DNA of 64,000 nt from the IMG/VR virus record IMGVR_UViG_3300010354_000064, positions 1 to 64,000 of that record; one strand, written 5' to 3'. How positions within the stretch are numbered: the first letter of the stretch is position 1; the number at the start of each line of letters is the position of its first letter. The notes beneath the pieces were generated by a model. That model was not told where the DNA came from. It was given only the letters and a program-made list of their open reading frames with translations, and searched no databases. Of the stretch, positions 1 through 64,000 are shown one piece after another. This DNA comes from a virus. The position numbers and the translations under genes are program-made.

Positions 1-1244
1 ACCTCGCTACCGAAAGCCACCTCGAAGGCATCCCACTCCGCCGTGCTATCGGAGAGCTTGATACCCGCCGTCTGCGCCCACGTCGAGCCCGTCTGGTTGC
101 CATCGTCGAGATAGAGTTCCGTGAAGGCGCGGACTTCGAGGTCGCCCGCCTCGGACTCAACGACACCATCCGTCCGACCAATGAGAATCGGTCGCGTGAG
201 GCTCGACGCCAGGCGGATGCCCTGACCGAAGTCGTTGGACTGAGCGTTGTTGGCGAACGAATCCACGTCCGAGCCGATAGCCAACTCGGTGTTGCTCGTA
301 CCGGAGTTCTCGGTGAGGGTGAAGAGGGCGGCGTTCGCGAGGTCGCGAATCGTCCAGTAGATGCCCGCCGAGTTGAGGTCGAGGATGGCGTTCGTCGTGA
401 GTTCAACCGGGGTCGTGCCCTGGTTGTTGTAGACCTGCTGACGGGTCGAGGACGACGTGGAGGGCACGTCGAGTTCCGCGCCACGGAGGAAGTCCTGCTC
501 GTTGAGGTCTTCGAGCGCCTTGCGGGTGGCCGACGCGAAGTGGATGACCTTGTTCTCGATGTCCGCCACCGGGACGGCTTCGAGGTCGTTACCCGCAGCG
601 TTGACACGAACGAACGAAAGCTGGGCTCGGTCTGGCGACGTGCCCGTCATCGTGGAGCCGTCGGTGTTCGACTCCGTTTGGAAGAGGGCGAAGATTTGCC
701 GCTGGTCCGAAAGAATCGGGTCGTGGGTGACCGAATCAATGACCTGGCACAGGTTCTTCGGGCTGATGTTGGTCGAACCCGTGACCTCGGCAAGCGAGTG
801 TGACCCGAAGGAGGCGTTGTAAGCCGCCACCGTCCCGAGGGTCGTGACCGCACCGATGGCTGCCGTCGTGTTGGCGGGAAGCTGACCCAGAGACAGGACG
901 ACGTAGTTGTTGCCAGCGCCGACCGTGACATCGACAATCTGGTAGGCCGTGACGAGAACACGCTTGCGTTCGAGGTCGTGAAGCTGCTGGTTGAGCCCGT
1001 TGATGCCGCGCTGCGTGCCGTTCTCAAACGTGCTGGGAGCCGAGATGTCCGTGTACCAGTCACCACCGGGGAACGCTGCTCCGCTCCGGTTGATGATGCT
1101 CGCGACCTGCGAACGGAGACTGTTGAGGTCGTCCTCGATATGGACGGTGTTCGTCTCGTAGTTCGCCAACGACGGCGCGATGGTGTCGTCGTAAACGTCC
1201 GACTTGCGGATTTGCGTGTCTTGCCGAATGAATGTGCGACCCAT
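1..1244 (-). CDS. virion structural protein, C-terminus beyond window
   Basis: The reading frame starts at the ATG at 1244 and stays open to base 1, so about 414 residues are visible and the C-terminus lies outside the window. The N-terminus (MGRTFIRQDTQIRKSDVYDD) is helical. It is followed by Gly/Thr/Ser-rich beta-type sequence such as VTVGAGNNYVVLSLG, typical of phage tail or baseplate-associated proteins. It is the first gene in a run of structural genes read leftward. I do not recognise a family with a defined function. Placement in the tail/virion module is inferred from its neighbours. Confidence 0.7.
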   Translation of the reverse strand, partial: MGRTFIRQDTQIRKSDVYDDTIAPSLANYETNTVHIEDDLNSLRSQVASIINRSGAAFPGGDWYTDISAPSTFENGTQRGINGLNQQLHDLERKRVLVTAYQIVDVTVGAGNNYVVLSLGQLPANTTAAIGAVTTLGTVAAYNASFGSHSLAEVTGSTNISPKNLCQVIDSVTHDPILSDQRQIFALFQTESNTDGSTMTGTSPDRAQLSFVRVNAAGNDLEAVPVADIENKVIHFASATRKALEDLNEQDFLRGAELDVPSTSSSTRQQVYNNQGTTPVELTTNAILDLNSAGIYWTIRDLANAALFTLTENSGTSNTELAIGSDVDSFANNAQSNDFGQGIRLASSLTRPILIGRTDGVVESEAGDLEVRAFTELYLDDGNQTGSTWAQTAGIKLSDSTAEWDAFEVAFGSE

Positions 1245-1267
1245 GCCTAACTCCTACGCAAAGAAGA

Positions 1268-1576
1268 CTATTGCGTGACGATGTAGTCCGCGAACAGCTT
1301 GTCGCCGGGCTTGGGGGCCACAGCTAGAACAACCATGTCGTAGCCGGTCCCGTCGCCTTCGCTCTCGTCGAGGGTGTAGTCGTCGGGCCAGAACAGTCTG
1401 ATTCCATTATAGAAGATGCGTATCTGGATATAGGGTGGGTCGTGAACGAACTTTTCTTCCGGCGCTACCGTGAACGAGGTATTCGACCCGTCGATGACCC
1501 CGAAAAGCGAGATACCTGTTCGGAAGCGGGATGTGGGTATAAAACGAGCAAGGTAGGGATAGTTTACGGGGCGCAC
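1268..1576 (-). CDS. small virion-type beta protein
   Basis: 102 residues, GTG start preceded by a purine-rich GGAGGG. The pattern runs GVIDGSNTSFTVAPEEKF, then IQIRIFYNGIRLFWPDDYT, then PGDKLFADYIVTQ. It matches a short beta-sandwich module common in phage fibre or tail proteins (gap-free N-G-x-R-L followed by D-D-Y-T and ending A-D-Y). It sits between two virion genes on the same strand. The exact start is less certain, because an ATG in another frame overlaps the GTG. Confidence 0.65.
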   Translation of the reverse strand: MRPVNYPYLARFIPTSRFRTGISLFGVIDGSNTSFTVAPEEKFVHDPPYIQIRIFYNGIRLFWPDDYTLDESEGDGTGYDMVVLAVAPKPGDKLFADYIVTQ

Positions 1577-1589
1577 TCATCCCTCCCTC

Positions 1590-1796
1590 TCAATCCTCCC
1601 GCTTGGCCTCGACCGTCAACTCCTGCACTCGAAGCGTCGGTTTGGGGGCAAGCGGCTTCGGCAAAGGGACGGCCCGCCGACCAAGCGCCTGTCCCGAGTT
1701 TCCCTTTGCAGACCAACCAAGACCGAACGCGCGCCCCAGAAGAACGCGCGTATCAGCCTCGGCCTCAAGTACCGCTTCGAGTTCAACTTTCGCCAC
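1590..1796 (-). CDS. small hypothetical protein
   Basis: 68 residues with a GTG start and a GAGG ribosome binding site about 7 bases upstream, beginning just after the stop of the repeat protein at 1798-2334. The sequence is charged and alanine-rich (MAKVELEAVLEAEADTRVLL), with a C-terminal half rich in Pro, Lys and Arg. I recognise no domain. Tight packing and a good binding site support it as a gene; its role is unknown. Confidence 0.5.
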   Translation of the reverse strand: MAKVELEAVLEAEADTRVLLGRAFGLGWSAKGNSGQALGRRAVPLPKPLAPKPTLRVQELTVEAKRED

Positions 1797-1797
1797 G

Positions 1798-2334
1798 TTA
1801 CTGCCTCGTCCGCACCGTCAGACGGGGGACTGCTGGGGGCTGAGGGACTTGACGCAACACCGGAGGAGGCGGCGGAGGTACGAACTTGCGCGGTGGCGCG
1901 TGCTTGACGGTGAGGTCGAGAGCGACGAACGAAGAGTTCGCCGACCACGATGCAGCGACAGGCACATCCGCGAGCAGAGCCCCCATCTCAGACGACCCCG
2001 TAATCGCCACACCGGCAAGGGGGCAGTCCCCGAGAAGCGGCGCAGAGATAACGGAACCCGCTGAGAGAGCAGCATCGAGAGGGCAATCCCCCAGAAGCGA
2101 CGAAGCCGAGGCTGAGTCGCCCAACCAAGCCGCCCCAAAGGGAACGTCCCCGAGAAGCGGCATGGTAGCGGATGAGTCCGCCATCAACGTCGCCCCGAGG
2201 GGACAAGACACCGTGAGGCCCATGACGACCGATGAATCGGCCGTCCACGAAGCCCCAAGAGGCACGTCCCCAAGGAGCGGCGCGACGACGGAGGAGTCGG
2301 CCGAAATGGCCGCGTCGAGAGCTTCAGCGGCCAT
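1798..2334 (-). CDS. protein with six 20-residue repeats
   Basis: 178 residues, ATG start with a GAGGTGACAC ribosome binding region. After a 15-residue lead come six uninterrupted repeats of exactly 20 residues each (about residues 16-135), built around LLGDVPLGAxWxADSS. The C-terminus is proline-rich, with PPPPPP followed by QVPQPP. Perfect period and conservation at the protein level make it a real coding sequence and suggest a solenoid or filament. It lies among tail/virion genes, so a surface or fibre-associated role is plausible but inferred. Confidence 0.7.
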   Translation of the reverse strand: MAAEALDAAISADSSVVAPLLGDVPLGASWTADSSVVMGLTVSCPLGATLMADSSATMPLLGDVPFGAAWLGDSASASSLLGDCPLDAALSAGSVISAPLLGDCPLAGVAITGSSEMGALLADVPVAASWSANSSFVALDLTVKHAPPRKFVPPPPPPVLRQVPQPPAVPRLTVRTRQ

Positions 2335-2342
2335 GTGTCACC

Positions 2343-2738
2343 TCATTGTTCCGTGATGGAGAGCGTACCGACGGCGAAGCTCGCCGTGTCGCCGGGGTCG
2401 ATGGTCTTCGACGCCGCGAGGTTGCCGAAGTAGAGCATGTTGCCCGTACCCTGGTCGTGGATGGCCGCCGCGACGACGGTGCCCCAGAGCGCCGTGGCGA
2501 CCGGGAAGGTCACGAGGGCCGAGTTCTGAGTGACCCCGTTCGCCGGGGCGTCGAACGTGATGACCTGACGCGCGTACCCCGTGCCGATGGTGCTCACCTC
2601 CGTACCACCGCCGCTCGCCGTGGGGGCCACCGTGTAGAGGGCAACCTCGACCGTCGCGGGCGAAGTCTCCCCCGTCACGTCGGCGCGGAGGAAGAAGTTG
2701 AGGATGGAGTTGTCGAGCGTGTAGGACTTGGCAGCCAT
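2343..2738 (-). CDS. tail fibre-type beta protein
   Basis: 131 residues, ATG with GGAGAA upstream. The layout is a helix ending DNSILNFFLRAD, then VEVALYTVAPTASGGGTEV, GYARQVITFDAP, VTFPVATALWGTVVAAAIHD and a C-terminal strand FAVGTLSITEQ. This matches a widespread small phage protein usually annotated as a tail fibre or minor tail protein. The match rests on recognising the pattern, not on a search. The neighbours are virion genes on the same strand. Confidence 0.7.
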   Translation of the reverse strand: MAAKSYTLDNSILNFFLRADVTGETSPATVEVALYTVAPTASGGGTEVSTIGTGYARQVITFDAPANGVTQNSALVTFPVATALWGTVVAAAIHDQGTGNMLYFGNLAASKTIDPGDTASFAVGTLSITEQ

Positions 2739-2768
2739 GTGCGGGTTCTCCTAGTCGAGAGAAACGAG

Positions 2769-3017
2769 TTATTTCATGTGGCAGAGCGATTTGAGTGTCT
2801 TCAAGTTGTGGGCGTAGGGGTTCGCGGCGACCTTGCCGGTGTTGTTGAACCACGCCGCCTTCAACTCATCGACGTTCGAGACGCTGGAGTCGAACACGAA
2901 GAACACCTTGCCGGAGTCAACGTGCCTGTCCGTGCGCTTCAACTCCACGCCTGCCGTCTGAAGGTAGGCCGCGAAGTAGAGGTCGCTGGTCTTGAACTCT
3001 GCTCCTTTGCTTGACAT
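2769..3017 (-). CDS. DUF5659-like small protein
   Basis: 82 residues from the ATG at 3017, which has GGAG seven bases upstream. Two in-frame ATGs further upstream (to 3029) lack a well-placed site. The core reads FKTSDLYFAAYLQTAGVELK, then VFFVFD and AYAHN..LKSLC-like ending. This resembles the DUF5659 family found in phages and hosts, which has no known function. It sits between two structural genes and is probably co-transcribed with them. Confidence 0.65.
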   Translation of the reverse strand: MSSKGAEFKTSDLYFAAYLQTAGVELKRTDRHVDSGKVFFVFDSSVSNVDELKAAWFNNTGKVAANPYAHNLKTLKSLCHMK

Positions 3018-3044
3018 TTTCATCTCCATCTAGGGCACCCGTCG

Positions 3045-4160
3045 TCAGACGAGGGTGAATACGTTGCTGACGAGACTGGTGTACTGCACCTGAACCTTGG
3101 TGCCGACACCGACACCCGCCGGGACGAGCGCGGCGGGGATGATGATTTGCGTGTCGGACACCTTGCCACCGGCCGTTGCCGTGATGGTGTACTGGTTGAG
3201 CGTCACGAAGCCGGTCGTCACCGAGGGAAGGATGAACTTGACCTTGGTGAGGAGGTCTTCGGCGTTCGGAACGCCAAAGCTCGCGAGGCCCGTGCCCGTG
3301 AGCGTGACCGCTCCAGGAACCGGGACGCCAAACTGCGCGTTCAAGAGCGTCGGAAGCGTGTTCGCAATCGAGAACAGCGTCGAGCCGTCATCCTCGACAA
3401 CCGTGACCGCAGGACCCGAGACGATGGCCGGGATGCGGTTCGGGTCGGGGTTGAAGCTGGCGCTACGCGCCTTCGCGATGTCGCCGACGAGGAAGCTCTT
3501 GACCGCCACGTCCGTCTCGATGAACTGCGGCGCGATGGCGTCGGCCGCCGCGTCCACCTGCGCGGGGGTGAGCCCGTCACCAAGCTGGAGCTTGACGTTG
3601 GCGGAAGACACGTTGAGAGGGCCGCCCACCGGGAGAGTCGCAAGGATGAACGCTGCCGGGGTCGGCACCGTCTTGCTGGCACCACCGACTGCGAGCCCGA
3701 GCGGCGTGTTGGCGGTCGAGCCACCGGCCACCGAGTCCACCTGAAGGTAGGTTCCCGTGCCCTTCGTCTTCGTCTGAAGCCACAGACGAACCGGAGAACC
3801 CGCGATGGCCGTGAAGTTGGCCGTCACGAAGAGCGCGTTGAGAGCGGCGACGAGCGCCGTCATGTTCGCGTAGACCGCCGCCGGAATCGTGAACGTCGTG
3901 TAAGCGCCAGCCGCCGAATCGCGGAGCTTCAGGGCGTCATTCACGCCGAGGTTGATGGCGAGCGGGAAGACGAGGGGGGCGCTCTGAAGAGAGGCCGGGA
4001 TGCTCGCTGCCATCATCGCCCCAACGGTGATTGCCGTGGGACGCGACAGGTAGCGCGTCTGCCCCTCGGGCTCCGTGGGGAAGTTGGCTTGACTGGTTGA
4101 CTCCAGGTCAGCCAGGAAGATGGGGCTGGGAATGTCTCCGCGAATGACTCCGACGCGCAT
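3045..4160 (-). CDS. virion structural protein with C-terminal IPT/TIG-like domain
   Basis: 371 residues, ATG with AAGGAGCC upstream. The N-terminal 50 residues mention no known motif. The middle (about 60-230) is Thr/Ala/Gly-rich beta sequence. The last 100 residues (FGVPVPGAVTLTGTGLASFG to SNVFTLV) look like an IPT/TIG immunoglobulin-like fold. The end, IIPAALVPAGVGVGTKVQVQ, closely parallels the end of the protein at 4550-5152 (IFIPAALVPGVAAGTTFVQV), indicating a shared duplicated domain. A tail or capsid surface role is inferred. Confidence 0.7.
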   Translation of the reverse strand: MRVGVIRGDIPSPIFLADLESTSQANFPTEPEGQTRYLSRPTAITVGAMMAASIPASLQSAPLVFPLAINLGVNDALKLRDSAAGAYTTFTIPAAVYANMTALVAALNALFVTANFTAIAGSPVRLWLQTKTKGTGTYLQVDSVAGGSTANTPLGLAVGGASKTVPTPAAFILATLPVGGPLNVSSANVKLQLGDGLTPAQVDAAADAIAPQFIETDVAVKSFLVGDIAKARSASFNPDPNRIPAIVSGPAVTVVEDDGSTLFSIANTLPTLLNAQFGVPVPGAVTLTGTGLASFGVPNAEDLLTKVKFILPSVTTGFVTLNQYTITATAGGKVSDTQIIIPAALVPAGVGVGTKVQVQYTSLVSNVFTLV

Positions 4161-4179
4161 GATTCAGGCTCCTTGTTTC

Positions 4180-4584
4180 TTACTCGGCGGCGGGTAGCTT
4201 CCCCCGTTGCGAGTCCTCTTTGAGGAGCCGCAAGACGGCCCCGTAGTCGCTGTAGAACGCCGCGATAGCGCGGACGAACTTGAGTTGGTCCCCCTTCCAA
4301 GTGAAGTGCGCCTCCCGCACGGCGAACCGCATCCGAGTGAGATGCTTGATGTAGAGGCTCCCTCGGTCGAGCGACTCCATCTCATCGCTGGCTGCGGCAA
4401 GATGGGTGTACCGGCGCACCACGTCGCGCAGAAGGGCTTGAGCTTGGGGAACGAAGAGCAAGTCCTTCGGCTGCCAAATCTTCTCGACGGGCTTGATGTC
4501 GCCCGCTTCTTCTTCGAGAAGCCAAGGGAGGAGCCGGTAGTCCACACTATCAGACCAGAGCGAAGGGGGTGGAGGCTTGGTCAT
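4180..4584 (-). CDS. hypothetical protein
   Basis: 134 residues from the ATG at 4584, overlapping the end of the upstream gene by 35 bases. A GTG at 4545 would avoid the overlap and is an alternative start. The protein is mostly helical (LLRDVVRRYTHLAAASDEME; LKFVRAIAAFYSDYGAVLRLL). I recognise no family. It lies between two virion proteins, where tail completion or chaperone-like small proteins often occur, but nothing specific supports such a role. Confidence 0.6.
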   Translation of the reverse strand: MTKPPPPSLWSDSVDYRLLPWLLEEEAGDIKPVEKIWQPKDLLFVPQAQALLRDVVRRYTHLAAASDEMESLDRGSLYIKHLTRMRFAVREAHFTWKGDQLKFVRAIAAFYSDYGAVLRLLKEDSQRGKLPAAE

Positions 4585-5152
4585 CCGCCACAACCTGCAC
4601 GAAAGTCGTGCCCGCTGCGACGCCCGGCACGAGAGCCGCCGGGATGAAGATGGACAGGTTGGCGACCGTGCCGCCACCCGCGATGATGGCCGCCTCCGTG
4701 AGGGTCAGCGGGCCGCCCGTGCCGGTCACGAGCACCGTCGAGGTGTTCGGGGCGAGGGACACGAGGTTCGTGCCCGTGATGGTGATGTCACCCGCGCCGG
4801 GAACACCAAGCTGCGCGTTCGTCACGGTGGGTGCCGCCACGTCCGCCATCGTGAAGCTGACGACCGAGATGAACCCAGAGTCCGCGAGCTTCTTGATTTT
4901 GCCCTTACCCGCCGAGAAGTTGACCCGCTCCGTCTGGCGGAGGTCGAGGTAGCCCGGAATCGTCGGGTCGGTCGGCTTCGTCAGCGGGATGTAGCAGGGC
5001 TGCTTCGGGTAGTTGGCGTACCCGTCGCGGTCGTACGCCTTCGGGTCCGCCGTCGAGCCAAGACGATGCGTCTGCTTGTTCGGCAGCCCATCGTCGATGT
5101 CATCGACGAGAATCGGCGAGTTCATGGACTGGTTGTGAATCAAGCGCAGCAT
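4550..5152 (-). CDS. virion structural protein with IPT/TIG-like domain
   Basis: 200 residues, ATG with AAGGAG upstream. Residues 1-100 are unfamiliar (MLRLIHNQSMNSPILVDDID). Residues 104-200 form one IPT/TIG-like beta domain beginning APTVTNAQLGVPGAGDITIT. Its final segment matches the C-terminus of the 3045-4160 product. Adhesive immunoglobulin-like domains of this kind decorate phage tails and heads. The domain assignment comes from the visible strand pattern, and function beyond virion association is inferred. Confidence 0.65.
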   Translation of the reverse strand: MLRLIHNQSMNSPILVDDIDDGLPNKQTHRLGSTADPKAYDRDGYANYPKQPCYIPLTKPTDPTIPGYLDLRQTERVNFSAGKGKIKKLADSGFISVVSFTMADVAAPTVTNAQLGVPGAGDITITGTNLVSLAPNTSTVLVTGTGGPLTLTEAAIIAGGGTVANLSIFIPAALVPGVAAGTTFVQVVADDQASTPFALV

Positions 5153-5216
5153 CCGAGGCTCCTTGGTGGGTTACGGGCTAGTCGATTTGACGGCGGCATA
5201 AGAAGAAGTGCGAGCG

Positions 5217-5867
5217 TCAAATCGGGTTCGAGACGGTTGCCTCGATGGAGAGCTTGGCTTGTGCCCCATTTCCGCGCACCCAGAGGCTTGCAGCCTTCGC
5301 GGTGAACGTCGAGAACTGGGGTTGGATGGAGTTCTGCCGAAGCAGGTACTCCGGCCCGCCAGGCTCGAACGCCACGAAGGCATCCGTCCCGGCCTCTTCG
5401 TTGAGGATGCGCCAGTCGCAGAGCAGACGGGGGAGGTCGAGTTGCAGCGAGCCCGCCACCGTCGCCGCGTTGGGGGCGTTTCCCCGCAGGAGAATGTGGC
5501 CGTACCCGCGCGTGAGGAACTGCGTCTGGTCGGGAAGCACGAGCGTTGGAGCACTCACCTGCGTCTCGACACCTGCCCCATCGACGTGGAACAGTTCAAG
5601 CCAGAACTGGTTGGCGTCCGTGAGCCCGTAAGTCGTCGGGTTGAAGACGACCCGCACCTGGCCTCCCGTCGGCTGCGTCTCGATGACTCGTCGGTCCACA
5701 CCCACGTCGTCGAGGAAGCCAAACTTCGGAGCCGTCAGGATGGTTGCGAACACCCCGTCGAAGTTCGCTGACGCCTTGAGGCGGTAGCCCTCGACACCCG
5801 CGACACGCTTGGTGAAGAGGTCAACGATACCGGGACGACGACGAGCGACCGAGAAGATGCGGTTCAT
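5217..5867 (-). CDS. virion structural protein
   Basis: 216 residues, ATG overlapping the TGA of the zinc-ribbon gene upstream by four bases, which implies translational coupling. Beta-rich throughout (VRVVFNPTTYGLTDANQFWL; LPDQTQFLTRGYGHILLRGN). Its context in the structural run supports a virion protein. I do not recognise a specific family. Confidence 0.65.
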   Translation of the reverse strand: MNRIFSVARRRPGIVDLFTKRVAGVEGYRLKASANFDGVFATILTAPKFGFLDDVGVDRRVIETQPTGGQVRVVFNPTTYGLTDANQFWLELFHVDGAGVETQVSAPTLVLPDQTQFLTRGYGHILLRGNAPNAATVAGSLQLDLPRLLCDWRILNEEAGTDAFVAFEPGGPEYLLRQNSIQPQFSTFTAKAASLWVRGNGAQAKLSIEATVSNPI

Positions 5868-6301
5868 GGCGTACCTTCCTGCTTCACAAGGGAATCATAG
5901 GTGGAGGCCGCCTCGCGAGCCGCCGACACGTCCTGGGTTTCGGTCAGGGCCTTGTCGAAGGCCGCCTGCTTCGCATCGGCCCACGTTCCCGTCTGCTCCC
6001 CAGCGAAGTTCGGGACGAGCTTTGGGTTCGGCGCGTGGTCACGCTGCCGTCGCTCCATCACCCCTTGCCGAGCGGCGCGGTACTTGTTCTCCTTCATGGC
6101 CTTCGATACCCAGCCGCCGGACTCTCCGTCCTTCAGCACGAACCGCACGTCGCCGGGCGAGAACACGAGGTTCACGGCTCCGTGGCAGGTCGAGCACTCC
6201 AGGTTCTTGGTGCCGAGCTTCACGGCGTCGTAGTCCGAGAAGGACAGGCGCACGTCATGGTTCTTCTGGCACGTCTCGCAGCGGGTTGCGTAGGTGGGCA
6301 T
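5864..6301 (-). CDS. FmdB-like zinc ribbon protein
   Basis: 145 residues, ATG start. The first 45 residues form a zinc ribbon of the FmdB/CxxC type: MPTYATRCETCQKNHDV carries the first C-x-x-C and LECSTCHGAVNLVFS the second. The remaining 100 residues are charged and helical, including ERRQRDHAPNPK. Proteins of this architecture are frequent in large phages beside structural genes and often have no assigned role. It could be a minor virion or assembly factor; DNA binding is equally possible. Confidence 0.7.
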   Translation of the reverse strand: MPTYATRCETCQKNHDVRLSFSDYDAVKLGTKNLECSTCHGAVNLVFSPGDVRFVLKDGESGGWVSKAMKENKYRAARQGVMERRQRDHAPNPKLVPNFAGEQTGTWADAKQAAFDKALTETQDVSAAREAASTYDSLVKQEGTP

Positions 6302-6308
6302 CTGATTC

Positions 6309-7157
6309 TCATTTCTTCTTCGGGATGGACCATCCCTCGATGTGGTTCAACACCGCCGCGACGTGCTTGCACACGCGGTTGATGCGCTCGGGGTCTTTGA
6401 TGTCGGGCGTCGAAGCCGTGCCCCGAGGCTTGCCGTCGATGAACCGCTCCTGCTTGGCGTGATACTCGGAGCCGAGCCACCGCCACGCCTCACACGAGCA
6501 GGTGAGGGCAAGCTCCAGCTTCGTCATCGCGACGATGTTGCCCTTGCGTTCAGCTTTGAGCTTGATGGCCTTCGGGCCGTTACCGCAATCCACCGCGAAA
6601 ATCCACCGCAGGTTCGGCACGTCCACGCGCTTGGTTGTGACCCCACACTTCTTCGCTCGCGAGAGCGTCTTGGGGTTGAGCCCCTGCATGACCTCGCCGA
6701 GCCGGAGCGCGACCTTGACGGTTGGCTCGGGCGGCAGAACGAGGGTGTGGGCGGAACGAAGCTGGAACAGAGCGACCACGAACTCGGGGTCTACCGAGGC
6801 GTAGTGCTCGTGGGGCCGCTTGTCGCGGTACGGGTACTTCGTCTTGACGGTCGTGTCCCACTCACCCTTGCCGAGCGCGCCGATGCCGTCGTGCTTGTCG
6901 GCGTTGTCCTCGCGGGTGTCGATGCGGGAGCGTTCCTTCGTCAAGTCATCGGCGTTATCGACTCGCTTGATGGGCTCGTCGTCTTTCCGTGGCTCGCGAA
7001 TGTCGGACTCGGGCTTCGCGTAGGTCGCGGTGCCGGGGATGCTCGGGTCGAGCGGCATCCCTTTCCCACCGGGGCCGCCCGAGGGGAGCTTCGATTCAGC
7101 CACGGTGGAGAGCCCCCCGTGACCGTACGCCGGTCGGGTCACGAGGGGCTGCTGCAT
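6309..7157 (-). CDS. SWIM-like zinc protein
   Basis: 282 residues. The ATG at 7157 is chosen over an in-frame TTG because GGAAGG lies seven bases upstream. The first 100 residues are disordered and charged. The C-terminus carries a C-S-C motif (LTCSCEAWRWLGSEY) followed about 35 residues later by C-K-H (NRVCKHVAAVL), the C-x-C...C-x-H spacing of a SWIM zinc finger. Similar proteins occur in the head/tail modules of other large phages. Binding of nucleic acid or protein is inferred from the fold only. Confidence 0.65.
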   Translation of the reverse strand: MQQPLVTRPAYGHGGLSTVAESKLPSGGPGGKGMPLDPSIPGTATYAKPESDIREPRKDDEPIKRVDNADDLTKERSRIDTREDNADKHDGIGALGKGEWDTTVKTKYPYRDKRPHEHYASVDPEFVVALFQLRSAHTLVLPPEPTVKVALRLGEVMQGLNPKTLSRAKKCGVTTKRVDVPNLRWIFAVDCGNGPKAIKLKAERKGNIVAMTKLELALTCSCEAWRWLGSEYHAKQERFIDGKPRGTASTPDIKDPERINRVCKHVAAVLNHIEGWSIPKKK

Positions 7158-7159
7158 GG

Positions 7160-9304
7160 TCAAGCCTTCCAGGGGTCAGAGGAGGCGTAGACGGTGTGAG
7201 CGCGGTCGAGCTTGATGCCGAGCTTCTTGGCCTCGGCCAAGAGGACTTGGCGAGCCATCGTGTTTTGCACGGCGTCCGTCTGGTCCGTGTACCACTCGCC
7301 TGCCTCGGCCGACATCTTCGCATCCGAGAGCCCAAGCTGCGTCACTTGCGATTGACGAGGCGGGCTATCCCACTTCGACGCTTCCGCGATGGCGAAAGTG
7401 ACGTGAACGAGCTTGTTCTGCACCAACTTGAGGCGAGGGAACCCACGCTCCTTCACGGCTTCGGGGTTCTCGAACATCTCCTTCATGTCGTCCTTGCCGA
7501 GGTGCTTCTCGATGGCCTGCATCACCTGCTGCATGACCTCAAGGGCTTCCGCCTTCGGGTTCGAGGCAGTCTTGAACTTGTCCCCGTGCTCCTCGGTCAT
7601 CGCCTTCCACTCGGCGGCGTCTTCCTCGGACATGTTCTCGGTCGGGTCGGCGGGCACACCCTTCTCGAAGCGAGCGGCCTTCCAGTCGTCGGCAACGGGC
7701 TCGGAGGAGGCGGACTTCTTCTTCGGACGCACGTCGATGTAAGCCACGTCCTCGTTGGAGTGCCCGTCGGGGTTCGCGCGGTTCTTGGTGAAGTCCACAG
7801 TCACCACGCCGTCCTTCTTCACGCGAACGACCTTGCCGGTGAACTTCTCCTTTTTGGGGGAGTTGGGCCACGGAACCCCCAACTCCATCTCCACCATGTC
7901 GCCCTTCTGAGCCTCTTCGATGGGAACGATGCGAGCAGCCGTCTTGACCTCAGCGGTCTTCACGGGCACGCAGTTCGGCACCATCTCGCCGCCCTTACCG
8001 GGCTTGAGGCCCTCGGCAACGTAGCCCTTCCAGCAGGCGTCTTCGAGGCCCTCATCGGCGGGCTCGTCCGCCGTGACGGCAGCGGCGCGGTAGCCGTACA
8101 TGTCCTCGTCGGCCGCCATCGCGCCGAACTCACGGGCCGCCTTCTCGGCCTTGTCACCCGTCAGGATGGTCTTCGTGCGCGGGTAGTAGAACACCTTGTC
8201 GCCCTTCTTGAAGGGCTTGCCGTCCTGGTCCTTGCCGGGGTACTTGGCGGTCATCCAGTAGGGGTCGCCGTAGGCCGCTTGCTTCTGGAGCACGTCGGAC
8301 TTCGAGGCATCCTGCTTGATGGCCGTCGAGAGTTGGGCGACCTTCGCGCTCAACCCGAGGAGCTTGTCGGCGTACTTGGGCGAGACGAGGCTGATGGCCT
8401 TCGTCATCGACTGCATCGTGTTGAGCCCGTGGACGGCTGCGGAGCGGTCGTGGCCGTTAGACGCCGACATGGCTGCCCGCTTGGCATCTGACGCCGCCAG
8501 GTTGAAGGCCATGAGCGCCGCCGACCCCGCACCGAAGCCGCTGAAGTCGAGGTCATCATCCTCTGCGGCCGACTTGTCCTTCACCACGTCCTTGTTCTTC
8601 TCGTGCATCTCGTCGATTTTCTCGACCGCTTCGTCCGAGATGTCGGGGTTGACCTTCTTGAAGTCCTCGCCCGCACCGGCTTCGAGCTTCTCGTCGGCGA
8701 CGAGGGCATCCGCGAGAACGCGCCGAAGGCTCGCAACGAGGTCGTTGCGGCTCGGGTGCTCGGTCGTCCGCAGGTACTCAGCAGCCTCACGGAAGTACCC
8801 GACGGGGTTCTTCTCGGAGGCGGTCTTCGCGTTGCCTTCGAGGCGCGCGATGAAGCGAGCCAGGTCGGCGGTCGGGACGGAACCCTTGGCCTCCGTGACC
8901 TTGGCGAACAGTTCCAGCGTACGAGCAGCTTCCTTGGCGTTCATTTGCGATGACCTCCGCTTGAGGTAGTGGAGGCGCACGTCGTCGAGAACGCGCTCCA
9001 GTTCCTCGGCTTTCTCGGGCTTCAAGCCCTGCTTGATTTCTTCGTAATCCATGCGGGCAGCAGCCATCGCCGCCGCATCGAGTGCCTTGTCGAGCTTGAA
9101 GAGAACGTCGGGGATGCCGTGAATCAAGTCCGCCGCGACCTCGAAGAAGTGGTCACGTTTCTCGGACTTCTCGACGAGTTCGAGGGCCTTGGCGACGTAC
9201 TGCTTCAACTGCGCCGCGCGCAGGCGAGCATCCCCAAGCTCCTCCATGAGGTAGACCACGATGCCGGACGCGATTTTGTCGTCACGTCCGGCAGTTCGGC
9301 TCAT
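7160..9304 (-). CDS. large virion-associated multidomain protein
   Basis: 714 residues from the ATG at 9304; a GTG at 9328 is an alternative start without a clear ribosome binding site. The N-terminal third is helical. A middle segment contains DPYWMTAKYPGKDQDGKPF. It is followed by DACWKGYVAEGLKPGKGGEM and VPNCVP, a short motif that recurs in phage and large-virus structural proteins. The C-terminal part has an SH3-like stretch (KGDMVEMELG...FTGKVVRVKKDGVVTVDF) and a helical end. It overlaps no neighbour. It is likely an internal head or assembly protein (inferred). Confidence 0.65.
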   Translation of the reverse strand: MSRTAGRDDKIASGIVVYLMEELGDARLRAAQLKQYVAKALELVEKSEKRDHFFEVAADLIHGIPDVLFKLDKALDAAAMAAARMDYEEIKQGLKPEKAEELERVLDDVRLHYLKRRSSQMNAKEAARTLELFAKVTEAKGSVPTADLARFIARLEGNAKTASEKNPVGYFREAAEYLRTTEHPSRNDLVASLRRVLADALVADEKLEAGAGEDFKKVNPDISDEAVEKIDEMHEKNKDVVKDKSAAEDDDLDFSGFGAGSAALMAFNLAASDAKRAAMSASNGHDRSAAVHGLNTMQSMTKAISLVSPKYADKLLGLSAKVAQLSTAIKQDASKSDVLQKQAAYGDPYWMTAKYPGKDQDGKPFKKGDKVFYYPRTKTILTGDKAEKAAREFGAMAADEDMYGYRAAAVTADEPADEGLEDACWKGYVAEGLKPGKGGEMVPNCVPVKTAEVKTAARIVPIEEAQKGDMVEMELGVPWPNSPKKEKFTGKVVRVKKDGVVTVDFTKNRANPDGHSNEDVAYIDVRPKKKSASSEPVADDWKAARFEKGVPADPTENMSEEDAAEWKAMTEEHGDKFKTASNPKAEALEVMQQVMQAIEKHLGKDDMKEMFENPEAVKERGFPRLKLVQNKLVHVTFAIAEASKWDSPPRQSQVTQLGLSDAKMSAEAGEWYTDQTDAVQNTMARQVLLAEAKKLGIKLDRAHTVYASSDPWKA

Positions 9305-9352
9305 GCACCCGTTCGGCGTAGGTTCCACGCCGATAGACGCCGCACAAGAGGA

Positions 9353-10492
9353 CTATGCGCCGAAGACGGAGGGGAACTCTTCGAGCAGCTTGGCCTTGAA
9401 GGCATCCGACTCGGCCGCGAACACGGCTCGAAGGATGTCCTCCCGGTCCTCATAATCCGCCGCAAGCCGAGCGAGCTTCTTGCGGTCAGGTGCCGAGAAG
9501 TCGTAGTTGGCGGGGAAGTCCTTGCAGAGGGCCTTGGCGACCTTCAGGCGCGCGTCGGCCGTCCCGTCGCGGAGCATGACGGGCTTCTGGGCCTCCTCGC
9601 TTCTGGGGTGGGGGTCGGCCGCCTTCTTCTTCGGGCCGTTCGTGTTCTTGAACACGATGCCGTCCTCGACGTGCTCGGTTACGGCAGCCTTCTCGCCGAA
9701 GTCCACAGGGTCGGCCGTCTCGATGCCTCCACCCGTTGTCACTTTGGCGGTGACGCCCTCGCGCGTCTCGGCCTTCGCGGTCTTGACCTTGGCGACGGGC
9801 TTCGCCATCGGAGTCGCGTCCGCGTACTTCGAGCGAGCCGCCTCTTTCTTGGCGAGGTACTCCGACCGTTCCTCCTCGCTCATACGAGCAAGGTAGTCCG
9901 ACTCCGAGAGCCCCTCTCCGGCGTCGATTTGCACGCTGTCCGCCTGCCGGAGCGCCGTCCCAACGGACTCGGCCGTCAGCACAGTACGGGAGTTCTTGGC
10001 CCGCTCACCGGCCGCCGTCTTGAGCCTGCGGACGGGCACACCGTCCTGCATCTCGACCGACCCACCGACTTCGTTGCGGAGGGGCTGCCCATGACGGTAG
10101 CTCGCGTTTGCTTGTCGGGCTGCTGCTGCATGGCTCACGGCGTTGCCGACCTCGCGCTCGTCCGTCTCAGCCACGACGGCGACCTTCTTGGTCGGGGTCT
10201 TACCCTCGAACGGGTTGCCGCCCTGGGTTGGGTGGCGAACCTGAATGTTGGCGGACACGGGACGCTGCTCCTCGGCACCCTCCCAGAAGGCCGCTGCCGG
10301 AACGAGCCAGCCCGACCGAACCGCGCCGCGAAGCTGCGGCATCGTGACCTCGGAACCGTCCACCTGGACCTTGGTTCCGTCGAAGTGGATGTCCATGCCC
10401 CGGCTGATTTGGAGGCCGGTCGAACCGAGCGCGAACCCACGGGTCGCGATGAAGTGCTGCATCTCGCCGGAGCGGTAGCTAATCTGATCCAT
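9353..10492 (-). CDS. virion structural protein
   Basis: 379 residues from the ATG at 10492; the frame is open further upstream, but that stretch reads as noncoding. The start MDQISYRSGEMQHFIATRGF is followed by a compact beta-rich region to about residue 95, including ISRGMDIHFDGTKVQVDG. After that come long charged, disordered stretches and a helical C-terminus ending EEFPSVFGA. It is the first minus-strand gene after a divergent junction at 10493-10598, so a promoter may lie there. Its exact role is unknown. Confidence 0.65.
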   Translation of the reverse strand: MDQISYRSGEMQHFIATRGFALGSTGLQISRGMDIHFDGTKVQVDGSEVTMPQLRGAVRSGWLVPAAAFWEGAEEQRPVSANIQVRHPTQGGNPFEGKTPTKKVAVVAETDEREVGNAVSHAAAARQANASYRHGQPLRNEVGGSVEMQDGVPVRRLKTAAGERAKNSRTVLTAESVGTALRQADSVQIDAGEGLSESDYLARMSEEERSEYLAKKEAARSKYADATPMAKPVAKVKTAKAETREGVTAKVTTGGGIETADPVDFGEKAAVTEHVEDGIVFKNTNGPKKKAADPHPRSEEAQKPVMLRDGTADARLKVAKALCKDFPANYDFSAPDRKKLARLAADYEDREDILRAVFAAESDAFKAKLLEEFPSVFGA

Positions 10493-10557
10493 GTCTGATT
10501 CTCCTCGTGAGGGCAAGGGGTGCCCCCTAATGAAAAGCAATAAGTGAAAATGCGACG
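10493..10557. promoter_or_regulatory. AT-rich divergent junction, probable promoter region
   Basis: This gap separates the minus-strand gene starting at 10492 from the plus-strand gene starting at 10599. It contains an A/T-rich pocket (10530-10551, tgaaaagcaataagtgaaaa) unlike the surrounding GC-rich sequence. No convincing -35/-10 pair can be assigned on either strand. The promoter call rests on divergence plus composition. Confidence 0.35.
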
Positions 10558-10598
10558 GCCCCCGTTGGTACTCGGGGGGCTCGACTCGTAGAGGGAGT
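10558..10598 (+). promoter_or_regulatory. CGTTGRT/ACCTCGTAGAGG leader element, copy a
   Basis: A stem formed by GCCCCCG (10558-10564) and CGGGGGGC (10573-10580) carries the loop TTGGTACT. It is followed by CTCGACTCGTAGAGGGAGT directly before the ATG at 10599. The second small hairpin, CTC-GTA-GAG, overlaps the presumed ribosome binding site. The same architecture occurs at five other places (11513, 34360, 61890, 62455, 62699). Confidence 0.6.
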
Positions 10599-10934
10599 AT
10601 GAGCAACCTCGACACCCTCGCCGCCGCCCTCTTCGCCAACGTCCAGACCCTCGTCGCGGAGGCCCGCAAGGCCGAGGCGAAGGCCGCGAACCTCCCCGAG
10701 GTCGAGGCCGACGTGGCCGCGCTGCTCGACGCCCTCGCGGTGGCCGAGATGGAAGCCCGCCACCACTTCAAGAAGTTCCCCCGCACGGATGCGTGGGAGG
10801 GGGCCTACAACAACGACCCCGAGGTCGAGGCCGACTGGAAGGCCGTCTGCGCGGCCCGCGAGAAGGCTATCGGGGCCATCACCCGATTCGCGATGGCGCG
10901 CTTCGAGGCCGCCTCGGTCGCGAAGGCCGCCTGA
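10599..10934 (+). CDS. small helical protein with shared leader element
   Basis: 111 residues on the plus strand, against the prevailing direction. The product is alanine-rich and helical (VQTLVAEARKAEAKAANLPE; AVAEMEARHHFKKFPRTDAW). No domain is recognised. The ATG follows a repeated leader element whose GAGGGA supplies the ribosome binding site. A strong hairpin terminator lies just downstream (10947-10975), so it is probably a monocistronic transcript. Confidence 0.65.
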   Translation: MSNLDTLAAALFANVQTLVAEARKAEAKAANLPEVEADVAALLDALAVAEMEARHHFKKFPRTDAWEGAYNNDPEVEADWKAVCAAREKAIGAITRFAMARFEAASVAKAA

Positions 10935-10946
10935 GCGGTTCACCTG

Positions 10947-10975
10947 AGAGGGCTGGGGATGACCCCTAGCCCTCT
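10947..10975 (+). terminator. hairpin terminator after the 10599-10934 gene
   Basis: AGAGGGCT (10947-10954) pairs with AGCCCTCT (10968-10975), and inside that GGGG pairs with CCCC around an ATGA loop with one bulged T. The sequence TGTCGTTT follows. This is a 12-bp helix with a short T-rich tail, located 13 bases after the stop codon. Confidence 0.7.
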
Positions 10976-10993
10976 TGTCGTTTCCCGAGGGGT

Positions 10994-11521
10994 ATGCGTC
11001 AGACCGCTGCCCAGAGAGTAGTCCACAGGTTCATGCAAGCCAGCGAGCATATCGAGATGAAGGGGGCCATCATGTTCTCGGCCCCCGCCGTGCGTGCCGC
11101 CCAGGAGAAGGGGGAGGAAATCCTCGCCCGCCTCATCGGGCAGGAGAAGGCCGACGAGATGGTCAAAGCCCGCAAGGCGCGCGACGGCGAGAAGGCTCAC
11201 GTCACCATCGCGGGACCGAAGGACGCCAAGGAAGCGGTAGCCCAGAAGGCCGCGAAGGACGGGCTCTCGAAGGGTGCCGCCGAGAAGGCCATCAAAGAAG
11301 ACCTTGCCGGGATGCGCGGTGGGAGCTTCACCGTGAAGGGGCTCGGGCACGCCGAGGGTGGTGGCAACGAAGCCTACTTCGTGGTCATCGACTGGCCCGG
11401 TGGGCGAGAAATCCGCGAGAAGCTCGGGCTCTCACCGGACGGTCAGGACTTCCACGTCACCGTCGGTTTCACGGGCGGGGACGTTCACGGGGTCCGCAAA
11501 GACAAGGTGGTTGCCCGTTGA
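10994..11521 (+). CDS. 2H phosphoesterase-like protein
   Basis: 175 residues. Two H-x-T motifs sit 85 residues apart: HVTIAGPKD (H69, T71) and FHVTVGFTGGDVHG (H154, T156). This is the signature of the 2H phosphoesterase superfamily, which opens 2',3'-cyclic or other cyclic phosphodiesters and includes RNA-repair enzymes and the phage anti-CBASS protein Acb1. The N-terminus has QRVVHRFMQA, a motif shared with other proteins of this phage. The ATG at 10994 has GAGGGG three bases upstream. An ATG at 11072 with AAGGGGG seven bases upstream is an alternative start that would remove the motif. The substrate is unknown. Confidence 0.65.
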   Translation: MRQTAAQRVVHRFMQASEHIEMKGAIMFSAPAVRAAQEKGEEILARLIGQEKADEMVKARKARDGEKAHVTIAGPKDAKEAVAQKAAKDGLSKGAAEKAIKEDLAGMRGGSFTVKGLGHAEGGGNEAYFVVIDWPGGREIREKLGLSPDGQDFHVTVGFTGGDVHGVRKDKVVAR

Positions 11522-11551
11522 TTCCAGACGGGCTCACCTCGTAGAGGGACC
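11513..11551 (+). promoter_or_regulatory. CGTTGRT/ACCTCGTAGAGG leader element, copy b
   Basis: GCCCGT (11513-11518) pairs with ACGGGC (11528-11533) around the loop TGATTCCAG. TCACCTCGTAGAGGGACC then leads into the ATG at 11552. The stem overlaps the stop codon of the 2H gene. CCTC-GTA-GAGG forms the second hairpin over the ribosome binding site. Confidence 0.6.
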
Positions 11552-11770
11552 ATGAGCCACATCGTCGTCACCCCCGCCTACGGCCGCGACTATACCTCCA
11601 GCGAGGCGGCTTCGGCCGCCTGGGCCGCTGGCAAGGACTTCATCCTCCGCGACCCCACGTCTCGTTGGGATGGCAAGCCCATCAACAACGAGGATGCGGA
11701 AAGCGCCGGTATCACCTTGGTCAACATCCGCTATGCGGGTGGGACCAAGGTGACGGTGGTCCGGCTCTAG
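11552..11770 (+). CDS. small conserved-type phage protein
   Basis: 72 residues on the plus strand (MSHIVVTPAYGRDYTSSEAA). The middle has FILRDPTSRWDGKPINNEDA and the end VNIRYAGGTKVTVVRL, a compact alpha/beta pattern I have seen in small phage proteins without assigned function. It begins immediately after leader element copy b. Its stop overlaps the stop of the lysozyme gene on the opposite strand by four bases, so the two genes are convergent. Confidence 0.65.
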   Translation: MSHIVVTPAYGRDYTSSEAASAAWAAGKDFILRDPTSRWDGKPINNEDAESAGITLVNIRYAGGTKVTVVRL

Positions 11771-12456
11771 GCCGCCGTCAGGGCATCGAGGTAGCCCTGG
11801 GGAACCCCCACCTGGGGGGTAGGCCCCGCCGAAACACCGGACTGAGCCGCGAAGTCGTCCACGGCCTTCGCGGTTGAAGGCCCCCAGAGGCCATCGACCT
11901 TGATGGTGTAGAGGCCGAGCGCCTGGAGCTTGCGCTGGGCGACAATCAGGCGGTCCTTCGTCCAAGTGACGAACGCTTGAGCGGGGTCCGATTCCACGAC
12001 GGGCTGCACGAAGAGTTCTCCCTCGCTCTTGCGGCGGTTGTAGAGGCCGGGAAGCGTCTGGAGGACGCCCTTCACGCGAGCCTTCGACCAGGCGAGCAAG
12101 GCCCCCGGTACTTGGTCGAACTGACCGGCGTTCACGGCGTTGCCGACGTTCGTGTTCACGAGCCCACCTTCGCCGACGTTGAACGTGAAGCTGACGAGCG
12201 CCGCAAACTGGTTCTCGTTCAGCGGCACAGTCACGTTCCGGTAGACACCCTTCTCGAACCGCTCCACGTCCTTGCGGAGCAGGTCCATCGCCTGCTCCTG
12301 GGTGATGGTAGCCGGAAAGCTCTCGCCAGGGAGGACGACGTGGCCGTACCCGATGGTCGGCTTCCCAGCCGGGCAGATGTACTGCTTCAGGACGCAACCC
12401 TCCCACTTGGCGATGAGGTCGAGGCCCGCTTGGTTGGTCTTGAGGTTCTCGTTCAT
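11767..12456 (-). CDS. endolysin: GH24 lysozyme with C-terminal peptidoglycan-binding domain
   Basis: 229 residues from the ATG at 12456 (AGGAG seven bases upstream). The N-terminal domain is a T4/P21-type muramidase: E19 in AKWEGC, C28 at the position of the usual Asp, and T34 in KPTIGYGH. The C-terminal 60 residues (RLIVAQRKLQALGLYTIKVD...WGPSTAKAVDDF) form a peptidoglycan-binding domain of the PGRP/PG_binding_1 type. The enzyme cleaves cell-wall glycan to release progeny. No signal peptide or membrane segment is visible, so export would need a holin, which I do not see here. It lies next to the capsid genes, behind the terminator at 12511-12544. Confidence 0.9.
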   Translation of the reverse strand: MNENLKTNQAGLDLIAKWEGCVLKQYICPAGKPTIGYGHVVLPGESFPATITQEQAMDLLRKDVERFEKGVYRNVTVPLNENQFAALVSFTFNVGEGGLVNTNVGNAVNAGQFDQVPGALLAWSKARVKGVLQTLPGLYNRRKSEGELFVQPVVESDPAQAFVTWTKDRLIVAQRKLQALGLYTIKVDGLWGPSTAKAVDDFAAQSGVSAGPTPQVGVPQGYLDALTAA

Positions 12457-12510
12457 GGGGGTGCTCCTGAAGGTAGGGTTGTACTCTGGCAGAAGGATTG
12501 AAAGAAAGGC

Positions 12511-12544
12511 GAAAGCCCGGCCCCCTTGCGGGAACCGGGCTTTC
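12511..12544 (-). terminator. intrinsic terminator after the major capsid gene
   Basis: GAAAGCCCGG (12511-12520) pairs perfectly with CCGGGCTTTC (12535-12544). On the minus strand the helix is followed by the T-rich run GCCTTTCTTTC. It lies 26 bases beyond the stop of the major capsid gene and would separate capsid from lysozyme transcription. Confidence 0.8.
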
Positions 12545-12570
12545 TGACCGACCCTCACGGGTCACCAGCG

Positions 12571-13452
12571 TCAGACGCGGGTGACGACCATGCGGGTGAG
12601 GCCCTTCGGGTTGAACGCGCCGATGCCGACGTTCTCGAAGCACGAGAAGCCGATGGTGCGCGCCTTCGGGTCGTCCGCCGAGAGCACGGTGAGTTCCGTG
12701 CGGACGGGGAAGCGACCGAAGTTCTCCGGCTCGCAGCAGACGTACACGAAGCCGACCGGGACGAGACGGCTCGTGATGATTTGCGCGCCCCAGAGGACCG
12801 CCTGGAGGCCGGTCTTGAGCAGCGTCGCCTGCGACTCGATGTCGAGGATGTCACGGCCGAACTTGCGGATGTCCGCGTAGTCCGTCGCGTTCATGTAGAT
12901 GCGAGCCACGCGGAGGTCGTGGCGCTCAATCTCCGCGAACGCATCCGCGAGGACGCTCGGCGAGATGGGGGCGACCACGGCCACGTCGGGGTTCGTACCG
13001 CCGGGCAGGGTGTCGAAACCGCTGACCGCGATGCTGTCGAGCACCGCGAAGACGCGCTCGTCCTCGGCAGCCTGAATCTGCGCCTTCGCGAGGTCCTGGC
13101 TGCGCTCGATGAGGTCGAAGCGACGCTCCTTGATTTGCGTCAGCGGAATCTCCGGGTTCGAGGCAATCTCGAACAGCGGGAAGATGACGCGACGCGGCTT
13201 CTGGATGGCGAGGATGTTCTCGCCCTCCTCGCCGACCACGAACGCCGTAACGTCCGGGTCCTTGTCGTAGATGGGCAGCGCGCCGTCGGGAAGCTGCTCG
13301 ACCAGGAAGGTCTTGCGGCCGACCGCCGTGTAGTCGCGGCGGAGACGGAGCGGCTGAATCATCGAGGCAGCGAGCTTCGCGCGGCCAGCGGCCGTCTTGA
13401 TGTACTCGCTGATGATTTGCTGCTTGACTTCGTTGGAAACCGTGGTGCTCAT
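12571..13452 (-). CDS. major capsid protein
   Basis: 293 residues, ATG start. The sequence has HK97-fold character: an N-terminal helical arm, then RKTFLVEQLPDGALPIYDKD, a long spine helix around RSQDLAKAQIQAAEDERVFA, A-domain segments (RVARIYMNATDYADIRKFGR) and C-terminal strands. Its position after protease-, scaffold- and decoration-like genes, plus a strong private terminator, fits the most abundant head protein. The length is normal for the family. The call rests on fold pattern and gene order. Confidence 0.75.
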   Translation of the reverse strand: MSTTVSNEVKQQIISEYIKTAAGRAKLAASMIQPLRLRRDYTAVGRKTFLVEQLPDGALPIYDKDPDVTAFVVGEEGENILAIQKPRRVIFPLFEIASNPEIPLTQIKERRFDLIERSQDLAKAQIQAAEDERVFAVLDSIAVSGFDTLPGGTNPDVAVVAPISPSVLADAFAEIERHDLRVARIYMNATDYADIRKFGRDILDIESQATLLKTGLQAVLWGAQIITSRLVPVGFVYVCCEPENFGRFPVRTELTVLSADDPKARTIGFSCFENVGIGAFNPKGLTRMVVTRV

Positions 13453-13484
13453 GGGCTCTTTCTCCTCTTCCTTCGGTTGACTCG

Positions 13485-14102
13485 TCAGACGCGGAGGTCG
13501 AGGACGAGGAGGCTGGAGTTGGCGTCGGGAGCAACCTTCACGACGCCCATGAGAGTGGCAGAGCCACCCGCAGCGACTTCGTAAGCGTCACCCGAGACGT
13601 TGGTGAGGAGCCCGTTGACCGAAGCGAAGAGCTTGTCGCCGGGGGCGTAGGTGATGGGCGTACCCGCGCCACCGCCAAGCTGCACCTTCGTCTCGTAGAG
13701 CGAGACGCCGACACAGCTACCGCTGCCGCACACGTAGGGTCCACGGCCCGAGGCCACGCCGGGCGTGTTCTCGAAGGCGTTGCCGATGGCATCGTTCAGG
13801 AAGATGCCGAGGGGCAGGAACTTCGCGTTGTAGACGCCACCGGGGGCAACCGGACCACCGTGGTAGCCGTTGCCGTAGTCGGGGCGCGTGAAGGCGACGG
13901 TGCTTCCGAGCACGCCGACCTTGGTCACGTTGGTGAGGGTGGTGGACTTCTGCGTGGTGACGACAGGGGGGTTCGCCTGCGTGAAAGCGTCCGGCGTCAG
14001 AAGACCCAGCGAGTTGCGGGTCACGACGTGGAGAAGCTGAACACGGCTCGACGTTTCCTTGAAGTCACCCGAAGACTGTCCGCCGATTGCGTAGGTCGTC
14101 AT
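13485..14102 (-). CDS. capsid decoration or stabilisation-like protein
   Basis: 205 residues, ATG start. Beta-rich, with Thr/Val/Gly repeats and a GRGPYVCGSGSC stretch carrying two close cysteines. The C-terminal segment, from GDAYEVAAGGSATLMGVVKV onward, resembles head decoration proteins. It sits directly upstream of the major capsid gene, a usual site for decoration proteins. It follows a strong hairpin (14188-14214) and an 85-base gap that may hold a promoter. The function is inferred from position and composition. Confidence 0.55.
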   Translation of the reverse strand: MTTYAIGGQSSGDFKETSSRVQLLHVVTRNSLGLLTPDAFTQANPPVVTTQKSTTLTNVTKVGVLGSTVAFTRPDYGNGYHGGPVAPGGVYNAKFLPLGIFLNDAIGNAFENTPGVASGRGPYVCGSGSCVGVSLYETKVQLGGGAGTPITYAPGDKLFASVNGLLTNVSGDAYEVAAGGSATLMGVVKVAPDANSSLLVLDLRV

Positions 14103-14187
14103 TGTGAACTCTCCTCAATGGGCGTTAGCTTTGGGACTTCTGGTCTGATTCGATGTAGGCACCGACGGACTCGGTGAAGTCTGCGGC

Positions 14188-14214
14188 GCGAGGCTCCGAG
14201 TTAGGGAGCCTCGC
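14188..14214 (-). terminator. strong hairpin between scaffold-like and decoration-like genes
   Basis: GCGAGGCTCC (14188-14197) and GGAGCCTCGC (14205-14214) form a perfect 10-bp helix with a 7-base loop. It lies 16 bases downstream of the stop at 14230. On the minus strand the downstream sequence is GCCGCAGACTTC, without a T run, so it could be a terminator, an attenuator or an mRNA-stabilising processing hairpin. Confidence 0.6.
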
Positions 14215-14229
14215 TGCCGGAAGGGGTAG

Positions 14230-15654
14230 TCACCGGAAGGCGTCCGAGACATCCGGGGCCGACGGCCAGAGAGCCGCCAGCTTGTTCACGTCGCCGCCAG
14301 CGTTGCCGCCGAGGCCACCGCCAACGCGGCTGACGCCCTGCGTCGGGCGGGTGCCGACCGTACGGGTCGAGGCCGTGCGGGCCATCGCCGTCTTGCCCTG
14401 CTGACCCTGCTCCTTCGCAGGCTCCTGCTCCTTCTTCTCGCCCTGCTCGGCCGCGAAGAGGGTCATGAGCACGTCGTCCTCGGGTCCGAGGCCCATCTCG
14501 CCAGCGTCCATCGGCGAGGGCTCCATCTCGATGCCCATCTCCGCGAGCCCGGCGTCGCCCGGCTCCATCATGAGCATGTCGGCGAGAGCCGCGTCATCGG
14601 CCTCGGCCTCGAAAGCCACCGGCTCCTGCTGGGCCATCGGCATCTGACCCGCCATCGGGGCCTGCTGGGCCATCGGCATCTGACCGGCCTGGATGGCCGC
14701 CATCGCCTGAGCCACAGCCTGACCGACAGCCTGGGCAACCTGCGTCTGACCGCCACCCGCCTGGATGGAAGCCATCGCCTGCGCCACAGCTTGCTGCACG
14801 GCGGTCTGGATTTGGTCGGCCTTCTTCTTCTGGCCCTGACCCTGCTCCTTCGCGCCCTGCTCGTCCTGCTGGGCCTGCTTCTTCTGCTGACCCTGAGCCT
14901 TCGCAGACTCCTGCTCCTTGGCAGGCTCCTGCTCCTTCTTCTCGCCCTGCTCCTTCTGCTGGGCGAGCTTACCGGCCCACATGCCACCGGCAACCGGGGC
15001 CTGACCCTGCTGGGCGGCCTCGATGGCAGCCTTCACCTGCTGCACCTGAGCGAGGCACTCCTGCGCCGCCTGAACGTCGCCCTGCGCCATGCACTCCTGC
15101 GCCTGCTGCATCATCGTCGCCATGCAGCCCTGAGCGGCCTGCACGTCACCGTTCGCGAGGCACTCCTGCGCCTGCATCGCCTGAGCCTGCACCTGCTGGG
15201 CGACCGTCTGCTGACCGGCGACCTGAGCCTGCGGGCCGTTGGCGAGACGGTTGAACGTGTTGATGAGGTCGGCGTCCGGCATGTGCATGAGAGCGACAGC
15301 CTGGTCCTCGACCGCAGCGTCGCCCGCCGCGCCGACCATCATGCTGGCCGTCTTGATGCAGAGGTCGGCCTTCTTGAGGAGGAGGCCGTGGTCCGCCGCC
15401 GTCTTCTCGGGGTGGTTGAACGTGTCCTTACGCATGTCTGCCATCCCGATCTCGTTGCGCTTGACCTGACCACCCGCGTACTCGGCCTCCCAGGTGTCCT
15501 TGGAAGGATGGATGTCCTCCGCGAAGGTGCTGGGGTCGCCGATCACGTAGTCGTCGGCGGACGGCTGCTGCGAAACGTGGTCCTGGTTCATCAGGTAGGG
15601 GTCGGCCTTCTTCATCTGGGCGGCCGAACGGTTCCAAGTGGTGCGCTCACGCAT
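14230..15654 (-). CDS. scaffold-like low-complexity head assembly protein
   Basis: 474 residues from the ATG at 15654 (GGAG seven bases upstream). Residues 1-130 are ordinary. The rest is Gln/Ala/Lys/Glu-rich, with repeated units such as AQECLANGDVQAAQGCM and AQECMAQGDVQAAQECL and runs like KKEQEPAKEQ. Methionine-rich MPMAQQAPMAGQMPMAQQ follows. Its place between the probable protease and the capsid gene, with extended helical composition, suggests a scaffolding or prohead core protein. The same Q/K/E style occurs at the C-terminus of the 18668-22207 product. Confidence 0.6.
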   Translation of the reverse strand: MRERTTWNRSAAQMKKADPYLMNQDHVSQQPSADDYVIGDPSTFAEDIHPSKDTWEAEYAGGQVKRNEIGMADMRKDTFNHPEKTAADHGLLLKKADLCIKTASMMVGAAGDAAVEDQAVALMHMPDADLINTFNRLANGPQAQVAGQQTVAQQVQAQAMQAQECLANGDVQAAQGCMATMMQQAQECMAQGDVQAAQECLAQVQQVKAAIEAAQQGQAPVAGGMWAGKLAQQKEQGEKKEQEPAKEQESAKAQGQQKKQAQQDEQGAKEQGQGQKKKADQIQTAVQQAVAQAMASIQAGGGQTQVAQAVGQAVAQAMAAIQAGQMPMAQQAPMAGQMPMAQQEPVAFEAEADDAALADMLMMEPGDAGLAEMGIEMEPSPMDAGEMGLGPEDDVLMTLFAAEQGEKKEQEPAKEQGQQGKTAMARTASTRTVGTRPTQGVSRVGGGLGGNAGGDVNKLAALWPSAPDVSDAFR

Positions 15655-15697
15655 GGTTGGGCTCCATTCCTCGTCGTCTGAGGGTTTATAGAAAGAT

Positions 15698-17173
15698 TCA
15701 CGACCCAAGCGAGTAGAGATAGCCCTTCCACAGAAGGTCTACGCGCTCGGAGTCGGTCACCTCTCGTCCTAGTACCCGACGACAAGCCGCCAGGTAGGTT
15801 GCTTCATCTGGGTATTGCTTGACGCCACCGACAGCCAGAACCGTTCGATAGATTCTGCCATCGCCTGCTCGCGATGCCTTTCGAGTAGACATCTCGAAGA
15901 GGCGAGCGAGAGCAAGTACTTCATGCCCACGGAGGGCTTTCGACGCCTGCACGGCCTTCCAGCCGCCGCGCTTGTATAGCACCATCCCGAGAAGGAGGTG
16001 GCGGGCGATTTTCGGGTCACGTACTTGAGCGAGCACGACCCGCGCGATGTTCCGCCACGCCGGGTGCCGCATGGCTTCCTTCACGAGGTTGCCATTCTGG
16101 TTCTCGCTCGGAAGCCCCTTCACGTCCTGCTTGCCGATTTCCCCGCGCACCTTCTCCAGCGCGCGTTCGCGGATGAGGTCGGCCATCTCCCCGACCGCCT
16201 TGTCGAGGGGGTCAGGGGGAGGTGCAGCGGGAGCAGCGGCTCCGCCTTGACCTCCTCCAGGGAACTGCTCCTCTTCGCCGAACGCCACACGCTGACGGGC
16301 GGCCTTCTGAAGGAGCGTGGGGTCAGCGACTCGCGTGCCTTGCGAGAACGCCACCTGAATCTTCTTGCCGATGCCAGGGGCATCGTCGGCGGGGTTGAGG
16401 ATGTTCCGCATCACCGCACCGGGGAACGCAGGGTTCGCAACCCACGACGCCTCGATGAACTTGACCGAGCCGGGCTCCTCAGTGATGTGCCCGCAAAGCT
16501 CGGCAATCTTGCGCTCGACACCCGCCTCATCGACGAATTTGTTGCCCTTGTAGTACCGGATGTGGGGGCACAGTTGCGTCTCGTCGTAGGCGACGTTGCC
16601 ACACTTCGTGCAGGTCGTGAACTCGACCTGGCATCCCATGCTTAGGGTCTGAAGCTGACCCCCAGTAATCGCGCTGATGAGAGGCGCGTGCTTGCGGTTC
16701 GTCGCGACGAGGATGTCCACGTAGATGGAGTCCCCGATGTCACGGGCCGCAGCGTCGATGATTTTCCCCTTGGAAAGCTCGGGGATTTGGATGTGCTCGA
16801 CGTAGTTCTCACCACCTACGAAGGTGCGGAAACACGCGAGGAGGAGCTTCTTCTCCCAAGCGTCGAAGTTGTTGTTGACGTACTTGGTGGTTGAGGGCGT
16901 GATGAGGTAGTCCGCGTACTTGCGGTTGACCTCGAACCCATCGACCATGTGCTTGCCGATGGGCTGCCCACCCGGCTCCACGTCCACGGACGCGATGATG
17001 GTACAATGAGTGAGCAGGAAGTCCTTGGGGGTGAACTCCTGAAGGACGACCTTGGTGGCTTCCCGCTGCGCGAAGTTCGGCCCCTTCACAGCATGGTTGC
17101 GGACTTCCGCCCATCCGGTCAAATGGATGTCCGGCTTGATGATGGCGGCGTTGGCGAACTTGCGAAAGGCCAT
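15698..17173 (-). CDS. probable prohead protease with zinc-binding insertion
   Basis: 491 residues from the ATG at 17173, which overlaps the upstream stop (TAATG). The N-terminal half contains an alpha/beta region with FLLTHCTIIASVD and SAITGGQLQTLSMGCQVEFT. A metal-binding insert follows (CTKCG...CPHIRYY) and then IAELCGHITEEPG and FIEASWVANPAFPGAV. This arrangement resembles phage head maturation proteases that carry a zinc insertion after an S-M-G-C motif. Catalytic residues cannot be fixed by eye. The C-terminal 200 residues are helical. Gene order (protease, scaffold, decoration, capsid) supports the call. Confidence 0.6.
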   Translation of the reverse strand: MAFRKFANAAIIKPDIHLTGWAEVRNHAVKGPNFAQREATKVVLQEFTPKDFLLTHCTIIASVDVEPGGQPIGKHMVDGFEVNRKYADYLITPSTTKYVNNNFDAWEKKLLLACFRTFVGGENYVEHIQIPELSKGKIIDAAARDIGDSIYVDILVATNRKHAPLISAITGGQLQTLSMGCQVEFTTCTKCGNVAYDETQLCPHIRYYKGNKFVDEAGVERKIAELCGHITEEPGSVKFIEASWVANPAFPGAVMRNILNPADDAPGIGKKIQVAFSQGTRVADPTLLQKAARQRVAFGEEEQFPGGGQGGAAAPAAPPPDPLDKAVGEMADLIRERALEKVRGEIGKQDVKGLPSENQNGNLVKEAMRHPAWRNIARVVLAQVRDPKIARHLLLGMVLYKRGGWKAVQASKALRGHEVLALARLFEMSTRKASRAGDGRIYRTVLAVGGVKQYPDEATYLAACRRVLGREVTDSERVDLLWKGYLYSLGS

Positions 17174-17493
17174 TACTTCAACCCCATGCGGAGGAACGCC
17201 GCGTTCATGTCGTCGTAGAGGGAACCAACTTCGGTGGCCGCCGATTGAAGGGCTTGAAGAGCCTCGCGCAAACGAACCGTGTGCTGCTCGGGGGCATACT
17301 GGTCGAGGCCATGTAGAGCACTCACCAGCCCCCCCGCGTCCTTCTTGACGAGCTTCTCGACCGCTGCCAGAGCCCGCAGGGCGCTCTGGGCCGAATCCTT
17401 CGCCTTCGCGCACTCGTCCACTTCCTGAACGAGCTTCGACATCGGGGTCTGGTAGACCCCTGCGAGCTTCGTGCGGCGGTCGTAGCTGTACAT
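17173..17493 (-). CDS. small helical protein
   Basis: 106 residues from the ATG at 17493, overlapping the stop of the previous gene (TGATG). Entirely helical, with VDECAKAKDSAQSALRALAA and VRLREALQALQSAATEVGSL, possibly coiled coil. Flanked by a zinc-ribbon protein and the probable protease, it may be a head assembly or core protein. No family is recognised. Confidence 0.6.
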   Translation of the reverse strand: MYSYDRRTKLAGVYQTPMSKLVQEVDECAKAKDSAQSALRALAAVEKLVKKDAGGLVSALHGLDQYAPEQHTVRLREALQALQSAATEVGSLYDDMNAAFLRMGLK

Positions 17494-18215
17494 CACCACT
17501 CCACGGGCTCGCCACCGGGGCCGAGCATGTGGTCCTGCTTGATGAGGAAGAGGTCTTTCGGGCAAGCCCAGAGCCGGTGCTTGGCCCCCTCGCTCATCTT
17601 GTAGGTTGTACGCTTCATCTTCGTGCCGCACTTGGGGCAGAACGGCTTGCGCGAGTTCAACTCCTCCTGCGTGGCTCGGTACTGGCGGTTCTGAGCAACC
17701 CAGTAAGCGGCGGTCTTACGCGCGTGCTGCTGACACCGAAGCTCGACGAGGTTGCGAGCCACGAGGTAGAACTTACCCACCTCGTCCTTCATGGTGTCGT
17801 CGTGCGCCCCGAGGGCGGAGTACTTCCGCCACAACTGGTCGTACGCCTCGACTTCCCCCGCGCGCTTGGCCCAGAGGAAGGCGAGGTCACGGTGGAACCC
17901 CGCCGGAAGCTCCACCGTTCGCCACGCACCCGTCGCCTCAGACGCCTGCTTCCCCGCCCGATTGTCGTACGAGTCGTACGACTGGTCGAGCGTCGGCGGC
18001 AGGTACCGCTTGATTTCAGGGTTGATTCGCACCACCTCGTCCGGCTGCACGCGCTCGACACCGAAGGGCCATTGAACGTCGAGGCATCCGAGGCCACGGT
18101 GAACAGACGTAACACGCCCGATGAACGGGGAGAGCATCCCCGGATCACCAGGCATGAACTTCTGCACGGTGTCGCCGGGCTTGAAGTCTTTGGCTAGCTC
18201 CCAGTAGTCAATCAC
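17493..18215 (-). CDS. KOW/SH3-like and zinc-ribbon protein
   Basis: 240 residues, GTG start with GAGGTA upstream. The N-terminal part (KPGDTVQKFMPGD...RVTSVHRGLGCLDVQWPFG) has the G-D-x-V...G-x-V pattern of an SH3/KOW barrel. The middle is helical (DLAFLWAKRAGEVEAYDQLW). The C-terminus has CPKCGTKMKR and a later cysteine (LWACPKD), probably an incomplete zinc ribbon completed by a histidine or another cysteine. It occurs in the head gene cluster; its role is unknown. Confidence 0.6.
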   Translation of the reverse strand: MIDYWELAKDFKPGDTVQKFMPGDPGMLSPFIGRVTSVHRGLGCLDVQWPFGVERVQPDEVVRINPEIKRYLPPTLDQSYDSYDNRAGKQASEATGAWRTVELPAGFHRDLAFLWAKRAGEVEAYDQLWRKYSALGAHDDTMKDEVGKFYLVARNLVELRCQQHARKTAAYWVAQNRQYRATQEELNSRKPFCPKCGTKMKRTTYKMSEGAKHRLWACPKDLFLIKQDHMLGPGGEPVEW

Positions 18216-18243
18216 GGTGGGGGTACCTCGACGAAGGAGTGAC

Positions 18244-18639
18244 TCAGTACTGCGGCGCGAGCTTGCGGCCCGTCGTGGACTGGCCCGAGCCGACGGCGCT
18301 CGACTGGTCGTCCTTGTAGAGGCTCATGTACTTCTCGTCGGCATCGACCTGATGCGGCTGCATCGGGTTCTTGAACGTGTCCATGTAGGGCTCGTCCGCG
18401 TTGCGCTCGATGACGGCGGCGGTCTTGCCGAGCACCTCGGCCTGACGGCGCGCGAGCGAATCGGTGCCGAACGACGCGGCCTCGATTTCGTCAGCGGTCT
18501 TGTCGAGCGCGTTGACGATTTGCTTGGCTTGCTCGAAGGGCATCCCCCACGAGGCGTACTTGTCCTGCACGGTGGCAGCGATGCGGTCGAGCCGAGCGAG
18601 GATGCGGTCGGCGTCCTGGGAAGCGAACTTGGGGGTCAT
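18244..18639 (-). CDS. hypothetical virion-cluster protein
   Basis: 131 residues, ATG start. The first 85 residues are helical (QDADRILARLDRIAATVQDK), and the tail is charged and disordered (EPYMDTFKNPMQPHQVDADE). The disordered segment resembles those in neighbouring head proteins (DPYLMNQDHVSQQP in the scaffold-like product). Function is not recognised; co-expression with head genes is likely. Confidence 0.55.
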   Translation of the reverse strand: MTPKFASQDADRILARLDRIAATVQDKYASWGMPFEQAKQIVNALDKTADEIEAASFGTDSLARRQAEVLGKTAAVIERNADEPYMDTFKNPMQPHQVDADEKYMSLYKDDQSSAVGSGQSTTGRKLAPQY

Positions 18640-18667
18640 TGTCGTGTTCTCCGGCGGTTGGAGGGTT

Positions 18668-19033
18668 TCAGCCGATTTGCTTGATGAGACGAAGCACCGG
18701 CTGGAGGGCCATCCGGGCCTGGGGGTTCTCGCTGGCGACGCGGATGACCTCGTGGCGGAGAGCGGCGTACGCCTGCTTCTTCTGCCCCTGCTCCTTGTCG
18801 TCGTCCGACTTCTCTTCCTTCTTCTTCATGTGCTCCTTGAGAGCCGGAGGAAGCTGCCCGCCCTGCTTCTTCTGACCCTGAGCCTGCTGGCCCTGGTCCT
18901 GCTGGCCCTGGTCCTGCTGGCCCTGCTCGGCCTCATCCTGCTCGGCAGCGAGCTTCATGAGGTCGAAGGCGATGTGCGGCTGGGTGCTGGCGAGCTTGGC
19001 GGCGTAGGAACGGATACGAGCAGAAGCGTGCAT
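18668..19033 (-). CDS. possible in-frame internal start: Q/K-rich small protein
   Basis: The ATG at 19033 lies within the 18668-22207 frame and begins MHASARIRSYAAKLASTQPH, a plausible N-terminus, preceded by AGAGAGGA at a usual distance. The 20 or so residues before it (SSESPYHPTPERTTT) read like translated leader sequence. Either two genes fused by loss of a stop codon, or a second protein of 121 residues is produced from an internal start. Confidence 0.35.
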   Translation of the reverse strand: MHASARIRSYAAKLASTQPHIAFDLMKLAAEQDEAEQGQQDQGQQDQGQQAQGQKKQGGQLPPALKEHMKKKEEKSDDDKEQGQKKQAYAALRHEVIRVASENPQARMALQPVLRLIKQIG

Positions 19034-22000
19034 GGTGGTCGTCCTCTCTGGGGTCGGGTGATAAGGAGATTCGCTTGACCCCCTCGCCGCCTTGCGGACG
19101 GTGAGAAGAGTCTCGTCCTCGGGCTGGCCCGTGAGACGAGCCAGGAGCTTGTTGTAGAGGGCCGGGTGGAGCCCGACCGAGTACTTGCCGTTGTCGAGGG
19201 TGTAGACCGCGTAGTCAAGCGCAGCACGGAAGCGTGCGTCCGGCACACCGTCCCCCATCACCGAGGGGTCGAGGACGAACTGACCCAGCCAGTCTCGGGC
19301 CGCCTTGAGCAGAGCCGTCTCATCTGCCGCGTCAAGGTCGCGAGCGTGCGCTTGCTCCCACTCGTTGTAGGGGGCGAAGCCCTCATGCCCCGGCGGATAG
19401 GGCTCGACGCCCCAGTAAACCGCCTGGCGCGAACGCAAATCGTGCTCGGAAGCCATCACATCGCCTGCCGTACAAGTAAGATAGCGGTCGAGAACGCGAG
19501 CCGTGACCACGGGAGGAGTCGGTTTCCCGCCGAGGGAGCGGAAGAAGTCCATGAGCCTGTTGCCCCGAGACGGCTTTGGTCTTCGCACCTCGTCATAGCC
19601 CAAGGGCTTGAGGGGCTCGCGCGGCGGGTCGGGTAGCGGCCCATCACGGTAGGGGCCTCTGCCCCGCTCGGCCTTCTTGCGGTCGGACTCGTACTGCTTG
19701 GTTTCCTTCTGCCACCGCTTGTACTCGGCGTCGTAGTCGTCGGCGTCCTGCTCCTGCATCCACCGCTCGACAGCCGCCCTTTTGTCGGCGGATACCGGGG
19801 CGTCCTTGAAACTCTGACGTAGCCGCTCACGCAAGAGCTTTGCGCTATTGACCCTGCCCTCTTCGGGGTAGAGGGCGTCTCGGGAACGGAGGTCTTTCGA
19901 GGCCCGTTCGAGGTTCTTGAGGAGCTTGCCGGTGGGCACATGCTCGTTGATGGCGGTATCGGAGTCAGTCGGCGCTTCGAGATACCGGCGACGCATGTCT
20001 TGGTAGTCTCGGGCTTGCAGGTAAGCCACCGCCTGAGCCTTTGCGTCGTCGGTCTTGAGCCCGTCAAGGAGCTTCTTCGTGGCCGCAGAATCCATCGGAG
20101 ACTCGACCTTACCGTCGCCCAGAACCTCCTCGTAGGTCTGCCGTGGGGGCGGAGCAGGCTTGCCCCACATCGCTACGAGTCGGTCGGAGAGCCCGGCCGG
20201 AACACCGTTCTTGGACATGTCTTTCGCGACCATCCCCTGCCCGGCGAGGCTGATGGCGAGGATACGATTCCGATGGTCGTTGAGCGCCTGCGCCTTGTCC
20301 TTCGGTTCGAGGTCGGCGAAAGACACCTGTTTGCCCTTCCACTCGACTGTCTCGGGGGGCGGAATCTTCGCCGGGTCCGTCTGATAGACCGCTTGGAGCC
20401 GGTCGCGGAACGCATCCATATCTTCCGGCTTGGTGCTACGGAACGTCTTGATGTCGTTGAGAATCGCCGCCTGGTCGTCGGGGTGGAGCTTGGAGATTTG
20501 CCCGTAATGCACAGCGGGAATCGTAGCGAGCAAGTCGAAGTCGATTTGCTGCCTCTCGTCCGAAGGTACCTTGCGCCGCTTGAGAGGGGGTAGAGCCACT
20601 TCCTTTGAGGCTTCGGCGAGGTCGGCGAGAGACTCGACACCCTCGGGTAGCTTCACACCCTTCAACTCGGGCAAGTGCTTCGAGATAGGTAGCTCGTCGA
20701 GCGGAGCCCCGCTTTTCTTCAACTCTTGGAACCGTTGTGCAACGTCGCCGGTAGCGCCTTCACCGCCCGCCATAACGGCCGCGATTTGGTCGAAGATGGA
20801 CTGCACGTTGGGATGTTGTCGAACGAGCACTTGCATCTGCTCGCGACGAACTTTCTTCTGCTCTTTCCCCTCGAACTCTTCGATGACCTTAGCCTTAGCG
20901 TCATCGGGTAGCTCGTCGAACGGGACACGCTTCTTCGGCTTCTTGCTGCGGTCGAGGAAGAGGGGTTCACCAGCGGCATCTTCCGTGGTGGTGGGAAGTC
21001 CCTTCGCATAGGCGCGGAACTCGTCGCTTTTTGCCCTACCCTCCTGCAAGAACCGCTCGACAACCCGCTGTGCCTGCGCCTTTGACTCAGAGTCACCCGG
21101 TTTGCTCTCCGGCTTCGCACCCGGTTTGCTCTCCGGCTTCGCACCCGGTTTGTTCTCCGGCTTCGGATGGAGCTTCTTGGTGGCCTTGATGAGGTCATCA
21201 ACCGACTGGATGTCCTCGGGTAGCTTCACACCCTTCAACTCGGGAATGTGCTTCGAGAGGGGGAGGCTTTCGAGCGGGTGCCCTTCCTTCTGGAGAGCGC
21301 GAAGCCGAGTAGCGAGAGGCCCTTCCTCGTCACCAGGCCCCTTGGTGGCACCCCCGAGAAACGCGAGGTCTTTCAGGGCGGCCTGAATCTCAGCGTTCTC
21401 CGAGTGCTCTCGGAACGCCGCTACCGTGTCGTCGCCAAGTTTCTCGACACGGCGACGCTCAACGAGGTCTTCGAGAGCGGCCGAAGAAAGCTCGCCCACC
21501 GGCACGGACTTCTTCTGGCTCTTGTCGTAGACCCTGAGTTGCCCGTCCGCGCCGCGCTCGGCAAAGGGCAACTTCTCGATGAAGGCATCCCGCGCCTGCT
21601 CGTTCTCGAACGACTGGTTGAGCTTCGCCCGTGCTGCTTCGCGCTTCGGGTCGGGTTTTGCTGGTTCACCGCCTGGCTTCGGAGCCGCTCCTTCGGGTTT
21701 GGGCGCACCCGGTTGCGGAACCCCCGGTTGAGGGGCTTCAGGCTTGGGGGCTTCAGGCTTGGGGGCTTGAGGGGGTGCGGGGGCCTCTGGGGCAGCCGAA
21801 GGCGCGGACGGTTTGCCTTCGTCGTCCTTCCCTGCGGGGGCCTCTCCGGGTTGCACCCGCTTGTAGCGGCTCGGGTTGCTCTTGATGCGAGACTCGGGGA
21901 CAGAGGTGCGCTTCTGCTCCTGCTCATCCCAGACCGGAATGAGCGGCGGAGGCTTGCCAGCGAGCGCCTGAAGATAGCGGTCGGCAACCCGTCGCTGAAG

Positions 22001-22207
22001 CGAGCCCCCGACGTTCTTGTAGTTGAGCGACAAGTCGCGGTCGCCCTTCAGGTCAGGGTCACCCGCCGTGTCGGGGTCACGCTCGGCCTGGGTTGTCTCG
22101 CGCCGCTTATCCTTTCGAGGCGGCTTCACCTTGGGCGCAGGGCGGACAAGACGTTCGGCCTCGTCCTCCTCGCGCTCGTAGGTGTCCTTCGTGGCCCAGC
22201 GGTGCAT
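18668..22207 (-). CDS. giant virion-associated repeat protein
   Basis: 1179 residues from the ATG at 22207; a GTG directly before it is an alternative start. A Pro/Lys/Ala-rich linker (about 110-200) precedes two related helical modules. Each ends in near-identical segments: PLSKHIPELKGVKLPEDIQS and PISKHLPELKGVKLPEGVES, about 240 residues apart. Further on lie RRVADRYLQALAG near the N-terminus and VLDRYLTCTAGD near residue 925. The last 121 residues form a Q/K/E-rich unit that has its own ATG (19033) and AGAGAGGA site, so it may also be made separately. Likely an internal or tail-length protein; its role is unproven. Confidence 0.6.
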   Translation of the reverse strand: MHRWATKDTYEREEDEAERLVRPAPKVKPPRKDKRRETTQAERDPDTAGDPDLKGDRDLSLNYKNVGGSLQRRVADRYLQALAGKPPPLIPVWDEQEQKRTSVPESRIKSNPSRYKRVQPGEAPAGKDDEGKPSAPSAAPEAPAPPQAPKPEAPKPEAPQPGVPQPGAPKPEGAAPKPGGEPAKPDPKREAARAKLNQSFENEQARDAFIEKLPFAERGADGQLRVYDKSQKKSVPVGELSSAALEDLVERRRVEKLGDDTVAAFREHSENAEIQAALKDLAFLGGATKGPGDEEGPLATRLRALQKEGHPLESLPLSKHIPELKGVKLPEDIQSVDDLIKATKKLHPKPENKPGAKPESKPGAKPESKPGDSESKAQAQRVVERFLQEGRAKSDEFRAYAKGLPTTTEDAAGEPLFLDRSKKPKKRVPFDELPDDAKAKVIEEFEGKEQKKVRREQMQVLVRQHPNVQSIFDQIAAVMAGGEGATGDVAQRFQELKKSGAPLDELPISKHLPELKGVKLPEGVESLADLAEASKEVALPPLKRRKVPSDERQQIDFDLLATIPAVHYGQISKLHPDDQAAILNDIKTFRSTKPEDMDAFRDRLQAVYQTDPAKIPPPETVEWKGKQVSFADLEPKDKAQALNDHRNRILAISLAGQGMVAKDMSKNGVPAGLSDRLVAMWGKPAPPPRQTYEEVLGDGKVESPMDSAATKKLLDGLKTDDAKAQAVAYLQARDYQDMRRRYLEAPTDSDTAINEHVPTGKLLKNLERASKDLRSRDALYPEEGRVNSAKLLRERLRQSFKDAPVSADKRAAVERWMQEQDADDYDAEYKRWQKETKQYESDRKKAERGRGPYRDGPLPDPPREPLKPLGYDEVRRPKPSRGNRLMDFFRSLGGKPTPPVVTARVLDRYLTCTAGDVMASEHDLRSRQAVYWGVEPYPPGHEGFAPYNEWEQAHARDLDAADETALLKAARDWLGQFVLDPSVMGDGVPDARFRAALDYAVYTLDNGKYSVGLHPALYNKLLARLTGQPEDETLLTVRKAARGSSESPYHPTPERTTTMHASARIRSYAAKLASTQPHIAFDLMKLAAEQDEAEQGQQDQGQQDQGQQAQGQKKQGGQLPPALKEHMKKKEEKSDDDKEQGQKKQAYAALRHEVIRVASENPQARMALQPVLRLIKQIG

Positions 22208-22238
22208 CACTCATGGCCCTTGATAGAAAGGCTAGGGG

Positions 22239-24032
22239 CTAGAAGCGACTCTCGGCCTCGGCAGGTTGCTCCTTCTTCTTGAGCCCGAGGTACTTCGTCA
22301 CCCGGTCGGCAACGTCCGACTGTTCCGCGATGGTGCCGCCGATAGCCCCGTAGATGCCACGGAGCACCTCGTTGAAGGTGGCGTCGTTCACCGTGAACAT
22401 GTCGCGTTCGATTTTGATGCGCGTGTCGTGCGGGTCCACGTTGAACATCTCCAGGATGAGGTCGATGGAAATCGAGCCCTTCTGGTAGAGGTTGAACAAG
22501 GCGTCGTACGTGTCCTGCGAGTCGCGGAGCGGCAAGCGCGTGAAGCTCAGGCGGGGGTAGAGCACTACCTCCTCGCCCCACTTGTCCTTCTCGATGAAGC
22601 CCTTGCGGCGCGCGACCGGCTTGAACAGGTACTCTTCGACGTACTCCTGGAGAAGTTCGCGCAGGAACAGGTACCGCTGGTTGATGACTTCGAGCTTCAA
22701 GCGGTCGCCCGAATAGAGCGTCTCGCCCGACATGAGGCTCTCGGTCACACCGAGGCCCGTGCGCAACCGACGCTCCGTCTGCTCGTACTCGGTCGAGAGG
22801 TCGAGGAGGCGGTCGCGGCTCCCCATCTCTTCCCAATGCACCTCGTAGTTCGTGATGATGGAGTAGTCGGGGTCCACGAGCGCCAAGTCCACCTGCTCCC
22901 GCAGAGATTCGGCGTCGGCCTGCGAGATGTCCTCGGCCCACACGATGCGCTTCGGCGTCATCGCACGGCTGGCAATCTGAGTCTGGGCCTGCCGGAGCTT
23001 CTCCCGGTAGTAGAGGGTGCGGAGACAGCGGTCGAGAAGGCTCTGCCCCATGTCGTCACCCGCGCCACGACGACCTGCCAGAAGGAACGCGAAGCTCCCC
23101 TCGTCGGGGTCAGTTCCGAGCGGGATGAGTTGGCTGCTCGCGATGTACTCCCGCACCTCGGCCGGAATCTCGTTGACCATCTCCTCGGCCATCGGGTCGC
23201 CTTGGCTCGCCTGCTCGATGAGCGCGCGGTCCCGGTCAGACGGGATGAGGTCCAACCGCACCTTGTCGGTGTAGTTGAACGTCGTGATTTTCACTTGGTC
23301 GATGGGGAAGATGAGGAGGCGGTCCCACCCCTGATAGTGCTTCTGGTAGTACCGAAGCTCCTCGTCCTCGCGGTTCGACTTCTCGACCCACGCCTCTTCG
23401 TCCTCTTCCTTGGTATCCCCTTCGTCGGTCAGGACCGACTTGCGGTTGACTTGGCGCTCGAAGCCCACGTCGTCCGGCATACTGACCTCGGAGTCCTCGG
23501 CGAACGCGATGACAGTTCCGTCAAGCCAGTAGTGGTGGACGAGCGTGATGAGCCGGTGGAAGAGCTTGATGCGCTTCGTCATCCGCTCGAAGAACGTCAG
23601 GATGTACTTACCGTAGTCGTCCGGCGAGTCGAAGCCCGCAGGGCACGTCGAGGGCTTCGGCGCGGCGAGCCGCACCTTCGAGAGCGGAAGCTCCGTGTGC
23701 AGGTCGATGGCCTGTGCGACCATCTCGTCGGTGTTGTAGAAGTGCCGGTAAATCTCGCGCTTTTCGCGGAGAGACTGCGGCAGTTCGAGAAAGTCAGTCG
23801 AAAGCTGGGGGCTGAAGAACGACTGGTTGCCAGAGAGGACGGTGTTACCCCCGATGTCCCCGGCGTACATGGCCGTCTTGTTCCGGTACTGCTGCCGGGC
23901 CGCACGCTCCTTGTCGGTGAGCGGCATGGACGAGCCCGCGCCCGTCTTGGTGACGAAAGGCGACCGACGAGCCTTCGGGGGCACGTCAACACCGACAGCG
24001 GTGCGGACGTTGGTGAAGTTACCTCGCGGCAT
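22239..24032 (-). CDS. portal protein
   Basis: 597 residues, ATG start. Features fit large-phage portals: EKREIYRHFYNTDEMVAQAI near residue 90, the wing and clip region with FPIDQVKITTFNYTDKVRLD, a long helical stem part and a C-terminal crown with KYLGLKKKEQPAEAESRF. It lies two small genes and a paralogous pair away from the large terminase, the normal portal location. It would form the dodecameric ring through which DNA is packaged. The 14-base overlap with the upstream gene suggests coupling. Confidence 0.8.
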   Translation of the reverse strand: MPRGNFTNVRTAVGVDVPPKARRSPFVTKTGAGSSMPLTDKERAARQQYRNKTAMYAGDIGGNTVLSGNQSFFSPQLSTDFLELPQSLREKREIYRHFYNTDEMVAQAIDLHTELPLSKVRLAAPKPSTCPAGFDSPDDYGKYILTFFERMTKRIKLFHRLITLVHHYWLDGTVIAFAEDSEVSMPDDVGFERQVNRKSVLTDEGDTKEEDEEAWVEKSNREDEELRYYQKHYQGWDRLLIFPIDQVKITTFNYTDKVRLDLIPSDRDRALIEQASQGDPMAEEMVNEIPAEVREYIASSQLIPLGTDPDEGSFAFLLAGRRGAGDDMGQSLLDRCLRTLYYREKLRQAQTQIASRAMTPKRIVWAEDISQADAESLREQVDLALVDPDYSIITNYEVHWEEMGSRDRLLDLSTEYEQTERRLRTGLGVTESLMSGETLYSGDRLKLEVINQRYLFLRELLQEYVEEYLFKPVARRKGFIEKDKWGEEVVLYPRLSFTRLPLRDSQDTYDALFNLYQKGSISIDLILEMFNVDPHDTRIKIERDMFTVNDATFNEVLRGIYGAIGGTIAEQSDVADRVTKYLGLKKKEQPAEAESRF

Positions 24033-24420
24033 GGCTCACCATCTCCTGCCCGTAAAGCTCAACGAGGTCGGGCGTAGCTTGGGGCTCCGCCTGCTGGGCA
24101 GCGCGCTTTTCAGCCTGACGGGCCTCTCGTTCAGCATGTTCTTCGGCTTCGACCTGCTCACGTCGGATGGTTTCGACAAGGCGACTAACGCTCGCCGTGC
24201 GACGAATCCCCCCATCAACCATGCTGCCGAAACGAGTCCAGGCGTTCGCGAACGTCACGTACCGGCTCGTGAAGGTGTCAGCCGGAGCCCGCCGGACCTT
24301 GCTGTAGAGGGCCTGGGAAAGCTCGACCATGCGCGCCGCAAGGCGGTCCATCTCGTCCCGGACGGAGTGAATCTCCCGGACGATTTCGGCGCTTTCGAGA
24401 TTTCGAGGGTCACGGCTCAT
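24019..24420 (-). CDS. small helical protein upstream of portal
   Basis: 133 residues, ATG start. Heptad-like helices run throughout, including IVREIHSVRDEMDRLAARMV and LVETIRREQVEAEEHAEREA, with a basic/Gln-rich tail. It overlaps the portal start by 14 bases. No family is recognised; a head-assembly or coiled-coil partner role is possible. Confidence 0.55.
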   Translation of the reverse strand: MSRDPRNLESAEIVREIHSVRDEMDRLAARMVELSQALYSKVRRAPADTFTSRYVTFANAWTRFGSMVDGGIRRTASVSRLVETIRREQVEAEEHAEREARQAEKRAAQQAEPQATPDLVELYGQEMVSHAAR

Positions 24421-24939
24421 CTACATGCTCGTCTGGATGCCCAGGTAGTAGCGGTTGGCTTTCTTCGGCACTTGCGCGCAGAAGCCCGTGAAGAAGCACG
24501 GAGCCAGGAGGCTACCCGAGAGCGTAAGCTCGTCCTCCTTCGTCCAGAGGCCGCGCAGCGACAAGTAGAGCACGTCGTTCGGCCCGTAGACAAGCGGCAC
24601 AAGGGGGCCACCCCCGATGCGGCTCGCGTACGTGTACCGCTCGTAGCTTGTCGTCATCATCAGGCAACCGCCCGAGAACATCGTCGCCTCGGCGTAGACC
24701 ACTTGGTTCCGGGTCATGCTGACGTACCCATCACCGGGCTCGTCAGAACCCCAGACGAGGAACCCGCCGTAGAGCCCGTTCGAGTACGTGACCGTCCGAA
24801 CATCGGGAACGACGTTCGCCCACATGACGCCCTGACCACCAGGCCAGCCACCCGCGAGCATCGACGTATCGACGGCGACGGTCTGCCGGTCCCCGTAGTA
24901 GAGGACGACGCACTCTCGGCCGCGCAGAATCTCGCTCAT
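24421..24939 (-). CDS. beta-rich virion protein, paralog of the next gene
   Basis: 172 residues. It aligns end to end with the 24942-25463 product: GGWPGGQGVMWANVVPD versus GWRGGQGVQWTPSTKD, YTYASRIGGGPLVPLVYGPN versus YTYLSRIGGGPLVPIVYSAS, and LRGLWTKEDELTLSG versus LRGYWTKEDEWTLSG. It is a tandem duplicate near the terminase and portal genes. The strand-rich composition suggests a structural protein. Function is otherwise unknown. Confidence 0.65.
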   Translation of the reverse strand: MSEILRGRECVVLYYGDRQTVAVDTSMLAGGWPGGQGVMWANVVPDVRTVTYSNGLYGGFLVWGSDEPGDGYVSMTRNQVVYAEATMFSGGCLMMTTSYERYTYASRIGGGPLVPLVYGPNDVLYLSLRGLWTKEDELTLSGSLLAPCFFTGFCAQVPKKANRYYLGIQTSM

Positions 24940-24941
24940 GG

Positions 24942-25463
24942 CTAGATGCTCACCTGGATGGTCATGTAGCCATCGGTCGAGGGGCTCGGAGCCTGCGCGC
25001 AGAAGCCGATGTAGTAGCTGTTCGGAGCGCGAGGGTCACCACTCAGCGTCCACTCGTCTTCCTTCGTCCAATACCCCCGGAGACTGAAGACGAGCCGGTC
25101 GCTCGCGCTGTAGACGATGGGCACGAGAGGCCCGCCGCCGATGCGGCTCAGATACGTGTACTTCTCGTACGTCGAGGTCGAAATGAGCCAGCCGCCCGCG
25201 CCGAACACGAGGTACTGGTAGGTCGGGAACTGCCTCGTCATCGACGTGAACTGGTCGGCAGACTCATCCGAGCCCCAGAGCGCGAAGCCCGCGTAGTACC
25301 CGTCCGACATCTTCACGGTCGGCAGGTCCTTCGTGGAAGGCGTCCATTGAACGCCCTGCCCCCCACGCCAGCCAGAAGCGGCGAGCGAGGGGTCTACCGC
25401 GACCGCGTAAGCATCCCCTTTCACGAGGATGATGGAGTCGCGGGTGCGCGGGAAATCAGCCAT
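24942..25463 (-). CDS. beta-rich virion protein, paralog of the previous gene
   Basis: 173 residues, ATG overlapping the upstream stop (ATGA). It is homologous to the 24421-24939 product over its full length. The two share RIGGGPLVP, WTKEDE and a C-terminal GFCAQ. Duplicated small virion proteins can form mixed rings or alternative decorations, but no such data are visible here. The length, composition and neighbourhood support a structural role. Confidence 0.65.
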   Translation of the reverse strand: MADFPRTRDSIILVKGDAYAVAVDPSLAASGWRGGQGVQWTPSTKDLPTVKMSDGYYAGFALWGSDESADQFTSMTRQFPTYQYLVFGAGGWLISTSTYEKYTYLSRIGGGPLVPIVYSASDRLVFSLRGYWTKEDEWTLSGDPRAPNSYYIGFCAQAPSPSTDGYMTIQVSI

Positions 25464-25717
25464 CAGACAACCTCTTGGGTCGTGTTCTTGCGGCCGGGCG
25501 TCTGCCCCCAGGTCGTCACGACCTGCTTGAGCATTTCCAGGTGCGGCAAGCTCCCGAGGCTAATCTGGTCCCACGCGCCGCCGAGCGACCGGAACGCCGT
25601 GCGGATGACCATGTAGTCGGTCTTCTCGGTGACGAGAGTCTCGCCGAACATGTGGTCCACCATCTGGCGAATCACATGGTTCGCGAACACCTTGGGGGGC
25701 GACTTGTTCTCGTCCAT
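25463..25717 (-). CDS. small hypothetical protein
   Basis: 84 residues, ATG start. The core, VFANHVIRQMVDHMFGETLV followed by TDYMVIRTAFRSLGGAWDQI, is helical. It sits between the large terminase and the paralogous virion pair. No domain is recognised. Tight packing on both sides supports it as a gene. Confidence 0.55.
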   Translation of the reverse strand: MDENKSPPKVFANHVIRQMVDHMFGETLVTEKTDYMVIRTAFRSLGGAWDQISLGSLPHLEMLKQVVTTWGQTPGRKNTTQEVV

Positions 25718-25740
25718 GCTTGGGGCTTCCTAGAAGGGCT

Positions 25741-27762
25741 TTACCGCCCCCTACCTCGGAGAACACCACCGCGCTGGGGACTACCTCGACCAGGAGCCAC
25801 TCGGTCACCGGCCCCACCGTGTGCCTTCGCGCGCGTCATCTGGTAGCGCGCCAAGGTCATACCGCCCCCAACCTGCCCCGCGTGAGGGTTCGTGGAAGCG
25901 ACGTACTTCATGGTCGTAAGTCTCTGCGCGGCAAGCCAGACGGAACGGACGAAGGCATCCGCCTGGTCGTCGTGGTAACCCGAGTTCGGAGGAGCCTGCA
26001 CGGTGACGACGTTCTTGCTCGACTGTTCGGCCTGGAGCGTGAGTAGCTCCTGGATAAACGGCGAGTGCTTGCCCTTGATGCCCGCCTGCTCACCAATCGG
26101 CCAGTCGTAGAGCCGGAGCTTGCGGTCGAACATCATCAGCTTCGCGTTTTGGTAGATTTTGCTCGCGAAGTCGCGGGTGAAGAACTCGGATTTGAACTGG
26201 CCCAGGCCCTTCTTGCGGAGCGCCTGCTCCAGCGGGATGCCGTTCCAGCGGTCGAAGATGCCCTCGACGATGAAGAACCGCTTGGTGAGCCCGGTAATCC
26301 AGTTGGCGATTTCCTCGAAGTCGAGGCGCTCGACCTCGGAGATACGCCGCGCATAGTCGCACGAGTAGTTCGGCAGGTGCGGGTTTGCCTGCCGCCAGTC
26401 CACCCCTGCGTACCATGTCTCGTGGTAGTCGAGCACCACCTTGTCGCCCTCGACGTGCGTGATGAAGACGGTTGTGCCGTCGTTCATGAGGCCGAGGTCG
26501 ATGCCCATGAAGTAGGGGTAGCGCGGGATGCCCTGCTCGACTGGCCGGAGAGCAGAGTCGATGCAGTCGGTGAGGTCTACCTCACGCTCAATCCAGCCAC
26601 GCACACGGTCGCTGAACTGCGCGCCGTACTCCGTCATGAAGGTCGCCGGGTCGGCGTGGTACTTCTGCCGGAGGAACTCGGGTTCGACGGTCGGGTTCAC
26701 CTCCCAGGTCGGGGCCTGGATGGCGAGCATGTTGGCCGAGCCCGGCCCGTTGCTCATCGCAAGGTGGTAAAGCTCGTAGAACTTGCCTGCCTTGTTCAGC
26801 GGGCTGGAGATGCAGATGATGCGCGACTCGACCGGGCCGATGGGAACCGTGGTGTCGGCAGGGTCTTTGGGGCTGAAGGCGAGCGCGCTCGGCGTGACGG
26901 CGTTGTAGATTTGCTCGGCCGACGAGTTGCCCTTGTCCTGGAAGTGGGCCATCTCGTCAAGGATGATGACGATGTTGCCGGAGCCGCGAAGGCCCTTGGC
27001 GACGCATGACTTGAAGGTCACGCGCATCGTCGCCTTGCCGTTGAACGAGACGAACTTGCCGTTCTCGTGCCGCGCCGTCTCGCCGTACTTCTTGATGTCG
27101 TAGGGCGTGCGGAACTGAATGTGCGAGAGCGTGTTGTTCGCGATGTACGGCTTGAAGTACTCGCACCGGCTGAGGTGGGTCGTCACCTCGTTGAAGAGGA
27201 GGCTCGCCTGGTCCTTGTCGGTGGCGACCGAGATAATCTGGATGCGGTTGCCGCTCGGGAGCCCGTAGTAGCCCTGCGGGTGCTCCAGGTTCAGGAGCCG
27301 GTAGACCTCGTAGCTGGCGAAGATGCCAGACATAGTGGTCTTCCCGGCGCGGCGGCCGATGGATAGCAGAAGCTCCCGTCGCTCGTGGTCCTGCTCCCCG
27401 ACGTTGCACCTCCCCTCCTCGTAGAGGAAGCGGACGTACTCTTTCTCGGTCATGTGGTACAAGACCTTGGTGCGAAACATGTCTCGCACCTCGATGGTCT
27501 TGACCTTATCCTCCAGCGGGATGTGGTAGTAGAGCTTGACGATGGCGCGCTGCACCGGGTACAGCCGCATCCCAAGGCCCCACGACTGCTCGATGTAGTC
27601 GAGGACGTTGAAGATGCGCGGGCGCTTCGGTCCCGTCTGAACGGCTGCCGCATCGGCAGGAGCGTTCGCTAGCTCGACAGTCGCCTTAGCCTGCTGGCCC
27701 GCTTGGCGGATGAGCGAGGATAGGGCGGGGCCTTTGCTCTGTTGAGCCTTGGGGGCAGCCAT
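25741..27762 (-). CDS. terL: terminase large subunit
   Basis: 673 residues, ATG start. ATPase domain: Walker A at 136-143 (GRRAGKTT) and Walker B at about 264-270 (IVIILDE). RNase H-type nuclease domain: first acid in FMGIDLGLMNDGT (D422), another in the IFDRWNG region (about 505) and the C-terminal HDDQADAF (about 610). The motor pumps DNA through the portal and cuts it. Length fits the family. The N-terminal 50 residues are Ala/Gln-rich and disordered, and the C-terminus is Gly/Arg-rich. A small-terminase candidate lies directly upstream. Confidence 0.93.
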   Translation of the reverse strand: MAAPKAQQSKGPALSSLIRQAGQQAKATVELANAPADAAAVQTGPKRPRIFNVLDYIEQSWGLGMRLYPVQRAIVKLYYHIPLEDKVKTIEVRDMFRTKVLYHMTEKEYVRFLYEEGRCNVGEQDHERRELLLSIGRRAGKTTMSGIFASYEVYRLLNLEHPQGYYGLPSGNRIQIISVATDKDQASLLFNEVTTHLSRCEYFKPYIANNTLSHIQFRTPYDIKKYGETARHENGKFVSFNGKATMRVTFKSCVAKGLRGSGNIVIILDEMAHFQDKGNSSAEQIYNAVTPSALAFSPKDPADTTVPIGPVESRIICISSPLNKAGKFYELYHLAMSNGPGSANMLAIQAPTWEVNPTVEPEFLRQKYHADPATFMTEYGAQFSDRVRGWIEREVDLTDCIDSALRPVEQGIPRYPYFMGIDLGLMNDGTTVFITHVEGDKVVLDYHETWYAGVDWRQANPHLPNYSCDYARRISEVERLDFEEIANWITGLTKRFFIVEGIFDRWNGIPLEQALRKKGLGQFKSEFFTRDFASKIYQNAKLMMFDRKLRLYDWPIGEQAGIKGKHSPFIQELLTLQAEQSSKNVVTVQAPPNSGYHDDQADAFVRSVWLAAQRLTTMKYVASTNPHAGQVGGGMTLARYQMTRAKAHGGAGDRVAPGRGSPQRGGVLRGRGR

Positions 27763-27765
27763 GCG

Positions 27766-28458
27766 TCAGCGAACCGCGTCGGCCGCTCGGTCTTCCCAGC
27801 CCTCGATTTTCGTCGAGAAACGGTTGAAGAAGAGGTCGATTTGCTCGGGCGTGAGAGTGTCGGCAGCGACCTCGCGCATCATCTCAATCCAGAGGGCAAA
27901 GACCTTCTGGAACTTCTCAGCACGCAGGTCGATGGCGTCGCTGCCGAGCTTCTTGATTTCAAGCTCGATGTTCGCGATTTTCGTCAGGGCGTCGATGCGA
28001 CGAGTGCTCGTCTGGGCCGTATCCTTGCCGTACTTCTCGTTCTCGATGCGCTGGAAGTGCAAGGCAGCAGCCTCTTTGGCGACCTCGGCTCGGATGAGCT
28101 TGAGCACCTGGGCCGCATCGGCTGCTCCGCGCGTCGCCTGAACGACGGCATCGGAGTCGATGAACTTCGCCTTCTCCTCGCTGATGAGCGCGTGGTACTG
28201 AAGGTCGGAGGTCGTCGGCATCCGCTCGACCTTCCGGGGACGCCCCGGCCCGCGCTGAACCTTCAGGGCGTTCCCCTGCTTGCCCTTGCCACCAAGCGTC
28301 GGCGCAGCGTGAACGGGGAGAAGCTGAAGGACGTTCGTGGCCTTGCCGGACTCGCTGACCTCGGCCGTCTCGCCGATGGGGTCCGCGTCATCCTGTTCGT
28401 CGTCGGCATCGACCTCGGTGTCGGTCGTCTCATCCACGGGGGACTTGTCGGTCATCAT
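27766..28458 (-). CDS. candidate small terminase subunit with AT-hook
   Basis: 230 residues, with an ATG ATG double start. The first 60 residues are acidic and disordered. RGPGRPRK at about 69-76 is an AT-hook core, a minor-groove DNA-binding element. The rest is helical (RIDALTKIANIELEIKKLGS). Its position immediately upstream of the large terminase and its DNA-binding motif make a small terminase or DNA-recognition factor likely. The fold is not recognisable by eye, so the call is inferred from context. Confidence 0.55.
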   Translation of the reverse strand: MMTDKSPVDETTDTEVDADDEQDDADPIGETAEVSESGKATNVLQLLPVHAAPTLGGKGKQGNALKVQRGPGRPRKVERMPTTSDLQYHALISEEKAKFIDSDAVVQATRGAADAAQVLKLIRAEVAKEAAALHFQRIENEKYGKDTAQTSTRRIDALTKIANIELEIKKLGSDAIDLRAEKFQKVFALWIEMMREVAADTLTPEQIDLFFNRFSTKIEGWEDRAADAVR

Positions 28459-28470
28459 GCGAGCCTCGCG

Positions 28471-29043
28471 CTACTTCTTGCCCACGGGCGGGGTGCCCCC
28501 GCCGCCCTCGGTGCGAATGAGGTACTGGGACAGGTTGGACACGGTATCATAACCTTTGTCCTTGGGCACCTGCTTGTCGAGCGCCTTCTGGAGGTCTTTC
28601 CCCGTCTCCGCAAAGTTGCGTACCCCCATCTGGTTCGGCGTTCCAGCGAACACGTCCTCGGGCCGAATATCTCGACGATGGTCTTTTACGATGTCCTCGC
28701 GATGGTTCACGCCGCGTGCGTGCTCCTTCACGATGTCCTTGTCGATGCCCTTCGGCTTGTTGATGGGGTGCGTGTGCTTGACCGCCTCCTGCCGCGCCTT
28801 CGGAGGCTGGTCGGCTTGAAGAAAGCGAGCCACGACGCGGTGCGGTGAAGCGGTCGCCTTCTTTAGTTTGGTCGCGTGCCCGCCCTTGTCGCGCAGCAGT
28901 TGCCTAACCTTGGCGAGAGGCAATTTCACGCGAATCGTGCCGTATTGCTCCTCGACTTCCCCGAAGATGTCCTCGGCGTCGGCGAGTCCGATACCCTCAA
29001 GCTCGATGAACTTGCCACGGTCGATAATAGTGACTTGGCTCAC
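28471..29043 (-). CDS. hypothetical protein with RVVARFL motif
   Basis: 190 residues, GTG start overlapping the upstream TGA (GTGA), with GGGGG upstream. The first 65 residues look folded (DAEDIFGEVEEQYGTIRVKL, PLAKVRQLLRD). Then comes PHRVVARFLQADQPPKARQ, which shares RVV.R(F/Y)L with other products here, followed by a basic, histidine-rich disordered region. A virion or packaging association is possible, but the function is unknown. Confidence 0.55.
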   Translation of the reverse strand: MSQVTIIDRGKFIELEGIGLADAEDIFGEVEEQYGTIRVKLPLAKVRQLLRDKGGHATKLKKATASPHRVVARFLQADQPPKARQEAVKHTHPINKPKGIDKDIVKEHARGVNHREDIVKDHRRDIRPEDVFAGTPNQMGVRNFAETGKDLQKALDKQVPKDKGYDTVSNLSQYLIRTEGGGGTPPVGKK

Positions 29044-31301
29044 AGCTTGACCCCCTGCCCCGCGCCCCCGAACTCGACGCCGATGGTGTCGGCGACCTTC
29101 ACGGGGTCGAGTTCCACGTCGAGCCCGCCGTTCTGAAGCTGGTACTCAGCCATCATGGTGAGCCCGTTGTTCATGAGGCTCTCGTAGCTGACCTCGGTGG
29201 ACTTACCCGAAGCCAGCACCTCGCGCTGCTGCGCGGCCTTGTTGACGTAAGGCGGCTCCTCGACAAGCGGCTTGTTGACGACCGAGCAGAAGCCCGGCCG
29301 CGACTGGTGAACGCACGAGCCGCACTTCGAGCCCTGCTTGAGGTAGGGGACGAGTCGCGTCCGGTGGAGGCTCGCGGCTTCCTTGCAGCCCTTGCCGTAG
29401 TCGTCGTAGGCCGTCGGGTCAACGTAGTGGATGCCCTGGAGCCCCTGCTCGGCGATGACCGGACGAAGCTCCTCGGCGGAAGCCGTCAGGTCGCGCACCT
29501 CGAAGCGCCCCTTGAGGGAGGCCAGGAGGTCAGCCCCGTAAAGCCCCTCGTTCAGGAACCGCCGAGCGGTCTTGACGATTTCCCGCTTCGTGAGGCTCGA
29601 CGTGCTCGCCGCCTCCCCGCTTCGGTTCATCGTGTGAGCCTGAGCGAGCGCCTGGGCCATGCGGGTTGCCGGAGTCTGCTGGCCCTGAATGACCTGCCTG
29701 CGGGCCGAAGCGTGCATCGAGGCGAGAACGCTCCGAACGTCCTCGCCCGTCGGAACGACCGAGAGGCCCGCCGTCCGGTACTCCAAGGCGGCGCGCTCGA
29801 CCGTCTCCTGCGTGTAGAGTTCGGCCGCCTCCTTCACGAGAGGCTTGCCGTACATGAGGCAGCGGGACATCTTGCTGTAGATACAGCCCGAGCACTTCGA
29901 GCCCGCGACAATGCCTCGAACAGCGGGGTTGTAGGTCGCGAAGAAGTCCGCGCCCGTCCGGCAGTCATCGAACGACTCCTGGGTCGAGTAGATGACGCCG
30001 TAGAGGCCCGCCTCGCGGAGCATCGGCTCCAGGTGCGGGCGAGCAAGCTCGATGTCCGTGGTCTGAAAGGCGTGCTTCAGAACCGAGAGCACCTCGTCCT
30101 GGCCGCGACCCTTCAACATCTCGCGTCGGAGAAGGGCGACCATCGGGCGAGCCTTCTCGGCAGCGATGACGTTCCGAGCGTCCTCGTCCCGCTTGCGGGT
30201 GAGGTTGCTGGCCGCGATGAGTTGCTGGTCGGCCTCCTCGGCGGCGACCGGAGCCGCCACTCGCTGCTGCCCCGCGCCGACGTAAGTCGAACGCTCGGGG
30301 GCCTCCAGCCCTGACGCCTTCGCGCGAATGGTGGCGATGGTGTGTTCGTCGGTGGCCGACGCGACGATGCGGTAGGCCGACTGGGCCTGCTGGACCGTGA
30401 TGCGGCCAGTCGCGAGCGCCGTCTTGACGGCCATCTTCGCCTGCTCACGGGCAGCCGTCAAATCGACGGGCCGAACATAGTCCTCGTGGGCCTCGACCGG
30501 GCGCATGAGCCGCGCCACGTTGTCGATGGGCTTCGGCATCGGAGCCGGGCCGGGGGCCTCGAAGTCCTCGGCCAGCATGGCGAGCCGGATGCGTTGCTTC
30601 GAGGTCACGGTGGCAAGGGGGCCGGATGCCACCACGTCTTTGCCCTTCGACCGTTGAAGCTGCTCGACCTCGGCCGCGAGCGCGTCCGAGTAGGGCACCT
30701 GAATCTTGATTTCCTTGTGGAAGACCGCGCAGTTGTCGCCGCCGGTCGGGGTCTTCATGGCGTGGACACACCCCGCGCACGTCGGCTTGGCGACGACGAA
30801 ACGGGCCTCCTTCGCGTACCGCTTCACGAACTCGGCAGGCTGACTAGCACCCTTGTGGCAGCCCGCGAAGTCCGAGGCGTCGATGTAGAGCTTGCCGAGG
30901 AGGCCGCGCTCCGCAACGGCTTCCTCTAGCTCGACACGAGCGGCACGAAGGCTCTCACGGTCGAACCGTTTGGCGAGCGCGTCCCGAAGCCTGTTGAGGT
31001 CAGGCGACTGCATGAGAGCAAACCGCGCAACCTTGCGGATGTCCTCGGGCTTGGCTCGAAGGGGACCGTGCTCCGCCGAGAGGTCGCCCATCGTGTGCAG
31101 CAGGCTGCCCTTGTTCTCGACGTACGACGAAGCGGGCTTGTCCTCGTGGCTCCAGAGAGCTTCGAGGTCGGGCACCACGTCGAGGTTCTGCTTGGGCAGC
31201 GTGTCCTGCGCGCGATACTCGGCCGGGTCCACCTCCAACCAGTCGAGGTTGGGGACGGAGCCCTCCTTCAGAAACGCGCCCAAATCACCAAGGTCAGCCA
31301 T
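29040..31301 (-). CDS. protein with three cysteine-cluster repeats
   Basis: 753 residues, ATG with GAGGAA upstream. Three repeats of about 100 residues lie near 90-200, 388-500 and 575-680. Each has a helical part, then G-L-x-G-x-x-Y, a cysteine within the next 15 residues, and a second cluster: CAGCVHAMKTPTGGDNC, CSGCIYSKMSRC and CGSCVHQSRPGFC. Each unit then ends K-P-L-V-x-E or similar. Four Cys per unit suggests a zinc or iron-sulfur site. No known family is recognised. It is located between the small-terminase candidate and head proteins, so it is likely packaged or involved in packaging. Confidence 0.6.
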   Translation of the reverse strand: MADLGDLGAFLKEGSVPNLDWLEVDPAEYRAQDTLPKQNLDVVPDLEALWSHEDKPASSYVENKGSLLHTMGDLSAEHGPLRAKPEDIRKVARFALMQSPDLNRLRDALAKRFDRESLRAARVELEEAVAERGLLGKLYIDASDFAGCHKGASQPAEFVKRYAKEARFVVAKPTCAGCVHAMKTPTGGDNCAVFHKEIKIQVPYSDALAAEVEQLQRSKGKDVVASGPLATVTSKQRIRLAMLAEDFEAPGPAPMPKPIDNVARLMRPVEAHEDYVRPVDLTAAREQAKMAVKTALATGRITVQQAQSAYRIVASATDEHTIATIRAKASGLEAPERSTYVGAGQQRVAAPVAAEEADQQLIAASNLTRKRDEDARNVIAAEKARPMVALLRREMLKGRGQDEVLSVLKHAFQTTDIELARPHLEPMLREAGLYGVIYSTQESFDDCRTGADFFATYNPAVRGIVAGSKCSGCIYSKMSRCLMYGKPLVKEAAELYTQETVERAALEYRTAGLSVVPTGEDVRSVLASMHASARRQVIQGQQTPATRMAQALAQAHTMNRSGEAASTSSLTKREIVKTARRFLNEGLYGADLLASLKGRFEVRDLTASAEELRPVIAEQGLQGIHYVDPTAYDDYGKGCKEAASLHRTRLVPYLKQGSKCGSCVHQSRPGFCSVVNKPLVEEPPYVNKAAQQREVLASGKSTEVSYESLMNNGLTMMAEYQLQNGGLDVELDPVKVADTIGVEFGGAGQGVKL

Positions 31302-31310
31302 CGCAGTTCC

Positions 31311-32828
31311 TCACTTCTTGTATGGCCCCTGGAGAGGGGGGCGCTGGTTCATCCAGTCGGGCCGCATCTGCGGAGTGTTGTAGTCGTACTTGACGTAAGG
31401 CACGTCAGGGCGCTCGTACTTGTAGCCGAGGTTCGGCCCCGGTGCCTTCTGCGAGTTGTACGAGGCCCCACCCCCATCTCCGGGGAGGTTCGACTCACCA
31501 ACGACCCCGTTGAAGTCGTTGCCCTTTGGCCCCGCGTAGTAGTCTGAGCGTGCCACCGGAGATACCACGTCGAGGGGCAGAAGTGCGCTCGACATCACGG
31601 GCATCCCCATCCCAGACGTGGCGCGCTCCGTGATAGCGGTCGAATCACTCGTATCGTCCCGTGTCTTGCCACCGGGGTCGTTCGGGAGCCCGGAACGGGG
31701 ACCGTAAACACCACGCCCACCAGAAGAGGGGTTGGCCTCCCCGTAGCCTCCCGCGCCCTGACCGTGGGCGTCATCGCCGTTGCCGCGACCGATGCCGAAG
31801 TCCCACGCCTCGGTCGGCGTGCGGTCGGTATTCGCATCGGGGACGTTCGACTTGGCGGACTTACCCGAGAAGTCGTTTTCCCAAGCGGAGGGGTAGTTGT
31901 ACTCGTCTCCCGCGCCTTCGTCACGGCTCCATTGGTCGCCGGTCGGAAGGCTCTCCTCGCGGTTGTAAGAGCCGAACGGCCCCGTCTGCTCACCACGGTC
32001 GAGATGGTTCACACGCGGACCAGGAAGGCTGTCCACGTTGACCGACGAGTTCGCGCGGCGGTCGTAGCCGTACCCGACACTCGACTGCTTCGTGAGAGAC
32101 GGGCGGTTCTGACGCGCAGGCTGCGGCCCTTGCTCTTTGGCGGGGCCTCCACCTCGGGGCATCTTCGAGCCCTTCGAGGGGTCTTCCTCGTTCTTGTAGC
32201 GGTCGGGTGCCCACGCGGCGGGCTCGTGCTCCGGTGCAGGGCCGTCCTCGACCTCGCTCATGTCTTCCTCGGCCTCCCCCTCGGGGTCTTCGAGGTAGTC
32301 GGTGGCGTCGGAGAGGAGCTTCTTGACCTCGCTCATGTCGCGCTTTTCGAGGTCGGCGAGCTTCGGCTTCCAGTGCTCTCCGTTGATTTCATCGTAGATG
32401 GCGTCGCAGATGGTCGAGAGATGCTCGGACGCCTCGTAGAGCTTGGCCCGCACGTCCTTCACGCCCATGACGTAGCCCCGCCCACCGACCATGCCGTCGG
32501 GCGAGAACGCCACGGACTTCAACCGGCTGAACTGCCGGTGCGCGGTGAGCGTGTGGCCGAGCGCCACGCTCGTAGCCCACAGCATCTTCACGAGAGGCTT
32601 GATAGCCTTGGGGTCAAAGGCATGGTTCGCCGGAATCTTCCGTTGGGCCGGAGCCGCGACCTCCCGCTTGTGCGGGGGCACGAAACCACCACCCTCCTGG
32701 GCCGCCGTCCGAACAATCGGGCCGGGAATCAGGTCCGTGACCCGACCATCACGCCCGTAAACAGGTGTGATTTCGCGGGTTTCTACGACTTCCCCGAACG
32801 CCTTGGCTACCTTCTCCCGCGCGCTCAT
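31311..32828 (-). CDS. large partly disordered virion-cluster protein
   Basis: 505 residues from the ATG at 32828 (AGGGG five bases upstream); the in-frame GTG before it is less likely. The N-terminal 180 residues are folded and helical (VRAKLYEASEHLSTICDAIY). After about residue 200 the sequence is Gly/Asn/Pro/Asp-rich and disordered, for example GIGRGNGDDAHGQGAGGYGE. Such composition is typical of internal head proteins or linkers. No family is recognised. Confidence 0.55.
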   Translation of the reverse strand: MSAREKVAKAFGEVVETREITPVYGRDGRVTDLIPGPIVRTAAQEGGGFVPPHKREVAAPAQRKIPANHAFDPKAIKPLVKMLWATSVALGHTLTAHRQFSRLKSVAFSPDGMVGGRGYVMGVKDVRAKLYEASEHLSTICDAIYDEINGEHWKPKLADLEKRDMSEVKKLLSDATDYLEDPEGEAEEDMSEVEDGPAPEHEPAAWAPDRYKNEEDPSKGSKMPRGGGPAKEQGPQPARQNRPSLTKQSSVGYGYDRRANSSVNVDSLPGPRVNHLDRGEQTGPFGSYNREESLPTGDQWSRDEGAGDEYNYPSAWENDFSGKSAKSNVPDANTDRTPTEAWDFGIGRGNGDDAHGQGAGGYGEANPSSGGRGVYGPRSGLPNDPGGKTRDDTSDSTAITERATSGMGMPVMSSALLPLDVVSPVARSDYYAGPKGNDFNGVVGESNLPGDGGGASYNSQKAPGPNLGYKYERPDVPYVKYDYNTPQMRPDWMNQRPPLQGPYKK

Positions 32829-32830
32829 GG

Positions 32831-33103
32831 TCACCCCTTGAGCGGCTGGCCGTTGTCGTCGAACAGGCGCTCGATGTAGAACTGGCCGTCGGCTTCTTTC
32901 TGAATACTCCAGAGGTCGCGGTTCGACTTGTGAATGAGCGTCTCGGTCGAGAGGCGCGTGAAGGGCTGAAGCTGCCCAACGGAGGCCACCCGAACACGGG
33001 CTGACTTCTGGAGCGGCTTGAGCATGGCGGGCTCTCGCTCGAAGAGCGCGTCGAGCCCCGTCGCCCCGGATACTTCCAACTGACCCAAATCGAAGAACGA
33101 CAT
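32831..33103 (-). CDS. small hypothetical virion protein
   Basis: 90 residues from the ATG at 33103 (GAGG six bases upstream); the in-frame GTG at 33115 would overlap the upstream gene. The C-terminal half, VGQLQPFTRLSTETLIHKSN followed by LWSIQKEADGQFYIERLFDD, is a beta hairpin-rich pattern found in small phage proteins. Tightly packed between two virion genes, it is probably translated with them. Confidence 0.55.
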   Translation of the reverse strand: MSFFDLGQLEVSGATGLDALFEREPAMLKPLQKSARVRVASVGQLQPFTRLSTETLIHKSNRDLWSIQKEADGQFYIERLFDDNGQPLKG

Positions 33104-33111
33104 GCCTGACC

Positions 33112-34014
33112 TCACGTAATCACGAGGGAAATCTGAACGTCGATGTACTCGTTCGTGCTGTAGCCGCTGACCCGCAGAATCTCCGAGTACGTGCCGGGCA
33201 GGCAGTTCGCGTTAGGCGTCACCTGCACGACCACAGACTGCGAAGCCGCTCCGGCCAACGACCCCTGGAACGGAGTCACGCCCGAAAGCCAGGCCCCCGA
33301 AGTGTTGGTGAGTCGCCGGACTTCGTATTCGAGCAGAGACGTGGGGGCACCCGTGTTCGTGAGAATGAACGACTGCGAGGGCACCGGAGGGAACGGACCC
33401 GTCAACGGCTTCGAGACGAAGAACGTGATGCTCGCCGTGCTGACCGTGATGGTCGCCTTGGGTCGAATGTTGATGGTAATGGGGACCGAAACCGGGTTGT
33501 TGGTCGCGGTGGGGTCTTGGAGGAGCACGACCTGCGCGTACGGGCTGTTCGACGCGAGCAGCGTCGAGGAATCGACCGCAACGTCGAACACACCGCTTTC
33601 CCCAGCAGCCAAGTTGCCGATGGAAGTGGGTCGAACACGAACGTAGGGCGCGTCCGAGGTAGAACTCGCGTCGAGGAGGCTGCCGAAGACGCCACCGTTC
33701 GACACCTGGAACGTCTGCACCGGCCCGTACCCTCGGCCTTCGTCGAGGTTGAACACAAGACCGCCGACGCTGACGACGAAGAGAGGCGCGAACTGTGCCT
33801 GCAACTGCGAGATGGAGTCGGCCATCGCCTGCACGACCATCCCTGGTAGGGGCACGCTATCCCGTAGCACGCCGTACGGGCTCAGGATGTCCCGCACCGA
33901 GTACGTGGGTGCAGGCCCCGACACGTCCATGCGCGTCGTCCACTTCCAGATTCCACGGGGGGTGGATTGCTGGAACTGGTAGTCTTGAAACTGAAGGGCG
34001 GCGGCAGAAGGCAC
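33112..34014 (-). CDS. virion protein with BACON/Ig-like repeats
   Basis: 300 residues, GTG start with GAGG six bases upstream. Two beta domains follow a helical N-terminal 70 residues. The domain at about 90-185 contains FDVAVDSSTLLASN and PVSVPITINIRPKATITVST. The domain at 190-300 contains FILTNTGAPTSLLEYEVRRL and ends EYIDVQISLVIT. These resemble BACON or bacterial Ig-like adhesion domains seen on phage tails and decorations. It is likely exposed on the virion. Confidence 0.6.
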   Translation of the reverse strand: MPSAAALQFQDYQFQQSTPRGIWKWTTRMDVSGPAPTYSVRDILSPYGVLRDSVPLPGMVVQAMADSISQLQAQFAPLFVVSVGGLVFNLDEGRGYGPVQTFQVSNGGVFGSLLDASSTSDAPYVRVRPTSIGNLAAGESGVFDVAVDSSTLLASNSPYAQVVLLQDPTATNNPVSVPITINIRPKATITVSTASITFFVSKPLTGPFPPVPSQSFILTNTGAPTSLLEYEVRRLTNTSGAWLSGVTPFQGSLAGAASQSVVVQVTPNANCLPGTYSEILRVSGYSTNEYIDVQISLVIT

Positions 34015-34056
34015 GAGCTACCTCACGATAGCCCGCCCATAAGAAGAACCGCAGGC

Positions 34057-34359
34057 TCAAAAGGCCGCCATGAGCGTCGCCTTCGCGGCCTCGACGAGGG
34101 CCTTCTTCTGCACCCCCTTGCGGGCGATGTACTCAGCGGCCTCCTCGTCCCCGGCCGCCTTCGCGGCCTTCCACTCGCGGCGGAGCACCGCGAGGTGGCG
34201 CTCGCCACGGTCGATGTTGACCGAGAGGCTACCCTTGCCGAAGCAGAGGTAGCAGACCCCGTTGTCGGGATGCCAGTGGTCGGAGCCGCCATGCCCGCCG
34301 CAGCGCGGGCACTCGACCACAACCACCGTCTCGTTCGTCTGGGCGTTCTGGGGGACCAT
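34057..34359 (-). CDS. DnaJ-type zinc finger small protein with shared leader
   Basis: 100 residues from the ATG at 34359, which directly follows leader element copy c. CPRCGGHGGSDHW and CYLCFGKGSLS form a C-x-x-C-x-G-x-G pair like the DnaJ cysteine-rich domain. The C-terminal half is helical and charged. There is no J domain, so it is not a DnaJ. It may bind RNA or protein in the small-gene regulon defined by the element. Confidence 0.65.
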   Translation of the reverse strand: MVPQNAQTNETVVVVECPRCGGHGGSDHWHPDNGVCYLCFGKGSLSVNIDRGERHLAVLRREWKAAKAAGDEEAAEYIARKGVQKKALVEAAKATLMAAF

Positions 34360-34398
34360 GCCTCCTCTACGAGGTGGCCCCATCGAGAATCAACGTAC
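34360..34398 (-). promoter_or_regulatory. CGTTGRT/ACCTCGTAGAGG leader element, copy c
   Basis: On the minus strand CGTTGATTCTCG precedes GGGGCCACCTCGTAGAGGAGGC and the ATG at 34359. The CGTTGATT again contains the stop codon of the upstream gene. CCTC-GTA-GAGG covers the ribosome binding site. The outer stem is weak in this copy, unlike the others. Confidence 0.5.
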
Positions 34399-35493
34399 CC
34401 AAACCTGACCTCGGTGGATTTTGCCGATGAGCGACACCCCCACCCCAAACGCAGCGGCCACCGACGATTGCGTGGCCCCTCCGGCTAGCCGCGCACGAAT
34501 CTCCGTGACCTTCTCGACCGTGAGCTTACCCGAACGTGCCGAGAGGCGGCGCGTCTGGTTCTGCTCGGCTTTCGTGGCCCAACGGCAGTTGGCAGGCCAC
34601 CCACGCGCAAGGCAGTCCGCGCACTTGCCGCACGAGTAGTGCCCTCCGCGATTTGCACGGGTGAGCGTGTACGTGGGGGCGGGCTTCACCCCCACGTCGG
34701 TCAAGAAATCCTCGAAAGACCCCCGCCAACGCTCGCACATCGTGATGCCCGAGCCCCCGTAATCCTCGTAGCGGCCGTGCTTCGGGTTGAAGCACCGAGT
34801 CTTGATGCTGACCCACGTCTTGTACTCAGGGCTACCCGTGCGTCCGTGGACGTGGTTGCCGTGGTCGGACCCCCTCGGCATCGGGCGGCGGTTCGCACTC
34901 TGCTCGCTCTTCGTCGCCCACCGGACGTTCCCCGGCTCGTACCCACGCGAACCGTCAATGCGGTCGAGGCTATGCTGCGGGGTCGGCTTCGGCCCAAGGT
35001 GATCAAAGAACGCCATGAAGTCGTCTACCCACCCCGCGTGGACGCCGATGCCGCGCCCACCCCAACCGGAGTAGTTGCTGCTCTTCGGGTTGAGGCAGCG
35101 GTCCTTCATAGAAATCCACGCGCGGTACTCCGGCGTATGGATGAGGCCATGCTTGAAGTTGGTGGGCCATCCGGGGCGGGGCTCCTTCGAGGAAGGTGCC
35201 CCCGCACCTTGCGGCCGACGGTTCCGGTTCTGCTCGGTAGGAAGCGACCACCGGACGTTGCCGGGTTCGTACCCCGCATCGTTGTCGATGCGGTCGAGGC
35301 TATGCTTCGGAGAGGGACGGGGGCCGACGTGGGCGAAGAACGCCTCGAAGTCCGCAGCCCACTCGGGGGCCAACGTAATCCCTCGGCCCCCGTAGTTCGG
35401 GTAGGCGAGGTGACGAGGGTTCAAGCATCGCTGCTTGATCTGCTGCCAACACTTGTACTCGGGAAGCTGGGATCGACCATGCTTGAGGTACAT
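34390..35493 (-). CDS. HNH-related triple-repeat protein with C-terminal HTH
   Basis: 367 residues. Three repeats of about 90 residues each contain R-C-x-N-P, Y-G-G-(R/S)-G-I and S-L-D-R-I-D followed by G-x-Y-x-P-G-N-V-R-W. They lie at about 12-95, 117-200 and 214-310. The third has a degenerate active-site region and an inserted CGKCADCLARGW cysteine knuckle. The end (LTVEKVTEIRARLAGGATQS) is a resolvase- or NUMOD-like helix-turn-helix. The family is related to phage HNH homing endonucleases. No intact H-N-H is visible, so it may bind DNA without cutting. It is a likely selfish or regulatory element. Confidence 0.7.
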   Translation of the reverse strand: MYLKHGRSQLPEYKCWQQIKQRCLNPRHLAYPNYGGRGITLAPEWAADFEAFFAHVGPRPSPKHSLDRIDNDAGYEPGNVRWSLPTEQNRNRRPQGAGAPSSKEPRPGWPTNFKHGLIHTPEYRAWISMKDRCLNPKSSNYSGWGGRGIGVHAGWVDDFMAFFDHLGPKPTPQHSLDRIDGSRGYEPGNVRWATKSEQSANRRPMPRGSDHGNHVHGRTGSPEYKTWVSIKTRCFNPKHGRYEDYGGSGITMCERWRGSFEDFLTDVGVKPAPTYTLTRANRGGHYSCGKCADCLARGWPANCRWATKAEQNQTRRLSARSGKLTVEKVTEIRARLAGGATQSSVAAAFGVGVSLIGKIHRGQVWVR

Positions 35494-35558
35494 GGCCGGA
35501 ATCTAAGCACTCTGCACCACTAAGTCAACGTGTTAGTTGACCTCGCGATGGAGAATGT
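35494..35558 (-). promoter_or_regulatory. gap with palindrome and sigma70-like promoter
   Basis: The gap contains a perfect palindrome, GTCAAC-gtgtta-GTTGAC (35524-35541). On the minus strand its right half gives TTGACT, followed after 16 bases by TTAGAT, a weak -35/-10 pair upstream of the HNH-related gene. A palindrome over a -35 box suggests an operator. Confidence 0.4.
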
Positions 35559-35569
35559 TTAGAAACATT
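35554..35569 (-). terminator. AT-rich palindrome at the end of the sigma-like gene
   Basis: AATGTTT-AG-AAACATT (35554-35569) is a perfect palindrome spanning the stop codon of the sigma-like gene. No T run follows. It may be a weak terminator, an RNA processing hairpin or a protein binding site. Confidence 0.3.
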
Positions 35570-36194
35570 TATCCATACCTCTCCCTTGCCATTGTGGTAG
35601 ACGCACCTCGCGAAGAATGTTGAAACGCTTGCTCGCGATGGCCGAAAACACCTTCTGGTACGGGGAGTACTTGGCGTCTGCGCGGGCGAGGTCTTCGAGG
35701 CTCTTCACGGCGCGGAAGAAGCGATGCCGCACCCGCCCTTGCGTGAGGTTCAGCCGTGTGGCGACCTCGGACTGGCAGGTCGTCTCCCACATGCCGACGA
35801 GGATGTCCACGTCGATGGGGGCGAACACGTCGGCGAGGTCTTCGCGGATTTCATCCACGGTGATTTGCGGAATAGACAGCAGGAACTTGATGCGCTTGAG
35901 CCCCCGGTCGAGCCGATAGCTGATGGCTGCCTGGGTGACCTCGAAGATGGCTGCGATGTCCGCCTGCCTCTTGCGCTTGATGAAGTACAGGTAGATGAGG
36001 TCGGCTTCCCGACGCGGGATGCGGTCGAGCAAAGGCGCGATACGACTCTCGTAGTCGGCCTCCGCGAACAGCGTCTCGACGCCTTCCTCTTCGGCCTCGG
36101 AATCCAAGCTCGGCGTGACCAAGCGGTTCGCCAAAGCCATTGGGTCCATCGGAATCACGTACCCGGATGCCACCATCTTGTCCTCCCAACTCAC
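35559..36194 (-). CDS. sigma region 4-like protein with two helix-turn-helix units
   Basis: 211 residues, GTG start overlapping the upstream TGA (GTGA). RIPRREADLIYLYFIKRKRQ followed by ADIAAIFEVTQAAISYRLDR is a sigma70 region 4-type HTH at about 58-110. A second HTH-like unit (TCQSEVATRLNLTQGRVRHR) lies at about 140-165. No region 2 is present, so it is not a complete sigma factor. It may steer host RNA polymerase to phage promoters or act as a repressor. It precedes the replication block and is followed by an operator-like gap. Confidence 0.65.
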   Translation of the reverse strand: MSWEDKMVASGYVIPMDPMALANRLVTPSLDSEAEEEGVETLFAEADYESRIAPLLDRIPRREADLIYLYFIKRKRQADIAAIFEVTQAAISYRLDRGLKRIKFLLSIPQITVDEIREDLADVFAPIDVDILVGMWETTCQSEVATRLNLTQGRVRHRFFRAVKSLEDLARADAKYSPYQKVFSAIASKRFNILREVRLPQWQGRGMDKCF

Positions 36195-38086
36195 GAGGCA
36201 GCCTCCGAGAAGAAGGCCGAGAGCACGCGCGACTTGTTCATTCCGATGTCATCCAACGCGAGGCTGGACGCGCCCTGGTCGGCGTTCGGGGAGTGTAGCC
36301 GGAGGTCGAGGTTCGTCACGAGCGTCATGAGACGCACATTCAGGCGCACTTGCTTCTCAGCCGCCCGGATTTTCTCGCGGAGCGACTGCGAGAGCCCAGC
36401 AAGGTTCGAGACGAAGATACCATCGACGGTCCCGTAAAGGTTCAGCAGCTTGCTGGCAGTCTTGTTTCCGCAGCCCGGCGCACCGGGGATGTTGTCAGAG
36501 GTGTCCCCACCGAGCGCGCGGAGATGCACCATCCGCTCGGGGGCTACCCCGTACTCGGCCTGCACGACCTCGGGGGTGCAGAGCCTCTCCTTGCCAACAC
36601 CGACCGCCGGGACGAGTACGTGCGTCGTGTCCGTCACGAGTTGCATGAAGTCTCGGTCGTTCGAGACGATGACGTTGTGCTGGTCGGCGAGCCGACCGCG
36701 CACCAACGAAGCCACCACGTCGTCCGCTTCTTCGCCTTCAGCGTGTGCTTGCCAAACGCCAAGAGAGGGGAGGTTCGCCTTGAGCCACTCGACCTCGAAG
36801 GTCACGCGCAGAGGGTTTCGATTCGCCTTGTAGTCGGCGAACAACTCCTTACGGCGCGTCGAGAGGCTATCCCAGCAGACCCACACCTCGGCCTCGGGGT
36901 ATCGCTTGCGGAGCGCCGAGAGACTGTTGAGGAACCCGACGATGGCCCCCGTGGGTCGTCCCTTGGCGTCGCGAAGGTCAGAAAGGCCCGGTGCCATCGA
37001 GCACCGAACCGCCATGTTCATGCCGTCGATGACGACGTTCTCGGTCACGGTGCTCCCTTTCATGCGGCGCTCAATAGACAGAACCGACCGTTCGATGTCA
37101 AGGAAGCGCAGCACCGCCGAGTGTAGCAGACTGAAAGATTGCGCCACCCCTTCGAGTGAACCCCAAGGTAGGTTGCGGTCAGTCTGCTCCACGACCCGAT
37201 TCAACTGCCCCAGACGTTGCCCCCAATCGCGAAGCCTCTCCAAGTTAGAGTGCGTGTCGAGCACCGACCCCAAGCTGAGAGGGTGCTCGAAAGCGCGAAG
37301 GAAAGCATGTAGTTGCGCGCCTTGCCTCAACCACCGGGTGAGGTGATGGTACCGGGTGTAGAGACGCTTCATCTCCACGAGAAGTTGAGGAGCCGACTGG
37401 AGCCGCATCTCGGCCTGGATGGTGCGACCGTTCGAGAGCCAGCGGTCGATGCGTTGCACCTCGAAAAGGCGCTCCCGAAGCGGCTCGATGGAACGAGGCT
37501 CCCAACGAAGCAAAGGAAGAGCGGCATTGAACCAGCCACGCGCCTCACGAGCTTGCAGCACGAACGACGGGAGGGACACCTTGTTCAGCAGGTGAAGGAA
37601 CGAGCGCGGCAACGTGATGAGGCTATCCTTGCTGCGAAGCTCGACGCTGACCTGCACGGAATCCTGCTCGGGGATGTCCTCGATGACTACCGCCGTGAGA
37701 TTCTTGTAGGGGCCGGAGTTGATGACCACGGTGTCGCCGACGCCGATACCCTGGTCTGAGTGCGCGCGAATCTGCCGCCGAAATTTGTCGATGTCACGGT
37801 CGGTCACGCACGCGAGACGACGCCCTCGGGAACCGGGGTCGCGAACGACCGCCTGGACGTAGCGAGTGTCTTCAAGCCGAAAGTACTTCTCATCAGGGTG
37901 GGCGCGCTTGATGAAGGCGTAACCATCAACGAGATAGTTGATGACCCTATCCTCGCCGACTTGGGTCACCGAAGCAGGGACGAACACCTCGGCATCGCGG
38001 ATGGTCGCCCGAATCGCCGACCGAATCAGCGCCGGGTCTTCTCCCTCGGCCATAGGCCCTAGCTCTAGGATGACCCACTCAGACAT
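36191..38086 (-). CDS. NusG-like domain fused to 5'-3' exonuclease (FEN)
   Basis: 631 residues from the ATG at 38086 (GGAGAGGG upstream), just after the DnaX stop. Residues 1-170 look like NusG: NGN pattern EWVILELGPMAEGEDPALIR, YLVDGYAFIKRAHPDEKYF and a KOW segment (GDTVVINSGPYKNLTAVVIE). Residues 175-350 form a helical linker. Residues 351-631 form a FEN/5'-3' exonuclease: VIDGMNMAV, EGEEADDVV, VSNDRDF and GGDTSDNIPGAPGCGNKTA. The acidic residues for two-metal catalysis are present. A FEN would remove RNA primers. The NusG part suggests association with transcribing polymerase. I know of no such fusion as a standard enzyme. Confidence 0.75.
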   Translation of the reverse strand: MSEWVILELGPMAEGEDPALIRSAIRATIRDAEVFVPASVTQVGEDRVINYLVDGYAFIKRAHPDEKYFRLEDTRYVQAVVRDPGSRGRRLACVTDRDIDKFRRQIRAHSDQGIGVGDTVVINSGPYKNLTAVVIEDIPEQDSVQVSVELRSKDSLITLPRSFLHLLNKVSLPSFVLQAREARGWFNAALPLLRWEPRSIEPLRERLFEVQRIDRWLSNGRTIQAEMRLQSAPQLLVEMKRLYTRYHHLTRWLRQGAQLHAFLRAFEHPLSLGSVLDTHSNLERLRDWGQRLGQLNRVVEQTDRNLPWGSLEGVAQSFSLLHSAVLRFLDIERSVLSIERRMKGSTVTENVVIDGMNMAVRCSMAPGLSDLRDAKGRPTGAIVGFLNSLSALRKRYPEAEVWVCWDSLSTRRKELFADYKANRNPLRVTFEVEWLKANLPSLGVWQAHAEGEEADDVVASLVRGRLADQHNVIVSNDRDFMQLVTDTTHVLVPAVGVGKERLCTPEVVQAEYGVAPERMVHLRALGGDTSDNIPGAPGCGNKTASKLLNLYGTVDGIFVSNLAGLSQSLREKIRAAEKQVRLNVRLMTLVTNLDLRLHSPNADQGASSLALDDIGMNKSRVLSAFFSEAAS

Positions 38087-38088
38087 CC

Positions 38089-39513
38089 CTACCCTCTCCC
38101 CGGCCAAGTAAGCTCGAACTCGCGTCGCCATTGTTCGGGGGTGAGGATTTGGTGCCCATCTGCTTCTTCGACCCCGGCAAAGTTGAGCGCCAGCGGCGCG
38201 TGGTCACGGCCCCTCGGCTTCTGACGAGCGACTGCCTGATGGTCGAAGTCCGTGAGCGCGGCGATGTCGCCAGAGCCGAGACTCCCGATGCCGTCGGTGC
38301 GTACCACACCTTTCCCATTCGGTGAAGGTTTCGATGCAGGAATAGGAGCCGGAACTGGGGCAGGAGCAGGAGCAGGCGGAGGTGCAGCCACCGCCGCCGG
38401 GGCAGGCGGAGGGGTCACTGGGGCGGCCGGAAGCGGAGCAGCCACGACCAGAACGGGCGCGGCGACAGGACCAGAAGTCGTCGGGATGCCCCCAGAGAGG
38501 CGGAGCACGTCGCAGAGGAGCGACACCTTCGAGGCGTACCGCTGACGAAGGAAGTGCTCGGCGAGCCGCACCACGTTGTCGCCGTAGGCGTCGTAAACCC
38601 GCTGCCCGAGGCTCTTGTCTACGTACACGAAGTCCGCGAACATCCCGTGCCTCAGCCGAAACGTGTTCATGGCCGCCTCGGCAAGGCCAGCCGACACGTC
38701 CTCGGGGCTCACCCGTTCGCAGAGGCCCTCGACAAGTTCGATGGCGCGCTTCGGGGTACCGAGCGCCAGAAGCACCTCGTAGTAGGTCGAGACGACAGAG
38801 AGGTGCAGGTACTCGCGCACGTTGTCGAGGTTGACCCGCCCCATCTGGGCAATCATCTCCAGCCGGTTCACGACATCGCGAACGTGGCCGCCCGAGTAGT
38901 CGATGACGGTGAGCACGCCATCGTCCTCGTGTTCAACCCCCTCGGCATCGAGGATGCGGTTCATCCGTTCGAGCACGTCCTCGCGCGTGATTTTGCGGAT
39001 GGCGTACTCCTCACAGCGGGAGCGGATGGGGCCTCGGATTTTCTCGGGCTCGGTCGTGCAGAACACGCCGACCATCTTCTTCTCTTCGAGCGGCTTCAGG
39101 AGAACGTCCTGAGCATCCCGGCTCATCCGGTGCGCCTCGTCGAACACGTAGACGCGCTTCGCGGCATTGAAGACCGCGAACGGAAGGTCATCGACAATGG
39201 CCCGGATGTTCTCGATGGTGCCGCCCGATGCCGCATCCTGCTCGACGTAGGCCCCCGGCTGACCGTTGAGCACGTCGCGGCAGTTGTCGCACTCGTTGCA
39301 GGGCTCGGGGTCAGCCTTGTCGAGATTCTGGCAAAGCATGGCCCGCGCGTGGATACGGGCAAGGGTGGTCTTCCCCTGCCCGTGCCCACCCGCGAAGATG
39401 TAGGACACGTCGAGCGCGGTGCCTTTGGCGAGCCGCGCCTTGAGTAGCTGAACGGTACCCGATTGACCGAGCACGTCACCGAACTTGAGGGGGCGATAGC
39501 GGGTGTCCCACAC
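38089..39513 (-). CDS. dnaX: DNA polymerase III gamma/tau-like clamp loader subunit
   Basis: 474 residues, GTG start with AAGGG upstream. MWDTRYRPLKFGDVLGQ is the classic DnaX start. Walker A GGHGQGKTT is at 42-50, the zinc module C61/C72/C75/C78 contains CNECDNC, Walker B VYVFDEAH is at 121-128 and the SRC motif lies at 165-167. A Pro/Ala-rich linker (about 355-410) leads to a C-terminal segment. It would assemble with delta (58076-59044) and delta prime (59048-60004) to load the clamp (42503-43747). Only one length is visible; no frameshift site was noted. Confidence 0.9.
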   Translation of the reverse strand: MWDTRYRPLKFGDVLGQSGTVQLLKARLAKGTALDVSYIFAGGHGQGKTTLARIHARAMLCQNLDKADPEPCNECDNCRDVLNGQPGAYVEQDAASGGTIENIRAIVDDLPFAVFNAAKRVYVFDEAHRMSRDAQDVLLKPLEEKKMVGVFCTTEPEKIRGPIRSRCEEYAIRKITREDVLERMNRILDAEGVEHEDDGVLTVIDYSGGHVRDVVNRLEMIAQMGRVNLDNVREYLHLSVVSTYYEVLLALGTPKRAIELVEGLCERVSPEDVSAGLAEAAMNTFRLRHGMFADFVYVDKSLGQRVYDAYGDNVVRLAEHFLRQRYASKVSLLCDVLRLSGGIPTTSGPVAAPVLVVAAPLPAAPVTPPPAPAAVAAPPPAPAPAPVPAPIPASKPSPNGKGVVRTDGIGSLGSGDIAALTDFDHQAVARQKPRGRDHAPLALNFAGVEEADGHQILTPEQWRREFELTWPGRG

Positions 39514-39524
39514 GGTGTGCGCCC

Positions 39525-40016
39525 TTAGACCGAGGCCATCACGCCATCGACAGACGCCGAAGCCACCACGTCCTCGACCATGCCGTCGATGTCCACGGTC
39601 TTGGCGACGCTCGCGAAACCAGCGAGGTCGTCGTTCCAGGCACCATGACGACGAAGGATGGCCGTGAACTCGGACACGTCGGGTTCGCGAGTCGTCCAGT
39701 TCATGTCGCCGGTCTTCTCGTCTTCCTCACCCGTGCAGCGTTCGAGCAGGTGGTCCACGAGTGCCTGCCGCTGCTCCTCGGACTTCTCGTTCCATTGGTC
39801 GAGAGCGACCTCGACGATGAAGTCGCACTCCAGCAGGTACTCCAGCGAACCGCTGACCTTGCGCACCTTGCCGTTGACGGGGCGGCCACCCTTGCTGCTC
39901 GCCTTGTCCACGAACAGGTACTTGATGCGCGCGGTGGCGATTTCCGGGTGGTACATCGGAATGAGGTTCGAGGCGACGGCCTCGACAGACTCAGCGTCGG
40001 AATACAGCTTCGGCAT
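39525..40016 (-). CDS. phage metallopeptidase-like protein, altered active site
   Basis: 163 residues from the ATG at 40016, overlapping the upstream gene by 26 bases. The sequence (ATARIKYLFVDKASSKGGRP; KVSGSLEYLLECDFIVEVAL) fits a phage-restricted putative metallopeptidase family. That family normally carries D-H-E-L-C-H around the catalytic zinc. Here the site reads DHLLERC, so the catalytic Glu and second His are missing. EFTAILRRHG near the end is typical. It is probably inactive as a peptidase and may act as a binding protein. The family assignment is by pattern. Confidence 0.55.
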   Translation of the reverse strand: MPKLYSDAESVEAVASNLIPMYHPEIATARIKYLFVDKASSKGGRPVNGKVRKVSGSLEYLLECDFIVEVALDQWNEKSEEQRQALVDHLLERCTGEEDEKTGDMNWTTREPDVSEFTAILRRHGAWNDDLAGFASVAKTVDIDGMVEDVVASASVDGVMASV

Positions 40017-40737
40017 CGGGGAACTCCATAGGGTCAGTAGACCGCAGCACGGTCTGGATGAATCGGCCAACTTGCTCGTCACCCCAAGCCTCCCAGAGTT
40101 CGCCTGGGTCTTTCGTCGGGTTGGGGCTTCCTAGCACACGAGCTTGGGGATAATACACCGTCTCCACACGAAAATCGCGGCCATGTGTGCGGGTAAAGTC
40201 CGCCGCCGCCGCACGACCAGCAGCGTCAACGTCGTAGCCCACCCATACCTGCCGCACCATTCGACGCATGACGCGGATGAGGCTTTCGGGGACGCGAGCC
40301 GTAAGCGTGGCAACTACCCCAGGAAAGTGTCGCTGGATGGGGAACAGGTCGAAGGCCCCCTCGACGAGCCAGATACCCCCAGTACGCCAGACGTGAGGCA
40401 TCGCCTGCGCGAGCCCGAAGAGCACGCACTCCTCCTTGTAGGGGATGAAGTCGAGGTAGCCCTTCCGCGCGCGGTCAACGTGCCGGAACTGAAACCCGTG
40501 AACGACCCCCAAGGTACTGGTGAGCGGGAACACGAGCACGTCGTCGAGCCGCGCTCCTTGGTGCGCCCACTTGAGGAAGTCCTCCATCCCATCGAGGTCG
40601 GGAAGGCTTCGGTCGAGATACCCTATGCGATACTCAGCGATTTGGTCGTCCGACACGCCGCGCGCGTAAAGCGCCTCACGAACCCCGTCGGTGAGGTTCG
40701 TCTGAGCGTGCGCGGTCAAGTCGTCGAGCCACGTCAC
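39991..40737 (-). CDS. TOPRIM primase-like protein
   Basis: 248 residues from the GTG at 40737, overlapping the upstream TGA (GTGA). The N-terminal half has DDQIAEYRIGYLDRSLPDLD and VFPLTSTLGVVHGFQFRHVD, as in the DnaG catalytic core. The TOPRIM motif follows: WLVEGAFDLFPI then VGYDVDAAGRAAA (E of motif 1; D-x-D of motif 2). The usual zinc-binding domain is absent, so it may need a partner. A short DnaG-type primase is expected beside DnaX and the clamp. It synthesises primers for lagging-strand replication (inferred). Confidence 0.7.
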   Translation of the reverse strand: MTWLDDLTAHAQTNLTDGVREALYARGVSDDQIAEYRIGYLDRSLPDLDGMEDFLKWAHQGARLDDVLVFPLTSTLGVVHGFQFRHVDRARKGYLDFIPYKEECVLFGLAQAMPHVWRTGGIWLVEGAFDLFPIQRHFPGVVATLTARVPESLIRVMRRMVRQVWVGYDVDAAGRAAAADFTRTHGRDFRVETVYYPQARVLGSPNPTKDPGELWEAWGDEQVGRFIQTVLRSTDPMEFPDAEAVFRR

Positions 40738-41330
40738 GTCACCACCATGAGGGCCTGGTCGGCGCGTTGAAGCACAACCCCAAGGTGCTCTCCGGTGCGG
40801 ACGTAACTGCCCACCAACGCGGGCATCGCAGCGACGAACCCGGCTCGTCCAGGCAGGTCCGCCAGAAGTACAGTGACCCCAGAGACGACCGCCACCTCGC
40901 TTCGCGTCCGCATGGCCGCCCATGCCTCATCGAGGTTCACGTCCAAGCCGGGCGTGATTTCGGCGAGCAGCTTCGGGGATGCGACGATGGTGTGCGGCTC
41001 CATGCTGTTGAGTTGAAGCCGGTGAATGGCCTCCTGTACATTGGTACACCGGCCAGGCCAGTTCGGTCGCGAAGAAAGCACACGATGAAGCTCGACCAGG
41101 AGGGCGTCGTCCTGCCCGACGGGAATGGGCGAGAAGCCGTACCGAACGATGCCTTCCCGCGAAGGTCGGGTCTGAAGGAACATGCCGCGCATGTTCGTGA
41201 CGAAGAACGGCCCGTCGGTCGGGTCGGCGACGCGCTCCCCGAGGGCAGGAATGGAGAAGCCCCCTTGCCGGGCAGCCCGCTGTCGGACGCGCTCGGTTGC
41301 GAGCAGCCGCTCAAGAGCCGTGAACGCCAT
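40734..41330 (-). CDS. hypothetical protein in replication block
   Basis: 198 residues from the ATG at 41330. The C-terminal 100 residues are alpha/beta (PHTIVASPKLLAEITPGLDV; EVAVVSGVTVLLADLPG) and end in a hydrophobic strand, GVVLQRADQALMVVT. No motif is recognised. The genes on both sides overlap it by a few bases, so it is translated with the primase-like and SbcC-half genes. Function is unknown. Confidence 0.5.
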   Translation of the reverse strand: MAFTALERLLATERVRQRAARQGGFSIPALGERVADPTDGPFFVTNMRGMFLQTRPSREGIVRYGFSPIPVGQDDALLVELHRVLSSRPNWPGRCTNVQEAIHRLQLNSMEPHTIVASPKLLAEITPGLDVNLDEAWAAMRTRSEVAVVSGVTVLLADLPGRAGFVAAMPALVGSYVRTGEHLGVVLQRADQALMVVT

Positions 41331-41859
41331 CGTCGCCCTCAGCCGGGAGAAGCCCAGCCACGGTACGGACGGGCTCGGTGCGAAGGCGCAGGAACCGGAA
41401 CCAGAGCCGCTTCCACCAGGGCAAGTGGTAGTTCGGAGTGCTCTCGTCCAGAGCCCAGAGAAGGGCGGCCACGGCAGGCAAGTTCGCGGAGAGCCACACC
41501 TCGTCCTCGACCTCTCGACGGAAGTCAGCGAGGATGTCCTCCTTCGTCCTAGTCGGCGTAAAGCTCGGGCACCGCTGGGCGTCGAGGGGCTCGTCGCAGA
41601 TGTCCCCCTGCCACTCGGCGGGGTCGTCCGCACCAAGCATACAGAGCCCGATGGTCTGCACGACCGGCAAATGCCGACGGTCCACCCGGTTGAAGCCGTC
41701 GTTCGGTTCCCCAGCGACTTCCTTGCGGGAGTCGAGCGGCTGACGATGGTTGTGCTGGCAGCGTCCCGGTAGCCGCTGGTTAGCCTCCGCTACGCGCCGG
41801 TCTAGTTCCGCTAGCAGCAGGGTGTGGATGCGGTTCTGGATTTCATCTCGGTTCTTCAT
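41311..41859 (-). CDS. cysteine-containing hypothetical protein
   Basis: 182 residues from the ATG at 41859, overlapping the upstream TGA (ATGA). After a helical lead come RCQHNHRQPLDSRKEVAGEP, IGLCMLGADDPAEWQGDICD and AQRCPSF, giving four cysteines and adjacent histidines that could bind zinc or an iron-sulfur cluster. I associate this pattern with small genes near phage recombination loci, without a known activity. The C-terminus is helical with several tryptophans (LPWWKRLWFRFLRL). Confidence 0.5.
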   Translation of the reverse strand: MKNRDEIQNRIHTLLLAELDRRVAEANQRLPGRCQHNHRQPLDSRKEVAGEPNDGFNRVDRRHLPVVQTIGLCMLGADDPAEWQGDICDEPLDAQRCPSFTPTRTKEDILADFRREVEDEVWLSANLPAVAALLWALDESTPNYHLPWWKRLWFRFLRLRTEPVRTVAGLLPAEGDDGVHGS

Positions 41860-42539
41860 CGGTGCCCTCGGATGCGCTTGAGCCCCAGGCTCCACGTCCC
41901 GTCGTCCTGCGTGTCCTCAGTCCCCTGGTAGGCCGTGTGCGCGTGGTCGAGGTAGGACTGCTTGTGGGTAATCATCAGCAGGTCGATGCCCGTCGAGTCC
42001 GCCAGCTTGCACAGGAACTTGCCCGCCTGGTCGGTGTACTCGTCGCTGACCGCTGCCAACGTCTCGTCGAGAAGAAGCAGGGGGCGCTTCTTCAGCCGGA
42101 GAAGCGCGAGCAGCCGGAGCACGAGCGACGCAACGCTTGATGGCCCACCCCCGAAGGATTCCAGAGGGTGCCCTCGGATGACCGTTTCGTCCGCGCCTTG
42201 GCGCAGAAAGAAGTCGATGGCGACCTTGTTGTACTTGGTCCCGACTTCGGCCTCGAAGGCGAGCGACTGGTCGTGGAAGATGGTGTGAAGGCCCTCGGTG
42301 ACGATGCCTTCGATGCCCTTCACTTGGTCGAGCACGAGCCTGTCCATCAGCACACGAAGAAGCTCGCCGACCTTGGTGAGCTTCTCGATGCTCTCCGACA
42401 GACTCGCCACCTCGGCCTCCTTCTCAGCCACTTCGGCCACAAGGGCGTCTCGCGCCACTTGCAGCCGAAGGGCTCTCCGGGATAGCTCGCGGGTACGCGC
42501 CGTCAGTCCTTCGAGGGCATGAACCGGGTCACTCGGCAT
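41856..42539 (-). CDS. C-terminal half of a split Rad50/SbcC-like ATPase
   Basis: 227 residues, ATG start. Residues 10-65 are coiled coil. The head half follows, with ABC signature LESFGGGPSS at about 126-135, Walker B LLLLDET at 154-160 and the H-loop histidine H192 in MITHKQSY. There is no Walker A. It complements the protein at 45929-47143, which has Walker A and the zinc hook. The two together reconstitute an SbcC/Rad50 ATPase that works with the SbcD-like nuclease (44944-45924) in DNA end processing. Confidence 0.75.
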   Translation of the reverse strand: MPSDPVHALEGLTARTRELSRRALRLQVARDALVAEVAEKEAEVASLSESIEKLTKVGELLRVLMDRLVLDQVKGIEGIVTEGLHTIFHDQSLAFEAEVGTKYNKVAIDFFLRQGADETVIRGHPLESFGGGPSSVASLVLRLLALLRLKKRPLLLLDETLAAVSDEYTDQAGKFLCKLADSTGIDLLMITHKQSYLDHAHTAYQGTEDTQDDGTWSLGLKRIRGHR

Positions 42540-43747
42540 CGGTACGTGTTCTCCGGCTGCGTTTCTACACCGCTTCCGCCGATGACCTTGCCATCACCGT
42601 CGATGAGAAACTCGTCGATGGTGCGAAGCATCGCCTGGTCCTTCGGGCGGCGCTCGTCAGCCGGGAGAATCATGACCCGCATCTCCAGACGGTCGCCCTT
42701 CGCGCCTTCGAGGAGGTCGATGAGGTGGTAGAGGTTGACCCCGAAGGTGAAGTCGCGGCTCTCGGAACCATCCTTGGGGAGCACGGGCACCGGGAAGCTC
42801 TTTGCCTTCGAGTTGCCCTCGACGACCGAGAAACTCAGTTCGTTCGATGCCGCCGTGTAGGTCAGGCGGATTTTGTCCCGCTTCGCGTCGAGTTCGGTCT
42901 TCGTGTACTTCAGCGCGTTCACGAGAGCGCGCACAGGCACGTCGAAGACGAACTTGTCGTTCTTCAGCGCGTAGTAGGCGTACTTCGAGTGGGTCTTCGT
43001 GTGGTGAGCCCAGCCGAGCACCCGCCCCTTGCCGTCGATGGCGAAGGTCATGTTCTGGCCGGTCTTGATGGTGACCGTGCTCTCGCACTTGCCGAGGAAG
43101 CTCGACACGAAGGGAAGGTGCTGCCCGTGAAGCCCGAGGCCCTTGCCCTTGAAGGCGTCGCAGTAGAAGTAGAACGCCTGCGTGCCGTTCGCGCCGAAGA
43201 GCGTGCCGTCACCCTTCGCCCACGCCTCGTTCGATTCGTCGAAAACCTGGATGGCCTTGTACTGGTCTTCGGCCTTGTTGTCTTGGGGCTTGGCGAGGAA
43301 GGGCTTGGCGAGGCTGATGGACTCGCGGAGGATAGCGACCGAGAAGTCGCGCTCGTTCGAGGCTGCCTCCACGTCCTTATCGCAAGACGCCATGAGCTTG
43401 GGGTCGTAGCTCGTGCGCTCCGAGCCCGCGCCGCTGCCCGACGTGTATTTGACGGTGTGAACGTCGCCGCTGCTGGTGGCCTCGAAGGTCAGCACCTCGT
43501 CCTGAAGGAACCGAAAGCCCTCGATGTAGTCGGCAGGGTAGATGAACGACCCCTCGCCTTCAACATCGGACACGGGGAAGTCCGCCCGCGCGACGTGCAG
43601 CGAGTCGCGGCTGTAGACGAAGCACGTCTCCCCTCGGATGACGAAGAGGTAGCCCTTACCACCCTGCGGGGTGATGGGGCGGGGCGGGACGATGGACACG
43701 ATGTCGAGGGCCGCGTTGAGGTCGGCAGCCTTGGCCTGAAATTTCAT
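42503..43747 (-). CDS. dnaN: DNA polymerase III beta-like sliding clamp
   Basis: 414 residues, ATG with GAGGAAC upstream. It begins MKFQAKAADLNAALDIVSIV, as bacterial clamps do. Strand-rich segments occur in three blocks, with YIEGFRFLQDEVLTFEATSS in the first and LPVPVLPKDGSESRDF-type strands in the third. Length is slightly above bacterial DnaN. The co-localised DnaX-, HolA- and HolB-like genes make a clamp the natural product. The 37-base overlap with the downstream SbcC half suggests coupling. Confidence 0.7.
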   Translation of the reverse strand: MKFQAKAADLNAALDIVSIVPPRPITPQGGKGYLFVIRGETCFVYSRDSLHVARADFPVSDVEGEGSFIYPADYIEGFRFLQDEVLTFEATSSGDVHTVKYTSGSGAGSERTSYDPKLMASCDKDVEAASNERDFSVAILRESISLAKPFLAKPQDNKAEDQYKAIQVFDESNEAWAKGDGTLFGANGTQAFYFYCDAFKGKGLGLHGQHLPFVSSFLGKCESTVTIKTGQNMTFAIDGKGRVLGWAHHTKTHSKYAYYALKNDKFVFDVPVRALVNALKYTKTELDAKRDKIRLTYTAASNELSFSVVEGNSKAKSFPVPVLPKDGSESRDFTFGVNLYHLIDLLEGAKGDRLEMRVMILPADERRPKDQAMLRTIDEFLIDGDGKVIGGSGVETQPENTYRCRVTRFMPSKD

Positions 43748-43760
43748 CTGGGTGTTCCTC

Positions 43761-44036
43761 TCACTTCTTGGTGTCGTAGCTCGCCAGCGCGGCCTCGACG
43801 GCTACGAGGTCCGTCTCGTAAGTCGCAATCATCTCGGTCAACTGCCCCTGCACCTTGTCGCGCTCCTCGCGCAACGTCTTGGGGTCGTAGCCAGCCGCCC
43901 TGATTTCGACGATGAGTTGCGCAAGCTCCTCCTTCTTCGCCTGGAGCTTGCCACTCAGGTTCGACTTCTTCGTGTTGACGACCTCGGTTCGCTTCGCCAA
44001 GTCGTCGATTTTCTTACGTAGTTCTTCCGGGGTCAT
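43761..44036 (-). CDS. small coiled-coil protein
   Basis: 91 residues, ATG start. Entirely helical with heptad character (ELRKKIDDLAKRTEVVNTKK; KLQAKKEELAQLIVEIRAAG). It lies between the clamp and the Cas4/RecB-like nuclease, inside the block that also holds the two SbcC halves, so it may be a third piece of the coiled coil. No motif supports this directly. Confidence 0.55.
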   Translation of the reverse strand: MTPEELRKKIDDLAKRTEVVNTKKSNLSGKLQAKKEELAQLIVEIRAAGYDPKTLREERDKVQGQLTEMIATYETDLVAVEAALASYDTKK

Positions 44037-44051
44037 CGCATCTCCGTGAGG

Positions 44052-44942
44052 CTAGAAGCCGACATCTTCTACACCTACGCCATCACCGACGGTATCGATT
44101 TGGCGAGACAGGAATGTCTCGCCGTCGATGCAGACCGGCCGGTATGCGCAGAGGTTACACTTACCACTAGGCTGGGCAGGGAACGTCGTGGGGAGCAGGG
44201 GCAGGGGGTTCTCCGACTGAGCAAGGAGCCTCTTGCCTTGCTCGATGTGTTGCACGCTGTCTAGTACACCGGCCAGCAGGTCATCGAGCGACTTCTCGTC
44301 GAAGGCTACCCAATCGAGGCTGTTTTCGGGCTCCTGCCGCCAGTAGACGAAGCCGAGGCGGTCGGGCGCGTGCCCGAACTTGCGACGGTGAAGCATCGCG
44401 TACCACCATAGCTGCTGGGGATCGACGTACTTGTCCCGGTGCCGCGAACCCTTGCCGTCGAGGATGACCAAATCCCCGTGAGGCTTCACGCGCCGGATGA
44501 TGAAGTCCGCGCGCCCCCCAATCATGTGCCCGTCGATGAGCGAGTCGAGCTTGACCTCGGCGTCGGCGGGCTGGCCGAGTAGCCGGTGGTGCCGAACGAT
44601 GCCGATGCCTCTTGGGATGGCCTTCATGACCTCACGCCGCAGCGTGTCGCGGGACTTGTAGTTGGCCCTCTTGTCCTCCCAGTCGAAGACCCCCGTCTCG
44701 CTCTCGCGCCGGATGATGCTGTCGAGGGTGGGGTCCACCATCGCTTCGAGAAGCTCTTGGACCCCCTTCTGCATCCAGATGCGCTCGTTATAGAACGCCT
44801 CGAAGATGGTCCCGACAGTCGAGCCGTAAAGCGCGTTCACCCGGTTATCGGGGGTGTCGAGCTTCGTCTTGCCGATGTAGCGATGCCAGTACTGCCGGGG
44901 GCAGTCCTTGTACGTCTTATGGCCGGAGTAGGAGAGGTACAC
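44052..44942 (-). CDS. PD-(D/E)XK nuclease, RecB/Cas4-like
   Basis: 296 residues from a GTG at 44942, just past the SbcD-like stop; other starts inside the upstream gene are possible. LSYSGHKTYKDCPRQYWHRY carries the first cysteine, and CNLCAYRPVC near the C-terminus the last three of an iron-sulfur cluster. Nuclease core: GGRADFII (D), VILDGKGSRH (D-x-K variant) and QQLWWYA (motif IV). This is the Cas4/RecB/AddB type that trims DNA ends with 5' polarity. Encoded with SbcD, split SbcC and RecA, it likely serves phage recombination. Confidence 0.75.
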   Translation of the reverse strand: MYLSYSGHKTYKDCPRQYWHRYIGKTKLDTPDNRVNALYGSTVGTIFEAFYNERIWMQKGVQELLEAMVDPTLDSIIRRESETGVFDWEDKRANYKSRDTLRREVMKAIPRGIGIVRHHRLLGQPADAEVKLDSLIDGHMIGGRADFIIRRVKPHGDLVILDGKGSRHRDKYVDPQQLWWYAMLHRRKFGHAPDRLGFVYWRQEPENSLDWVAFDEKSLDDLLAGVLDSVQHIEQGKRLLAQSENPLPLLPTTFPAQPSGKCNLCAYRPVCIDGETFLSRQIDTVGDGVGVEDVGF

Positions 44943-44943
44943 G

Positions 44944-45924
44944 TCAACCCACTTCTGCGCGAGCGCGTTCGAGATACCCAAGAGCCAAGTCCCGCACTTC
45001 CCTGGCGAAGTCCAGAGCTTGCAAGTTGGCCTCAATGCTCAGAGATGGGTCATACTCGGCGCTCGCACGGAGGGTGGCGACGAAGTTGTCGATTTCGACA
45101 CCCTCGGCCTCCGCGCGCTCCTTGCGCTCGAAGTCGAACACGTCGGCGGCAGGGGCAACAATCATGGGCATCGTGACCGTCACGATGCCGCTCGGCTGCA
45201 CCTCCAGCAGGGTGGCGCTCGGGGTTCGCTCGATGTTCTCGCGGATGAGGGCTCCTCGGGAGAGCGCCCCTTGGTTGACGAACTGCTTGCCTCCGACCTC
45301 GATAATGCCCTGGTCTTTGTGCCAATGCCCGAAGCACCACACGTCGGGACCGTCGGGGGTCACGAGGTCGGGGTAACGGAAGACGGGCTCGCCGAAGAAA
45401 TCCTCGACGCTCGGAGGCGGGTCGGCCCCCGCGAGCGCGTGGACGATAGCGATGAGGAAGTCGTCCCCCGGCTGCTTCTGGATGGCGAGTAGCTCGTCGA
45501 GCTTGCGGAACGGGCTGTAGGGCACACCGACCACCCGGACACGCATCCCCCCGTCCTCGAATACGGCCTCTCGGAGGTGCTCGAAGACCTTGGCGGCGTA
45601 GAGCACACCGAGAGGCTGCTTCGGCACGGAGTCGAGGTTGTTGTAGGCGATGTCGTGGTTGCCCTCGACGCAGTAGACGGGGCAAGGGTAGGCCCGGTGA
45701 ACCTCGGCCGTCCGCGCCACGACCGCGTGAGGGTTCCGGGTGGCCGCCTTGACGTGGAAGTAGTCGCCCCCGTCGAGCACGGCCTTCACGCCGTGCTTCC
45801 GCGCAAGCTGACCGACCTGCTCCAGGTTCGACCAGACCTCGGAGGGGTAATCCCCCTTCCACGAGGACGGGCTGCGGTCGCTGACGTGCGTATCGGTGCG
45901 GAACAGGAAGGCGAGCCGGGGCAT
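44944..45924 (-). CDS. sbcD: SbcD/Mre11-like nuclease
   Basis: 326 residues, ATG start. Calcineurin-type phosphoesterase motifs run in order: D11-x-H13 (DTHVSD), D54 (GGDYFH), N89-H90-D91 (GNHD), a later H near 162 (IVHALAG) and the G-H-x-H (FGHWHKD, near 200). Metal-dependent nuclease acting with an SbcC/Rad50 ATPase, here encoded in two pieces (41856-42539 and 45929-47143). Length and C-terminal cap region are normal. Confidence 0.88.
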   Translation of the reverse strand: MPRLAFLFRTDTHVSDRSPSSWKGDYPSEVWSNLEQVGQLARKHGVKAVLDGGDYFHVKAATRNPHAVVARTAEVHRAYPCPVYCVEGNHDIAYNNLDSVPKQPLGVLYAAKVFEHLREAVFEDGGMRVRVVGVPYSPFRKLDELLAIQKQPGDDFLIAIVHALAGADPPPSVEDFFGEPVFRYPDLVTPDGPDVWCFGHWHKDQGIIEVGGKQFVNQGALSRGALIRENIERTPSATLLEVQPSGIVTVTMPMIVAPAADVFDFERKERAEAEGVEIDNFVATLRASAEYDPSLSIEANLQALDFAREVRDLALGYLERARAEVG

Positions 45925-45928
45925 GAGG

Positions 45929-47143
45929 CTACTCTACACCTCCGCACTCCGCAACGGAGCGCGCACACGTCGGGCAGACGCCAAGTTCGTCTTGCTCTGC
46001 CTTGATGGCCGTTTCCTCTGTCAGAACGACCGCGAGTTCATCGTCCAGGCTCTTGACCAGAGCCATCAGGTTCGTGTGCTTGGTGAGCAGGGCGTCGAGG
46101 GCCGTGAGCCGGTCGCGCGCTTCCGTGAGCGCCTTGGCCTCGGGCACCGGAGCCGACTCAACCGCCTTCCAGGGGCCAAGCCAGCCCTTCATCTCGACGA
46201 GCTTGGCGACCCATCCGTCGAGACGAGTCAGAGCCTTGGATGCGTCACCGAGCGCGGCGGCGGACGGCACCTGCACGTCCTCGACACCCGAGAGGCGGGC
46301 AATCTCCTGCTCTCGGGCTAGCTTCCGGGCCAGGAACTCATCGAGGGCATCAAGCCGCTCCTCCTCGGCGCGCAACGTCGAGGGGTCGGGGATGACGATG
46401 GCCGTGACCTTCCCAAGCTCACGGACTACCCCTGCGAGCGACGACAGTTGCCCGAGGAACTCGTCTACCCGCTGGAGAGCGCGCTCCTGCTTCTCGATGG
46501 CAACGTGACGGTCAGCGATGGCTTGGGCATCGGCCAAAGCAGTATCGAGCCCGTCGTAGGCGACGAGCTTGGTGCGAAGGTCGGTCACGTCCTTCTCGCG
46601 GACCTTGCGGGTCGAGACGGCTTCCTTGCGGTCACGCTCCGCGAGCCGCATGGCCGCGTTGATGCGGTCGAGCCGCGCCACGTCCGAGAGGGTATCGGCA
46701 ACGGCCCCACCCGTCTGGTCGAGCAGGAAGATGGGGCTGAACTGGTCGGCGACCTGGAGCATCTCCTGCCGGTCGCCGACCTTCACGGGAGCGAAGTCGG
46801 GCTGAAGGAAGTCCGGCGTTCCGCGCTCGGCCTTGTCGTAGACCGCCCCGTTGAACGTGTAGCGGTTGATGGCGTCGCCCTTCTCCCAGAGGAGGTCGAA
46901 GCCCTCGGCGACCATGTGGACGGAGGCGAAGCACTTGCAGGTTTTCGCCTTCTTGGTGCGCCGGAGGCAGGCTGCCCCGTGACGGACGAACGAAGACGCA
47001 GGTGCCCCCGTGAGGGCCGCCTTCACGGCTCTCACGAGGGCACTCTTACCGATGTTGCTGCGCCCGACGATGACGGTGAACCCGTCAATGCGGAAGGCTG
47101 CCTTCTCGATAGACTGGAAGTTACGGACTTCGACCTCGACCAC
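45929..47143 (-). CDS. N-terminal half of a split Rad50/SbcC-like ATPase
   Basis: 404 residues, GTG start with GGAG five bases upstream. Head half: VEVEVRNFQSIEKAAFRI then Walker A at about 27-34 (GRSNIGKS). From about residue 165 there is a long coiled coil. It ends with a zinc hook, C390-x-x-C393 (CPTC), 11 residues before the stop. There is no signature or Walker B. The protein therefore stops at the hook, and the returning coiled coil and second head half are encoded at 41856-42539. The two would dimerise through the hook and heads. Confidence 0.75.
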   Translation of the reverse strand: MVEVEVRNFQSIEKAAFRIDGFTVIVGRSNIGKSALVRAVKAALTGAPASSFVRHGAACLRRTKKAKTCKCFASVHMVAEGFDLLWEKGDAINRYTFNGAVYDKAERGTPDFLQPDFAPVKVGDRQEMLQVADQFSPIFLLDQTGGAVADTLSDVARLDRINAAMRLAERDRKEAVSTRKVREKDVTDLRTKLVAYDGLDTALADAQAIADRHVAIEKQERALQRVDEFLGQLSSLAGVVRELGKVTAIVIPDPSTLRAEEERLDALDEFLARKLAREQEIARLSGVEDVQVPSAAALGDASKALTRLDGWVAKLVEMKGWLGPWKAVESAPVPEAKALTEARDRLTALDALLTKHTNLMALVKSLDDELAVVLTEETAIKAEQDELGVCPTCARSVAECGGVE

Positions 47144-47145
47144 GG

Positions 47146-48390
47146 TTACTCCGCGCCCGCGTCGGCATCCTCCACGACCTCTTCGGTGGGCGAGTCGGGG
47201 GAGTCGTCGAACTCCTGCCCCATGTCCGACAGGAGGCTATCCTCCTCGCCGATGTCCTCGTCCTTGACGACCGTGCTAGCAGCGCCGAGGGCAGCCGTCA
47301 CCTTACCACAGACCTCGGTGTAGAGCTTGGTGTTCTCCATGAGGAGCGCACGGAACTTGTCGCGGCCCTGGGTCCGGTGCTCGCCGTAGGCGTAGTAGGC
47401 ACCCTCCTTCTTGACGATGCCCTGCGCGATACCCGTCTCGATGATGCTGAAGTAGTTGTCGAGCCCGTACCCGTACCGGATGAAGAAGTCGCCGCTCGAC
47501 CCCTGGGTGCCGTCGAGCTTGTTCTTCACGACCTTCACCTGGGTCTTGTTGCCATACGGGAACTTCTTGGTCTTGCCCGACATCGGGTCTTTCTTCTCGA
47601 TGATTTCCGAGCCCGTTCGGATGAACCGCAGACGGAGGCTCGCGTAGAACTTGACGGCCTTGCCGCCCGCCGTGTTGGTATCGGGTCCATGCCCACCCGT
47701 CGCGATGACGGCGCGCTCCTGGTTCAGGAGGATGAGCGCCGTACCGAGCTTCGTGGGGTCCATCTTCTTCGTCTCCCCAGAGCCGGTCTTCGGGCAGGTG
47801 GCAAGCCACCCGCAAATCTTGGGGAGCGTCTCGGCCATCTTCTTCGCCACCGCGCCGACCTTGGCGGTGTCGTCGAGCTTCTTCTCCAGTTCGTCCTTCG
47901 GCACCATCGCGGCCACCGAGTCCACGATGATGAGGTCAACCCCGGTGTTGATGCCGACCCAAATCATCTTCAGGCCCTCCTCCATCGTGTCGGGTGCGAA
48001 CACCATGAAGGAGTCGTCGTACTTGACGCCGATGCTCTGGGCATAGCCGTGGTGAATGGCGTGCTCGAAGTCCAGGAACATGACGGTGCCCCCAGCCTTC
48101 TGGACCTGCACAGCAGCCGAGAGCGCCACCGTCGTCTTACCGGAGGACTCCGGCCCGAAGATTTCGGTGACCTTGCGGCGCGGATAGCCGGGGCACGTCA
48201 GGCCCTTGCCATCCTTCGCGAGGCTGCCACCGATGAGCCCGTTGATGATGATGCTGCCTGAATCGACGTGAGGGAGCGTCGAGAACGACGCCTCGACGGG
48301 CTTCTGCCCGGTCGCCTTGAGGATGAGAGCCCTCGCGGCGGTAAGAGCGTTCGGTGCGTTGTCAGATTTCTTGGCTTTGGCTGCACTCAT
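47146..48390 (-). CDS. recA: RecA/UvsX-like recombinase
   Basis: 414 residues, ATG with GGAG eight bases upstream. Walker A GPESSGKTT at 79-87 and Walker B LIIVDS at 153-158 are intact. The ATPase core contains FLDFEHAIHHGYAQSIGVKY and KAVKFYASLRLRFIRTG, as in RecA. The C-terminal 60 residues are acidic and disordered, ending EEVVEDADAGAE. It forms filaments on single-stranded DNA for strand exchange. It is in a unit with RuvC- and SbcC-like genes, so recombination-dependent replication is likely. Confidence 0.9.
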   Translation of the reverse strand: MSAAKAKKSDNAPNALTAARALILKATGQKPVEASFSTLPHVDSGSIIINGLIGGSLAKDGKGLTCPGYPRRKVTEIFGPESSGKTTVALSAAVQVQKAGGTVMFLDFEHAIHHGYAQSIGVKYDDSFMVFAPDTMEEGLKMIWVGINTGVDLIIVDSVAAMVPKDELEKKLDDTAKVGAVAKKMAETLPKICGWLATCPKTGSGETKKMDPTKLGTALILLNQERAVIATGGHGPDTNTAGGKAVKFYASLRLRFIRTGSEIIEKKDPMSGKTKKFPYGNKTQVKVVKNKLDGTQGSSGDFFIRYGYGLDNYFSIIETGIAQGIVKKEGAYYAYGEHRTQGRDKFRALLMENTKLYTEVCGKVTAALGAASTVVKDEDIGEEDSLLSDMGQEFDDSPDSPTEEVVEDADAGAE

Positions 48391-49034
48391 TTGGGAATCT
48401 CCGAGAAGCGAAAGAACCGTTGACCTTCCTTGAAGGCCGCGCCCATCTGGACCGTCTCGCCCTTCTTCTTACCCCGCGTGAACGTGTGGACGCGGGCGAA
48501 AGAGCGGTGCTCGGCAGGGGTGAGGTCGGCTTCGAGGATGTCGCCTCGCACGAACCCAAAGAAACGAGCGGCGAAGCGGGCGAGGTGATAGGCGTCGGCC
48601 TCGTTGTGGTTGAACTTGCCCTTGATGCCGGTGTCGGCCTTGGCAGCTTCAACCATGTCGGCCTTGAACATCTTGCCGGTGCGAACGGACGGGTCTTCCT
48701 TCGCGAGCATCTTGAGGGTGCCGGGGTCGAAGTACACCACGTCCCTGCGGCGGACGTAGATGGCCTCGTTCACCATCATGAAGAGGGCGTAGAGCCCTTC
48801 GCTGTACTGCTCGCCGAAAGGCGGTGACTCGACGCCCACCGCTGCGATGGCAGGGTGTTCGTCGAGCACGCGACCCACAGACTCGCGAAGCTCGATGTAC
48901 CGCTGAACGAAAATCGCCTTGGAGGAGGTCGAGAACCTACCCCTCGCGACGACGCGCGCGGCACCAGAAGCGTCGGAGTCGTGGACGCACCATCCGAAGC
49001 CCGTCAGAGACGGGTCGAGGCCAAGTGTGAGCAT
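48387..49034 (-). CDS. ruvC: RuvC-like Holliday junction resolvase
   Basis: 215 residues, ATG start. RNase H-fold acids are D7 (LTLGLDPSLTGFG), E69 (VGVESPPFG) and D147 (FNHNEADAYHLA). Longer than bacterial RuvC, with a basic C-terminal extension (TRGKKKGETVQM). It would cut four-way junctions made by the RecA-like protein before packaging. Its stop overlaps the RecA start by 4 bases, so translation is coupled. Confidence 0.82.
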   Translation of the reverse strand: MLTLGLDPSLTGFGWCVHDSDASGAARVVARGRFSTSSKAIFVQRYIELRESVGRVLDEHPAIAAVGVESPPFGEQYSEGLYALFMMVNEAIYVRRRDVVYFDPGTLKMLAKEDPSVRTGKMFKADMVEAAKADTGIKGKFNHNEADAYHLARFAARFFGFVRGDILEADLTPAEHRSFARVHTFTRGKKKGETVQMGAAFKEGQRFFRFSEIPK

Positions 49035-49052
49035 GGCGATAGATACACCGAA

Positions 49053-49082
49053 GGCCGAGCCGGGCTTTCACCCAACTCGGCC
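49053..49082 (-). terminator. hairpin between the ssDNA-binding candidate and ruvC
   Basis: GGCCGAG (49053-49059) pairs with CTCGGCC (49076-49082), and GGG (49062-49064) with CCC (49071-49073) across a small internal loop. It lies just after the stop of the gene at 49095. The minus-strand tail TTCGGTGT has few T residues, so termination may be partial or factor-dependent. Confidence 0.5.
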
Positions 49083-49094
49083 CCCAGTCGCCGG

Positions 49095-49967
49095 TCACAC
49101 GCCGTCGAGAACGTCCGCGAAGTCACCCGCCGAAGCGGCCGACACGTCGCTGACCGCCGAACCACCGAGGCCGAGCTTCGCACGAAGCTGGTCGGTCGTC
49201 ATCTCGCGGAAGGGAACGAGCTTCTCGAACATCGGAATCGCCCTGGCGAGCACGACGTTGCGGAACTTCTCGGACTTCTGCCAGAGAGCAGGACCGACGA
49301 AGCTGACCGCGATGTTCTGGTACTGGGCGTCCTTGCACTCCAGCTTGATGTCCTGCGAGTGCAGACCCATGCCGTTGTCCTTCAGCCCCGCATTGAGCTT
49401 CCAGAGGTCTTCGTAGACCCGCTTGCCGAAGCGCCAGGGGATGAGGTTCCAGTCGGTGAGGAGACGGTCCTTGTCGATGTTCCCGGCGCGGTCGGTCGGG
49501 TACGTCAGGAGCAGCGTCGTGTGGTACTGCTTCGGCTCCGCGATTTTGTTCCAGACCGCATCGGCGTCGGGGCCGTCCTTGCCCTTGCGGTTGATGACGA
49601 AGCCGAGCCCCTGCTGGTAGCTCGCCATCATGCGCTTGAACTTCGCCTCGGAGAGGTCGAGTCGGTCCACCTGCGTCAGAGCGTCCACGCTCTTGCCGAG
49701 CGATTGAGCGCGCTCCTCCAGGGCCTTCTGGGCCACCGCACGGAGGTCCGCAGCAGAGGGCGTCTCACCCCGACGACGAGCCTCAGCACGGAGGCGGGCC
49801 ACGGCGTTGAGGTCGATGGGGTGGAAGTAGACGAGGGCGGCGCGGATGTTCTGCCCCTTGGTCATCTTCAACCAGTTCTCGCGGTCGTTGTAGACCTTCG
49901 AGTCCTCGTCGAGGCCCACGTCCTCGTCGAGGTTGTAGTCGGGGTCGAACGGATTGTGGCTTGCCAT
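49095..49967 (-). CDS. probable single-stranded DNA-binding protein
   Basis: 290 residues from the ATG at 49967; upstream in-frame codons belong to the leader. Acidic, disordered N-terminus (MASHNPFDPDYNLDEDVGLD), then an OB-like core with KMTKGQNIRAALVYFHPIDL. Then comes LGFVINRKGKDGP and a beta-rich part (KQYHTTLLLTYPTDRAGNID). The C-terminus ends AGDFADVLDGV, an acidic tail like that of phage gp32-type proteins. It lies with RecA, RuvC and RecD2, and has a long structured leader and a private hairpin terminator. The OB fold is inferred, not certain. Confidence 0.5.
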   Translation of the reverse strand: MASHNPFDPDYNLDEDVGLDEDSKVYNDRENWLKMTKGQNIRAALVYFHPIDLNAVARLRAEARRRGETPSAADLRAVAQKALEERAQSLGKSVDALTQVDRLDLSEAKFKRMMASYQQGLGFVINRKGKDGPDADAVWNKIAEPKQYHTTLLLTYPTDRAGNIDKDRLLTDWNLIPWRFGKRVYEDLWKLNAGLKDNGMGLHSQDIKLECKDAQYQNIAVSFVGPALWQKSEKFRNVVLARAIPMFEKLVPFREMTTDQLRAKLGLGGSAVSDVSAASAGDFADVLDGV

Positions 49968-50146
49968 GTTCTTGCTCTCTTTCTTTGGGGCTGCCCCACG
50001 CACAGTTGCCGGTCAGGCGGGTGGTGAGGACAAGCCAGTTGGTTGAAACGAGCGGCCCCCTTGGCCGGTTCCGGCGGGCGCTGGGGGAGAAGGCCCATCA
50101 GATTTGCCTTCGGGGCCGCTCAACTCCTATCATACACCGGCCGAGG
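49968..50146 (-). promoter_or_regulatory. structured 5' leader of the ssDNA-binding candidate
   Basis: This 179-base gap holds a perfect 10-bp inverted repeat, GAGCGGCCCC (50050-50059) and GGGGCCGCTC (50112-50121). A smaller GAAGGC/GCCTTC hairpin and a CCGG pair lie inside. On the minus strand TATGAT (50129-50134) could be a -10 box with transcription starting just before the repeat, but no good -35 is seen. The gap also contains AAAGAGAG, a ribosome binding site. Confidence 0.45.
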
Positions 50147-50926
50147 TCAGATATTCGCGAAGACTTCTGCGAAATCGTCATCGAGCGAGGTCGATTTTTC
50201 GGCGTCATCATCCGTGTCGCCCAGGAACGCTGCGATGGCCTGGGCGGCCGGGTCCGCCGGGGCAGACGGCTGAGGTACGGGGGCTTCTTCGACGGAAGCC
50301 GCCACGGGGGGCGGAGCCGCAGGCGTGGCGGGAGGCAGGCTGACCGGGGGCGTCGGAGTGCCTGCCATGAGCCGCTCCAGTTCCTCCTCGGTCATGTCAT
50401 CCCCGAACGCCGGAGCCACGGGACGACGCTCGTGCGGGGAAGCACGCTCGTCGCCGTACATGGCCCCGGTGTCGATTTCGTCGCGAATCAGACTCCGCTG
50501 GAGCTTGATTTCCGACATCGTTGCGGTCAGTTCCTTGTGCCGGTGCCTGACAGCCTTATCGACGAACTCCAAGTCTTGCAGGGCGGCCTTCAGCGACTCG
50601 ATAACTTGCCGCTCGTCCCGCAGAAACACACCGACCGTGGCCTTGCGGTCCTCGATGCTGGGTAGCCGCCGAACACGGTCGTCGTTCGCGAGCAGGTCGT
50701 CGAAGCTCAACTGGTAGGCCGCTTCTCGTGCGCGGAGGTCGCGGGAGAGCACCTGCTTCTCCCGATGCACCTCTAGCTGGACGCGGCTGACGGCGTTCAG
50801 GTAGTTGCGCGTCTTCGCGATGAGGTCGTTCAGGTAGAGCGGCCCGAGCGAGCGCGGGTCGGGGTGAAGCTGTACGAGGTACTGCTCCAGTTCGGCGTAG
50901 ACTTCCTTGATGCGGTCGAGCTTCAC
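50147..50926 (-). CDS. helical protein with acidic C-terminal tail
   Basis: 259 residues, GTG start with GAGGACG seven bases upstream, overlapping the upstream TGA. Residues 1-165 are coiled-coil-like (MKLDRIKEVYAELEQYLVQL; EKQVLSRDLRAREAAYQLSF). A Pro/Ala linker leads to the C-terminus TSLDDDFAEVFANI, which resembles the FADVLDGV tail of the neighbouring ssDNA-binding candidate. A recombination mediator or loader role is conceivable. I cannot assign a family. Confidence 0.5.
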   Translation of the reverse strand: MKLDRIKEVYAELEQYLVQLHPDPRSLGPLYLNDLIAKTRNYLNAVSRVQLEVHREKQVLSRDLRAREAAYQLSFDDLLANDDRVRRLPSIEDRKATVGVFLRDERQVIESLKAALQDLEFVDKAVRHRHKELTATMSEIKLQRSLIRDEIDTGAMYGDERASPHERRPVAPAFGDDMTEEELERLMAGTPTPPVSLPPATPAAPPPVAASVEEAPVPQPSAPADPAAQAIAAFLGDTDDDAEKSTSLDDDFAEVFANI

Positions 50927-51348
50927 TTGTCGTCCTCGATGACGTTGAGGAGCTTCGCGATGCCGTTGTCGTAGCGCGTCAGCACAGCCCGAAGCTCCTC
51001 CTGCGCCGACGAGGCTGCCATCATACCCCGCTTCACGGCGTCGTCGTAGGTCGCCGTGACGACGTGCTTGCCGAGCAGGAGCCGAGCGAGCTTCGCGTCG
51101 TCCGGGCTGAACCCGGAGGGCTCGTGGTGGTCGTTCGAGAGTTGGTTCACCTCGGCCCCCGTACCACGGGATGCGGTGACGCTGTAGAACGCGCTCGTCT
51201 TGCGGCCGTCTCGGTTGCGCTCCTCGATGGAGTGCGAGACGGTGATTTTGTCGATGAGGAGCGCGCCGCTGACCGACTTCAGTCGGGCCTTCTGCTTCTC
51301 AGTCAGGTTCGACAGCGGGCCTTCGGGCTTCTTCTCGGGGGTGGTCAT
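50923..51348 (-). CDS. hypothetical protein
   Basis: 141 residues, ATG start inside the RecD2 C-terminus (50-base overlap). Begins with a disordered lysine-rich 25 residues, then an alpha/beta core (LIDKITVSHSIEERNRDGRK; FYSVTASRG) and a helical end. No family is recognised. The overlaps suggest co-translation with RecD2 and the downstream helical protein. Confidence 0.5.
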   Translation of the reverse strand: MTTPEKKPEGPLSNLTEKQKARLKSVSGALLIDKITVSHSIEERNRDGRKTSAFYSVTASRGTGAEVNQLSNDHHEPSGFSPDDAKLARLLLGKHVVTATYDDAVKRGMMAASSAQEELRAVLTRYDNGIAKLLNVIEDDK

Positions 51349-53563
51349 GCCCCTCTCTTACACCGGAGAGCGAGACAACCGCCTCGGAAACAGCGCGGCC
51401 GAACGCCGTGTTCCTCAGCACCACCTTGTCGTTGCCGATGGCCTTGTAGACCGAGAAGGGGTCGCCGAGAACCCAGCACTTCTTCTTCGCGCGCGTGACC
51501 GCCGTGTAGAAGAGGTTGCGCTGAAGCATCCTCCCATGCCCCTTGACGATGGGGAGGAGCACGTTGTCGAACTCGCTCCCCTGCGACTTGTGGACGGTGA
51601 TGGCGTAGGCGAGCCGAAGAAGCTCAGGGGCGTCGGCCTTCGGGATGGCGACCAGGGTATCGACCGCGCCCGGCCCGATGCCGTGGATGCGGACCATGAG
51701 GTTCTCGCGCTGAATCTCGACGAGCTTACCCATGTCGCCGTTGTAGATGCCGAGCTTGTAGTTGTTCTTGATGACCATGAGCCGGTCACCCACTCGGCTG
51801 TGGAAGTACCCGGCCTTCCACTCGGGTTGCCCCGTGCTGGGGTTCAGCGCCTCGCGCAGCCGGTCGTTCAGGTTGTTGACCCCGACGTAGCCGTCGTACT
51901 TGGGGGTAAGCACCTGGAAGTTCGCGTCGCGCGCCTTGAGCTTCAGGGCCATCTTGACGATGAGTTCGGAGATTTGCTCCTCGTCCGTCAGGTGAACGAA
52001 CTGGAACTCGCTCTCGGGCGGGCGCTTCTCCAGCGAGAGCGTCTCCCCTCGGTTGATGGTGTGGCTTGCGACGACGATTTCGCTCGTATGCTGCTGCCGG
52101 AAGATTTGGGTGAGCCGCACGTTGGGGACGTGCTCGGAGGCGAGAAGCTCACGGAGGACGTTGCCCGGCCCGACGCTTGGAAGCTGGGCGTCGTCGCCGA
52201 CGAGCACGAGGATGGTATCCGGGTGGAGGGCGTCGAGGACGCGGAAGAATAGCTCTTGGTCCACCATCGACATCTCATCGACGATGACCGCATCCGTCTG
52301 GAACTTGTTAGCCCCGTGGTACTGCCAGCCGTCCCCGTCGTAACCGAACGCACGATGGATGGTGTACGCCTCGGTGCCCGTGACGCCAGCGAGTCGCTTG
52401 GCCGCGATGCCCGTGGGAGCCATGAGCGTGTGGGTCAGCTTCTTCTCACGGAAGAGGCGGACGAACGCGCGGACGAGGGTCGTCTTGCCGGTGCCGGGAA
52501 GGCCGGTGAGGACGAGCACTCGGTTCTCGATGAGCTTCTGGATGCCGTCCTTCTGGGCCGGAGAGAGAACGATGGGGTTGACCCGCTCGTACTCGGCCAC
52601 GAAGGCGGCGAGGTCTACGTCGAGCTTCGAGGCGGTGATGAACTTCGCCAGCATGGCGGCGCTCTCACGCTCATGCTTCCAATGGACGGGGAGGTAGACC
52701 CCCGCCGACTTGTCGAGGTAAGCGTCCTTGCGTTCGACGAGCCGGTCCACGGCGGCGAGAAGCGCGCGTGAGAGGTCGGGCACGTCGAACGCCTCCATGA
52801 ACTCTCTCTGCATGAGGTCGTCCACGAGGGCGGGGAGGTCGCCGCGCCGGATGTAGAGGTGCCCGTTCTGGGCCTCCTGCCGGAGCAGGTAGAGGACGGC
52901 CCCCTCGATGCGCTCGGGCGCGTCTCGACCGAAGCCCTGCTTGAAGGCGAGCTTGTCGGCGAGCGCGAACCCGAAACCATTGACCGAAACGAGCCGGTAG
53001 GGGTTCTCGGTGATGACCCGGATGGCGTTCGAGTCGAACGTCGCGTAGACCGCCCGGATGGTGTTGGCATCGACCTGGAACTCGGTCAGAAAGACCGAGA
53101 GGTCGGCGAGGCTACGCGCGCGAGCCCACGCCATGATGGCCCGGTCGAGCCTATCTCTCGCCGGGTCGTCCGGGGAGAAGAGAGCCTGCACCTCGGCGGG
53201 CCGCTCCGAGAGAACCGCGAAGACTTCCGTCCCGTAGGTCTGAACGAGCTTGTCCACGACCACAGGGTCGGTGAAGTCCGAGACGCACTCGGAAAGGAAC
53301 CGCTCGATGTCGCGCGGCGTGCGAGCGTACGGGTGCCAGGTATGGGGGATGAACTGCTTGCCGAACTTCGGGTGTGCGCCCCATTGACCGCTGAACGCAA
53401 CCGTCACCCCCACGGTGACCTGAAGCAAACCGAACAGCGGCCCGGCGACCGTGACGACCTTCTCTTCGACGGAGGGTTGGGCCTCGTCAAGCGCAACCGT
53501 GAAGACGCAGAAGTCGTCTCCCTTGTGCCTGACGGCGATGACTCGGCCTCGGATGATTGCCAC
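51299..53563 (-). CDS. RecD2-like SF1 helicase
   Basis: 754 residues, GTG with AAAGG six bases upstream. The N-terminal 330 residues include an OB-like start (RVIAVRHKGDDFCVFTVALD) and the helix-hairpin region typical of RecD2. Helicase motifs: Walker A TGLPGTGKTT at about 353-362, motif II AVIVDEMSMVD near 425, motif III VLVGDDAQLPSVGPG, and C-terminal motifs YAITVHKSQGSEFD and YTAVTRAKKK. It would unwind DNA with 5'-3' polarity in repair or recombination. It is not accompanied by RecB/C. The C-terminus runs into the next gene. Confidence 0.88.
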   Translation of the reverse strand: MAIIRGRVIAVRHKGDDFCVFTVALDEAQPSVEEKVVTVAGPLFGLLQVTVGVTVAFSGQWGAHPKFGKQFIPHTWHPYARTPRDIERFLSECVSDFTDPVVVDKLVQTYGTEVFAVLSERPAEVQALFSPDDPARDRLDRAIMAWARARSLADLSVFLTEFQVDANTIRAVYATFDSNAIRVITENPYRLVSVNGFGFALADKLAFKQGFGRDAPERIEGAVLYLLRQEAQNGHLYIRRGDLPALVDDLMQREFMEAFDVPDLSRALLAAVDRLVERKDAYLDKSAGVYLPVHWKHERESAAMLAKFITASKLDVDLAAFVAEYERVNPIVLSPAQKDGIQKLIENRVLVLTGLPGTGKTTLVRAFVRLFREKKLTHTLMAPTGIAAKRLAGVTGTEAYTIHRAFGYDGDGWQYHGANKFQTDAVIVDEMSMVDQELFFRVLDALHPDTILVLVGDDAQLPSVGPGNVLRELLASEHVPNVRLTQIFRQQHTSEIVVASHTINRGETLSLEKRPPESEFQFVHLTDEEQISELIVKMALKLKARDANFQVLTPKYDGYVGVNNLNDRLREALNPSTGQPEWKAGYFHSRVGDRLMVIKNNYKLGIYNGDMGKLVEIQRENLMVRIHGIGPGAVDTLVAIPKADAPELLRLAYAITVHKSQGSEFDNVLLPIVKGHGRMLQRNLFYTAVTRAKKKCWVLGDPFSVYKAIGNDKVVLRNTAFGRAVSEAVVSLSGVREGHDHPREEARRPAVEPD

Positions 53564-53564
53564 G

Positions 53565-55481
53565 CTATGCCTTTGCGAGTTCGATGAACTGCTCCTCGGA
53601 GAGGAGCTTGGTGCCGTGCTTACGCGCTGCCTGCGCTTTCGTCGAGGACGAGTTGGGGTCAGCGATGACGAGATAGGTGAGCCCCTTCGCGACGCTCGCC
53701 TTCACGACTCCTCCCTGCTGCACGACGAGCCCTTCGAGGTCGGCACGCTTGCGTTGCATCGAGCCCGTGAAGCAGAACGACTGCCCGGTGAGCCTCCCTT
53801 GTACCCGAGCCTTGATGTGAACTCCAGCAGCGAGAAGGTCCGCGACGACGTTCTCACCAGCCCCATGCAGCCAGGTGTGGAGAGCCTCGGCCTTTACGGG
53901 GCCGAGCCCTGCGATGGAACGGAGGGTGATGAGGTCCACAGCGCGGAGCTTCTCCCAGGTGTCGTGCCCGGCGTCCGTGACCATCTGGATGGTCTGGGTC
54001 GCACAGAGGGGAATCGACAGCGCGCCGAGCAGGACTTCAAGGGGCTGCTCACTCTTCTCTCGGAGGAGTACCAGGAGCTTGTCGGCCCCGTGCTCCGTGA
54101 TGCGCTCGACCTCGGCGAGCGAGGGGATGGTGAGCCGGAAGAGGTCGGCGGGGCTCTTGACCTTGCCTGACTCGACAAGGCGCTCGATGAGCGTCTCGCC
54201 CCACTCCTTCACGTCGAGGGCGGCGATGAACCGCTTGATGCGACCGACAAGTTGCGCGGGACACTCCGCCGTGTTGGGGCACACGAGGTACTCCCCGTCC
54301 TGGGCGACCTTGTGCTGACAGGAGGGGCAGAAGAGGGGGCATTTCACAGGCTGGTTGGACCTCGCGACGAGCGCGGTGACGCGAGGGATGACATCGTTGG
54401 CCCGAGCCACGAGGATGCGTGCGCCCGGTGAGAGCCCGAGGTCGGTGACGTACTTGAAGTTGTAGAGGCTTGCCTGCATGACCTTCGCGCCCACGAGTTC
54501 CACGGGGTCGAAGGTGCCGACAGGCGTGAGGCGGCCCGTGCCGCCCACCTGCCAGTCAATCTGCCGAAGGGTCGTCTCCTGCGCCTGCGACGGAAACTTG
54601 AAAGCCACGGCAGCGCGAGGGCGACCGTCCTTGTCGCCGAACGACCGCTGCCGAGCGATACCGTTGACCCGAACGACGAGCCCGTCGATGTCGTAGTCGA
54701 GCGCGTCCCGGTGGCCCTGCTGGTAGTGGAGCCAAACCTCGATGGGGTTGACCACGACGCACCAATCGGGGAGCATGAACCCCTGCTGGCCGAGCCATTG
54801 AAGCTGCTCGTCCTCGGCCTGGAAGTCCCGCCCCTCGACGACTTGATAGGGGATGACTGTCAGGTGCTCGCACCCCTTGCCGTCGAGCCTTTTGCTGATG
54901 CCCGAGGCTGCGTTGCGGGGGTTCGCGTAGTCGGGGAAGTGTGCCCGGTGGGCTGACTTGAGCAGGACGATTTCGCCGCGAATCGACCCCGTGAAGCCCT
55001 CGACCTCGGGCTGGACGTTGTTCATGCGGAGGACGTTCCGGGTGATGTCCTCGCCCGTGATGCCGTCGCCGCGCGTGATAGCCTGGACGAGCTTGCCCGC
55101 CTCGTACCGCAGATGGATGCTGATGCCGTCGAGCTTCTCGGTCACGAAGAGGGGCGGGATGCCGCGCGTCGGGGGCAGCGTGTTGTAGGTGCGCGCCCAC
55201 TCGCGAAGCTCCTCGGGGGTGTTCACCTTGTCGAGGCTGCCCATGACGAATCCGTGCCGAGCTTTCTTCCACTCGGAAGTGTCGGGCACGGGTGCGCCGA
55301 TAGCCGTGACGGCAGGCGACGCTGGGCGGAGAGCGCGTAGCTCATCTACCCAGGCGTCGTACTGCTCATCGCTAACGGTCGGGGTACCGTTGTAGTAGGC
55401 GTCCCGAGCAGCCTGGACTTTCGCTTCCAGAGAGGCAACGGGAGCCGCGTCGGCTTCTTCGAGGAGGGCCATGAGGTCCAT
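53565..55481 (-). CDS. ligA: NAD-dependent DNA ligase
   Basis: 638 residues, ATG with GGAGGG upstream. Domain Ia is visible (RDAYYNGTPTVSDEQYDAWV), followed by the nucleotidyltransferase active-site K116 in TEKLDGISIH and an OB region (RPRAAVAFKFP). Next are a four-cysteine zinc finger (CPLFCPSC...CPNTAEC, about 391-417), helix-hairpin-helix repeats (SIAGLGPVKAEALHTW) and a C-terminal BRCT (FCFTGSMQRKRADLEGLV). It is full-length and bacterial-like. It joins Okazaki fragments using NAD+. Most phages use ATP ligases, so this choice is notable. Confidence 0.93.
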   Translation of the reverse strand: MDLMALLEEADAAPVASLEAKVQAARDAYYNGTPTVSDEQYDAWVDELRALRPASPAVTAIGAPVPDTSEWKKARHGFVMGSLDKVNTPEELREWARTYNTLPPTRGIPPLFVTEKLDGISIHLRYEAGKLVQAITRGDGITGEDITRNVLRMNNVQPEVEGFTGSIRGEIVLLKSAHRAHFPDYANPRNAASGISKRLDGKGCEHLTVIPYQVVEGRDFQAEDEQLQWLGQQGFMLPDWCVVVNPIEVWLHYQQGHRDALDYDIDGLVVRVNGIARQRSFGDKDGRPRAAVAFKFPSQAQETTLRQIDWQVGGTGRLTPVGTFDPVELVGAKVMQASLYNFKYVTDLGLSPGARILVARANDVIPRVTALVARSNQPVKCPLFCPSCQHKVAQDGEYLVCPNTAECPAQLVGRIKRFIAALDVKEWGETLIERLVESGKVKSPADLFRLTIPSLAEVERITEHGADKLLVLLREKSEQPLEVLLGALSIPLCATQTIQMVTDAGHDTWEKLRAVDLITLRSIAGLGPVKAEALHTWLHGAGENVVADLLAAGVHIKARVQGRLTGQSFCFTGSMQRKRADLEGLVVQQGGVVKASVAKGLTYLVIADPNSSSTKAQAARKHGTKLLSEEQFIELAKA

Positions 55482-55507
55482 GACCCTCCTCTACACCGAA
55501 CGTCCCG

Positions 55508-55756
55508 CTAGTTGCGGGACTTTGCGTCGGGTACGTCTTCCATCTTCAACTCCCCCGCCTCGACCATCTCGGCGAGCCGATTGATGGTCGAGAACGGGGC
55601 GACGACGAACCGGACCTCTTCACCCTTGTAGCGTTCGAGCACCGCCTGAACGTCCACGTAGTTGAAGCCCCCCTCGGGCCGCTCGCACCGAAGCACGAGG
55701 CGGCCCGTCATGGGGTCAAGTTCGACGATGCCTTCCGCGACGAGTCCGAGGTCCAT
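55508..55756 (-). CDS. small hypothetical protein
   Basis: 82 residues from the ATG at 55756, immediately downstream of the ribonucleotide reductase stop. An alpha/beta sequence (MDLGLVAEGIVELDPMTGRL; VQAVLERYKGEEVRFVVAPF) with a short C-terminal tail (DVPDAKSRN). No domain is recognised. The compact hydrophobic core pattern suggests a small folded protein. It is probably co-transcribed with the reductase. Confidence 0.55.
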   Translation of the reverse strand: MDLGLVAEGIVELDPMTGRLVLRCERPEGGFNYVDVQAVLERYKGEEVRFVVAPFSTINRLAEMVEAGELKMEDVPDAKSRN

Positions 55757-55757
55757 G

Positions 55758-58061
55758 CTAGAACTTGACCTCACAGTAGCCGCCAGCGCAAGCCACTTCG
55801 CCCGCGAGGTTCGTCTCATCCCCCTCCTCGACGATGGCCGTGTAGTCCACCGGCTTGTAGCTCTCCAGGATGGCGTTCCAGCGCGCCTCGTCGGCGGGCG
55901 TGGTGACCTCCTCATTCGGGGCGAAAGCGTAGTCCTTGTCGCCGGAAGCAGCCAGCAGGCTGACACCCGTGAAGTACTCGCGGTTCTCCCAGAGGTAGTC
56001 CGCCACCTTGTCCCACTCCTCGGGCCGCACCGTGACGGTGTTGCTGACGTTGTGGTTGAGCCCCGGCGAGTGCTTGGGGTCCGACGTGCCGGGAAGCACC
56101 CAGTTCTGCTGAGTGGACTTCACCATGTCGAGGAACTGGATAGCCCCCAGGTCGGCTCGCACCGTTGCGTTCGCAGGGGCCTCGACCGGAAACTCGATGA
56201 CGTACTTGCCGTCCGGCTTCCTGACGCACATGTGCGGGTTGACCGCCCGGAACGCCTGGAAGACCGTTTCGAGTTCGTCGGCCGTGACGCGACGGATGTA
56301 CCGCTTCGCGTGGTGAGCGTGGTGCCCGGAACCGACACAACCAAGTTCGAGGCTCGTGGTGCCAGAGGGCTTCACGCAGGTCGTACGAGCGGCGGGCTTG
56401 ACCCCAATCTTCGCAGCGTACTCGGCGTTCCACGCCTTGATTTTGCCCGCCACTTCCCGCTGGTACTCGGGGTTGCAGGCGATGTGGGGCGCATCGAGCA
56501 TCCCGGTCATACCGATGCCGAGCAGGGCCTCGCGCTCGGCGAGCGTCTCGCTAATCCACCCGAGGTAGGGCATCCGGGTGTACCCTGCCTGGAGCGTGCC
56601 GATGAGCGTGGCGGCCTTGGCGGCCTCCTCGAAATCCGCGAGGCTCGTGAGCTTGGCCGCGTTGATTTCGCAGAGGTTGCAGAAAGCCCAGCCGGTGTAG
56701 GTCTGCCCGACGGTCACCTTGACTCCACGCGCAGCGAGCTTCGTCTGCTCCTCCTCCGTGATGGTGAGCAGAGGGTTGAGCCCGATTTCGCAGCAGGGAT
56801 TGGTGCCGTAGTCGTAGTTCGCGGTGAAGTAGAAGCCGGGCTCTCCCCATTGGCGCGTCATCTGGAAGATGCGCTTGAACTGCTTTTTCTTCACCTCGTC
56901 ACGCTTCAGAACGACCGAGTTGTTCGCGTTCGCGAAGTAGGGGTCCGTCTCCCACCAGTTGCCGGTCTTCGCAAAGAGCATCTCGGAGTCGTCGAGGCTG
57001 AAGAGGCAAATCATCGCCGAGCGACGGATACCGCCCGAGAGAACGGCGTCAGCCGCGTGGCACATGATGCGGTGGCACTCGATGGGCCGGAGCTTGCGAC
57101 CCTGAGCCTTCGAGAGCACACCTCGGATGCGCTCCAGGGAATCCTTCAGCTTGAGGTGTCCGGGAGCCTTGCCGCCCGACGTGTGAAGCGGAGCACCCGC
57201 GTCGCGAATCAGGTGGTAGGACAACTCCAGGTTCACGCCATCGAGGTAGCTCTGGATGAGCGCCTTCAGCGCATCGGCCCATCCCTCGATGGTGTCCTCG
57301 ACGACGTGGTGGCGGACCTTCTTGGGGTCCACGTAGCCGAGGCCGGGTAGCTTCTCAACGTGGTCAAACTGCACCGAGTAGCCGACCCCGCAACCGGAGA
57401 GCAGGAGGAACAGCGCCTCCGAGAAGACCTCGGGGCGGTCTACCAAGGAAAACGAGCAGTTGTAGATGCGGTTGTTGTTCGAGAGGATGGCGTCACCTCC
57501 GAACTGCATCGACCGCATCGAGGGCAGGACGCGCTTGGCGCGCACGAGGTCGAAGGCCCACTTGATTTCCTCGGCGAGGGCCTCGTACTGGTTGAGGTGC
57601 ATCACCTCAACGCGCTCGACCGTCTCCTCGTAGACCTCTCGGCGGCGCAGACGAGAGACGTACCGGGCATACTTGCCCGCGTGGATGTAGTCGCTGATGG
57701 CCTTGGGGTCGGGAGCCTTCGAGGTGCGCCCACCACGAGCCTCAGCGCGCTTGTGCCGGAAGAGGATGAACGCCTTGGCGACCTCGAACTGCCCGTGCTT
57801 CATGAGGGCCGTCTCGACCGCATCCTGCACACGCTCCACGTCGATAACGTCCTCGGTGAGCGTGTCGATGACGGTGCCGATGACCCTTGTGATGGCGCGT
57901 TCGTCGAGAGTCTTGCACTCCTGCCAGGCGCGGCCGATAGCCCGCCTCAGCTTTTCGACATCGAACGGCTGAAAGGTGTTGCCATCGCGCTTGAGGATTT
58001 TCTTACCCTTGGCTTTGGTCGGTGTGTCTGCGCGGTTGTCGGTTGCGTTCGATGAGAGCAT
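55758..58061 (-). CDS. nrdJ: adenosylcobalamin-dependent (class II) ribonucleotide reductase
   Basis: 767 residues, ATG start. N-terminal ATP-cone domain (ILKRDGNTFQPFDVEKLRRA). The catalytic barrel includes RVLPSMRSMQFGG, SGCGVGYSV, NPCCEIGLNP, FCNLCEIN and CVKPSGTTSLELGC. The C-terminus ends ACAGGYCEVKF, a cysteine pair for re-reduction. No NrdB-like small subunit is seen nearby. This pattern fits the oxygen-independent class II enzyme that makes deoxyribonucleotides from ribonucleotides with B12. The phage would supply its own DNA precursors. Confidence 0.85.
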   Translation of the reverse strand: MLSSNATDNRADTPTKAKGKKILKRDGNTFQPFDVEKLRRAIGRAWQECKTLDERAITRVIGTVIDTLTEDVIDVERVQDAVETALMKHGQFEVAKAFILFRHKRAEARGGRTSKAPDPKAISDYIHAGKYARYVSRLRRREVYEETVERVEVMHLNQYEALAEEIKWAFDLVRAKRVLPSMRSMQFGGDAILSNNNRIYNCSFSLVDRPEVFSEALFLLLSGCGVGYSVQFDHVEKLPGLGYVDPKKVRHHVVEDTIEGWADALKALIQSYLDGVNLELSYHLIRDAGAPLHTSGGKAPGHLKLKDSLERIRGVLSKAQGRKLRPIECHRIMCHAADAVLSGGIRRSAMICLFSLDDSEMLFAKTGNWWETDPYFANANNSVVLKRDEVKKKQFKRIFQMTRQWGEPGFYFTANYDYGTNPCCEIGLNPLLTITEEEQTKLAARGVKVTVGQTYTGWAFCNLCEINAAKLTSLADFEEAAKAATLIGTLQAGYTRMPYLGWISETLAEREALLGIGMTGMLDAPHIACNPEYQREVAGKIKAWNAEYAAKIGVKPAARTTCVKPSGTTSLELGCVGSGHHAHHAKRYIRRVTADELETVFQAFRAVNPHMCVRKPDGKYVIEFPVEAPANATVRADLGAIQFLDMVKSTQQNWVLPGTSDPKHSPGLNHNVSNTVTVRPEEWDKVADYLWENREYFTGVSLLAASGDKDYAFAPNEEVTTPADEARWNAILESYKPVDYTAIVEEGDETNLAGEVACAGGYCEVKF

Positions 58062-58075
58062 GAGTGAGCGTCCTC

Positions 58076-59044
58076 CTAGCCTGAAATCCGCAGCACGGCC
58101 AACTCCACGAGGGTACGTTTGGAGCGAGCCGGTCCCTTTACATCTTCATCTAGTGTGCAGAGGCGACGCATGTGGCCGATGAGGTCGGTCATGCGGTGCT
58201 TCTGCACGATGGGCAAGAACTGCGTCTTGCAACGCCAGGGGTGCATCCCCAGGGCAACGGCAACCTCTTCTTCGGAAGCGCCGCGTTCCACGAGCGACCG
58301 CGCCAGTACCACCTTCTCGGCCTGACGAATCAGCGAGAACGTGATGGGTACGTGCGCTTCGTCCCCCATGACCCTGTAGACGGTCGATAGGACGTTCATC
58401 GCCTTCTTAGTGTCCTTCGAGAAGGCAGCGTCCGCGACTTGGTAAGGCTCCGCCGTCGGCGACGGAGCGATGACGAGCTTGACCTGCTCGGGGCCAACCT
58501 TTGCCTGCTTACCGAGAAGCACCGAGAGCTTGCGAAGCTCGTTCGAGAGCCGGTAAAGGTTGGGGCCGACGAGTTGGAAGAGCAGGCTGCCGATGTTGTC
58601 GTCGAGCAGGAGCCCGAGACGCCGCGCCTCGTTCTCGACCCACTTGACGACCTCATTGTTCGAGTCCCAGGTCTTGAGCTTCTTGTGCTCGATGAGGCGG
58701 CCCTTCTTCGCCGCTTCGCTCCAGATGGCCGGGCACTTCTCGGAGCGCACGATGGCAACGATGACCGTCTGGTCGTCCTTGGGGTCTTTCGCCGAGACGT
58801 ACGCCTTCAGAGCCTTGTCGCCCTTGACCTTGTTCGCCTCGTCGAGGACGATGACGCGCTTGCCGCCGTCCAGACTGCCCGTCTCAGCGAGCCCGACAAG
58901 TTCTCGGTCGTCGATGTCTTCGCCCGACACTTGAATGACGTGACGGTCTTTCCAGGCGAGCGCGCGCTCGATGTCGCGGTCGAGGAAGAAGTCCTCGGCT
59001 CCGAAAGAGACAATAAAGGCTTGGGATGCGTCCTTTGCGGCCAT
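58076..59044 (-). CDS. holA: DNA polymerase III delta-like clamp loader subunit
   Basis: 322 residues, ATG start. Degenerate AAA+ fold without a P-loop, as expected for delta: VSFGAEDFFLDRDIERALAW at the start, RVIVLDEANKVKGDKALKAY, then the helical collar (LARSLVERGASEEEVAVALG; RCKTQFLPIVQKHRMTDLIG). It would open the clamp ring. It is followed directly by the delta prime-like gene, an arrangement that supports a complete phage clamp loader. Confidence 0.8.
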   Translation of the reverse strand: MAAKDASQAFIVSFGAEDFFLDRDIERALAWKDRHVIQVSGEDIDDRELVGLAETGSLDGGKRVIVLDEANKVKGDKALKAYVSAKDPKDDQTVIVAIVRSEKCPAIWSEAAKKGRLIEHKKLKTWDSNNEVVKWVENEARRLGLLLDDNIGSLLFQLVGPNLYRLSNELRKLSVLLGKQAKVGPEQVKLVIAPSPTAEPYQVADAAFSKDTKKAMNVLSTVYRVMGDEAHVPITFSLIRQAEKVVLARSLVERGASEEEVAVALGMHPWRCKTQFLPIVQKHRMTDLIGHMRRLCTLDEDVKGPARSKRTLVELAVLRISG

Positions 59045-59047
59045 CCT

Positions 59048-60004
59048 TCAAGCTCCGACGAAGGTTTCGAGCAGCAGGGTCTTCGCGTGAAACGCAAGCT
59101 GAGTCTTCGTCGCGCGCGCCTTCGCGAGCATCGAGTCGAGCCCCTGATGAAGGGTCTGCCAGGTAGTTGGGCTAGGCGAACGCATCTTCCGCAGGGTGTC
59201 TTTCACGTCGAGGTTCAGAACGCGGGTATCGTCCACGTCGAGCACGAGCAAGTCGTGAACGATGGTGTCGAGGAACCGCAAGGTCAAAGGCAAGTCCTTC
59301 TCTAGCTGGTCGAGAAGCAAGAAGACCCCCGCCACGTCTCTCGCGACCGCAGACGTGAGTAGCGATAGGGCCTTGTCGCGAAGAGCCAGACGACCAGACC
59401 CCCAGTATTGGATGGCCTTGCCTACCGAACCTTCGCCTAGTCGCGCGTAGACAAGAGCTTTCGTCACGTCCTTCTCGAACTGCTGCACCTTCTCGTGAAC
59501 GAAGGCTTCGGGCAGCGGACGGAAGTTCAGTACACCGCAACGCGACCGAATCGTCGGAAGAACACGAGCGGCTGACTCGGCAAGCAAGAAAATCCGGGCA
59601 GTTGCGGGAGGTTCTTCAAGCGTCTTGAGAAGAGCGTTCGCAGCAGGAGCCGTCATCCGGTCGGCTCCGTCGATGATGAATACGCGAAGCGCCGACTGCG
59701 TGGGATACGTGTCGATGGCTTCGATAAGCGAGCGTGCCGCGTCAACCCCGATGTCCTTGCCGTCCTGGGGGGCAAGAACGAGGAGGTCAGGGTGCATCCC
59801 CTGCGTAACCTGCAAGCAGTCCACGCACGAGCAGGCTGAAGACCTGTCGCCCGTGCAGAACAGTTCACGGGTCGTCTGAAGCGCAGCGTATCGGCGACCG
59901 ACCCCCTCGCCCCCAAGGAGTAGGAGGGGGTTCGTCAGGCGTCCTTCGACAACGCGCCGCAAGAACAGAACAGCATCATCTTGGTGTAGTACGTCATTCA
60001 ACAC
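59048..60004 (-). CDS. holB: DNA polymerase III delta prime-like clamp loader subunit
   Basis: 318 residues, GTG start with GGAG seven bases upstream, overlapping the upstream gene by 11 bases. The P-loop position reads GGEGVGRRYA (31-40), lacking the catalytic lysine, as in bacterial delta prime. A zinc module (C50, C58, C60, C63) and an S-R-C motif (IRSRCG, 154-156) are present. VFIIDGADRMTAPAANALLK is typical of the family. It is a static ATPase-dead partner that completes the DnaX-delta-delta prime pentamer. Confidence 0.85.
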   Translation of the reverse strand: MLNDVLHQDDAVLFLRRVVEGRLTNPLLLLGGEGVGRRYAALQTTRELFCTGDRSSACSCVDCLQVTQGMHPDLLVLAPQDGKDIGVDAARSLIEAIDTYPTQSALRVFIIDGADRMTAPAANALLKTLEEPPATARIFLLAESAARVLPTIRSRCGVLNFRPLPEAFVHEKVQQFEKDVTKALVYARLGEGSVGKAIQYWGSGRLALRDKALSLLTSAVARDVAGVFLLLDQLEKDLPLTLRFLDTIVHDLLVLDVDDTRVLNLDVKDTLRKMRSPSPTTWQTLHQGLDSMLAKARATKTQLAFHAKTLLLETFVGA

Positions 60005-60185
60005 GCGAGGGCTCCGGCAGCAAGGGGACCGCTGGCGAAGCTAGAGGCTCGACCGGGACGATTTGCAGCACGAGGTGGTAGTTCTGACCGCACTTGCCGC
60101 AAATGTGCCGATGGGGCTCTACGCCACTCGCCATGAGCAGACCCTTACACCGGAGGCACCGGAGGACGGAGCCACTTTCCGACAT
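59994..60185 (-). CDS. small zinc-ribbon protein
   Basis: 63 residues from the ATG at 60185. CLRCKGLLMASG and CGKCGQNYHLVL form a C-x-x-C / C-x-x-C zinc ribbon over the first 35 residues, with a Pro-rich tail (VEPLASPAVPLLPEPS). It precedes and overlaps the delta prime gene. Small zinc ribbons often regulate or bridge replication proteins, but no partner is visible. Confidence 0.6.
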   Translation of the reverse strand: MSESGSVLRCLRCKGLLMASGVEPHRHICGKCGQNYHLVLQIVPVEPLASPAVPLLPEPSRVE

Positions 60186-60196
60186 GATTTGTCGCC

Positions 60197-60412
60197 TTAG
60201 ATGTCTACCGCGCCGCCCGTGTTGACGCCCCACGAGGTCTTGCACTTGGCGCATTGGTAGAGCCGTCGGCCGCCGACCGTGCCTGGGTGCTTGACCTCGA
60301 TGGCGAGAATGGAGTCGCACTCGGGTCGCTTGCACTTCATGTGAACGGTAGGAGCCGAGGGGTTGGCAGGTCCAGCCAGTCCGGGCGTCGTGCCCGCAGG
60401 GTCGATAGGCAT
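60197..60412 (-). CDS. small zinc-ribbon protein
   Basis: 71 residues, ATG start. MKCKRPECDSIL and YQCAKCKTSWG give C-x(4)-C and C-x-x-C, a zinc ribbon, after a Pro-rich 20-residue lead. The last residues (GVNTGGAVDI) are short. It lies next to another zinc ribbon (59994-60185) and probably belongs to the same transcript. Function is unknown. Confidence 0.6.
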   Translation of the reverse strand: MPIDPAGTTPGLAGPANPSAPTVHMKCKRPECDSILAIEVKHPGTVGGRRLYQCAKCKTSWGVNTGGAVDI

Positions 60413-60422
60413 GTGCTTTCCT

Positions 60423-60812
60423 CTAGTACTTGGACTTCGGGTACGAAACTGGGAAAAGCAGGGTAAGCACGTAGAGCACGCGCTTGTAAAGCGGGTCCGA
60501 CTGAACCATCGAGGGATTGAGAGTCACCCGAGGCTCTGAAAGCTGATACCCTGCCGATACAGGGAACAGCGTTGGCGAGAACACCCCGTCCCGAACGTAG
60601 GGGTCGATTTTCATCCAGTCGTCCCAGAGAACGGCAACCTCGAAGAAGTCGGACTTGAACGTCATCACACGCACCGTGTCCGTCGTCAGAGGACCCGCAG
60701 CGACGGGGTAGCCGCGCACGTACGTGGTGATAGCCATCGCCACGGCAGGCAAGTCCTGCTGACGAAGGTGGCTCGGCCGTTGGCCGAAGACGAGCCCGAG
60801 GCGGTTGTCCAT
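60423..60812 (-). CDS. hypothetical protein
   Basis: 129 residues, ATG start. An alpha/beta sequence with DTVRVMTFKSDFFEVAVLWD and LYVLTLLFPVSYPKSKY. No motif is recognised. The C-terminal hydrophobic stretch is too short to be a clear membrane segment. It sits between the zinc-ribbon genes and the proline-rich protein. Confidence 0.5.
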   Translation of the reverse strand: MDNRLGLVFGQRPSHLRQQDLPAVAMAITTYVRGYPVAAGPLTTDTVRVMTFKSDFFEVAVLWDDWMKIDPYVRDGVFSPTLFPVSAGYQLSEPRVTLNPSMVQSDPLYKRVLYVLTLLFPVSYPKSKY

Positions 60813-60835
60813 GCCCGAGCGTTCCGATAGGAAGG

Positions 60836-61252
60836 CTAGCCCTCGGTCTTGTACTGCTTGCGCCCAGGGAACTTCGGGTACTTGCGGGGCCTCGGCGGCT
60901 CCGGGACGGGCACCGGCTTCACGGGGCCGCGCAGATGCGGCGGCTTTGGGAGCTTCACCGGCTGCGGGGGCTTCGGGTATTTCGGCGGGATGGGGATGGG
61001 ATTACGCGGAACGTGCGGCTTGTCGGGCTTCGGCGGCTGCTTCGGCGGCGTCGGCCGATGCTGGTAGCCTTCGGGCTTGAGGTCTTCAGGACTCGTCCGC
61101 TCGAACCGAGAGCCCTCTTCCTTCATCGTCTCAGGCAGCACGTACACGAGCCGCCCCGTGTCCTTGTTGCGGACGGGAACTTTGCCCTTTCCCTTCGCGG
61201 CTTCGAGCGCCGCGAGGTAGCGGGCCACGACTCGGTGGGCCAGCACGTTCAT
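60836..61252 (-). CDS. proline/lysine-rich basic protein
   Basis: 138 residues. The start, MNVLAHRVVARYLAALEAAK, carries the RVV.RYL motif. A short folded part (RNKDTGRLVYVLPETMKEEG) follows. The last 75 residues are Pro/Lys-rich (PPKQPPKPDKPHVPRNPIPI). Strongly basic and disordered, it could bind nucleic acid or be packaged with the genome. It is divergent from the plus-strand gene at 61297. Confidence 0.55.
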   Translation of the reverse strand: MNVLAHRVVARYLAALEAAKGKGKVPVRNKDTGRLVYVLPETMKEEGSRFERTSPEDLKPEGYQHRPTPPKQPPKPDKPHVPRNPIPIPPKYPKPPQPVKLPKPPHLRGPVKPVPVPEPPRPRKYPKFPGRKQYKTEG

Positions 61253-61296
61253 GCACAGAGGCTAGCGCACAAGACCCTTATGCAGTTACTTGGGGT

Positions 61297-61707
61297 GTGA
61301 AGGCGTTACCAGTACTCCCCTGTCACCCGTGCCCACACGGTAACCGCTGCTGCTCGAAAGGAACCAACCTCCGAGACGATGAAGCGGCAGACATCGCAGA
61401 GAAGTACGGGGCCACGACTGTCGTGCTTCTGGTGGGGCACGAGGTCCACGAGAGATTTTCGGTCAACGGAGAAGCCGTCTCCGCAAGTACCCTCTGGAAT
61501 CGAGGTGCGCCCGAATGGGCAACAGCCGTAAGCCAGCGAGGGTGCGTATTCCTCGAACCCGACGGGTCTTGTCGGCTGTACGCGGAGTCCTTCTACCCGC
61601 AGGTCTGCCGGATGTTTCCGTGGAAGGATCTCGCATCGGCTGACCGCGCAGAAGACGCGGAGCTATGCCCCGCGCACGGTCAACCGATGGCGACGCAGAC
61701 CATGTAG
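61297..61707 (+). CDS. cysteine-rich YkgJ-like protein
   Basis: 136 residues, plus strand, GTG start. CHPCPHGNRCCSKGTNLRDD gives four cysteines near the N-terminus. Further on come CVFLEPDGSCRLY and PQVCRMFPW, then a final ELCPAH. The C-x(2)-C-x(4)-CC and C...D-x-x-C-x-x-Y...P-x-x-C-x-x-F-P-W spacing resembles the YkgJ/UPF0153 Fe-S or zinc-binding family. It is convergent with the minus gene at 61680, with a 28-base overlap. It is the only plus-strand gene in this part of the window, so it may be a late acquisition. Confidence 0.55.
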   Translation: MKALPVLPCHPCPHGNRCCSKGTNLRDDEAADIAEKYGATTVVLLVGHEVHERFSVNGEAVSASTLWNRGAPEWATAVSQRGCVFLEPDGSCRLYAESFYPQVCRMFPWKDLASADRAEDAELCPAHGQPMATQTM

Positions 61708-61889
61708 GCCGCGAACCGCTCGGGGCACGGAGTACCCTCGCGCCGGACGGCCTCTTCGGCGATTTTGAGCCACAAGGGCTTGTTGTGGGCCGTCGTGGCC
61801 CACTCGCGGATGGACTTGCTCTCGACCTTCGCGAGGGCGCGAGAGAAGAACGCGCGGGCCTCGGACTTCATGGCGGAGTTGGTGCTCAT
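61680..61889 (-). CDS. small helical protein with shared leader
   Basis: 69 residues, ATG at 61889 directly after leader element copy d. Helical (KSEARAFFSRALAKVESKSI; KPLWLKIAEEAVRREGTPCP). No domain is recognised. The small size, basic-acidic helices and regulatory element match the other regulon members. Confidence 0.6.
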   Translation of the reverse strand: MSTNSAMKSEARAFFSRALAKVESKSIREWATTAHNKPLWLKIAEEAVRREGTPCPERFAAYMVCVAIG

Positions 61890-61932
61890 GCTGCCTCTAC
61901 GAGGTGAGGAGGTCGTGTACCAACGCCCCGAC
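61890..61932 (-). promoter_or_regulatory. CGTTGRT/ACCTCGTAGAGG leader element, copy d
   Basis: On the minus strand GGTCG (61932-61928) pairs with CGACC (61915-61911) around a loop containing CGTTGGTAC. TCACCTCGTAGAGGCAGC follows and leads to the ATG at 61889. The element directly adjoins the noncoding stretch 61933-62454. Confidence 0.6.
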
Positions 61933-62454
61933 CCCAGAAACTACGAGAGCCGGTACCTCGGCCAAGGTATCCGGCTCTCAGCGACCAGTATGGCTCGTCG
62001 TCGCCCCGACCCTTTGGTGGTCGGCACCCCCGCGCTCTGGGTTCGCGGTCCCCCGGCTGCGTCCGCCGGACGACCTCTCTGACAGTTGCCCGTCTTGCCC
62101 CTTGGCCGGAGGCTCCCGTGAGAGACGGGAAGTTGGTGGGCTCGTTGCCACCAGGGAACGGCATCGAGAGCGTGGCCCTCGGCAGACCCGTTAGGTCGAG
62201 CCCGGAAAGGTTGGAGTGCGCCCCCGATCTCTCCTCGGGGGCTTGGAGCCGAGCAACCCTCTGCTCGGGGGAGTCCGGCCCTAGAAACCGGAGGTATCGA
62301 AAACTTGCCGGGCTCGTCACCCCGGCGGGAGCCTCGGTCTTTCCTACCATCCCCCCACTCTTGCGAGGGGGAGCCCGACCTCTTTCGAGGCCCCGGAACC
62401 AGCACCCTTGGTTAGCTGGCCTCCGGCCCGACCGTTTCGGCGTCGTCCCTACAC
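61933..62454 (-). ncRNA. candidate large structured noncoding RNA
   Basis: No credible protein is encoded on either strand: all open frames have the Arg/Ser/Gly-rich composition of noncoding GC-rich DNA. At least ten short perfect helices are visible, for example 61946-61978 (8+4 bp), 62114-62130, 62134-62153, 62221-62241 (7 bp), 62249-62268 (7 bp), 62274-62292 and 62353-62371. A 9-bp long-range pairing joins 62197-62205 with 62308-62316 and encloses three hairpins. On the minus strand two hairpin loops are GCAA (62361-62364) and GAAA (62383-62386), both GNRA tetraloops. Leader element copy f precedes it on the minus strand. Function and exact ends are unknown. Confidence 0.5.
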
Positions 62455-62490
62455 TCCCTCTACGAGGTGAGCCCGCTGACTATCAACGGG
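62455..62490 (-). promoter_or_regulatory. CGTTGRT/ACCTCGTAGAGG leader element, copy f
   Basis: On the minus strand CCCG (62490-62487) pairs with CGGG (62475-62472) around TTGATAGTCAG. CTCACCTCGTAGAGGGAGTG follows. No start codon with an open frame follows: the GTG is directly followed by TAG. It therefore heads the putative noncoding RNA. Confidence 0.55.
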
Positions 62491-62698
62491 TTTCTTCGTA
62501 GAGGGCGACCCTTCCTGCTGCCGCCTTCGCTTCCCACCGCTGCACCGCCTGAATGACACGGTGACGGTAGGAGCCGTCCGCTTCTGACGGCCGACGCGCA
62601 ACCTCGACGCCCATCGAACGGACGAGCCGCTCCAGGGCCGAGGTCGGCACCTGACGCAGTTCGTCGAACTTCAGGGTGATGGTCAGCGAGCGGCGCAT
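62483..62698 (-). CDS. small hypothetical protein with shared leader
   Basis: 71 residues from the ATG at 62698, directly after leader element copy e. MRRSLTITLKFDELRQVPTS is followed by ALERLVRSMGVEVARRPSEA and a helical, basic end (RHRVIQAVQRWEAKAAAGRV). It may be a DNA- or RNA-binding fold, though no family is evident. Its stop overlaps leader element copy f, as the CGTTGATAG there includes TGA. Confidence 0.6.
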   Translation of the reverse strand: MRRSLTITLKFDELRQVPTSALERLVRSMGVEVARRPSEADGSYRHRVIQAVQRWEAKAAAGRVALYEETR

Positions 62699-62746
62699 AC
62701 CTCCTCTACGAGGTGAGCGTGCCGAGCACCAACGGAGGGTCGGCAC
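62699..62746 (-). promoter_or_regulatory. CGTTGRT/ACCTCGTAGAGG leader element, copy e
   Basis: On the minus strand GTGCCGA (62746-62740) pairs with TCGGCAC (62725-62719), a 7-bp stem with a loop containing CGTTGGTGC. GCTCACCTCGTAGAGGAGGT leads into the ATG at 62698. The stem lies 24 bases after the GroEL stop and could also act as a terminator. Confidence 0.6.
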
Positions 62747-62770
62747 TTTTCTAGAACTACCGACGTTTCG

Positions 62771-64000
62771 TCACCCGCTCACCACAGAATCGGAGGGCTT
62801 CCTCTTGTGGAGCATGGCCTCGGTCGTCAACATCGTCCCAGCGACCGAGACGGCGTTCTGGAGCGCGCAGCGCACGACCTTGGCAGGGTCAAGCACTCCG
62901 GCATCGAGCAGGTTCTTGACCTCGAACGTCGTCGCATCGAGCCCGTGGTTGTCGTCCGCATCCTCGACGCGCGCAACCCAGAGGTCAGCCGACTCCCCGG
63001 CGTTCTGGCAGATGACTCGCAGAGGCTCGCGGCACGCCTTCAGGACGAGGTTGAAGCCAATCCACTCGGTGTCCCCCTCGGGAAGGTCGTATCGAGCGAG
63101 AGCCGCGCGTGAGCCCTCGTCACCATCGACCGCGAAGCCGACGAGCGCGTTGACCTGGAGAGCCGCGTGAATGAACGTCGTACCCCCGCCCGCAACCACG
63201 CCTTCGTCGATGCTCGACTTGGTGGCGTAGAGGGCGTCCTCCATGCGGGCTTTGAGTTCCTTCATCTCGGGTTCCGTGTGCGCGCCAACGCGAATCACGC
63301 AGACCCCTCCGAGGAGCTTGCCGAGACGCTCCCGAATTTTGTCGGCGTCGTACTCCGAGCCTGAGCGTGTGGCCTCGGCCTTCAGTTCGGCGATGCGTGC
63401 TTCGATGGCTTCGTCGGAGCCGCCCCCATCCGAGATGAGCGTCTCCTTGGCGGTGACGCGGATGCGCTTGGCCGTCCCGAGGTGTTCGAGGGTGAGCCCC
63501 TCGAAGCTCATGCCGACTTCCTTCGAGACGAAGGTCGCGCCGGTCAGTATGGCGATGTCCTTGAGCAGATAGCTCTGCTGCGTGCCGAAGCCGGGGGCCT
63601 TCACGAGGCACGAGAGGAACTGGTTGCGCTGGAGGTTCATCACGAACGTCGGGATGGCATCCCCAGAGAAGTCTGCCGCCATGATGAAGAGCGACCGGCG
63701 CTCGGCGAGGACGGCCTCGATGAGCGGGACGAGCGGACGGACGCTCCCAAGCGTCATGTCGGTCACGAGCACGTAGGGGTCGTGCAGGACCGTCTCCTGC
63801 TTACCCTCATCGGCGCAGAAGGCGGCGCTAGCCCAGCCACGGTCGAGCTTCATGCCGTCGGTTGTCTCGACAACCGTCGTGGCCTTCTTGCCCTCCTCGA
63901 TGTTGACAACCCCATCCTTACCGACCTTGGCGACCGCTTCCGCGATGACGCGGCCGATTTCCTTGTCCCCGTTGGCCGAGAGGGTTGCCACCTGGGCGAT
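62771..64000 (-). CDS. groL: GroEL-like chaperonin, N-terminus beyond window
   Basis: About 409 residues visible. The frame continues past 64000, reading IAQVATLSANGDKEIGRVIA at the edge as in GroEL near residue 145. Apical domain: GMKLDRGWASAAF...VLVTDMTLGSVRPLVPLIEA and NFVMN-type helices. Equatorial domain: IDEGVVAGGGTTFIHAALQV and ATTFEVKNLLDAGVLDPAKV. The C-terminus lacks the usual GGM repeats, ending KRKPSDSVVSG. Phage GroELs help fold capsid or other phage proteins. A GroES partner was not seen. Confidence 0.9.
   Translation of the reverse strand: MAQVATLSANGDKEIGRVIAEAVAKVGKDGVVNIEEGKKATTVVETTDGMKLDRGWASAAFCADEGKQETVLHDPYVLVTDMTLGSVRPLVPLIEAVLAERRSLFIMAADFSGDAIPTFVMNLQRNQFLSCLVKAPGFGTQQSYLLKDIAILTGATFVSKEVGMSFEGLTLEHLGTAKRIRVTAKETLISDGGGSDEAIEARIAELKAEATRSGSEYDADKIRERLGKLLGGVCVIRVGAHTEPEMKELKARMEDALYATKSSIDEGVVAGGGTTFIHAALQVNALVGFAVDGDEGSRAALARYDLPEGDTEWIGFNLVLKACREPLRVICQNAGESADLWVARVEDADDNHGLDATTFEVKNLLDAGVLDPAKVVRCALQNAVSVAGTMLTTEAMLHKRKPSDSVVSG

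Follow-up and report, generated by a model that had tools for sequence, protein, structure and literature searches.

The question raised by this locus is whether a gap of about 520 bases between two small genes of a soil phage holds a structured RNA and, if so, whether that RNA belongs to a known family. A first-pass annotation, made from the letters alone, had proposed a large structured noncoding RNA that would be either GOLLD, ROOL or the like, or a new class. GOLLD, which occurs in phages and prophages, is a large structured RNA that has a conserved part and a less conserved one and forms a homo-oligomeric cage, and ROOL is likewise a large structured phage RNA; both often lie near tRNA islands and their functions are unknown (PMC12286853).

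Source record and genomic setting

The window, i.e. the whole stretch of DNA analysed, comprises 64 kb out of a 75,550-base IMG/VR record (IMGVR_UViG_3300010354_000064), which is itself a fragment. Its source is a giant soil bacteriophage of a huge-phage group with largest records of 300-530 kb, assigned on the basis that portal, terminase and other proteins match that group; the portal is 50% identical to that of the 485-kb phage LR745208.1, 37% to that of Tunturiibacter phage Tunturi_5 and 59-72% to those of about 50 IMG/VR records. The interval under study lies on the minus strand, flanked by a 71-aa gene (62483-62698, downstream of groEL) and a 69-aa gene (61680-61889). On the opposite strand, a 136-aa cysteine-rich ORF (61297-61707, plus; CHPCPHGNRCC) gave a weak DUF7531 match, below the cut-off of that model.

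Coding signal and folding energy

All six frames across the region scored -0.33 to -0.58 bits per codon, compared with +0.49 ± 0.16 for the phage's genes. No other stretch of the 75.5-kb record that is devoid of codon signal is as long as positions 61947-62570 (624 nt; next longest, 337 nt), and no convincing Pfam domain was found in the ORFs of the region. The earlier statement that no protein-like frame is present was thus borne out, no conserved protein was found there, and the region lacks coding signal, as expected of a noncoding RNA.

The folding energy of the whole RNA was modestly better than that of shuffled sequences (z -2.93 and -2.11 in two runs). About 17% of same-size minus-strand windows elsewhere in the phage reach z -2.5 or lower, and local 120-nt windows were unremarkable. 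The shuffle comparison suggested in the first-pass annotation therefore came out in the predicted direction (z about -2 to -3), but weakly and at a level common elsewhere in the genome; energy by itself is weak evidence, within the range of this phage's ordinary genes. Because folding energy alone would not reveal the RNA, the case for structure rests on comparison.

Many of the local helices listed beforehand are present in the window RNA. The 9-bp helix 62197-62205/62308-62316 was likewise confirmed, with three hairpins inside it, this middle domain (62197-62316, minus) being part of the minimum free energy structure with a mean pair probability of 0.87. It is not conserved, however, since the middle domain is without counterpart in the homolog described below, where a strand of the helix makes a local hairpin instead.

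A syntenic homolog in a second huge phage

In a blastn search of 49 huge-phage records, the single significant match (E 2.5e-10) was to IMGVR_UViG_3300048575_000082 (G020). The homolog sits immediately after groEL and ahead of the p129-p71-delta' genes, an arrangement that the window shares, and the two genomes are collinear, most of their long matching stretches being 64-79% identical. The first 71 nt of the window RNA are 79% identical to the homolog, similarity being limited to a 5' domain (62448-62306) and a 3' domain (62007-61934). The window RNA measures about 515-520 nt and the homolog about 350-390 nt; the middle of the former is either an insertion or too diverged for alignment. Across about 33 huge phages the order groEL-p129-p71-DNA polymerase III delta' is kept with variable insertions, and no copy of the RNA was detectable after GroEL in about 33 relatives that share this gene neighbourhood.

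Compensatory changes

As the family has only two members, covariation was counted on sequence-only alignments of the two RNAs, in two aligned blocks. The 33 consensus pairs contain eight two-sided compensatory and four wobble changes, so that, in these two sequences, helices are kept by compensatory changes, as expected of a noncoding RNA; the comparison with related phages that had been suggested earlier thus yielded a syntenic homolog with covariation. Pairing is kept in 66 of 66 cells on the minus strand and in 62 of 66 on the plus strand. The four one-sided (wobble) changes pair on the minus strand only, as they would if it is the RNA strand. Together with the lack of coding signal and the homolog, these changes support a structured noncoding RNA of about 515-520 nt with predicted ends at 61935 and 62456 (minus), and the strand and approximate ends given in the first-pass annotation were right.

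Within the 5' domain, three hairpins were recovered by independent folding of each RNA, the consensus fold containing three two-sided and two wobble changes. Hairpin P2 (62393-62426, minus; loop AACCAAGG(G/A)) shows one two-sided and two wobble changes, and the homolog lacks two of its inner pairs. Hairpin P3 (62377-62392, minus; GAAA tetraloop) is kept in the homolog with a GCAA loop and shows one two-sided change, its two outermost pairs not being kept. Hairpin P3' (62351-62373, minus; GCAA tetraloop) is predicted in the window RNA only and is absent from the homolog; both GNRA hairpins had been noticed before and were confirmed on the minus strand. They are followed by a conserved strand, GGTAGGAAAGACCGAGGCTCCC (62327-62348, minus), of which GGAANNCCNAGGCTCCC is common to both RNAs, and by a conserved hairpin with one two-sided change (62307-62326, minus), which reads GCCGGG-GUGACGAG-CCCGGC in the window and CCCGGG-GUGAUAAG-CCCGGG in the homolog. 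A pseudoknot of AACCAAGG with CCTTGG was rejected and is not claimed, because the CCTTGG partner does not lie at the homologous place.

The best-supported helix is the 3'-terminal hairpin (61945-61979, minus). Its 14 consensus pairs form in each RNA; five two-sided and two wobble changes were counted, no comparable pair is broken, and its folding energy is low in the window RNA (z -6.05) as well as in the homolog (z -7.19). Shuffles equalled the 3' hairpin in 12 of 500 trials and the 5' hairpins in 56 of 500, such controls being necessarily weak with two sequences.

A repeated sequence motif

Each RNA carries three to four copies of the motif CGAC-N8-11-GUCG(GG), a count attained by 0 to 4 shuffles out of 2000; exact matches to a narrower form of the motif were confined to the two RNAs among 80 phage records. 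The copies of the window RNA occupy both end regions, one at the 5' end (r1, CGACGCCGAAACGGTCGGG, 62427-62445, minus) and two near the 3' end (r3, CGACCACCAAAGGGTCGGG, 62005-62023, minus; r4, CGACGAGCCATACTGGTCG, 61982-62000, minus). All three are enriched against shuffles; the exact motif of r1 and r3 is confined to the two RNAs, and the start of r4, GGCGACGAC, is identical in the homolog. Since most copies tested gave no stable hairpin when folded alone, we treat the motif as a conserved sequence and not as a proven structure.

Several dyad-like copies in a noncoding gap of both phages, kept as sequence and not via covariation, are what would be expected if the locus were a DNA element (an origin, partition or packaging site) with CGAC...GTCGGG as protein-binding iterons and the RNA folds incidental. 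This appears improbable, as the hairpins outside the motifs show compensatory changes, the four wobble-type changes retain pairing on a single strand, where alone the GNRA loops occur, and the region is framed by a promoter-like element and a terminal hairpin.

Promoter-like element and predicted RNA start and end

A promoter-like element, CGTTGATAGTCAGCGGGCTCACCTCGTAGAGG, lies directly upstream of the RNA (62457-62488, minus); it is the leader copy from which the first-pass annotation had read the strand, and it was recovered there exactly. Allowing up to 2 mismatches, the element CGTTGRT-N10-CTCACCTCGTAG occurs with fixed spacing in 11 copies in the 75.5-kb record, 0.04 or fewer being expected by chance per source. 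The window holds the copies at 10563-10591 and 11516-11544 (plus) and at 34367-34395, 61897-61925, 62460-62488 and 62706-62734 (minus); those at 69634-69662, 70999-71027, 72715-72743, 72964-72992 and 75379-75407 of the record are all on the minus strand. It is present too in a related fragment (G002), and IMG/VR 3300010354_000517 has it in common. The element also resembles an anti-Shine-Dalgarno hairpin (TCACCTC/GAGG). A leader string shared by L004, L005 and L019 was set aside, the sharing by L019 at least being due to chance.

Most copies stand 4 nt ahead of an ATG. The copy of the RNA is without ATG, and for the copy at record position 71010 the ATG follows about 75 nt downstream; because these two are not placed 4 nt from an ATG, the element is read as a promoter rather than as a ribosome-binding leader, and it is probably a phage-specific promoter. 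A sigma-factor-like gene outside the window (record 68797-69609, minus; L016:8798-9610) is preceded by the same element. Its product matched TIGR02937 (E 3.1e-8, below the curated cut-off) and Pfam Sigma70_r2 (just above cut-off). As this sigma-70/ECF-like gene carries the element upstream, the arrangement suggests a phage-encoded, self-controlled sigma factor. Transcription of the RNA would start from the upstream element, host RNA polymerase probably acting together with the sigma-like protein of the phage, and would stop at the covarying 3' hairpin. That hairpin is followed by the tail GTAGTTTCT (61936-61944, minus), a weak terminator-like run of which GTTTCT is kept in the homolog; it is the sole terminator-like site within 61600-62900 (0.6 expected by chance), and its U tract is weak.

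The RNA lies directly upstream of the 69-aa gene on the same strand, as a long 5' leader acting as cis-regulator of that gene would. Directly after the RNA and ahead of the 69-aa gene, however, stands the next promoter-like copy (61894-61925, minus), and because the gene thus has its own promoter-like element the RNA is not taken to be its leader. A hairpin moreover closes the RNA, and the next gene in the homolog is a different one, p129, all of which makes a leader very improbable.

The homolog begins no more than tens of bases past the GroEL stop codon, a gap with little space for a promoter, and no obvious copy of the promoter-like element precedes it; for these reasons the homologous RNA may be released from the groEL mRNA by cleavage. 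The RNA could then belong to the groEL operon transcript, as a structured 3' untranslated region or a processing product, and not be an independent gene, which would be compatible with a structured RNA. In the window, however, a 71-aa gene and the RNA's own promoter-like element lie between the RNA and groEL, and we regard this origin as unlikely.

tRNA island and groEL neighbourhood

Upstream of groEL, G020 carries an island of 37 tRNA calls and a tmRNA gene (114.7-136.4 kb; L293:14715-18038 and L294), the tmRNA tag being ANDNAIAYEAKAA. tRNAs were found upstream of groEL in seven of eight other relatives examined, four of which also have tmRNA by Rfam; similar tmRNA-bearing islands upstream of groEL were seen in G005, G006, G009 and, by Rfam, G031. 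The record of the window contains one tRNA (65317-65391). Like GOLLD, the RNA is therefore located in a phage near tRNA islands; this setting is common to the window-RNA family and GOLLD/ROOL, whereas the sequence is not.

Family searches and known RNAs

Rfam searches, which the first-pass annotation had proposed, gave no match for the window RNA at gathering thresholds and, at permissive settings (up to E 5-10), nothing meaningful in either RNA. The covariance models of GOLLD and ROOL (gathering and permissive) and of RNase P matched neither the window RNA nor the homolog, and the window RNA was unmatched by group I/II intron, HEARO, OLE and tmRNA searches (Rfam models or ARAGORN). The string TAGGAAAGACCGAGGCTCC of the window RNA, which by eye we take to be vaguely like RNase P conserved region I, is broken in the homolog.

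A covariance model built from the 5' domain was used to scan 126 phage records (80 + 46), several of 312-530 kb, and found no third member. Hits at E 0.005-0.09 (G031, G122, Tunturi_5 and others) did not exceed what the number of records predicts, the weak Tunturi_5 hit lying inside an annotated gene. There was no convincing blastn match in phages and plasmids, and IMG/VR pattern scans with conserved blocks returned the known homolog and chance matches in coding DNA. Seven matches from a GTDB pattern scan were all chance by the model, and weak matches in LR745208 resemble coding DNA. The records searched thus hold two members, and closer relatives may exist.

The RNA resembles GOLLD in being phage-encoded, structured, large and set near tRNA islands, and differs in being shorter, with both ends conserved and the middle variable, and in lying beside groEL in huge phages. 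It shares the same general features with ROOL, and differs by its variable middle, by the CGAC...GUCG(GG) repeats specific to the family and by the lack of an Rfam match. A highly diverged GOLLD or ROOL member would also be phage-encoded, structured, hundreds of nt long and near tRNA genes (compare PMC12286853); with neither RNA matched by Rfam even at permissive E-values, and with many GOLLDs longer than 800 nt against about 350-520 nt for the members of this family, such a relationship is extremely improbable. OLE, HEARO and RNase P RNA are similar as large ornate RNAs and are set apart by the lack of a permissive Rfam match. CsrB/RsmZ-type decoy RNAs are bound by CsrA/RsmA at GGA hairpins. 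The repeated short motifs of the window RNA could similarly bind one partner several times; they are not GGA hairpins, however, and no Rfam match was found.

Discussion

From its sequence features, the minus-strand interval 61935-62456 is very probably a real structured noncoding RNA gene of a huge phage. Of the two identities first proposed, a known family was not matched by Rfam; a new class is supported, because a syntenic homolog with covariation was found and Rfam gave no match. The RNA and its homolog would accordingly be the two known members of a new family of large, structured RNAs in phages, unrelated to GOLLD and ROOL.

Because both ends are conserved and the middle is variable (about 515 vs 350-390 nt), it is probably through its ends that the RNA works. 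Tentatively, it may act as a multi-site scaffold or decoy on which the motif offers several binding sites for one partner; this partner could be a protein, or copies of the RNA as in GOLLD and ROOL, and by analogy self-assembly like that of GOLLD and ROOL is possible. The position just downstream of tRNA genes and a chaperonin gene suggests a role in the translation or assembly programme of the phage. More speculatively, and with slightly less likelihood, this could be a new ornate RNA class of huge phages that arose apart from GOLLD and ROOL in the same tRNA-island setting, is driven by the phage sigma factor and assembles through its motif with itself or with copies of one protein.

To our knowledge, only a few large structured RNAs are known from phages, and their roles are not understood. 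With a two-member alignment and a promoter-like element at hand, both expression and structure can be put to a direct test, and a new family provides another system for asking what large phage RNAs do. A further unrelated RNA family next to tRNA genes of phages would hint that selection favours such RNAs at this location.
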